A DNA stretch of 32,538 nucleotides from Flavobacteriaceae bacterium (GTDB lineage: Bacteria > Bacteroidota > Bacteroidia > Flavobacteriales > Flavobacteriaceae). Numbering within the stretch: the first letter of the stretch is position 1; every line of letters begins with the position of its first letter. The notes under the pieces were generated by a model that was not told the origin of the DNA, made no database searches, and worked only from the letters and a program-made list of their open reading frames with translations. Positions 1 through 32,538 of the stretch are shown piece after piece. Both the position numbers and the translations under genes were made by a program. The stretch lies in the NCBI GenBank assembly GCA_015490835.1, contig WFXA01000188.1, positions 1-32,538 of the forward strand, read 5' to 3'.

Positions 1-1
1 A

Positions 2-136
2 CTTGAAGGTATTAACTCTAAAATTCAACTTGCTAAAACAAGAGCAAGAGGATATAGAAACACAAAGAATTTTATCAATATGATTTACTTCATATGCGGA
101 AAACTTAAATTTGATTACCCACTATATTTGACATAG
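2..136 (+). CDS. ISL3-family transposase, C-terminal end (5' part outside window)
   Basis: An open frame runs from the window edge to a TAG at 134-136 and encodes 44 residues. It contains the stretch QLAKTRARGYRNTKNFINM, which matches the end of DDE_Tnp_ISL3 transposases as I know them (the conserved AKxxARGYRNxxNF segment just after the last catalytic Glu). The catalytic residues lie upstream of the window, so I cannot tell whether the gene is intact. The stop codon lies inside the terminal inverted repeat of the element. The identification rests on motif recognition only. Confidence 0.72.
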   Translation, partial: LEGINSKIQLAKTRARGYRNTKNFINMIYFICGKLKFDYPLYLT

Positions 137-140
137 AGCC
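117..140 (+). repeat. Right terminal inverted repeat of the ISL3-family element
   Basis: Read inward from the right end, the sequence begins GGCTCTATGTCAAATATAG, which resembles the GGCTCT-type ends of ISL3 elements. The transposase stop codon overlaps it. The left repeat and target-site duplication cannot be checked because the left end is outside the window. The outer limit is uncertain by one or two bases because a C/T run follows at 141-150. Confidence 0.55.
123..130 (+). promoter_or_regulatory. Outward -7 box (TATATTTG) inside the ISL3 right end
   Basis: TATATTTG is a perfect match to the Bacteroidota -7 consensus TAnnTTTG and points out of the element toward the aminotransferase. Transcription would start near 137, about 29 nt before the ATG at 166. 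No TTG lies 19 bp upstream, so the -33 element is missing or weak. Confidence 0.4.
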
Positions 141-165
141 CTTTTTTTTTATCTTGCTTAAAAAA

Positions 166-1317
166 ATGACCTTTATATCTAATATATCTAAACTCCCAAA
201 CGTTACTACATCCATTTTTTCCATAATGAGCAAAATGGCAAAAGAACATAATGCAATAAATCTTTCGCAAGGGTTTCCGGATTTTAATAGCGATGAGGTT
301 TTAATAAATCTGGTTTCCGAAGCAATGAAAAACGGATACAATCAGTACGCTCCTATGCAGGGTGATATAGAACTTAGAAACGTTATTGTAACGAAACTAA
401 AATCTCTATATGGAAAAGCGTATTGTCCAAACACAGAAGTAACCGTTACTGCCGGAGCAACACAAGCCATTTTTACAGCTATAGCAACGCTTATAAATAA
501 AGGAGATGAAGTACTAATTTTTACACCGGCTTATGATTGTTATGAACCAACGATTTCACTTTTTGGTGGAAAAACTATTTCGATACAATTGGCGGCACCT
601 AATTTTGCAATAGATTGGGAAGAGGTTAAAAATAAAATTACAACTAAAACCAAATTAATTATTATTAATAGTCCGCATAATCCTTCGGGAAGTGTGATGT
701 TAAAAGAAGATTTGGTAGCGTTACAAGAAATTGTGGAAAAAAATAATTTATTTGTTATTAGCGATGAGGTTTATGAGCATATTATTTTTGATGGAATTAA
801 ACATCAATCGGTTGCGCTGTATGAAGAATTATCGAATCGAAGTTTTATCGTAGCTTCTTTTGGAAAAACATTTCACAATACAGGTTGGAAAGTTGGGTAT
901 TGTGTTGCGCCAAAATATTTAATGAAAGCGTTTCAGAAAATTCATCAATTTAATGTGTTTTCTGTAAATTACCCAGTACAAAAAGCACTATCTACCTATT
1001 TAAAAACGGCTTCTCATTATTTGAAATTACCGGATTTTTATCAAAAGAAAAGAGATTTTTTTATTTCAGAAATGCAAGATTCCGGATTTCAGATAGTTCC
1101 ATCCAGAGGAACCTATTTTCAGTTGTTGGATTTTTCAAAGATTTCTAACAAAAGGGATGTCGATTTTGCTGAAGAACTAACTAAAAAACATGGGATTGCA
1201 ACCATTCCTACTTCGGTTTTTAATAAAGAAGGTATTGATTATAAAGTATTACGGGTTTGTTTTGCTAAAAAAGAAGAAACATTAAGGCGCGCTACTCAAA
1301 TATTAAGAAACCTTTAA
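166..1317 (+). CDS. PLP-dependent aminotransferase, methionine aminotransferase (YbdL/MtnE-like) type
   Basis: This is a fold-type I class I/II aminotransferase of 383 residues from the ATG at 166; a TTG at 154 would add four. Family landmarks are all present: LSQGFPDF near the N terminus, the cofactor-contacting NSPHNPSG, the SDEVYEH segment with the PLP-ring Asp and Tyr, and SFGKTFHNTGWKVGY with the Schiff-base Lys (residue 234 from the ATG). The FGKTFHNTGWKVGY form is typical of YbdL-like enzymes that transaminate methionine and aromatic amino acids to 2-oxo acids, so that is the inferred activity; kynurenine aminotransferase is a close alternative. The ISL3 element ends only about 26 bp upstream, so any native promoter has been displaced. 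The 3' end overlaps the convergent kinase gene by 15 bp. Confidence 0.88.
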   Translation: MTFISNISKLPNVTTSIFSIMSKMAKEHNAINLSQGFPDFNSDEVLINLVSEAMKNGYNQYAPMQGDIELRNVIVTKLKSLYGKAYCPNTEVTVTAGATQAIFTAIATLINKGDEVLIFTPAYDCYEPTISLFGGKTISIQLAAPNFAIDWEEVKNKITTKTKLIIINSPHNPSGSVMLKEDLVALQEIVEKNNLFVISDEVYEHIIFDGIKHQSVALYEELSNRSFIVASFGKTFHNTGWKVGYCVAPKYLMKAFQKIHQFNVFSVNYPVQKALSTYLKTASHYLKLPDFYQKKRDFFISEMQDSGFQIVPSRGTYFQLLDFSKISNKRDVDFAEELTKKHGIATIPTSVFNKEGIDYKVLRVCFAKKEETLRRATQILRNL

Positions 1318-3507
1318 ATTGTTTATTAAATTTTTAATTATGGTTTGTATAAATAATTTCATATCGTAAGGTTTTACAATTATATCATTCATTCCCGAAT
1401 CAAAAATTTTATGTCGTAATTCGTCAATTTCAACAGCGGTTAAAGCAATAATAGGAATATTTTTATTAAATGTTCTTATTTCTTTTGTGGCTTCCATACC
1501 ATTTTTAATTGGCATATTGATATCCATAAGTACAAGATCGTAGTGATTGTTTTTAACTTTATCAACAGCTTGTTGTCCGTTTTCTGCCAGATCACAAATC
1601 ACATGATTTTTTTCTAATATTTTTTTAGTAACCATTTGGTTAATCTTATTATCTTCTACAATTAGAATTTGTTTATTTTCTAAAACGGTTACATCTAATA
1701 TACCTGCAGAAACCTCTTCTTTGATATCTTTAATAATTTCAAAAGAAAGTGTAAACCAAAAAGAGGATCCTTTTCCGAGCTCACTTTCTAAATATATTTT
1801 TGAGTTTGAAAGCTCTAATAATCTTTTTACAATAGGTAATCCTAAGCCTGTGCCTTGATAATTATAGTTTAAAGAACTACCTTGCGAGAACTCTTCAAAA
1901 ATAGTTTCTTGTTTATCTAAAGAAATTCCTATTCCGGTATCGGCAATAATAAATTTAATGGAGGCATTATTTCCTTTTATTCCCTCTTTAATTACCGTAA
2001 TTGTAATTTTTCCGTCTTCAGTAAATTTACAGGCATTACCTATTAAATTCATTAAAATTTGTGATAATCTTACAGAATTCCCTCTTATTAGCGGAGGAAT
2101 GTTTTTATCTACATTTACGGTAACAACGTTGTTGTTTTGCTTACAGATATATTCAAAAGAGGAAATAATGGTATGTATGAGCTCTTTTAAGTTAAATGAG
2201 GTAAATTCTGACTCTAGATTATCAGACTCTAATTTATTTATTTGAAGCACGTCATTAATTAAGGCTAAAAGGTAATCTGCAGAAAATTTTAATGCTTTTA
2301 AATCTTTTTCATGAGATTTTAAAGACTTGTCTTCCATCAAAATAGAGGTTAATCCTATTACACCATAAAGAGGTGTGCGTAGTTCATGGCTTACTGTTGA
2401 AAAGAATTTTATTTTTGTTTTAGATAATCTTTCAGACTCTTGTTTTGCTACAAGGTACTCTTTGTTTTTCTTTTGCAATAATTCAATTAATTTTCTTCTT
2501 TTATTATACGCTAAGTACAAGGCAATAAATAACAGCAACCCGACAAAAGAAAAAAGGGCTAATACTTTATTTAAAGTTTCTTTGCTACTTAAGCGTTCGG
2601 CTTGAAGCTGATTTTGGAGTTTTACGGCTTTAATGCTTTCGCGGTACTTTGCAAGTTCGTATTTTTCAATAATATCTTCATCGGAAGTGTTATCTAGTGA
2701 TTCAATATATTTTCTTTGCTCATCATATTTTTCATAAGCTTCAAATGCTTTTTTATACTTATTTTGTTGGTACAAACAGTTTGCATATAAATAATAAGCA
2801 TTTTGAAGCTCTAAGGGGAGTTCTTCTTTTTTTGTATTATTTATAATTTTTAGCAGGTGTTCTTCAGCTTTCTTATAATTTTTAATACCGAAATAATACT
2901 CTGCATAAAAATTGTCTATACTTATAGCATAAGATGGATGGGCGAAAAATTTTTTTAACTTCAGAGTTTCTTGAATTTGTTGATAAGCCAGTGGATAGTT
3001 TTTTGCTTCAAGTGCAGAAATAATTGTATTGTAATGTGCTTTTGCCATCCCTACCGAATCTTTCATTTTGGTAAAGAGATTAATAGATCTGTTATGGTAA
3101 ATAAGCGCTTTTTTAAAATCTTTTTTTGAAGAATAGATATTTGCCAAGTCCATGTATGTAACGGCAGTAGCTGTATCATTTTTGCATTGCTTTGCATAGC
3201 CTTCAGATTTTTTAAAATGTTCTAAAGAAAGTATGGTGTCCTTTAAAGCCCATAAATCGTAGCCTAAATATCGATAAGCTTGATGCAATCGGTAGGGATC
3301 ATCCAATTTAAATGCTATATCAAGTGCTTTTTGATTTAATGAAAAAGATTTTTTAAATTTTCCTTTACCATAAAAAAAGTTTGACGAATCTAAAAGCTTG
3401 TCGAAATAACTGTTTTTTAAATCATTTGTAGAATCTTGAGAGAAACAAGTAATCGATAAACTCAAAATAAACACAAAAAAAATTATGTTTGATAAACGAA
3501 ACTTCAC
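1303..3507 (-). CDS. TPR-containing hybrid sensor histidine kinase/response regulator
   Basis: This 734-residue protein has a signal peptide (about 1-23, ending CFSQ), a helical TPR-like region (about 35-300, with recurring Ala/Tyr/Leu helix-turn-helix units) and one membrane helix (about 314-334). A HisKA domain follows with phospho-His374 in SHELRTPLYGVIGL. The ATPase domain has the N box NLIGNACKF (Asn491), G1 box DTGIGI and G2 box GTGLGLPIV. The C-terminal receiver domain (about 612-725) has acidic pair Glu618/Asp619, phospho-acceptor Asp662 in LVLMDINMP, Thr690 and Lys712. The TPR part would be periplasmic and presumably senses a protein or peptide; the ligand is unknown. There is no DNA-binding output domain and no adjacent regulator, so the output is unclear. 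I saw no TAnnTTTG box upstream; an IS256 remnant begins within about 60 bp of the start. Confidence 0.9.
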   Translation of the reverse strand: MKFRLSNIIFFVFILSLSITCFSQDSTNDLKNSYFDKLLDSSNFFYGKGKFKKSFSLNQKALDIAFKLDDPYRLHQAYRYLGYDLWALKDTILSLEHFKKSEGYAKQCKNDTATAVTYMDLANIYSSKKDFKKALIYHNRSINLFTKMKDSVGMAKAHYNTIISALEAKNYPLAYQQIQETLKLKKFFAHPSYAISIDNFYAEYYFGIKNYKKAEEHLLKIINNTKKEELPLELQNAYYLYANCLYQQNKYKKAFEAYEKYDEQRKYIESLDNTSDEDIIEKYELAKYRESIKAVKLQNQLQAERLSSKETLNKVLALFSFVGLLLFIALYLAYNKRRKLIELLQKKNKEYLVAKQESERLSKTKIKFFSTVSHELRTPLYGVIGLTSILMEDKSLKSHEKDLKALKFSADYLLALINDVLQINKLESDNLESEFTSFNLKELIHTIISSFEYICKQNNNVVTVNVDKNIPPLIRGNSVRLSQILMNLIGNACKFTEDGKITITVIKEGIKGNNASIKFIIADTGIGISLDKQETIFEEFSQGSSLNYNYQGTGLGLPIVKRLLELSNSKIYLESELGKGSSFWFTLSFEIIKDIKEEVSAGILDVTVLENKQILIVEDNKINQMVTKKILEKNHVICDLAENGQQAVDKVKNNHYDLVLMDINMPIKNGMEATKEIRTFNKNIPIIALTAVEIDELRHKIFDSGMNDIIVKPYDMKLFIQTIIKNLINNLKVS

Positions 3508-3564
3508 GAAAGTTTTTTATTTTATTTTCTAAAAATACAAATTTTCTTTTTAACACACCATTTA

Positions 3565-3738
3565 AAAATTAGAAAATACACTAAAAACAAATTATCGTTC
3601 CCAACAGATCAAGCTGTAATGAAATCCGTATATTTGGCTGTAAGAGAAGCAACCAAAAAATGGTCAATGCCTATTAGAAATTGGGGAATTATCCTCAACC
3701 AGTTCTTGACTATATATGAAAAAAGGGTCAGACTTTAA
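3565..3738 (+). pseudogene. IS256-family (Mutator-type) transposase, C-terminal remnant
   Basis: A plus-strand frame ending in TAA at 3736-3738 encodes KLSFPTDQAVMKSVYLA and, further on, WSMPIRNWGIILNQF. Both are the conserved end of IS256-family transposases (FPTDxAxxKxxYLA...KKWxMPIRNW...LNQF). Only about 58 residues of a protein normally near 400 residues remain, and the DDE catalytic residues are absent. The frame fades into non-matching sequence upstream, close to the kinase start, so the 5' boundary is approximate. The product is non-functional. Confidence 0.75.
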
Positions 3739-3767
3739 TTAAAAAATCTAACCTGAGTTATTCTTAA

Positions 3768-3790
3768 CTTACACACTTTATAGGATAGTG
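3768..3790 (+). repeat. Right terminal inverted repeat of the IS256-family remnant
   Basis: Read inward, the end is CACTATCCTATAAAGTGTG, located 30-50 bp after the transposase stop where the right repeat of an IS256 element should lie. The partner repeat is missing with the rest of the element. It ends about 8 bp from the stop codon of the FG-GAP gene. Confidence 0.45.
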
Positions 3791-3797
3791 TTGCTTA

Positions 3798-5162
3798 TCA
3801 CTCCTTCACCACCTTAAAACTCCTAACGCCCTCTTGTGTAATTAGTTTTACCAAGTAAACACTGGGGTGTAAGTTGGACACATTTATGGTTTCATTATTA
3901 CCCTGCACTTGCAAAACTTCTTCGCCCAATACGTTATACACTTTTACCTGTTTTATTACCACATTATTAGGGTTGTTTATTTGTAAAACGTTGGTTGCCG
4001 GGTTTGGGTAAATACTTAGTGCTTGTAAGAGTTGGTCTTCAATACCGAGATAAGTAAGGTTTTTGTACCAGACTAAATCATACAGACCATTGTTGGCAGT
4101 TACAACATCTTTATACCCGTCGCCGTCTATATCTGCTCCTACAATAGATGACGACGCATAATCATCTATAATTATACGGTTACTAAAAGTGCCTGCCCCG
4201 TCTAAATTTTTAAACCACGCTATTTTACCATCGCCAACAAAGGTAGTTAAGATATCTAAATCACCGTCATTGTCGATATCTGAAACAAATATATCGCTTG
4301 GTCTGTATATATTTGCAATAACTTTTTTTATACTAAACGATCCTAATCCATCTAAATTTTCAAACCAAGAAATCTTATCTCCTCCCGCTTCAAAAATTAC
4401 CAAATCATTATCACCGTCTCCATCAATATCTTTTCCAGTTACAAGAGAAGCTCCAAAAGTATCATTTGTTATAAAATGAGTCTCAAAAATACCCAATCCA
4501 TTATTTTTATACCAATATAAACTATAATTATTAGGTGAATTACTTATAATATCATTATCACCATCTCCATCTATATCTATAGCGTCTATGGTGAAAACGC
4601 CTGTTGGTTCTACTGAAACATTTTGTTGATTTATAAACGACCCCATTCCGTTTAAGTTTCTATACCAGATTATACGATTCTCATCTCTCAAGGCTATAAT
4701 TACATCTTTCCCTATTAGCCCATCTATATCTGATGCTATCGCCTGCTTTGGATTTAAAACACCTGTAGCAATGATTATTTCCGAGCTAAACGCACCTTCT
4801 CCATCAAGGTTTTTGTACCATACCACTTTATTGTCGCTTGATGAAGTAGCCAAAACATCTAAATCACCATCCCCATCTAAATCTGCGATGCTTAGAGATT
4901 GTGTAAAAGTTAATGCTTGGGTTATATATTGTACACTACCAAATGTACCCTCTCCGTCTAAATTTTTATACCAAGCAATACTGTTAGCATTTTGTCCGGA
5001 GATTACCACGTCATTATCCCCATCATTATCTATATCTGCTGTAATTACTTTTGTTATTTGAAAAGGAAGTGCGCTAATAAGTACAGAATCTCCAAAACCG
5101 GATTGCGCTATGGTAATAAAAGGTAAAAAACAACTTATGCAACTTAGAAATAAACGTTTCAT
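3798..5162 (-). CDS. Secreted FG-GAP/VCBS seven-repeat protein with T9SS sorting domain
   Basis: This 454-residue protein has a signal peptide (about 1-19, ITIA|Q). Seven repeats of roughly 48 residues follow (about 35-375), each with a DxDxDGDxD calcium-type loop and then WYKNLDGxGxF. Seven such units predict a seven-bladed beta-propeller. The C terminus (about 385-454) is a type-A T9SS sorting domain: LSIYPNPATNVLQI, VYNVLGEEV, SVYLVKLITQEG. The protein should therefore be exported through Sec and then T9SS to the cell surface or medium. Its ligand or role is unknown; such propellers serve in adhesion and carbohydrate binding. The third repeat has lost its calcium loop (DIDGLIGKD). The gene begins 18 nt after the terminator hairpin of the upstream protease gene, and no promoter box was found. 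Confidence 0.87.
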   Translation of the reverse strand: MKRLFLSCISCFLPFITIAQSGFGDSVLISALPFQITKVITADIDNDGDNDVVISGQNANSIAWYKNLDGEGTFGSVQYITQALTFTQSLSIADLDGDGDLDVLATSSSDNKVVWYKNLDGEGAFSSEIIIATGVLNPKQAIASDIDGLIGKDVIIALRDENRIIWYRNLNGMGSFINQQNVSVEPTGVFTIDAIDIDGDGDNDIISNSPNNYSLYWYKNNGLGIFETHFITNDTFGASLVTGKDIDGDGDNDLVIFEAGGDKISWFENLDGLGSFSIKKVIANIYRPSDIFVSDIDNDGDLDILTTFVGDGKIAWFKNLDGAGTFSNRIIIDDYASSSIVGADIDGDGYKDVVTANNGLYDLVWYKNLTYLGIEDQLLQALSIYPNPATNVLQINNPNNVVIKQVKVYNVLGEEVLQVQGNNETINVSNLHPSVYLVKLITQEGVRSFKVVKE

Positions 5163-5180
5163 AATGCTTAAAATTAAAAA

Positions 5181-5210
5181 CTTCTCCCGTTTCTAAAGTA
5201 CCGGGAGAAG
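5181..5210 (-). terminator. Intrinsic terminator after the M43 protease gene
   Basis: CTTCTCCCG (5181-5189) pairs perfectly with CGGGAGAAG (5202-5210) across a 12-nt loop. On the minus strand the hairpin is followed by TTTTTAATTTT. It lies 15 bp after the protease stop codon and just upstream of the FG-GAP start. Confidence 0.75.
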
Positions 5211-5225
5211 TAAAGTTACAAAAAA

Positions 5226-6755
5226 TTAATTGTTTTGTTTTATAATAACGGTTTGCTCTGTAGCTCCGTTGTTATATACCTTATCTATTTTATACAAACC
5301 GGGTTGTAGGTTTTGTATTAACTGCGGGTTGTTAATGGCGGTAGAGTCTTGGGGCATAACCGTTACGTTGGTATTTAACACTCCGTCGTTAAACTTAGTA
5401 ACTATACCACTGCCCGGTTTTTTATTATAGTTGTCGTAACACTTACGGGGTTGCGGGAATACTTGACTGCCGTTAAGCTCGTGTTTAATCCAAATAGCAC
5501 TATGATTGGGGTGGGTGATACTACCGTAGTTGGTTTCGGTTTTAGCCACATTTAGTAAAATGGTGTTTAGATTATAGGAGAATGATACATCGTAATAATC
5601 TGCCGGTTGCGGGTAATTGCCGCTACACTCTACAAAACGATATTCAAAACCGGGTTGAAACAAAGGCGTATATTGGTGTAGGTCGTACGGTCCGGCAAGA
5701 TAATATTCGCCGGCATAAGGTTCGTATAAAGAAGGAACATCGGTTAAGGTATTTATAAGCACCGGTGCCGATTGTATTTTTTCTCGCATACGTATGCCTT
5801 GTCCGGGAGACACATACGTGGTTTGACATAGATACGCATTACCCATAACGTTTATGACGTCTTCATAATCTATTTCAAGTTTATATAATACACCGACATT
5901 ATCCATCTCCGGACTACTTTGATCATACGTACAATCGGGTAATATATACGGATAACAAGCGGGGTCTGTACCTGAGCACGAATTTAATTTAAAACCAGGG
6001 TTAGCTGCCGTATCTACTACGCGATCGCCGGCAGTTGTGGCATTAAAATTGGGGTCGTTGGGGTCTCGGGTAACATGTTCGTTTGAAGAACGTGTGTGCG
6101 ACAAACCTAAGGCATGTCCCATTTCATGCACCAACCCTTTACCTTCTGTTGCTCCTACCTGTACTGATTTAATAACTAATTTATTAGCTCCAATACTTTG
6201 AGCGACACCTCCAAAAGATTCATTCCATGAAGTAATATAAATATTTATCGCATTTGGATCGTTGTAGTTGCTATTGCTACTTACATAATTAAAAAAAGGA
6301 CCTATCTGACAACGATTTAGTTTAGAATATCCGTCCGGGTCAGATCCCGGATAGGTTACACAGCCATACTGTATACAATTCCCGTTTGCATCCCAATTTA
6401 TGCATTCATATCTACTATCTATTACGTCCGGTGGACTATCTATTTCTTGCCATCCTCGATATTTAAAGAATATATTAAACTGGTTAAACTCAATATTCAG
6501 CCGTGCAATATGTTCTAATGTTTGGTTAGGGTCAAAATCTGTATAAAACTCTCCATTGGGTCCGTTTACTTTCCAAAATTTTACATTAAGCACTAATGGG
6601 TCTGCACTAGTATAAAGACTTGGGTTTACCGAATAACTAAAAATACCTTGTGGATCTGGTGCTGTGTTTTCTTCCGTTGCACACTCTACATATTCTTGCG
6701 AAAATGTGAACCAAGATATGCTTACAAATAATAAAGTAATAATTTTTGTTTTCAT
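5226..6755 (-). CDS. Secreted M43-type (pappalysin-like) zinc metalloprotease
   Basis: This 509-residue protein has a signal peptide (about 1-19, FTFS|Q). The zinc site is HEMGHALGLSHT (His210, Glu211, His214, His220), followed by the Met-turn INVMGNAY (Met304). This is the metzincin arrangement of family M43, represented by pappalysin, ulilysin and flavobacterial homologues. Many Cys residues between 118 and 275 suggest disulphides in an exported enzyme. Substrates are presumably proteins outside the cell. The last 35 residues (LQPGLYKIDKVYNNG, then TVIIKQ) resemble only the final strands of a T9SS sorting domain; the usual YPNP start is missing. No standard -7 box was found upstream, but a 24-bp palindrome lies 41 bp before the start. 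Confidence 0.85.
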   Translation of the reverse strand: MKTKIITLLFVSISWFTFSQEYVECATEENTAPDPQGIFSYSVNPSLYTSADPLVLNVKFWKVNGPNGEFYTDFDPNQTLEHIARLNIEFNQFNIFFKYRGWQEIDSPPDVIDSRYECINWDANGNCIQYGCVTYPGSDPDGYSKLNRCQIGPFFNYVSSNSNYNDPNAINIYITSWNESFGGVAQSIGANKLVIKSVQVGATEGKGLVHEMGHALGLSHTRSSNEHVTRDPNDPNFNATTAGDRVVDTAANPGFKLNSCSGTDPACYPYILPDCTYDQSSPEMDNVGVLYKLEIDYEDVINVMGNAYLCQTTYVSPGQGIRMREKIQSAPVLINTLTDVPSLYEPYAGEYYLAGPYDLHQYTPLFQPGFEYRFVECSGNYPQPADYYDVSFSYNLNTILLNVAKTETNYGSITHPNHSAIWIKHELNGSQVFPQPRKCYDNYNKKPGSGIVTKFNDGVLNTNVTVMPQDSTAINNPQLIQNLQPGLYKIDKVYNNGATEQTVIIKQNN

Positions 6756-6795
6756 AAATTCTAATTTTTAAAATTAAACAATACAACTCTTGTCA

Positions 6796-6819
6796 CAGTA
6801 CCGGTTGCAACCGGTACTG
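6796..6819. repeat. Perfect 24-bp palindrome
   Basis: CAGTACCGGTTG is followed directly by its exact reverse complement CAACCGGTACTG. It is GC-rich for this genome and has no loop, which fits a dimeric regulator site better than a terminator. It lies 41 bp upstream of the protease start codon. Confidence 0.6.
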
Positions 6820-6942
6820 CAAAATGGCTTGCAAGCATTTTTACTTTTTCGGGGAATTGTGGGCTAAGCTATAAAAAAAAAAATGAGACTCTACAAATTT
6901 TTTGTGTTAAAATTTTGATTTACAGCCGATTGTATGGTTTTT

Positions 6943-6966
6943 CCTTACTTTTAGTAAGGTTTTTTT
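6943..6966 (+). terminator. Orphan plus-strand terminator-like hairpin
   Basis: CCTTACT (6943-6949) and AGTAAGG (6953-6959) form a 7-bp stem with a TTT loop, followed at once by seven or more T residues. The shape is that of a plus-strand intrinsic terminator, but no plus-strand gene lies upstream of it; the neighbouring protease gene is divergent. Confidence 0.5.
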
Positions 6967-7058
6967 ATAGAGTAGCTGTGATATTTTTTCATTACTAAAT
7001 ATAACCCCAAACTTATAAGGTCTAAAAAAAGAATAACACAAATACCGTGTTTTTTAGT

Positions 7059-7066
7059 TACTTTTG
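7059..7066 (+). promoter_or_regulatory. metG promoter, -7 box TACTTTTG
   Basis: It matches TAnnTTTG exactly, 17 nt before the metG ATG at 7084, giving a leader of roughly 10 nt. No TTG is present 19 bp upstream. Confidence 0.5.
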
Positions 7067-7083
7067 CTTTTTTAAACCACAAC

Positions 7084-9150
7084 ATGAAACAAGCACCTAA
7101 AAGATATACTATAACCGCCGCATTACCGTATGTAAACGGACCCATTCACATTGGACACCTCGCCGGTGTATATGTTCCGGCAGATATTTATGCGCGTTAT
7201 CAAAGACTTCAAAACAAAGATGTCCTATTTGTTTGCGGAAGCGACGAACACGGCGTACCCATTACCATAAAAGCAAAAAAAGAAGGAATAACACCTCAAG
7301 AAGTAGTAGATAAATACCATAAAATAGTAAAAAAATCATTTGAAGATTTTGGTATTTCATTCGATAATTATTCGCGTACTTCGGATAGAATACATCATAA
7401 AACTGCTTCCGATTTTTTTAAAAAATTGTATAAAAAAGGGAAGTTTATAGAGCAAACTACAGAGCAGTTGTATGATGAAGAAGCGCAGCAGTTTTTGGCA
7501 GACCGCTTTGTGGTAGGCACGTGCCCAAAATGCGGTAACGAAGAAAGCTATGGCGACCAATGCGAAGCTTGCGGAACCTCGCACAACGCCACCGATTTAA
7601 TAAATCCTAAATCTGCTATTACCGGAAACACGCCAACCCTTAAAAAAACCAAACACTGGTTTTTACCGTTAGACCAATACCAAGACTGGTTAAAACAATG
7701 GATTTCAGAACAACATAAAAACGACTGGAAAACCAATGTGCTAGGGCAATGCAAATCATGGTTGGACGATGGATTACGACCTAGAGCCGTTACAAGAGAT
7801 TTGGATTGGGGAATTCCCGTTCCGGTGGAAGGTGCCGAAGGAAAAGTATTATATGTTTGGTTCGATGCGCCTATCGGGTATATCTCATCCACAAAAGAAT
7901 GGGCAGAAAGAGAAGGTAAAGATTGGGAACCCTATTGGAAAAATGATGACACAAAACTATTGCATTTTATAGGAAAGGACAACATCGTTTTTCACTGTAT
8001 TATTTTTCCGTCTATGCTTAAAGCCGTAGGAAGTTTTATCTTACCCGAAAACGTACCGGCAAACGAGTTTTTAAACCTCGAAGGAAACAAACTTTCTACC
8101 AGTAAAAACTGGGCGGTTTGGTTACACGAATACCTCGAAGATTTCCCAAATCAACAAGATGTACTGCGTTATGTGCTAACGGCAAACGCCCCAGAAACCA
8201 AAGACAACGACTTTACTTGGGTAGATTTTCAAGCAAGAAACAACAACGAGCTCGTAGCTGTTTTTGGTAATTTTATCAATCGCGTGGTGGTGCTTACCCA
8301 TAAATATTATGATGGCATTGTGCCTACTCCTTCAAATTTTTCTGAAATAGACAAAGAGGTGCTAACACAACTGCAAAATTATCCCAAGGTAATAGCAGAT
8401 AGTATAGAACGGTATCGTTTTAGAGAAGCACAAACCCAAATGATGAATGTGGCACGGTTGGGAAATAAATACTTGGCAGACGAAGAACCTTGGAAAACCA
8501 TAAAAACCGATGAACAACGCACAAAAACCGTGATGTATGTTGCTTTGCAAATCGCTTCGGCACTATCGGTATTAAGCGAACCTTTTTTGCCGTTTACTTC
8601 AGAAAAGTTAAAAAATATACTCCGGTTAAAAAATTCTTTCGTGTGGAAAGCTATTTCTGAAAAAGAAGTTTTAGTACCGGCTGGACATGCCATAGGAAAA
8701 GCCGAATTGCTTTTTAGTAAAATAGAAGACGAGCAAGTTCAACAACAATTAGATAAATTGGAAGCAACCAAAAAACAAAATCTAATGGAAAAAACACACC
8801 CTCAAATAACACCTCAAAAAGATACCGTTCAATTTGATGATTTTACCAAACTCGATATGCGTGTAGGAACCATCATTGAGGCTGAAAAAATGCCTAAAAC
8901 CAAAAAACTATTGGTTTTAAAGGTAGATACCGGAATAGACGTAAGAACCATTGTATCGGGAATAGCCGAAAGTTTTTCGCCGGAAGAAATAGTGGGTAAA
9001 AAAGTAACGGTTTTGGTTAATCTTGCTCCCAGAAAATTACGAGGAGTAGAAAGTCAAGGAATGATTTTAATGACCGAAACACCCGATGGCTCATTGGTTT
9101 TTATCAATCCGGATAAGGACTGCATAAGTAATGGATTAACTATAAGCTAG
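7084..9150 (+). CDS. metG: Methionyl-tRNA synthetase
   Basis: This enzyme charges tRNA(Met) and initiator tRNA with methionine in the cytoplasm. At 688 residues it is the long, dimeric form. The class I HIGH signature is at 22-25 in [15 protein letters not shown] zinc knuckle has Cys147, Cys150, Cys160 and Cys163 (CPKC...CEAC), and the KMSKS loop is the variant KLSTS (336-340). The anticodon-binding helical domain follows, and from about residue 585 there is an EMAP-II/Arc1p-like tRNA-binding OB fold ([20 protein letters not shown]). All core motifs are intact. The ATG at 7084 gives the expected [16 protein letters not shown] start. The gene converges with the delta-60 protein gene, leaving only 19 bp between stop codons. 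Confidence 0.97.
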
Positions 9151-9169
9151 CGGGCTTTAAGACAGGTGA

Positions 9170-10630
9170 TTAAAACTTGACTATCTTCTCTGTAAACTTT
9201 TGTGTTTTAAATAAGTATATTCCTTGTTGTAACGCAGAAATATCAAGGGTGGTTTTTTGGTTTAGTAGCACGCCGGTTTGCACCTTTTTTCCGGTAACAT
9301 CAAAAATTTGATACGGCAGATTGTTTTTTGTAAGTCCTTTAACTCTAATTTCACCCGATGTTGGGTTGGGATAAACACTAAGGTTTTGTAGAGCGTTATC
9401 GTTTACACCCAATACTCTATTCTTGTATCGCAAAAGGACAATGTTAATATTGCCGTTATACCACATAGAGGTGCCAACCGAAAGAATTTTACCGTCCGGT
9501 TGAAAAACGGTATTTATATTACCCAATTCTGAATAATTATTTTGAAATTGAAAACTAGTGTCTAATTGTCCGTTTTGATGAAAACGCCTTATAGTTATAT
9601 ATCCTCCACCTTCAAAAAAGTCCCACGGTAAATCAGATATTATAATTCGGTCGTTTTCTTGAATTAAAACATCCCCAAAACCATAGGAATCAACTATTCC
9701 ATTATTTCCAAAGGAGGTATCCGGCACTCCATCAGGTAATAATTTATATGTGTCGGAATAAATTACCTCATTAACATTATCTACATAATTACAATAAGAA
9801 ATAATGCTTCCGTTACTTAATACGCCTATTTTTCCACAAGAGTAGTTATTGTTTGCAGGTATTTGAGCTATAGAATTAGTGCCATAATCGGCATCTGCAA
9901 CTCCCGAAGACAAAACTTTTACTACTCCGTTAATGGTGTTTTCTCCGGTGTTTTTATATTTTCCCGAAATAAAGAGCATTCCGGTATTATCCGTAACCAA
10001 TCTTGAAGGAGAATTTGTTTCGTCTGCTACCTGAAGCACTGCTACTCCGTTGGTTGCAAAGGCAGTATCCAAGTTTCCGTTAGGCAAAAGTCGCTTAAGA
10101 ACCAGTTGCGAAATGCCTCCGCTAGTTTGCTTCCCTAAGACAAGGATATTATTATTTTCCAAAACGATAAAATCTCGGGCTGTTTGGTCTCCGGTTGCAA
10201 CAACTAGCTCCCCGCTGTTACCAAAAGCAGTATCTAATGTTCCGTTAGCAAGTAATTTAATAAGAATAGAATCTCCAGAAGAATTGGTAGTTAAAATCAA
10301 CAAATCTTCCCCTGTAGTTTTTAGTTTTAAATATGAATTTTGATAATTAGCATCGTTCCAAACACCATTTGTTCCAAACGAATTATTGATGTTTCCATCA
10401 GGTAAATAACTAATTATTATTTTATCATTCGGATATAAAGAAGCTACCATAGCCGCGACAAAAATTGTGCCCGAGGGTGCAACGGTTACGAGCATACCGG
10501 AATCCCAATCATTACCAAAATCTGTTTCTACAATCCCATTATTTCCAAAGCTAAGATCCGGGCTTCCGTCTTGCGAAAACCCTAAAAAACCAATTAGGGC
10601 AAGTACCCATACAAAGTATTTTTTGTTCAT
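9170..10630 (-). CDS. Secreted delta-60 repeat protein with T9SS sorting domain
   Basis: This is a 486-residue protein from the ATG at 10630. I prefer that start over the upstream one at 10672 because it begins a clean signal peptide (MNKKYFVWVLALIGFLGFSQ). About seven delta-60 repeats follow, recognisable by (L/N)(D/T)xSFGxNGxV units (LSFGNNGIV, NSFGTNGVW, TAFGNSGEL, TAFATNGVA, ADYGTNSIA, TSFGNNGIV, TSFQFQNN). A propeller fold is likely. The C terminus has a standard T9SS sorting domain: LSVYPNPTSGEIRV, IFDVTGKKV, LQQGIYLFK. The protein should be exported across both membranes; its function is unknown. It converges on metG and diverges from recJ. Confidence 0.85.
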   Translation of the reverse strand: MNKKYFVWVLALIGFLGFSQDGSPDLSFGNNGIVETDFGNDWDSGMLVTVAPSGTIFVAAMVASLYPNDKIIISYLPDGNINNSFGTNGVWNDANYQNSYLKLKTTGEDLLILTTNSSGDSILIKLLANGTLDTAFGNSGELVVATGDQTARDFIVLENNNILVLGKQTSGGISQLVLKRLLPNGNLDTAFATNGVAVLQVADETNSPSRLVTDNTGMLFISGKYKNTGENTINGVVKVLSSGVADADYGTNSIAQIPANNNYSCGKIGVLSNGSIISYCNYVDNVNEVIYSDTYKLLPDGVPDTSFGNNGIVDSYGFGDVLIQENDRIIISDLPWDFFEGGGYITIRRFHQNGQLDTSFQFQNNYSELGNINTVFQPDGKILSVGTSMWYNGNINIVLLRYKNRVLGVNDNALQNLSVYPNPTSGEIRVKGLTKNNLPYQIFDVTGKKVQTGVLLNQKTTLDISALQQGIYLFKTQKFTEKIVKF

Positions 10631-10674
10631 AACAAATAATTTTATGCTTTTTAAGGGGGAATATAAACACAAAA

Positions 10675-10693
10675 AGCAATTAGTTTAATTGCT
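10675..10693 (-). terminator. AT-rich hairpin with T tract upstream of the delta-60 gene
   Basis: AGCAATTA (10675-10682) and TAATTGCT (10686-10693) form a perfect 8-bp stem with a 3-nt loop. On the minus strand it is followed by TTTTT. No minus-strand gene ends here, so it may be a leader hairpin of the delta-60 transcript, an attenuator, or a block to antisense transcription. The stem is AT-rich and may be weak. Confidence 0.3.
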
Positions 10694-10759
10694 ACTAATG
10701 TACAAAAAAATTGTATTTTCGTAACCATACACAAACAAAATTGCAGTTTAATCATTCCT

Positions 10760-10767
10760 TTACTTTG
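10760..10767 (+). promoter_or_regulatory. Possible recJ promoter, -7 box TTACTTTG
   Basis: It matches TAnnTTTG except for one base (T for A at the second position). A TTG at 10741-10743 lies 16 bp upstream. The box ends 5 nt before the ATG, so transcription would start at or next to the start codon. Confidence 0.3.
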
Positions 10768-10772
10768 CATCT

Positions 10773-12464
10773 ATGCGTTGGACTCTTAAACCAAAACCCG
10801 AACCTAAATTAGTTAACACACTTTCTGAAGAGCTTGGGGTTGCTCCCATTATTGCAACACTTCTGGTTCAAAGAGGAATTACCAATTACCAAGAAGCTAA
10901 AAATTTTTTTAGACCCAACCTTCTCCAATTACACGACCCGTTTTTAATGAAGGATATGGATAAAGCAGTAACTAGAATTGAAAAAGCAATAACTAACCAA
11001 GAAAACATATTAATATACGGCGATTACGATGTAGACGGTACCACCAGCGTGGCATTACTATCTTCTTATTTAAAAACGTTTTACCCAAATGTAGCCACAT
11101 ACATCCCAGATCGTTATACCGAAGGCTATGGCGTTTCATATCAAGGTATCGAATTTGCTTGCGATAATGATTTTAGTCTAATTATTGCCTTAGATTGTGG
11201 CGTAAAAGCCATCGATAAAGTTGCTTATGCCCATAAAAAAAACATAGACTTTATTATTTGCGACCATCACCGACCCGGCAAACATATACCCGATGCAATT
11301 GCTGTTTTAGACCCAAAACGAGAAGATTGCAAGTATCCTTACAAAGAACTTTGCGGTTGTGGTGTAGGTTTTAAACTCATACAAGCATTAGCACGTAACA
11401 GAAACGAAACAATTAAAGATTTAATTCCTTATTTAGATTTGGTAGCTACTGCAATTGGTGCCGATATTGTACCTATTACCGGAGAGAATAGAATTTTAGC
11501 TTATCACGGATTAAAAGTGATTAACGAAAATCCCCGCCCCGGATTTAAAGCCATTATGCAACAAACTAATAAAGAAAAATTTACTATTACCGATGTGGTT
11601 TTTATCATAGCTCCCAGAATCAATGCAGCGGGACGTATGAAACACGGAAATCATGCGGTTACACTCCTTACCGAAACAGACTATAACCTCGCCACACAAT
11701 ATGCCATAGATATTAATACCTTTAATACAGAAAGGCGAGATACCGATAAACGAATTACCCAAGAAGCATTGTTGCAAATAGAAAAAAACAATGAAAAAGA
11801 AGGCTTTACTACAGTGGTTTATGATGAAACTTGGCACAAAGGCGTTATTGGTATCGTTGCTTCCAGATTAACAGAAACCTATTATCGACCAACTTTAGTT
11901 TTTACTAAAAGCGGTGAGAAATTAGCGGCTTCGGCACGAAGTGTAAAAGATTTTGATGTGTATGAAGCCTTAGAAGCTTGTAAGGAACATATCGAGCAGT
12001 TTGGTGGGCATAAATATGCAGCAGGACTTACCTTAAAAGAAGAAAACTATAATGCTTTTAAAGCTAAATTTGAAGAAGTGGTTACAAAAACAATAGCCCC
12101 AAAATTACTCAACAAAGAAATAAAAATAGATACCAAAATTGATCTTAGTGATATCACTCCAAAACTGCACCGAATTTTGCAACAATTTGCGCCCTTTGGA
12201 CCCGGAAATATGACTCCTGTTTTTATGGCTGAAAACCTGCAAGATACGGGTTACGGAAAACAAGTGGGTGAAGATGGAAAGCACTTGCGTTTTACAGCAA
12301 CTCAAAACGAAACCGGAAAAATAGTGGGTATTGGGTTTAATCTAGGCGAAAAATATGAACTTATTAAAAACCGAAAACTCTTTAAAGCCATTTTTACCAT
12401 TGATGAAAATGAATGGAACGGCACAAAAAGTCTTCAGCTAAAGGTGAAGGATGTTAAGGGATAA
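10773..12464 (+). CDS. recJ: Single-stranded-DNA-specific exonuclease RecJ
   Basis: RecJ is a 5'-3' single-strand DNA exonuclease used in recombination and in repair of mismatches and bases. At 563 residues it is the usual length. The DHH phosphoesterase domain shows motif I in IYGDYDVDGTTS (Asp84, Asp86, Asp88), motif II in ALDCGV, and the DHH signature ICDHHRPGKH (164-166). GADIVPITGENR follows. The DHHA1 part has GVIGIVASRL and the nucleic-acid-binding EQFGGHKYAAGL, with a C-terminal OB domain (FGPGNMTPVF). All catalytic residues are present. It is a single gene, divergent from the delta-60 gene. Confidence 0.96.
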   Translation: MRWTLKPKPEPKLVNTLSEELGVAPIIATLLVQRGITNYQEAKNFFRPNLLQLHDPFLMKDMDKAVTRIEKAITNQENILIYGDYDVDGTTSVALLSSYLKTFYPNVATYIPDRYTEGYGVSYQGIEFACDNDFSLIIALDCGVKAIDKVAYAHKKNIDFIICDHHRPGKHIPDAIAVLDPKREDCKYPYKELCGCGVGFKLIQALARNRNETIKDLIPYLDLVATAIGADIVPITGENRILAYHGLKVINENPRPGFKAIMQQTNKEKFTITDVVFIIAPRINAAGRMKHGNHAVTLLTETDYNLATQYAIDINTFNTERRDTDKRITQEALLQIEKNNEKEGFTTVVYDETWHKGVIGIVASRLTETYYRPTLVFTKSGEKLAASARSVKDFDVYEALEACKEHIEQFGGHKYAAGLTLKEENYNAFKAKFEEVVTKTIAPKLLNKEIKIDTKIDLSDITPKLHRILQQFAPFGPGNMTPVFMAENLQDTGYGKQVGEDGKHLRFTATQNETGKIVGIGFNLGEKYELIKNRKLFKAIFTIDENEWNGTKSLQLKVKDVKG

Positions 12465-12509
12465 ATAGTATTGCTAATGTTAATACGACAATTTACAAAC
12501 CATCATACC

Positions 12510-12641
12510 TAAAAAATAGGCAATATTAGAAGCAATAATAATAAAAATCACAGCCCATAACATTTTTATACTAAAACTTTGATTAACAAAATATTTGTTG
12601 ATTAAGTTCATGCTTATTTTGGTGTTAAAAACAGTCAACAT
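12510..12641 (-). CDS. Small membrane protein of 43 residues, unrecognised
   Basis: An ATG at 12641 opens a 44-codon frame ending in TAG at 12510-12512. The product has a polar N-terminal half (contains NTKISMNLINKYF) and a C-terminal membrane helix (WAVIFILLLLILPIF) with nothing after it, so it would be tail-anchored or a tiny inner-membrane protein. Support for a real gene: a Shine-Dalgarno-like AAGGA 5 nt before the ATG, and a perfect -7 box TATATTTG about 24 nt upstream, which predicts a leader of around 17 nt. It lies 49 bp downstream of lpxH on the same strand. I do not recognise a family. An internal ATG at 12611 would give 33 residues. Confidence 0.5.
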
Positions 12642-12664
12642 ATTTTCCTTACTATATTCAACTA

Positions 12665-12672
12665 CAAATATA
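12665..12672 (-). promoter_or_regulatory. Promoter of the 43-residue ORF, -7 box TATATTTG
   Basis: It is an exact TAnnTTTG match on the minus strand, in the short gap after the lpxH stop codon, with the predicted start about 17 nt before the ATG at 12641. Confidence 0.45.
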
Positions 12673-12690
12673 ACTTTATAGTTTAGAAAT

Positions 12691-13473
12691 TTATAACCGG
12701 TGTTTTGATGTTATTTTGGCGCCGTATTCTTTCAGTTTAAAAGAATCGCCATCAAACACACCATAAGTAAAATGGTTTACCCAATCGCCAATATTAAAAT
12801 AGGTTGAGTTTTCGGCTACTTTAATTTCCATAGGAAGGTGCCGGTGTCCAAAAACAAAATAATCATAATGCTTTGTTTCTAGTTTTCGTTTGGCATAAAG
12901 GGCGAGCCATTCTTTTTCGTTGCCCAAAAAAGTTTTGTCTTCCTCTCCCGAAATGAGTTTGTTTTTGGTAGAGAGATGTTGGGCAATTTTAACACCAATA
13001 TCTGGGTGTAACCAACGGTATAACCATTTTGAAAACGGATTGGTAAATACTTTTTTCATTCGTTTGTAGCCTTTGTCTCCGGGTCCTTTTCCGTCGCCAT
13101 GACCTATAAAAAAGGTTTTGTTGTTAAAGGAAAATTCTTTGGGCTGAAAGTAAACCGGTATGTTAAGTTCCGTTTCAAAATAATCGCGCATCCATAAATC
13201 ATGATTGCCAACAAAAAAATAGATTGGTATTCCGGAGTCACTTATTTCAGCAAGTTTTCCCAGTACACGGACAAAGCCTTTGGGGACAACAGTTTTGTAT
13301 TCAAACCAAAAATCAAACAAATCGCCCAATAAAAAAATGACTGCAGCATCTTCTTTTACTTTATCTAACCATTGTACAAACTTTTTTTCACGCGGAAGGC
13401 TTTCTTTATATGTAGGTGCTCCCAAGTGATTGTCGCTGGAGAAATAAATTTTTTTTCCTTGAGGTATTTGCAT
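12691..13473 (-). CDS. lpxH: UDP-2,3-diacylglucosamine diphosphatase (LpxH-type)
   Basis: This 260-residue protein is a calcineurin-like metallophosphoesterase that hydrolyses UDP-2,3-diacylglucosamine to lipid X in lipid A synthesis, at the inner face of the inner membrane. The metal-binding motifs are in order: SSDNHLG (Asp14, His16), LLGDLFDFW (Asp51), VGNHD (Asn90, His91), GHGDG (His125) and FGHRH (His210, His212). The LGDLFDFWFEY and GNHDLWM segments are characteristic of LpxH rather than generic phosphoesterases. The length is near the usual 240-260. The -7 box ends 4 nt before the start codon, so the mRNA may be leaderless. queD lies 72 bp upstream on the same strand. Confidence 0.88.
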   Translation of the reverse strand: MQIPQGKKIYFSSDNHLGAPTYKESLPREKKFVQWLDKVKEDAAVIFLLGDLFDFWFEYKTVVPKGFVRVLGKLAEISDSGIPIYFFVGNHDLWMRDYFETELNIPVYFQPKEFSFNNKTFFIGHGDGKGPGDKGYKRMKKVFTNPFSKWLYRWLHPDIGVKIAQHLSTKNKLISGEEDKTFLGNEKEWLALYAKRKLETKHYDYFVFGHRHLPMEIKVAENSTYFNIGDWVNHFTYGVFDGDSFKLKEYGAKITSKHRL

Positions 13474-13477
13474 AAAA

Positions 13478-13485
13478 CAAATGTA
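13478..13485 (-). promoter_or_regulatory. lpxH promoter, -7 box TACATTTG
   Basis: It is an exact TAnnTTTG match, separated from the lpxH ATG by only 4 nt. The transcription start would fall at or within the start codon. No in-frame alternative start lies just downstream. Confidence 0.45.
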
Positions 13486-13545
13486 CGTTAATTTTTTGTG
13501 TTAAGGATAGTGCTAAGCCACCATTTACCGGCGATAAGCTCGAAC

Positions 13546-13992
13546 CTAATTATCGTCGGCAAACCATTCTGCATAGCTGCTGTTGGTTTCTTGTAATTTT
13601 AAGGAGTGAAGCTTTATGTGTGGCGGCAACTCGGCTTTTATAATATTTACAAAATCTAATAACATCATTTCGCTGGTAGGTTGATAATCTACCAACAACA
13701 CATTGTGCCCTCTTTTTTCTAGCTCGTGAGCCAACTCAACGTGTGGTGTGTTTTTGTTAAAAACGGTGGCGTGGTCAAAGACATCTACAATTTTGGTTTT
13801 TACCATTTTTTTAAGGTCGCCAAAATCGATTACCATTCCGTATTTAACATTTTTGTTATCGGTAACGGGTTCGCCTATAACCGTAACATAAAGTTTGTAA
13901 CTATGACCGTGCACATTCTTGCATTTCCCGTCGTAGCCATAGAGTGCGTGACCGGTTTCGAAAGAAAATTGTTTGGTGATTCTAATCTTCAT
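13546..13992 (-). CDS. queD: 6-pyruvoyl-tetrahydropterin synthase/QueD family protein
   Basis: This 148-residue tunnelling-fold enzyme most likely makes 6-carboxy-5,6,7,8-tetrahydropterin from dihydroneopterin triphosphate, the second step to queuosine. Zinc ligands are His15 (ETGHAL), His28 and His30 (NVHGHSY). The catalytic Cys24 lies in DGKCKNVHGH, the CxxxHGH spacing shared by QueD and PTPS. MVIDFGDLKK, DHATVFN (catalytic His) and LQETNSSYAEW (substrate-binding Glu) complete the family pattern. Bacterial members of this length are usually QueD, but a PTPS activity cannot be excluded from sequence. No other queuosine gene is adjacent. It has its own promoter box in the 33-bp gap after the MATE gene. 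Confidence 0.88.
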   Translation of the reverse strand: MKIRITKQFSFETGHALYGYDGKCKNVHGHSYKLYVTVIGEPVTDNKNVKYGMVIDFGDLKKMVKTKIVDVFDHATVFNKNTPHVELAHELEKRGHNVLLVDYQPTSEMMLLDFVNIIKAELPPHIKLHSLKLQETNSSYAEWFADDN

Positions 13993-14011
13993 TATTTTTG
14001 AATTTCTAATG

Positions 14012-14019
14012 CAAAGGTA
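14012..14019 (-). promoter_or_regulatory. queD promoter, -7 box TACCTTTG
   Basis: It is an exact TAnnTTTG match 19 nt upstream of the queD ATG at 13992, inside the 33-bp gap after the MATE stop codon. Confidence 0.5.
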
Positions 14020-14025
14020 TTGTTT

Positions 14026-15360
14026 TTATAATTTTGCTTTCGGGTAATATTTGTTTTTAAATTTAATTATTAAACCGGTGGCTCTAAAAGCGATCCAAAC
14101 TATTAAAGCTATCCAAATTCCGTTTAGTTTTAAGTTGTAATAACTACAAATAAATAGGGTTGGTACAAAGCCTAGAAAGGTAGCTGCAAGGAGTGTGTTT
14201 CGTAAAAACTTCATTTCTCCTAACCCTTTAAAAATAGCGTCTAAGGTAAATCCGATAGCATTAACCGGTTGCGAGAGCAACACCCAATAAAAAACCCCGT
14301 AAAAAACCGAAAGAACGGCAGTGTCTTTAGTGAAAATAGCACCTAACTTGTTATAAAAAAGTACTCCTACAGTTGCTAGCAATAGTGCAATTACCAAGTT
14401 ATAAAGATTTACACGTTTGGTTAATGTCCAAAGATTTTTATATTGTTTTGCACCCAATAATCTTCCACCAAGAATATTTCCTGCCGCACCATAACCATCG
14501 ATAAAAAAAGCAGAGAATAACCATAAATTCATTGCAATGGTATGTGCTGCAATGTATTCTTTACCTAATGCTGTTGCTTCACGAGTAGCTATAATCAGTG
14601 CAATGTTTAAAGCAATAGATCGTACAAACAGGTTAAAACTCATAGAAACCAATTGCTTGATTTCGGGATGTAATTTTTTTCCTAATCGCAAGGATACATC
14701 TGTTCTTCTCAACAAAAAAAGAAGGGATAACAATGCCATAACCGCCTGTGCAATTAAACTCGCCCAAGCAGCACCTTTTACATCCATTGGCTCTATAACT
14801 CCTTCAATTCCATACACCAATAAAAAATCTAACCCAATGTTTAATACCGCACCAATTAGGGCAATAATCATAGGATAAAACGTGTTTTGCAACCCTCTAA
14901 AAATCCCGAATATCGCAAAGGTAAACAGGGTCAGCGGAAACCCCCAAACACGAATGTAATAATAGTCTAAACTAAATGTGAGAATGGTTCCTTTTGCTTT
15001 AAAAAACACGAATATTTCTTCCACAAGAAAATAAGTAGCAAACAATAAAAACACACTTAATAATACATTAAACACGATGGCTTGCACCGGAAATGTTGTT
15101 AACGATTTAATTTTTCCGGCTCCTAATTTTTGCGAAATAATTGCCGATATGGCACTTCGTGTTTGTGCAAGAATCCATATAATAGTAGATAGAAAAGTGC
15201 CTACAATGCCAACTGCGGCTAGTGATTCGGTACCTATTTGCGGGATATTGCCCACAACCGCAGCATCGGTAGCAGAAAGTATAGGCTCTGCAATACCCGA
15301 TAAAATGGCGGGAATAGCTAGTTGCTGTATGCGTTTAAACGAAATATCTATTTGTTGCAT
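14026..15360 (-). CDS. MATE family efflux transporter
   Basis: This 444-residue integral membrane protein has about 12 hydrophobic helices and is a MATE (multidrug and toxic compound extrusion) exporter using a Na+ or H+ gradient. The N-terminal segment (IQQLAIPAILSGIAEPILSA, then TDAAVVGN) is the typical MATE start, with repeats of the same pattern in the second half (MSFNLFVRSIALN). The ATG at 15360 is preferred to the one at 15375 because the family starts just before this helix. Either start overlaps the 3' end of the upstream acetyltransferase gene, so the two are translationally coupled in one operon. The substrate is unknown. Confidence 0.88.
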   Translation of the reverse strand: MQQIDISFKRIQQLAIPAILSGIAEPILSATDAAVVGNIPQIGTESLAAVGIVGTFLSTIIWILAQTRSAISAIISQKLGAGKIKSLTTFPVQAIVFNVLLSVFLLFATYFLVEEIFVFFKAKGTILTFSLDYYYIRVWGFPLTLFTFAIFGIFRGLQNTFYPMIIALIGAVLNIGLDFLLVYGIEGVIEPMDVKGAAWASLIAQAVMALLSLLFLLRRTDVSLRLGKKLHPEIKQLVSMSFNLFVRSIALNIALIIATREATALGKEYIAAHTIAMNLWLFSAFFIDGYGAAGNILGGRLLGAKQYKNLWTLTKRVNLYNLVIALLLATVGVLFYNKLGAIFTKDTAVLSVFYGVFYWVLLSQPVNAIGFTLDAIFKGLGEMKFLRNTLLAATFLGFVPTLFICSYYNLKLNGIWIALIVWIAFRATGLIIKFKNKYYPKAKL

Positions 15361-15854
15361 AGGCGTTCGTAACAATAAAACGGGTCATTGCTTTGGTTTA
15401 AATAATACACTTTACCAACTTTTTGATATCCTCTTAACTCATAAAATTTTTGATTTCGTTTGTTGTTGCTAAAGGTATCTAAACGAATAGATACATAGTT
15501 GTTTTTTAAAGCAAACTCTTCTGCAAAAGTCATTAGTTTTTGAGCATTTCCTTGGTGTTGAAAATCAGGGTGCACTGCCAGTCGATGAACGTATAAATTA
15601 TTATAATCGGGTGTTAACCAGGATATTGTTTTGTAAGGTTCGTCTATTTGAGAAGTTAAAACAATACAACCTATAATAATATTATTAAGTTCCTTTACAT
15701 ATAATTCATTTCTTTGATAGTCTTGCAAAAAAAGTTCTTTAATAGGGTATTTTTCACTCCATTGAAAAATGTTTTGGCGCATCATTTCTTTAGCGCAAGA
15801 CCTTGTAATATGCAATATTTTGGGTATTTCGTGTATATTTGCAAGACGAATCAT
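15348..15854 (-). CDS. GNAT family N-acetyltransferase
   Basis: This 168-residue protein is an acetyl-CoA-dependent transferase of the GNAT fold. Motif A is visible in LYVHRLAVHPDFQHQGNAQKLM, where QHQGNA is the pyrophosphate-binding Q/RxxGxG/A loop. The following stretch (VSIRLDTFSNNKRNQKFYELRGYQKVGK) is the usual motif B with the Tyr after Asn-x-x-Asn. The acceptor substrate cannot be inferred. It overlaps the MATE transporter gene downstream by 13 bp, suggesting that the pair may handle the same toxic compound by modification and export; this is inference only. A promoter box lies 21 nt upstream. Confidence 0.85.
   Translation of the reverse strand: MIRLANIHEIPKILHITRSCAKEMMRQNIFQWSEKYPIKELFLQDYQRNELYVKELNNIIIGCIVLTSQIDEPYKTISWLTPDYNNLYVHRLAVHPDFQHQGNAQKLMTFAEEFALKNNYVSIRLDTFSNNKRNQKFYELRGYQKVGKVYYLNQSNDPFYCYERLCNK
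15834..15841 (+). promoter_or_regulatory. Possible promoter of the Usp gene, -7 box TATATTTG
   Basis: It is an exact TAnnTTTG match on the plus strand, inside the first codons of the divergent GNAT gene. It would give a leader of about 55 nt for the Usp gene starting at 15905. Confidence 0.35.
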
Positions 15855-15874
15855 TTATTCGCTATATTTTTTCA

Positions 15875-15882
15875 CAAAGTTA
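15875..15882 (-). promoter_or_regulatory. Promoter of the GNAT-MATE operon, -7 box TAACTTTG
   Basis: It is an exact TAnnTTTG match in the 50-bp gap between the divergent GNAT and Usp genes, 21 bp before the GNAT start codon. Confidence 0.5.
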
Positions 15883-15904
15883 CAGATAAATACCACTACT
15901 AAAA

Positions 15905-16699
15905 ATGAAAAACATACTTGTCCCAATCGGAAACAAAGAAAACGGAGTTAATAACCTAAAATATGCTATTAATTTTGCAGCAATGACAGGAGCTAAAGTT
16001 TATGTTATTAATCTCTACAAAGAATTTTCTAAAGTTGCCGGACTTACAAAGGTAAATCAACTATTAATTGAAGAAAGTGAAGACTTGTTGCAAGAAGTAT
16101 TAACACAGGTTGACACCAAAGGTGTTGAAGTAATTGCCAAACCGATTAAAGGTGACCCTTTTGAAGGAATTAAACGACTATCTGAAAAACTAAACATAGA
16201 TTTAGTAATACTTTCGCCACAAAGTATCGATATAAAAGAAGAGGTGTATTTAGGGAAAGTAGCTTCAAAATTAGTTAAACAAACAAATATTCCGCTATTA
16301 ATTGTCCCTAAAGGATATTTATTTAGAAAATTTGAATCGATTCTTTTAGCCTTAAAAAACGGTCATCTTGAAAAAGAAGGACTATTTAATATGTTAAAAA
16401 CATTTGTTCAGGTGTTTTCGGCGAAGCTAAAAATTTTACAAGTTGTTACGCCGGATTTATCCAAAAATGAAGTAGAAATAGATCCCAATCTAAAAAAACT
16501 AGCAGTATCGTTTAAAGTAACTAAAAACGCTACTCTGTTTCAAGGGGTTTTAGAACATTTTCAATCTCATAATCCCGATTTGTTATGCGTAATTAGAAGA
16601 AAAAGAGGGTTTTTTAAAAAATTATGGGATCGAAATGTTATCTTAAAAAAAGATTTTCATACTAGTATTCCTTTATTAATTTTAAAAGGGGAAGAGTAG
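15905..16699 (+). CDS. Universal stress protein (UspA family), tandem domain
   Basis: This 264-residue cytoplasmic protein begins MKNILVPIGNKENGVNNLKYA, the classic start of a Usp fold. The first domain runs to about residue 140, ending in TNIPLLIVPKG. A second, more divergent domain ends TSIPLLILKG, giving the two-domain arrangement common in Bacteroidota. The ATP-binding G-x2-G-x9-G-S/T loop is poorly kept: the region before TNIPLLIV reads VYLGKVASKLV, so nucleotide binding is doubtful. Its role would be stress endurance or signalling; the specific trigger is unknown. It stands alone, transcribed divergently from the GNAT-MATE operon and ending in a hairpin next to the tRNA gene. Confidence 0.85.
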   Translation: MKNILVPIGNKENGVNNLKYAINFAAMTGAKVYVINLYKEFSKVAGLTKVNQLLIEESEDLLQEVLTQVDTKGVEVIAKPIKGDPFEGIKRLSEKLNIDLVILSPQSIDIKEEVYLGKVASKLVKQTNIPLLIVPKGYLFRKFESILLALKNGHLEKEGLFNMLKTFVQVFSAKLKILQVVTPDLSKNEVEIDPNLKKLAVSFKVTKNATLFQGVLEHFQSHNPDLLCVIRRKRGFFKKLWDRNVILKKDFHTSIPLLILKGEE

Positions 16700-16706
16700 T
16701 AAATAG

Positions 16707-16736
16707 GAATAAACCCCAACGAAATGGGGTTTATTC
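16707..16736. terminator. Bidirectional hairpin between the Usp gene and tRNA-Ala
   Basis: GAATAAACCCCA (16707-16718) pairs perfectly with TGGGGTTTATTC (16725-16736) across a 6-nt loop. It begins 7 bp after the Usp stop codon and ends 2 bp from the tRNA 3' end, so it can serve both convergent transcripts. No clean T tract follows on either side. Confidence 0.6.
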
Positions 16737-16738
16737 TG

Positions 16739-16812
16739 TGGAGAAGATGGGACTCGAACCCACGACCTCTTGACTGCCAGTCAAGCGCTCTAGCCAGCTG
16801 AGCTACATCCCC
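16739..16812 (-). tRNA. tRNA-Ala (anticodon GGC)
   Basis: The reverse complement folds into a 74-nt cloverleaf. The acceptor stem starts GGGGATG, the D arm contains GCTC...GAGC, and the anticodon stem CTTGA/TCAAG carries loop CTGGCAG, so the anticodon is GGC reading GCC/GCU (Ala). The T arm is GTGGG TTCGAGT CCCAT and the discriminator base is A. The G3-U70 pair that marks alanine tRNAs is present. CCA is not encoded. Position 6-67 is a U-U mismatch. A weak -7-like box TACTTTCG lies at 16825-16832. Confidence 0.93.
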
Positions 16813-16859
16813 AAAACTAGACTGCGAAAGTACTAAAACCCAATTAAAAAACCGGCACT

Positions 16860-17702
16860 TTATTTTAAAAAATTAATGCTGGCTTGTGTTGCTTCTTTTA
16901 GATGATTAGGTAAATCATTATCCGTCCAAGGGTGTTTTGCTCCAAAAACGTGGTCTGCTTCGTTTATTTCAAACAATTTACTTGCATTCCCCCATTTATG
17001 TAATTGATTTGCTTCATTTATGTTTACGGTTGGGTCTTTTGTTCCGTGTACTATTAAATACGGTTTTTTTAATTTTGTAACAGCTCTTTTTATGGTAAAT
17101 CGTTCTTCGTTTTCCAGAAAATCTTCAAAAAATTGAAAGTAATGTGGCATTTGTTGTTTGGTTCTTCCGTTTTCAATATACAATACGCCCGTCTCTTTCC
17201 ATTGTTTAAACTCAGGTGTTTCTTCTTGAAATCGTATTCTAAAATCACTCACACTCGCCCATGTAATTACTTTATTTATTCGCGGGTCTTCTTCGGCTTT
17301 AATTAATACAATTCCTCCTCCTCTACTGTGCCCTATTAGATTTATATTGTTTTTATTTATTTGAGAAGAAAAGGGATTGTTGGAAAACAAAAAGTCTAAA
17401 ACACGGTTTAAATCATCCAGTTCTTTGCTAAAATTGTTATTTGCAAAAGCCTCTAAGTCGGGAAAATCTATGGGTTGTTTTGTAGTGCCTCCGTTATGAG
17501 AGAAATTAAATTTTAAAAAGAAAAACCCCGCTTTTGCAAACATTTGGGCAACTAAATCCCACGCTCCCCAATCTTTAAACCCTTTGTAACCATGACAGAA
17601 TATAACTACAGGTTTTGGTTTGTTATCATCTTTAAAAAACACATCATATATAATGGGCTTTTTATTTTTGGAAACTAAAATTTGATTTTTTATCTTTTTC
17701 AT
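16860..17702 (-). CDS. Alpha/beta hydrolase (dienelactone hydrolase-like)
   Basis: This 280-residue cytoplasmic protein has no signal peptide. It shows the alpha/beta hydrolase pattern: oxyanion region IFCHGYKGFKDWG, nucleophile elbow GHSRGGG (Ser126), acid residue in VHGTKDP (Asp223) and catalytic His251 in EADHVFGAKHPW. The substrate is unknown; relatives include acyl-peptidase-like and dienelactone-hydrolase-like esterases. It lies only 23 bp after the AddB-like gene on the same strand, with no promoter in between, so it is probably co-transcribed with it. Confidence 0.85.
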   Translation of the reverse strand: MKKIKNQILVSKNKKPIIYDVFFKDDNKPKPVVIFCHGYKGFKDWGAWDLVAQMFAKAGFFFLKFNFSHNGGTTKQPIDFPDLEAFANNNFSKELDDLNRVLDFLFSNNPFSSQINKNNINLIGHSRGGGIVLIKAEEDPRINKVITWASVSDFRIRFQEETPEFKQWKETGVLYIENGRTKQQMPHYFQFFEDFLENEERFTIKRAVTKLKKPYLIVHGTKDPTVNINEANQLHKWGNASKLFEINEADHVFGAKHPWTDNDLPNHLKEATQASINFLK

Positions 17703-17725
17703 GAGTTTAAAAGTTTTGGCTCATT

Positions 17726-20437
17726 TCATATTTCTTTTTCTACAAACGGTTGTTCGGGGTTAAAAATTTCAACTAATAACGCGTTTAGTTGTTCTTGAAA
17801 CATTTCTAAAACTTCTTTGGTTACCCAATGGTACGTTTTGCTTCTCTGAGCAGGTGATTCTTTAATACCAAACGGCATAAAACCACTTTTTAAATTTTTA
17901 AATGAAAGAATCCCTGCTTGCGCTTTTTGAAAACCATAAGTGTAGTAAATCATTAATGCATAGGCTAATACCTGAAAAGATTTACTGAAATTATAATCGG
18001 TTATAATTTGATTAAAATCAACTATTTTTAAGTCTTTATTTTCTACTTTTCCTGTTTTATAGTCAATAATCCTTAGTTCGTCATTAAAGCGATCTAAGCG
18101 ATCTATTTTTCCTTTTAGAGTAATGTTAAAATCGAGTTCTTTAACATAAATTGACGTTTGCAATTTACGCTCCAGCTCAAGAATTGTAATCGTGTTTCCT
18201 TTTTCAATTTCTGAAATTTCATGAGAAATAAAATTGTTCACATATCTTTTAATCACCTCTAATACCAGCAAATTTTTCCCAATTTTAAAAGAATTTTTAG
18301 GAAAATATTTACTAAACTGAAGGGCAACTTCTGTGTTAATTTTTTCTTTTAGTTTTAGTAAATTATCTTTAGTTAATGGTGTTCCTATTAATGGTTTATA
18401 CAAGTTTTCGAGTGTGTCATGAACAATGGTTCCAAAGGTGTTTGCTGCTATATCTTCTTCAATTAAATCCGGCTCTTTTACTCCTAATATTGATGTATTA
18501 TAAAAATCTACGGGATTTCTAATGTAATTAATTAACGCAGACGGAGAAAATCCGGATGCAGCCATTTTTTGTAGTTTTTGATAAACTCCTTGTGATTTAG
18601 CAATGGTTACCGGTTGCTGTTTATTGATTTTAATATTGGGAGATAAAACAATATGTTTTATTGTATGGTTGGGTATTTTTTCGTTTTCTATTTGATAAAT
18701 AAACCTGCTTTTTTCGGCGGTATTAAGACCGTCTGAAATGCCATTATATAACAATGTGATATCGGTAGCTCTATGTAAGACACGATAAAAATGATAGGCA
18801 AACACTTGTTCTTTTTCAAAACGTAACGGCAAACCAAATTGTTTTTTTACATCGTAAGGCAGGTAACTGTTTCTGTGCACAACCGATGGTAAAATCCCTT
18901 CATTTACAGAGGCTATTATTACGGTTTCAAAATCTAATACCCTTGTTTCCAGTAACCCCATAATTTGGATACCTTCATTGGGGTTCCCTTCAAAATTAAT
19001 TTTTGTGGTTTGCGCAAAGTCTGAAAGCAACTGATAAAAAACAGAAAGAGATTGGATGTTTTTACCTAAAGACTGGTTAATAGTACTCGTTAAATTATTA
19101 AATTCAAACAACGTAACAACATCAATAGTAGAAATCGATTGTTCTTTTAGATAGTTAATTAGTTGTTGTACATTGTTAATTGAGTCGTTATTTTTCCATT
19201 TACTAAAAAGCAACGTTAATTCTGGATTTGTTGTCTTTAACAACGAAAAAAATTGATTTTCAGAAAGGTAATTGTAATTGTTTTTATGTATTTTTTTGAC
19301 TGCATCCTGTGCATTTTTGGTAAAAAAAGTTATTAAAGGATGGTTTAGAATAGCTAAGACATCTTTATAGTATAATTTTTTGTGGTTGTAATTAATCTGT
19401 AATTTAATGATAGATGTAAAAAATTCGTACAAAGGCAAATTCTTTAAGGGCAATCCCATTGTTACATTAAAATCGCAGTCTTTTGGAATGGAATACAGCA
19501 AGGGTTTTAGTAGCTTCTCATCTGCTAAAACAATGGCTGTTTTGTTTCGCTTTTCTTCAGAAAAACTTCTAATTAAGTTACCGATATATTTAACTTGAGA
19601 AATATTCTTTAAAGCCTCGACAATGGTAATGTCTTTTTTTTCTTGATAATTTGAATAAACTATTTGTGGTTGATGCGATTGATAATATTTCCAACCGTTA
19701 AAAATTTTATTCATAAAAACAGAGGCACTATGCTGCCTATCGTTTATAAAATAACTGTCGGCATCCCACAATACAGTTGTATTTCCTGTTTCTAATAATT
19801 CTTGAATAATAACTTCTTCGGCTTTAGTTAAGGCGTTAAATCCAATAAAATAATGAGGTGTTTTACTGTTTTGTTGTATATAGTGTTCTATATCTTCGGC
19901 AGCTTTTCTGCTAACCATTCCTCGATACCCGAAACTCTTCTGGTAAAGGTCTTCTCGTAACTGGTTGTAAAAAAAAGGTAATGCTTCCCAAAACTTAATA
20001 TAATTTGTTATTAAAGGGGTTTTATTTTCTTGCTGAGACCAGTGGTTTATTTCTTGAACATTTTTTAGATAAGAGAATAATGAATTTACAGGGGCTAAAT
20101 ACTGATCTATTTCGTTAAAATCGTTTAAAATAGTGTTTATCCAAGAGGCAAAAGTTAGAAAATCATCTTTCTCTGAAAATGCTTCTGTTTTTAAATAAGA
20201 TGAATAACTCGTAAATAATAACTCTATTGGGGGTAAAATTGTTAAACCTGAAACCTCTTCAAAAAAAGATTCGATGCTTAAAATTTTTGGAAAGAAGCTG
20301 GTTTTAGAAACTGTTTGCTTTAATTTGTCTTTAAATGCGTTAGCTGATCTTTTACTAGGAAACACAAAAATCGCTTGAGAGAGATTTGTTTGTTTGTTTA
20401 AAATAACGGATAATGATGTTTCTAAAAAAGATTCCAT
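17726..20437 (-). CDS. AddB-like PD-(D/E)XK exonuclease/inactivated helicase
   Basis: At 903 residues this is the second subunit of an AddAB-type helicase-nuclease that processes double-strand breaks. The N terminus (FVFPSKRSANAFKDKL) aligns with the AddB nucleotide-loop position but lacks a GxGKT Walker A, so the helicase part is probably inactive. Mid-protein motifs such as IQIMGLLETRVLDFETVII and VFAYHFYRVLHRA are helicase remnants. The C-terminal RecB-like nuclease has GTIVHDTLENLY and LRIIDYKTGK (catalytic Asp and Lys near residue 793), followed by FQVLAYALM. The usual iron-sulphur Cys cluster is not seen. The start codon lies 13 nt after the ompA terminator hairpin, and no -7 box was found, so expression may depend on read-through. 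The AddA-like partner is about 3 kb upstream. Confidence 0.82.
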   Translation of the reverse strand: MESFLETSLSVILNKQTNLSQAIFVFPSKRSANAFKDKLKQTVSKTSFFPKILSIESFFEEVSGLTILPPIELLFTSYSSYLKTEAFSEKDDFLTFASWINTILNDFNEIDQYLAPVNSLFSYLKNVQEINHWSQQENKTPLITNYIKFWEALPFFYNQLREDLYQKSFGYRGMVSRKAAEDIEHYIQQNSKTPHYFIGFNALTKAEEVIIQELLETGNTTVLWDADSYFINDRQHSASVFMNKIFNGWKYYQSHQPQIVYSNYQEKKDITIVEALKNISQVKYIGNLIRSFSEEKRNKTAIVLADEKLLKPLLYSIPKDCDFNVTMGLPLKNLPLYEFFTSIIKLQINYNHKKLYYKDVLAILNHPLITFFTKNAQDAVKKIHKNNYNYLSENQFFSLLKTTNPELTLLFSKWKNNDSINNVQQLINYLKEQSISTIDVVTLFEFNNLTSTINQSLGKNIQSLSVFYQLLSDFAQTTKINFEGNPNEGIQIMGLLETRVLDFETVIIASVNEGILPSVVHRNSYLPYDVKKQFGLPLRFEKEQVFAYHFYRVLHRATDITLLYNGISDGLNTAEKSRFIYQIENEKIPNHTIKHIVLSPNIKINKQQPVTIAKSQGVYQKLQKMAASGFSPSALINYIRNPVDFYNTSILGVKEPDLIEEDIAANTFGTIVHDTLENLYKPLIGTPLTKDNLLKLKEKINTEVALQFSKYFPKNSFKIGKNLLVLEVIKRYVNNFISHEISEIEKGNTITILELERKLQTSIYVKELDFNITLKGKIDRLDRFNDELRIIDYKTGKVENKDLKIVDFNQIITDYNFSKSFQVLAYALMIYYTYGFQKAQAGILSFKNLKSGFMPFGIKESPAQRSKTYHWVTKEVLEMFQEQLNALLVEIFNPEQPFVEKEI

Positions 20438-20450
20438 AGCCTAAAAATAA

Positions 20451-20478
20451 AAAACGCTCCGAAATATCGGAGCGTTTT
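20451..20478 (-). terminator. Intrinsic terminator after the OmpA gene
   Basis: AAAACGCTCCGA (20451-20462) and TCGGAGCGTTTT (20467-20478) form a perfect 12-bp stem with a 4-nt loop and T/A tracts on both sides. It follows the OmpA stop codon by 23 bp. Confidence 0.88.
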
Positions 20479-20501
20479 TAAAAATTTATTTAGTATTTAA
20501 G

Positions 20502-21887
20502 TTAGTTTTTCACTAATCTTATTTCTACTCTTCTGTTTAAAGCTCTTCCGGCTTTAGTTTTGTTAGAAGCAATAGGTCTATCTTCTCCAAAACCTTGTGC
20601 GCTTAAATGAGATGATGCAACTCCGTTAGAAATTAAGTATTGCATTACAGAGTTTGCTCTATCGTCAGAAAGTTTCATATTTGAGCTTGCAGAACCCACA
20701 CTATCTGTGTGTCCTTCAATTGCAAAATGAGCGTTAGGGTACTCTTTCATAATAGCAACAATATCGTTTAATACTTTGTAAGATTGTTCTTTTATAGAAG
20801 ATTTTCCTGTATCGAATAATATTGTTTTAGCATACTCATTTAAAGTTTTAACTATATCTTCGGTTACTTCTGGACAACCTTTGTTTGCAACTGTACCTTT
20901 TACTTCTGGACAGTTATCGTCTTTATCTAACACGCCATCACCGTCACCATCTTTCCAAGGACAACCTTTGTTAGCTCTTGGTCCGGCTTCGTTAGGACAA
21001 GCATCTTCGCTGTCTTTAATACCGTCGCCATCAGAATCTGGACATCCGTTTAGAGCTGCAATACCGGGAGTATTAGGACATGCGTCTTGAGGATCGGCAA
21101 TACCGTCACCGTCTGTATCTGCACAACCATTAAATTCGGCTACACCGGGAGTGTTAGGACAAGCATCGTTTCTATCTTCGATACCGTCTCCATCTGTATC
21201 AGGACAACCATTAAATTCCGGAAGACCCGGAGTTTCAGGACATTCATCATCTTGGTCGTATATTCCATCACCATCTGTATCTTTTCCACCAAATTTAAAT
21301 TTAACCCCAACTACGTGTTGGAAATGTGTTGCACCGTAGTTTTCTTCAAACGCATGTTTGTAAGTAGATTGGAATTGAAGTGCTAAACTTTCTGAAAGCC
21401 AAAAATCAACTCCAGCGATAACGTTAGCTGTTCCATATCCTATATCATCAACCCAAGTGTAACCACCACCAATACCAAGATTAGGGTCAAACCATCCTGT
21501 TTTTAGCATTTGCCCTAAAGCATATTTTATTTCTCCATCTACTGAATAGTAAGACATACCGTCTACTCTTGTGTCTCCCACTTTTGTGATTTTGTTTACG
21601 GCTCCAGCGGCACCAAAAGTAAAACCACTTCCTATATATCTATTTATACTAACTCGAGAAAGTAGAGGAGCTATATTATAGTGGTCATTTTGGTTAAAAT
21701 ACTCGTCAAAAATATCTCCTTTCGTAGCTTCTCCAAATCTGCCGGTATCACTAATACCAATAGGATAAAAGTCTACACCATTAACCCCAACTCCAATAGC
21801 CCAGGGGTTGTTCTGGTCTTGTGCATTTACCGTACTTAGTCCTAAAACTAGTAGGGAAGCAACTAAAAATTTGCTAAGATGTTTCAT
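20502..21887 (-). CDS. OmpA family outer-membrane protein with thrombospondin type-3 repeats
   Basis: This 461-residue protein anchors the outer membrane to peptidoglycan. It has a signal peptide (1-22, cleavage at VNA|Q), an N-terminal beta-barrel (about 25-200), and five calcium-binding TSP3 repeats (203-339, consensus DTDGDGIxDxxDxCPxTPG). The C-terminal OmpA peptidoglycan-binding domain (about 350-461) has [24 protein letters not shown] (residues 391-400) and LSDDRANSV with the conserved Arg410. The last residues are [10 protein letters not shown]. It is a single-gene unit with the best promoter of the window and a strong terminator, which suggests an abundant surface protein. Confidence 0.94.
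20871..21281 (-). repeat. Five TSP3-coding tandem repeats (~81 bp) in the OmpA gene
   Basis: The DNA repeats with a period close to 81 bp, each unit encoding DGDGIxDxxDxCP and a GCP-type end. The second and third units are the most alike. The fifth carries an extra Asp-Gly (DGDGDGVLD). The repeats are coding and in frame, so recombination between them would change the length of the linker. Confidence 0.8.
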
Positions 21888-21921
21888 ATTCGATTGTTTA
21901 ATTTTTAAGTGTTATTGACTG

Positions 21922-21951
21922 CAAAAGTAAGTTGTTATAAGTTATTAACAA
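21922..21951 (-). promoter_or_regulatory. OmpA promoter: TTG, 19-bp spacer, TACTTTTG
   Basis: On the minus strand TTG (21951-21949) is followed after exactly 19 bp by TACTTTTG (21929-21922). This is the full Bacteroidota consensus for the primary sigma factor. Transcription would start near 21917, leaving a leader of about 30 nt. Confidence 0.75.
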
Positions 21952-22014
21952 AAGCAAATCTATAAATTTTTTTTCAAATATAGTGTAAATATAATCAAAA
22001 TTTATGGTTTTAAG

Positions 22015-23208
22015 CTAAATCACCCCTAATTTTTCCCCAATTTTTGTAAAAGCAGTTATTGCCTTGTCAAGATGTTCTTTAGTATGGGCGGCTGATAGTT
22101 GTACCCGAATTCTCGCTTTCTCTTTTGGTACAACCGGATAAAAGAAGCCTATCACATATATTCCTTCGTCTAACAGCATATCTGCCATTGTTTGAGAAAG
22201 TTTAGCGTCATATAACATAACGGGAACAATTGCTGAATCACCATCAATAATATCAAATCCAGATTTTTTCATTCCGTTTTTGAAATATTGAGTGTTAGAC
22301 TGTAACACATCCCTCAATGTGGTGTCGTTTGCCAAAATATCAAAAACTTTTATAGATGCGCCTACTATGGAAGGAGCCAAGGAGTTAGAAAACAAATACG
22401 GTCGTGACCGTTGTCTAAGCAATTCAATTATTTCTTTTTTTCCGGTTGTATAGCCTCCCATTGCACCGCCTAAAGCCTTGCCAAGTGTTCCGGTAATAAT
22501 ATCTACTCTTCCCATAACTCCCTTTTCTTCCAGTGTTCCTCTTCCTGTTTTTCCTATAAATCCTGCCGCATGACATTCGTCTACCATAACCATAGCATCA
22601 TATTTATCGGCTAAATCGCATATTTTATCGAGAGGAGCAACAATTCCGTCCATAGAAAAAACACCGTCTGTTACTATTATCTTATGTCTGGCACCGTTGT
22701 TATTTGCAGCAATAAGTTGTTTTTCTAAATCTTCCATATTGCTGTTTGCGTATCGATAACGCGCTGCTTTACAAAGACGTACACCATCTATTATTGAGGC
22801 ATGGTTTAATGAATCTGAGATAATAGCATCTTCTTTGGTTAGCAAGGGTTCAAAAACACCACCATTTGCATCAAAAGCTGCAGCGTAAAGAATGGTGTCT
22901 TCTGTTTGATAAAAATCGGCTATTTTTTGCTCTAATTCTTTATGAATATCCTGGGTTCCGCAAATAAATCGCACCGAAGACATTCCGTAACCATGCGTGT
23001 CCATTGCTTTTTTTGCAGCTTCAATAACCTCTTTGTTGTTGGACAATCCCAAGTAATTATTGGCGCAAAAATTAATAACCTCTTCACCGGTATTAATTTT
23101 GATTACTGCTCCCTGTGGCGAAGTGATAATTCGTTCTTTTTTATATAATCCGTTGTTTTTTATTTCTTGTAATTCTTGAGCAAGATGTTCTTTGATTTTT
23201 CCGTACAT
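22015..23208 (-). CDS. kbl: Glycine C-acetyltransferase (2-amino-3-ketobutyrate CoA ligase)
   Basis: This 397-residue PLP enzyme of the alpha-oxoamine synthase family cleaves 2-amino-3-oxobutyrate with CoA to glycine and acetyl-CoA, after threonine dehydrogenase. Visible motifs: [12 protein letters not shown], the [15 protein letters not shown] loop, [23 protein letters not shown] with the PLP-contacting Asp and His, and [13 protein letters not shown] with the Schiff-base Lys244. The length and the [15 protein letters not shown] segment fit Kbl better than BioF or serine palmitoyltransferase. No tdh is adjacent; Flavobacteriaceae often keep it elsewhere. It has its own promoter box 24 nt upstream. 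Confidence 0.92.
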
Positions 23209-23231
23209 TACTTTTTTTGTTTTTGATACTA

Positions 23232-23239
23232 CAAAGGTA
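23232..23239 (-). promoter_or_regulatory. kbl promoter, -7 box TACCTTTG
   Basis: It is an exact TAnnTTTG match in the 137-bp gap after the AddA-like gene, 23 nt before the kbl start codon. No TTG is seen at the -33 position. Confidence 0.5.
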
Positions 23240-23345
23240 GTTTTTTTAGATAAAATATAGGGTGTGATACTTTTTTAATTAAGATGGTTTATTATTTAGG
23301 ACGATGTGAAAAAACAGGATAATCATTATGCAATCTTTATTGAAT

Positions 23346-26300
23346 TTAATTCACATTAACTAAGTCCGGATACGTTTCTGAAATATAAACCAAATATTTG
23401 TGAATAATCTTATATCCCATATTAGACAAGGCTTCTGCATATTGATTAATTTGTAGCTGATGCGAGCTGTTTTTGCTGCCGGTTTTGTAATCTACAATTG
23501 TCACTTCATTGTTGGTAGAAATATTAATTCTATCAGGAATAATAATTTCGCCTTTTGCATTACAAATTTCTTTTTCAGTATAAATAGTTTGAGACACTGA
23601 AGCATCAAAAAGTGAGGTTAGTTTAGGATGCGAGAGCAGTAACTCAATTTTGTTTTTAATCTCCCGATTAATTGGTTGGGTTTGTTTGAATGCATCAAAA
23701 TCTTGATGGTATTTTATTTTTGCCATTAGTGAATGAAACATTTTTCCTTCTTCAACCGAAAGGTGTAAGTTATTTTTCCATAAAAGAGCATTTCCGGCAG
23801 CTATTTTTAGCTGTTGTGCTTCAGAAAATACCGAGTTATAATTAGGAGTAATTTGCAACCTTTTATTACTATTATTTTCCTGTATTTCCGGCGGGGAAAA
23901 AGCCCCTTGTTCATAGATTAATTGGTCGTCATTCCATATATTAATTGAAGAAAAATACGCTTTAAAAAACTGATTGAATTTTGAAATAGGCTTGTCTTTT
24001 TGGGTATCTTTTGGCTTTTCAGAAAGTACATATAATTGATCAATAGCTCGTGTAAAAGCAACGTATAATATATTAAAATTATCTAATTCTAATTGATGGG
24101 TTCGTTCTTCAGTAATACATGCTCCTTGTTCTCCTCCATATAGTTGCAACTGTTGGTTGTAATTAATTAAAAATTCGTTAAACGGATATTCATTTTCTTC
24201 TTCGGTTAAGACATACCAAGCTTTTGGTTCTATTTCTTTGTAAATGTCTTTTTCGGCATACGGAAAAATTACCACCTCAAACTCCAGTCCTTTTGCTTTG
24301 TGTACTGTCATTAACTGTACACCGTCTATATTTTCATTGGCACTTACGCTTAGCTTGTTCTTGTTTAGTTCCCATTGTTCTAAAAAAAGTTGTTTTCCGG
24401 TAAGTGGCTGTTGTTCAAATTGCCATACAAAATCCATAAATTCAAACAAGTATGCGTCAGATTCTTTATTAAAACCCAATTGTTGAATGCAATATTCGCA
24501 ACCTTCATAAAGACCTGATTTTTGTAGTATTTGAAAATCTAGATTTATACTATATCTTTTTAGTTTTTCTGAAAAAGATTTTGGTGAAGTATTTAGTAAT
24601 TCCGAAAAAAAGGTGTGTTGGTCTATTTGTAGGTCAAAGTGCTTATGAAGAAAGTAAAGCAGTTCTATTTTTGCTTGTTCGTTTTCGGGATAAAGAGTAA
24701 GTGTTAAAACTGTAATAAGACATTTTATTTTTGAAGCATATTGCAGTAATAAACTATCTGGTGAAACAACCGGAATGTCTTCCTCCATTAAATATTTTCC
24801 CAAATAAGCAGCTTCCTCATTTTTTCGAGTTAAAACGCAAATATCCTTATAGTTATAATCATTTTCTTTTAGTTTTTTTATAATTGCCAAAACTTCCTTG
24901 GCTTGTGTTTCTTTTTTATCTTCTTCCTCGTCGTCCAGCACAAAAGTGAAGTTTATGTACCCACCTTGTTTTTTGGTGTGTTTTTGTTTGTTTCCGTCTT
25001 CAAAAAGTTTTTTGTGTTTGGGGTCTCCAAGATATCCGGAGAGGTAACTGAAAAACCGATTATTAAATTTAATGATTTCTTCTCGACTTCGATAGTTTGT
25101 GTCTAAACTTTTAACCTGTTGTTTTTCTACAAAAGGTTGGTGATGATTTATAAGATTTAGAAATTGTTCGGGCAGACCTCCTCGCCATCTGTAAATTGAT
25201 TGTTTTACGTCTCCTACTAATAATAACGAACCTTTGTTGCCGTCATGGTATTGTTGTGACAAAGCATTTTCGATTAAAGGCATTAAGTTTTCCCACTGTA
25301 AGGCAGATGTGTCTTGAAACTCATCGATAAAAAAATGTCGGAAACGCTCTCCTAATCGTTCATAAATAAAAGGCGCCGGCTGATTTTTTATCTGTTTATT
25401 AATGAGTTTATTAAAGTCGGAAATAGGCAAAATGTTTCGCTCTGTTTTTAGTTGCTCTATTTCTTGTTGTACTAAATTAATAACCGAAAGCGGTGTGATG
25501 TTTTTTAATAACGCCTCGGTTAATTGTATTTTAAAAAGTAATTGCTTTATCGATAAAAACTGTTTAGTTATCTTTGGCTGAATGGCTTCCATTACCGAAG
25601 CGGTATGAGGATCTTTTTTTGGCAACCCTTTGTTGTACATTGCTTCGCCGGTTATAAGTTTTTCTTGCCATTTTAGTTCAAATTTAACTGCAAAATCTCT
25701 CAACGAAATTTTCTTTAAAAATTTAGGTAAATATTGTCCCGAAAAATCGCTAAACTCAACTCCCGATTGCGAGATAAGCGCAAGTGTTTCTTCGGCTATT
25801 GTTTTTGCTTCTTGAGATAATTTTCTTTTTTTAGAAAGTAATTGGTTTTTAAACTTAATAAATGTTTTAGTGTCTTTTTCCAACAACGTTTTTATTTTAT
25901 CTGCATTTGTTTCGTCGTAAATTAATTTGGCTGCTTTTGCTATGTCTTTTGTTATGTCCCAAGATTTATCATCATCTAATTTTTCGAGTGCATAATCTAG
26001 AATAAAACGTGTGTTGTTTTCGTTCTCTCCTGTTTTGTCAATAAGCCTGTCAACCGCTTCAGAAATAAGAAGCAGGATGTCTAAAAAAACCTCAAAATTG
26101 GCTGCTAGTTTTAGCTCTTTTGCAAAGGTTCTTATAAGTTTATGGTTAAAACCGTCTATTGTTTCAATAGTAAAGTTCGAATAGTGATTTAAAAGGTGTT
26201 TTAAAACATTCCCCGCTTTTATCGCCATTTCTGAAAACGTAAAATTGGTTTCTTCAGATAAGACTTTTGCTATTTCTGAAGGGTTTTTTTCCTCATTCCA

Positions 26301-26504
26301 CTCGGCTAATTCTGTTAATGTATTAAGAACACGCTGTTTCATTTCGGCTACAGCTTTGTTTGTAAAAGTAATAGCAAGTAAATATTTATAATAGTCGTTA
26401 TCCTTAGCTCCCAAAATAACCGAAAGATACTCTTTTACCAACGTAAATGTTTTTCCGCTTCCGGCAGCAGCATCATAAATAGTAAAGGTGTGTGTGTTTT
26501 TCAA
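23346..26504 (-). CDS. AddA-like UvrD-family helicase/nuclease
   Basis: This 1052-residue superfamily 1A helicase with a C-terminal nuclease processes double-strand DNA ends for recombination. Helicase motifs in order: I, AAGSGKTFTLVKEYL (Lys18, Thr19); Ia, LAITFTNKAVAEMKQR; II, FIDEFQDTSALQW; III, LLVGDVKQSIYRWRGG; IV, LDTNYRS; V, VQLMTVHKAKGLEFEVVIFP; VI, LYVAFTRAIDQLYVL. Near the C terminus VTIVDYKTGSK supplies the PD-(D/E)XK catalytic Asp and Lys. The combination defines AddA/RecB-type enzymes. The AddB-like subunit is on the same strand but separated by kbl and ompA, each with its own promoter. No TAnnTTTG box was seen in the 159 bp upstream. Confidence 0.9.
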   Translation of the reverse strand: MKNTHTFTIYDAAAGSGKTFTLVKEYLSVILGAKDNDYYKYLLAITFTNKAVAEMKQRVLNTLTELAEWNEEKNPSEIAKVLSEETNFTFSEMAIKAGNVLKHLLNHYSNFTIETIDGFNHKLIRTFAKELKLAANFEVFLDILLLISEAVDRLIDKTGENENNTRFILDYALEKLDDDKSWDITKDIAKAAKLIYDETNADKIKTLLEKDTKTFIKFKNQLLSKKRKLSQEAKTIAEETLALISQSGVEFSDFSGQYLPKFLKKISLRDFAVKFELKWQEKLITGEAMYNKGLPKKDPHTASVMEAIQPKITKQFLSIKQLLFKIQLTEALLKNITPLSVINLVQQEIEQLKTERNILPISDFNKLINKQIKNQPAPFIYERLGERFRHFFIDEFQDTSALQWENLMPLIENALSQQYHDGNKGSLLLVGDVKQSIYRWRGGLPEQFLNLINHHQPFVEKQQVKSLDTNYRSREEIIKFNNRFFSYLSGYLGDPKHKKLFEDGNKQKHTKKQGGYINFTFVLDDEEEDKKETQAKEVLAIIKKLKENDYNYKDICVLTRKNEEAAYLGKYLMEEDIPVVSPDSLLLQYASKIKCLITVLTLTLYPENEQAKIELLYFLHKHFDLQIDQHTFFSELLNTSPKSFSEKLKRYSINLDFQILQKSGLYEGCEYCIQQLGFNKESDAYLFEFMDFVWQFEQQPLTGKQLFLEQWELNKNKLSVSANENIDGVQLMTVHKAKGLEFEVVIFPYAEKDIYKEIEPKAWYVLTEEENEYPFNEFLINYNQQLQLYGGEQGACITEERTHQLELDNFNILYVAFTRAIDQLYVLSEKPKDTQKDKPISKFNQFFKAYFSSINIWNDDQLIYEQGAFSPPEIQENNSNKRLQITPNYNSVFSEAQQLKIAAGNALLWKNNLHLSVEEGKMFHSLMAKIKYHQDFDAFKQTQPINREIKNKIELLLSHPKLTSLFDASVSQTIYTEKEICNAKGEIIIPDRINISTNNEVTIVDYKTGSKNSSHQLQINQYAEALSNMGYKIIHKYLVYISETYPDLVNVN

Positions 26505-26620
26505 AATTTATTTTTTTTACTAAGGTACATAAAGTTTAGAAAAAACACATTATAACAATTATCTATAGGGTTATAAGTGATACAAACTTTTTTTTTAATG
26601 AAAGTAAAAAGAATATTATG

Positions 26621-26628
26621 TATTTTTG
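26621..26628 (+). promoter_or_regulatory. sodA promoter, -7 box TATTTTTG
   Basis: It is an exact TAnnTTTG match 35 nt before the sodA ATG, giving a leader of about 29 nt. No TTG is seen at -33. Confidence 0.45.
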
Positions 26629-26663
26629 GAAAAAAGTAAGTTTAACCTTTAAATATAGAAATT

Positions 26664-27272
26664 ATGTCTTTTGAATTACCAAAATTACCATACAGCTATG
26701 ATGCTTTAGAGCCTTACATTGATGCGCGTACAATGGAAATACACTTAACCAAACACCATCAGGGATATACCAACAATCTTAATAACGCAATTGCCGGAAC
26801 CGATATGGAGGGCAAAAGTATTGAAGCTATTTTAGGAAATCTAGATATGAACAACAAAGCCGTTAGAAATAATGGTGGTGGGTATTATAATCATTGTTTG
26901 TACTGGGAAATTATGGCACCCAATGCCGGAGGTAAACCAACCGGTGCTTTAGCCGAAGCTATTAATGATGCTTTTGGAAGTTTTGATGCATTTGCCGATG
27001 CATTTGCTGCTGCCGCTAAAACAAGGTTTGGATCTGGTTGGGCCTGGCTTACCGTACACAAAGGAGGTAAGGTAGAAGTGTGCTCTACTCCAAATCAAGA
27101 CAATCCGTTAATGCCAAATGTAGGTTGTGAAGGAACCCCAATTTTAGGAATTGATGTTTGGGAGCATGCTTATTATTTAAACTACCAAAATCGCAGACCC
27201 GATTATGTTAATGCATTTTTTAATGTAATAAACTGGGACGAAGTTTCTAGACGATATATCGAAAACAAGTAG
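26664..27272 (+). CDS. sodA: Superoxide dismutase [Mn] (Fe/Mn family)
   Basis: This 202-residue cytoplasmic enzyme converts superoxide to oxygen and hydrogen peroxide. Metal ligands are His27 ([11 protein letters not shown]), His77 ([11 protein letters not shown]), Asp164 and His168 ([18 protein letters not shown]). The second-sphere Gln145 in PNQDNPLM and the Gly residues of NNGGGYYNH fit the manganese or cambialistic type more than the iron type. No signal peptide is present. The gene is monocistronic, with a promoter box and a strong terminator shared with accC. Confidence 0.94.
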
Positions 27273-27294
27273 TTTTATTTCTTTTTTAAGAATG

Positions 27295-27324
27295 AAAAAA
27301 GCCGGCAATGATGCCGGCTTTTTT
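27295..27324. terminator. Bidirectional terminator between sodA and accC
   Basis: AAAAAAGCCGGCA (27295-27307) pairs with TGCCGGCTTTTTT (27312-27324) across a 4-nt loop. It is a GC-rich stem with A and T tracts on either side, placed 22 bp after sodA and 8 bp after accC (minus strand). Confidence 0.92.
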
Positions 27325-27332
27325 TTAATTTT

Positions 27333-28685
27333 CTATTCATCTTCAGGTTCTTTCATCTGAAAACTATCCATAAAAGCGGTTGTATAGTTTCCTGCTATAA
27401 AATCCGGATGATTCATTAATTGAAGATGAAACGGAATGGTGGTTTTTACTCCTTCAATAACAAACTCCTCAAGTGCGCGTCTCATTTTTGCAATTGCCTC
27501 TTCTCTAGTCTGTGCGGTTGTTATGAGTTTTGCAATCATTGAGTCGTAATTAGGTGGAATTGTGTATCCGGCATAAACGTGCGTGTCTAACCTTACTCCA
27601 TGTCCGCCCGGTGCATGAAGAACTGTTATTTTGCCGGGTGACGGTCTAAAGTTGTTATAGGGGTCTTCGGCATTTATTCGACATTCAATGGCATGCAATT
27701 TTGGAGCATAGTTTATGCCAATAATAGGAATTCCAGCCGCTACTTTAATTTGTTCTCTAATTAGATCAAAATCTATTACTTGTTCGGTAATGGGATGTTC
27801 TACTTGAATACGCGTGTTCATCTCCATAAAATAGAAATTGCGGTGTTTATCTACTAAAAACTCAACTGTACCTGCTCCTTCATATTTTATGTATTCGGCT
27901 GCTTTTACGGCAGCTTTGCCCATTTCATCACGTAATTTTTCAGTCATAAACGGGCTCGGAGTTTCTTCGGTAAGTTTTTGGTGTCGTCTTTGAACAGAAC
28001 AGTCTCTTTCACTTAGGTGACATGCTTTGCCACGACTGTCTCCTACAATTTGAATTTCGATATGTCTGGGTTCTTCAATGAGTTTTTCCATATACATACC
28101 ATCATTTCCAAACGCCGCTTTAGATTCTTGTCTGGCACTATCCCAAGCTTCTTTTAAATCCTCGGGGTTCCATACGGCGCGCATTCCTTTACCTCCACCT
28201 CCGGCTGTGGCTTTAAGCATCACCGGATAGCCCATTTTTTTTGCCGTTTTTTCGGCATCTTTAAAATCTTTTAGCAAGCCTTCACTACCCGGAATAGTAG
28301 GCACGCCTGCCGCTTTCATCGTTGCTTTTGCAGTTGCTTTGTCGCCCATTTTACTGATCATTTCCGAAGAGGCTCCAATGAACTTAATATTGTGTTCTTT
28401 ACAAATTTTTGAAAATTGGGCATTTTCCGATAAAAATCCGTAACCCGGATGAATTGCATCGGCATTTGTGATTTCTGCCGCTGCGATAATATTTGGGATT
28501 TTAAGGTAACTTTGATTACTGGGTGGTGGTCCTATACAAACCGCTTCGTCCGCAAACCGAACATGTAAACTGTCTGCATCTGCTGTTGAATATACCGCAA
28601 CAGATTTAATACCCATTTCTTTACACGTTCTAATGATGCGTAGAGCTATTTCGCCTCTATTGGCTATAAGTATTTTTTTAAACAT
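27333..28685 (-). CDS. accC: Acetyl-CoA carboxylase, biotin carboxylase subunit
   Basis: This 450-residue enzyme carboxylates biotin on AccB using ATP and bicarbonate, the first half-reaction of malonyl-CoA formation. Signatures are [20 protein letters not shown] at the N terminus, the ATP-grasp glycine loop [12 protein letters not shown], the HIEIQIVGD strand, [12 protein letters not shown], and the catalytic [14 protein letters not shown] with Glu and Arg. PSPGKITV marks the C-terminal domain. The length is normal for AccC. It follows accB by 79 bp on the same strand; a possible internal promoter overlaps the accB stop codon. Confidence 0.96.
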
Positions 28686-28759
28686 AACTTCTGGAAATAA
28701 TAAATCTCAAATAAAAAATCCTAATTGTATAAGGTTTAATTTTGCGATTTAAGGTTTGA

Positions 28760-28767
28760 CAAATTTA
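28760..28767 (-). promoter_or_regulatory. Possible internal promoter for accC, -7 box TAAATTTG
   Basis: It is an exact TAnnTTTG match that overlaps the accB stop codon, about 75 nt before the accC start. The region is AT-rich, so a chance match is possible. Confidence 0.28.
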
Positions 28768-29244
28768 AGACGGGTCAATTAAAAAAAGTGGTTGGTCAAA
28801 TTCTACCGGTGTAGCATCATCTACCAATACTTTAACTATTTTTCCGGATACTTCACTTTCTATTTCGTTAAAAAGTTTCATTGCCTCAATTACACATAAC
28901 GGATCTCCTTCTTTTATTGCATCACCTACTTCTACAAAGACCGGTTTGTCCGGTGAGGGTTTCCGATAAAAAGTTCCTATTATTGGAGATTTTATGGTTA
29001 TGTATTTTGAATCATTTGATGTTTCGGAAGGTGTTTCTTTTTGTGGTGTTTGGATCTCCTGCTGTGGTGAAGCAACTTGTTGGGCTTGTGCCATAGCAGG
29101 CATTTGCTGTATATATGTTGCTTCCGGTTTGTGATGCGAGCCGGTTCTTATGGTAATTTTAATATCATCCATTTCCAGTTTTACTTCACTGGCTCCGGAT
29201 TTTGCGACAAACTTAATTAGGTTTTGAATTTCTTTTAATTCCAT
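28765..29244 (-). CDS. accB: Acetyl-CoA carboxylase, biotin carboxyl carrier protein
   Basis: This 159-residue carrier protein has its biotin attached to Lys123 in VIEAMKLFNEIE. The N-terminal helical part (ELKEIQNLIKFVAKSGASEV) is followed by a Gln/Pro-rich flexible linker (about 45-78). The biotinyl-lipoyl domain runs from about 82 to 157, with IKSPIIGTFYRKPSPD and the thumb-like segment KPVFVEVGDAIKEGD. All are typical of AccB. It lies 24 bp after fabH and 79 bp before accC on the same strand, so the three probably share a transcript. Confidence 0.95.
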   Translation of the reverse strand: MELKEIQNLIKFVAKSGASEVKLEMDDIKITIRTGSHHKPEATYIQQMPAMAQAQQVASPQQEIQTPQKETPSETSNDSKYITIKSPIIGTFYRKPSPDKPVFVEVGDAIKEGDPLCVIEAMKLFNEIESEVSGKIVKVLVDDATPVEFDQPLFLIDPS

Positions 29245-29268
29245 ATTACTAGTTTTTGGTTGTTTTTA

Positions 29269-30261
29269 TTATTTTGAGTCATATGCCCAAGTGAGATATA
29301 TTGCTCCCCAAGAAAATCCACCTCCAAATGAGGAAAAAACAAGTTTATCTCCTTTTTTGAGTTGTTTTTCATAATCTACCAAACATAGTGGAAGCGTTGC
29401 CGAGGTGGTGTTTCCATATTTGTGAATATTTATCATCACTTTTTTTTCGGGTAAATTTAAGCGGTTTGCCGTTGCATCAATTATGCGTTTGTTGGCTTGG
29501 TGCGGTACGAGCCAATCTATCTCTTTAATAGTATTTTTATTCAGTAGCTCTTCCGATACATCTGCCATTTTTGAAACGGCAAATTTAAAAACGGTTCTTC
29601 CGTCTTGAAACACGTAGTGTTGTTTTTTTTCGACTGTTTCTTTAGATGCCGGGAGTATAGAGCCTCCGGCTTCTATTTTAAGATGTGGTCTTCCTTCACC
29701 GTCTGTTCGAAGTATTTCATCTTGCAAGCCATACCCTTCAGTGTTGGGCTCAAATAACACGGCTCCACCACCATCTCCAAATATAATACACGTGGCGCGA
29801 TCTTCATAGTCAATAATAGAGGACATTTTATCGGCTCCTATGAGGAGTACTTTTTTGTATCTTCCGGATTCAATATATTTTGCAGCTGTTGACATTCCGA
29901 ATAAAAAGCTGGAACATGCGGCAGTTAAATCGAAAGAAAAAGCATTAACTGCGCCTATTTTTGTAGCAACATAGGCTCCAGTAAAAGATACGGGCATATC
30001 AGGCGTTGCTGTTGACATTATAACAAGATCTATGTCTTTAGGATTGGTTTTACTCTTGGCAAGAAGGTTTTTTGCTGCCTGTATGGCAAGATAAGAGGTT
30101 CCTTCTCCTTCTTCTTTAAGAATTCTGCGTTCTTTAATTCCGGTGCGTGTTGTTATCCATTCGTCATTTGTATCAACCATGTTTTCCAACATTTGGTTAG
30201 TTAGTACGTAGTCCGGAACATAGCCTCCTACAGCTGTTATGGCTGCTGTTATTCTATTCAT
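29269..30261 (-). CDS. fabH: 3-oxoacyl-[acyl-carrier-protein] synthase III
   Basis: This 330-residue enzyme condenses acetyl-CoA (or a branched starter) with malonyl-ACP to start fatty-acid synthesis. The catalytic triad is Cys116 in DLTAACSSFLFG, His253 in LVPHQANKRI and Asn283 in HKYGNTTSAT. The ITTRTGIKERRI segment and the C-terminal FSSFGGGFSWGA are family hallmarks. Flavobacteria make many iso-branched fatty acids, so a branched-chain starter preference is plausible but not shown. It leads the fabH-accB-accC group and is separated from rpmF by a terminator. A near-match promoter box lies 28 nt upstream. Confidence 0.95.
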   Translation of the reverse strand: MNRITAAITAVGGYVPDYVLTNQMLENMVDTNDEWITTRTGIKERRILKEEGEGTSYLAIQAAKNLLAKSKTNPKDIDLVIMSTATPDMPVSFTGAYVATKIGAVNAFSFDLTAACSSFLFGMSTAAKYIESGRYKKVLLIGADKMSSIIDYEDRATCIIFGDGGGAVLFEPNTEGYGLQDEILRTDGEGRPHLKIEAGGSILPASKETVEKKQHYVFQDGRTVFKFAVSKMADVSEELLNKNTIKEIDWLVPHQANKRIIDATANRLNLPEKKVMINIHKYGNTTSATLPLCLVDYEKQLKKGDKLVFSSFGGGFSWGAIYLTWAYDSK

Positions 30262-30288
30262 ATCTTTTAATTAAATTCACTATGACGG

Positions 30289-30296
30289 CAAAAGTG
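30289..30296 (-). promoter_or_regulatory. Possible fabH promoter, -7 box CACTTTTG
   Basis: It differs from TAnnTTTG only at the first base and lies 27 nt before the fabH start codon, downstream of the rpmF terminator. It would drive fabH-accB-accC. Confidence 0.3.
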
Positions 30297-30371
30297 AGCG
30301 AAAAATACTAAAAAATGGTTAAAAACAGGTGCAAAATACGTTGTTTTTAAATTTTAGAAAAGTAAAAAACA

Positions 30372-30401
30372 AAAAACTCTCACAAGATTGCGAGAGTTTT
30401 T
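30372..30401 (-). terminator. Intrinsic terminator between rpmF and fabH
   Basis: AAAAACTCTC (30372-30381) and GAGAGTTTTT (30392-30401) form a perfect 10-bp stem with a 10-nt loop. On the minus strand the stem ends in a T tract. It begins 19 bp after the rpmF stop codon and separates the ribosomal gene from the fatty-acid genes. Confidence 0.72.
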
Positions 30402-30420
30402 AAAATAAAATATCATTGTG

Positions 30421-30618
30421 TTATGCCTCTATTTCTTCGGTGGCATCTATAACTATTTGACCCCGGTAATATAATTTACCTTCGTGCCAGTGTGCTCTGT
30501 GATACAAGTGCGCTTCACCTGTGATTGGATCTGTTGCAATTTGAGGTGCTTTTGCTTTGTAATGTGTTCTTCTTTTATCTCTTCTGGTTTTTGAGATTTT
30601 TCTTTTAGGATGTGCCAT
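30421..30618 (-). CDS. rpmF: 50S ribosomal protein L32
   Basis: This 65-residue protein of the large ribosomal subunit has the L32 start [19 protein letters not shown] and the middle [13 protein letters not shown]. It is of the Cys-free type: the positions that carry zinc-binding Cys pairs in some bacteria are not Cys here. The start codon overlaps the stop codon of the upstream DUF177 gene by one base, so the two are translationally coupled. Confidence 0.96.
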
Positions 30619-31163
30619 TACTTATTTTCTTTTTTATCCGTTAATAATATTTTTAAGGTATCCCATCTTGGGTCTACTTCGTCTTTGTTTTTTGTTGTCT
30701 TATTAAGACTATGTTCTTCGAGTTTTGATAAAATTTCAGATTTTAATGTGCCGTTAACCACTCCGGGGTGAATTTTTTTTGCAGGCAAAGACAAAACGAT
30801 GGTTTCGTAAACATATTGTTGTATATTAACCTGATGACTTCCGTGAGGAATGATTAGCAATTCATCGTTGTCGTTATTGAATTCATCACCAAACTTAACT
30901 ACAAAATGGTACTCTCCCGAAACATCTTGATCGTAGGCTTCATTAGAAACGTCACAATTAATGTTTACAAATCCTTTAAACTGTATTGTAAACTCCAAGA
31001 GGGTTGGTTTTTTAAGAAGTACTACTTCTAGATTAATAGCTACGCTATTAAAATCTTTAAAATCAAAATTTGTAAAGAACGTGTTATTAATTTTAAAATT
31101 AAACAGGTGCTCTCCGAGTTTTAACCCGATAAACGGGATTGTAAATTCTTTCAGTTCTTTCAT
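30618..31163 (-). CDS. DUF177 family protein (YceD-like)
   Basis: This 181-residue protein from the ATG at 31163 begins [19 protein letters not shown], which fits the family better than the start at 31193 that would add ten basic residues. The middle shows the DUF177 pattern with a paired Cys position reduced to one ([20 protein letters not shown]), and the C terminus has [10 protein letters not shown]. The family (YceD) is linked to 23S rRNA and large-subunit ribosome assembly and is almost always encoded just before rpmF, as here. The exact role in Bacteroidota is not established. Confidence 0.86.
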
Positions 31164-31209
31164 AATCAAACGCCTGTTTAACAGCCACCTCATACAAATA
31201 AGGCGGGTG

Positions 31210-31217
31210 CAAAGATA
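31210..31217 (-). promoter_or_regulatory. Promoter of DUF177-rpmF, -7 box TATCTTTG
   Basis: It is an exact TAnnTTTG match on the minus strand in the gap after pdxA. The predicted start near 31205 gives a leader of about 40 nt to the ATG at 31163, or about 10 nt to the one at 31193. Confidence 0.45.
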
Positions 31218-31247
31218 TAAAAATATTTATATTGTGGTTTATTTCTT

Positions 31248-32309
31248 TTAAATCTTTTTCTGAAAAGGTTTCAGTTGCTTTTTCTGAAGTGGATTTTTGG
31301 TGATTTCAAGGTATTCTTTTCTTTTTTTATAAATTGATATTGCTTCAAAAACCGCCTCCTTAAAAGAGGTGTGGCACGCTTCGTTTTTTCCTGCAATGTC
31401 GTATGCTACTCCGTGATCTGGGGAGGTTCTAATTTTAGAAAGTCCCGCGGTAAAGTTTACCCCTTTTCCGAAAGAAAGGGTTTTGAAGGGTATTAATCCT
31501 TGATCGTGATAAGAAGCAATTATAGCGTCAAAATTTTTGTAGTTTCCTGAACCAAAAAAACTATCGGCTGCATAAGGACCAAATACTAAGTTTCCTTTTT
31601 TTCTTAATTGGTCAAGTGTGGGTGTTAAGATTGTGTCGTCTTCATTACCTATAACACCATGGTCGCCATTATGAGGATTAATGCCTAAAACTGCTATTTT
31701 TGGTTTTACAACACCAAAGTCTTGTTTTAAAGATTGGATTATGATAGAAACTTTTTCTTGAATTAACTCGGGTGTGATGTGTGCAGCAACCTCACTTACC
31801 GGAACATGGTCTGTGAGTAATCCCACTTTTAGCTTGTCTGAAATCATAAACATTAGTGCTTTTCCTTCAAGCTCTTTGGCTAAATAGTTAGTGTGACCGG
31901 GAAATTTAAAGGTTTCAGACTGAATAGATGTTTTGTTAATAGGAGCCGTTACCAGTACATCAATTTTATTTTCTTTAAGTGCCTGCGTGGCTGCGATTAA
32001 AGATTTTATTGCATATTCGCCTATTTTTTTATCTTCTTTTCCAAAATTTATTTCAACTGGTTCTTTCCAAACATTATAAATATTTACTTTTTTTGAAAGT
32101 ATTTTATTTAAATCGTCGATGCCATGCAAATTAGAACTTACATCAAACATTTTTTTAAAATGAGACGTTGTTTTTGTCGAGGCGAAGATAATCGGTGTGC
32201 AAAAATCTAACATTCTTGAATCTTTGAAGGTTTTTAAAATAACCTCACTGCCTATTCCGTTTAAATCGCCTATAGATATTCCTACTTTTATTTTATTTTC
32301 TTTATTCAT
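31248..32309 (-). CDS. pdxA: 4-hydroxythreonine-4-phosphate dehydrogenase
   Basis: This 353-residue NAD-dependent enzyme oxidises 4-phosphohydroxy-L-threonine in the DXP-dependent pathway to pyridoxal phosphate. The N terminus KVGISIGDLNGIGSE is typical, as are TAPINKTSI and FPGHTNYLA. Three metal-binding His are seen: His168 (LLTDHVP), His213 (NPHNGDHG) and His268 (SYHDQGLIPFK). The length is slightly above the usual 330, with a Lys-rich C-terminal tail. It supplies the cofactor used by the two PLP enzymes in this window. It is divergent from ribE and precedes DUF177, which has its own promoter. Confidence 0.95.
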   Translation of the reverse strand: MNKENKIKVGISIGDLNGIGSEVILKTFKDSRMLDFCTPIIFASTKTTSHFKKMFDVSSNLHGIDDLNKILSKKVNIYNVWKEPVEINFGKEDKKIGEYAIKSLIAATQALKENKIDVLVTAPINKTSIQSETFKFPGHTNYLAKELEGKALMFMISDKLKVGLLTDHVPVSEVAAHITPELIQEKVSIIIQSLKQDFGVVKPKIAVLGINPHNGDHGVIGNEDDTILTPTLDQLRKKGNLVFGPYAADSFFGSGNYKNFDAIIASYHDQGLIPFKTLSFGKGVNFTAGLSKIRTSPDHGVAYDIAGKNEACHTSFKEAVFEAISIYKKRKEYLEITKNPLQKKQLKPFQKKI

Positions 32310-32335
32310 TTTCCTCTTTATCCCTTTTTATATTT

Positions 32336-32343
32336 TAATTTTG
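32336..32343 (+). promoter_or_regulatory. ribE promoter, -7 box TAATTTTG
   Basis: It is an exact TAnnTTTG match on the plus strand 27 nt before the ribE ATG. It is only 5 bp from the opposing pdxA box. Confidence 0.5.
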
Positions 32344-32348
32344 TGGTA

Positions 32349-32356
32349 CAAATGTA
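32349..32356 (-). promoter_or_regulatory. pdxA promoter, -7 box TACATTTG
   Basis: It is an exact TAnnTTTG match on the minus strand, giving a pdxA leader of about 35 nt. The predicted start lies inside the ribE -7 box. Confidence 0.5.
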
Positions 32357-32370
32357 ATTAATTGAAAATC

Positions 32371-32538
32371 ATGTTTACGGGTATTATAGAAACTTTAGGA
32401 AAAGTTATCAAATTAGAGAAAGATTCAGGCAATTTACATATACATGTTCAGAGCGCTCTTTCGCAACAACTAAAGGTGGACCAAAGTATTGCTCATAATG
32501 GTGTTTGCCTCACTGTTACAACTGTAAATAATAACAGC
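32371..32538 (+). CDS. ribE: Riboflavin synthase alpha chain, N-terminal part (3' end outside window)
   Basis: The ATG at 32371 opens 56 codons that run to the window edge. The first residues MFTGIIETLGKV are the near-invariant start of riboflavin synthase, in which two lumazine molecules are converted to riboflavin. VDQSIAHNGVCLTVT matches the first lumazine-binding repeat, whose usual form is GDSIAVNGVCLTV. No FMN riboswitch can fit in the 60-bp gap to pdxA. The rest of the gene is beyond the window. Confidence 0.92.
   Translation, partial: MFTGIIETLGKVIKLEKDSGNLHIHVQSALSQQLKVDQSIAHNGVCLTVTTVNNNS

Follow-up and report, generated by a model that had tools for sequence, protein, structure and literature searches.

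The perfect 24-bp palindrome upstream of a secreted protease gene, at positions 6796-6819 of the 32,538-nucleotide stretch of Flavobacteriaceae DNA analyzed here in its entirety (the window), appears from sequence comparison to be the only perfect form of a hairpin that is imperfect elsewhere and lies within a longer dispersed module. According to our preferred reading, to which we assign a probability of about 0.5, it is a stem-loop (termed here H2) of a 5' untranslated leader, within a promoter-leader module that stands before several unlike genes. We think it more likely that the palindrome works at the RNA level, in the message, than that it is bound as DNA by a regulator; it is probably part of the sequence that controls the protease gene. 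The copies of the module, their positions, the differences in cargo and between sites, and the ability of the leader to fold are direct observations.

The palindrome, CAGTACCGGTTGCAACCGGTACTG, is exact and consists of CAGTACCGGTTG and CAACCGGTACTG at zero spacing; eight bases beyond it lies a second palindrome, GCTTGCAAGC (6828-6837), which confirms both sites of the original prediction. The opinion that the longer one is improbable by chance also holds: base composition predicts 0.006 zero-gap palindromes with 12-bp arms per window, and one was found. No further zero-gap palindrome with arms of at least 9 bp was found in the window, in which the same search returned 20 other inverted repeats. 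When up to 3 mismatches are allowed, the window contains the palindrome sequence a single time, and none of 100 dinucleotide shuffles contains it. With the protease start at 6755, the palindrome lies 41-64 bp and GCTTGCAAGC 73-82 bp ahead of it, compared to the 41-80 bp given originally for the pair. The reported echo of the centre motif between the two sites is real, in that TTGCAA is common to GGTTGCAACC and GCTTGCAAGC, and it is invariant in all 10 leaders that we aligned. A different kind of repeat, imperfect and direct (about 72% identical), is present at 20991-21301 inside a coding region.

The cargo of the window copy comprises two genes on the minus strand, a secreted metzincin-type protease with the motif HEMGHALGLSH (5226-6755) and an FG-GAP protein with a type IX secretion tail (Por_Secre_tail; 3798-5162), whose 3' end (3800-4012) is common to other loci. 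Searches of Pfam and NCBIfam gave only sub-threshold metzincin matches for the protease and no named leader; the homologue on contig C96 of genome G011, on the other hand, passes the cut-off for Peptidase_M43, which the window protease does not. A PDB sequence search with the window protease returned nothing up to E 1. Between the two cargo genes there is a stem-loop (5180-5211, minus strand), and stem-loops of unrelated sequence have the same placement in G009, G011:C96 and G000:C114 (G000 being the genome from which the window comes). The divergent neighbor on the plus strand is the housekeeping gene metG (7084-9150, start at 7084).

The whole module, delineated with a 401-base query, is about 230 bp long (approximately 6735-6965, minus strand) and includes the gene's first codons. 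Its own genome, an assembly of 276 contigs that is 94% complete, contains four complete copies, namely C188 (the window), C256 (93% identity), C114 (86%) and C111 (83%), as well as a truncated copy comprising the left part only (C62) and one that ends at a contig end (C178). The palindrome pattern, with at most 3 mismatches, was detected at four sites of this genome, and the reversed pattern used as a control at none. Among the 19 genomes of the genus, long copies are present in three (i.e. two of the 18 besides its own): G009 has one and G011 has four (C75, C109, C85 and C96), of which C85 is cut by a contig end. Matches were obtained in eight genus genomes, but in five of these (G003, G007, G010, G014 and G018) they are short stretches only and were left out of the count of long copies. 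A scan of named Flavobacteriaceae genomes with a 21-base core, which may omit the own genome, gave five stretches in two assemblies, JALWKK and JALWYP (taken as G011 and G009). A family-wide DNA search (397 genomes, two candidates scored in each) gave matches in 102 genomes, those listed outside the own genome being shorter than 60 bases. The exact core is absent from the viral contig collection, and the listings of the literature searches show no description of the module.

All eight copies with an assembled 3' side immediately precede a start codon, in most cases that of a gene for a secreted protein, and in five of them the protein begins with MK(T/S)KIIT(L/F); by eye, C256 has a lipoprotein-like start, while C75 and C109 have broken frames. 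Cargo frames are broken in four of the eight, i.e. C114 (one TAG), C256 (TAA), G011:C109 (two TAA) and G011:C75 (shared start out of frame), where assembly error is possible. Since half of the cargo frames are broken, some copies of the module may be unused.

Dispersed copies raise the question of a non-autonomous mobile repeat akin to REP or MITE elements, and the original prediction had named numerous dispersed intergenic copies in the host genome as an observation that would speak against it. Dispersed copies do exist, so this objection applies in part, but just four are complete, all in the same orientation before start codons. As in REP elements, so far as these are described in the part of PMC2817692 considered here, we deal with dispersed extragenic palindromes; REP elements, however, exceed 100 per genome, whereas the module has few copies and a fixed orientation, and its palindrome is part of a 230-bp unit. 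The restriction of long copies to three of the 19 genus genomes and an empty site downstream of purD in G009 (see below) would fit a mobile repeat, but the low copy number, the single orientation towards start codons, the fact that the unit inserted near purD includes cargo, and the lack of terminal inverted repeats or clear target duplications on inspection by eye make us regard this explanation as improbable.

In gene direction, the aligned copies present the hairpin CCTTACNAAAAGTAAGG with about 45 bp following it, then AAATTTG with a poly-T tract and TAGCTTAG. A C-rich stretch leads to GCTTGCAAGC and the palindrome region, and between the latter and ATGAAA there is an AU-rich tract. We propose to read this minus-strand order as an optional left block with a hairpin, a -33-like TTTG, a poly-T spacer, the -7-like TAGCTTAG, the C-rich stretch, a possible small hairpin H1 around GCTTGCAAGC (6822-6840), the palindrome as H2 (with an extra G-U/G-C pair at 6795/6820), the AU-rich tract and the start codon. 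The sections of PMC6847099 and PMC9723704 considered here give TTTG/TAnnTTTG as the promoter consensus of flavobacteria and place its second box at -12 to -5; the box in the window (6864-6871) deviates from TAnnTTTG by one base, and C256 has CAGCTTAG instead. Eleven T residues (6873-6883) lie between it and the -33-like TTTG (6894-6897), and the distance from TTTG to the box, 22-26 in the G000 and G009 copies, is long. The tract comprises 9-15 T in eight of the nine close copies and is lost in G011:C96; slippage in a tract of such variable length between promoter-like boxes could alter promoter spacing. In the 16 protease rows from the genus with an assigned start (one of them known to be wrong), a run of at least 8 T was found in 10, TANNTT(T/A)G within 220 nt in 12, and both in 8, the box alone being expected by chance in about a quarter of such stretches according to a rough estimate. 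If TAGCTTAG functions as its position suggests, the transcript would start near 6859, just after the box, with the C-rich motif TCCCC (6851-6855) near the 5' end of the leader and the palindrome about 40 nt inside the transcript. The palindrome is probably in the 5' leader, because it lies downstream of the promoter-like box.

The left block (6899-6965) carries the hairpin CCTTACTAAAAGTAAGG (6943-6959) and occurs without the rest of the module in G000:C62. The hairpin and the adjacent 45 bp or so are missing from C114 and G011:C96, and C111 has a divergent hairpin only. As a candidate regulatory site of the whole genus this hairpin was dropped: occurrences with 0 mismatches are confined to G000, G009 and G011, and in the 16 other genomes we found 7 matches with up to 2 mismatches versus 14 for the reversed control. 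Inspection by eye revealed that the left part in G000:C62 (1912-2311; about 1501-1900 of locus L009) is followed by an apparent broken transposase fragment, and that in G000:C222 (33871-33903; locus L013) the left hairpin and poly-T lie upstream of a frame resembling an IS110-type transposase. On the plus strand, CCTTACTAAAAGTAAGG looks like a terminator and is the sole terminator-like site in a scan of 6650-7100. H2, on the protease strand, is followed by no U-run; although a strong hairpin in a leader is what one would expect of a transcription attenuator or intrinsic terminator, such a function for H2 is therefore very unlikely.

The original prediction interpreted the palindrome as the site of a dimeric regulator. 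Its more general part, a cis-acting role of the palindrome region for the protease gene, is plausible on comparative grounds, because several loci, and two relatives as well, have retained the region ahead of protease genes; the dimeric DNA-binding protein is less favored. To compare DNA symmetry with RNA pairing we used an alignment of ten leaders: the nine close copies, and a more distant one from G010, picked by eye, which belongs to a protease homologue. Symmetry at the DNA level is perfect in one of the ten, that of the window, while at the RNA level, with G-U counted, between 9 and 11 of the 11 stem pairs are retained in every leader. For a 13-pair stem, 90.0% of the cells are paired in the ten leaders, a value reached by none of 500 shuffles (slid versions of the stem give 27-62%), and five pairs are changed on both sides; an 18-pair version has 91.1% of cells paired, and with G010 included the two versions exceed all shuffles on nearly all measures. 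Four of those five double changes, however, are due to G010 alone, and the covariation signal depends on this single diverged leader. Without it, the nine close copies are 91.5% paired versus 90.9% in shuffles, a level reached by 324 of 500, and a single pair, in G009, is changed on both sides; slid versions pair less well (24-67%), as those of any palindrome would. The palindrome's ten pairs in ten rows amount to 81 Watson-Crick, 8 G-U, 1 A-C and 10 other cells; the 8 G-U cells, counted on the protease strand, are spread over four columns, compared to 11 mismatching cells, and there is no excess of G-U in the palindrome pairs above column shuffles (7 vs 7.1). With both pairing and G-U no higher than in shuffles, the nine close copies by themselves decide neither for RNA nor for DNA, and since they exhibit no covariation beyond shuffles, their broken symmetry could also be decay.

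The window leader folds with z = -3.90 in the sense direction, but its antisense strand, at -2.84, also folds well; other close copies fold weakly (z = -1.82, -1.54, -1.07 and -2.27 for the four of eight that were tested). The leader of G010 has its own 9-bp stem, GUACAAGAU/AUCUUGUGC, of unrelated sequence at the same place (z = -2.45). Run against the 19 genomes, a covariance model gave no match below E 0.03 apart from its own training rows, and its weaker matches looked unrelated, with the exception of G012:C3, which has a parallel leader. Rfam gave four matches in 6500-7200 of the window up to E 10, all below the gathering threshold. In G012, G014, G007 and G015 we observed a parallel leader family, with repeated poly-T/CTCCCC leaders of their own ahead of protease genes or of others whose signal-peptide starts are similar (loci L087, L097, L102, L107, L132, L092, L098 and L094).

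The separate stem of G010 in the corresponding place and the position after the promoter-like box favor RNA. They also count against the chief rival, an operator for a dimeric DNA-binding regulator, in which the sequence itself would be recognized: at G010 that sequence is different, and the symmetry is imperfect in the other nine leaders, even if a degree of asymmetry may be tolerated in operators. The location would still agree with a repressor that acts as a roadblock after the start, and the exact 24-bp symmetry in the window copy, the second palindrome nearby with its invariant TTGCAA, the recurrence before related genes and the missing covariation among close copies are all points in favor of an operator, which we consider rather unlikely on balance. 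We also considered control by a leader peptide, for a short frame (MLASHFAVPV...) overlaps both hairpins, its ATG is found in eight of the ten leaders, and in locus L003 it extends to 56 codons. Its initiation codon is replaced by TTG in C111 and by AAA in G010, stops occur after 10 codons in G010 and after 17 in G011:C109, and the end of the frame varies relative to the gene start; of all explanations considered here, we find this one the least credible.

A stem-loop in the 5' leader would have parallels among flavobacteria. Structured 5' leaders, including those of peptidase genes, are described in the part of PMC9723704 considered here, and the module, as we read it, resembles them by description in that a promoter of the TAnnTTTG type is followed by a hairpin leader and then by a peptidase gene; it differs from them, as portrayed in that part of the paper, in being multicopy with exchanged cargo. 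The same source reports that the small RNA Rfp18 of Flavobacterium psychrophilum affects the mRNA levels of two metalloproteases and controls, besides these, a predicted adhesin target, i.e. the same kinds of target gene as those of the module. A short motif common to the module leaders would suit contact with a common small RNA. Another candidate for such contact is the C-rich stretch. CTCCC, TCCCC or CTCCTC occurs within 110 nt of the assigned start in 13 of the 19 protease rows of the genus (obtained from 23 match rows by counting pieces of one gene once, and homologous rather than independent), one of the 13 having an unreliable start; of the remaining rows, three have no assignable start and three lack the motif, one of these with a wrong start. 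As a background, the motif was found within 200 nt in 12 of the 127 open frames with 120 codons or more from the window and ten fetched loci, or in 9 of 124 without three copies of the module, with the first ATG taken as the start and spurious frames included. Outside the genus it is present in 3 of 20 protease rows, five of which have no assignable start. A link between the C-rich stretch and control of the Rfp18 type is only a suggestion.

Comparison of chromosomal sites indicates that the module and its cargo come and go, and that the cargo at the metG site differs between sister species. At this site the genomes G000 and G009 share 94.8% identity along 2402 bp up to window position 6713, with 78-90% identity in the last 120 nt or so of the module. 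The identity of the protease genes then falls mostly to 35-75% per 60-nt window (one window has 85%) and rises to 93% over about 120 nt near the 3' end, and the FG-GAP genes are unlike until their 3' end (78-95%). Where the two proteases have the same residue, they use the same codon in 71 of 135 cases in the middle versus 38 of 48 at the C-terminal end. The metG-site cargo of G009 is closer to that of G011:C96 (86%) and G000:C114 (83%). This arrangement of unlike cargo between conserved ends is known from one genome pair, with the far flank in G009 unassembled, and no module precedes metG in G011. A purD match is present in 18 of the 19 genomes, and in the 0.2-1.5 kb examined downstream of it the module core occurs only in G000 and G011. 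In G009 the site is empty and the next matching flank follows after 15 bases. In G000 the purD flanks lie on C111 and C114, with module, cargo and type IX tail between them, the adjacency of the two contigs being deduced from G009. The purD flanks of G000 and G011 have 93-94% identity and the right halves of the module 86.8%, versus 96.1% and 97.4% for G011:C85 compared with two further copies in G011; for the left halves the figure is 66%, an unfair comparison as C111 seems to have no left block. The right half does not appear to be cleanly sorted by genome, e.g. that of C188 is 93.4% identical to G011:C85 and 90.9% to C256 from its own genome.

Exchange, repeated arrival or differential loss could each give this pattern. 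One possible explanation, which we hold tentatively and which is compatible with a leader role, is that the module serves mainly as a homology tract for cassette exchange, with the conserved 5' and 3' ends allowing homologous recombination to swap secreted-protein cargo between sites. The mosaic of like ends and unlike middles at the metG site, the codon agreement and the purD site that is filled in G000 and G011 and empty in G009 argue for it, but similar mosaics would result if old duplicates were lost differentially or if sequence came in from relatives not seen here, the right halves do not cluster cleanly by genome, and several cargos are hidden by contig ends. The vlp/vsp genes of Borrelia exchange cassettes through conserved upstream and downstream homology. 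The module is similar in that a conserved promoter, leader and signal-peptide 5' end and a conserved 3' end surround unlike cargo, while in contrast to the one expression site and silent copies of Borrelia it has several apparently promoter-bearing sites, known here from single assemblies. A more elaborate version, which we find doubtful as a whole, is a portable cassette for the expression of secreted proteins: a promoter with a length-variable poly-T spacer, a leader with two hairpins, the self-complementary UUGCAA loops of which engage in a kissing contact or bind the same partner, a signal-peptide start and conserved 3' tails, with cargo (proteases, lipoprotein, S74-type and FG-GAP proteins) exchanged between chromosomal sites under one common post-transcriptional control.

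Returning to the stem-loop in the leader, we envisage that the promoter-leader block, often with the signal-peptide start, would be the module placed ahead of several unlike genes. Transcription would begin near the position predicted above, H2 might protect the message or hold the AU-rich initiation tract open and thereby tune the output of secreted protein, and the shared UUGCAA or the C-rich stretch may be the point of contact with a partner, via a loop-loop contact, a protein or a small RNA. As a lesson for method, alignment with its homologues greatly changed the picture of a striking perfect palindrome, and the covariation that seemed to emerge hinged in turn on one distant row. If the leader reading is true, it names a concrete candidate leader for the post-transcriptional control of secreted proteases, and it would show how, in some Flavobacteriaceae, one leader can remain common to secreted proteases and surface proteins even as the cargo is changed.
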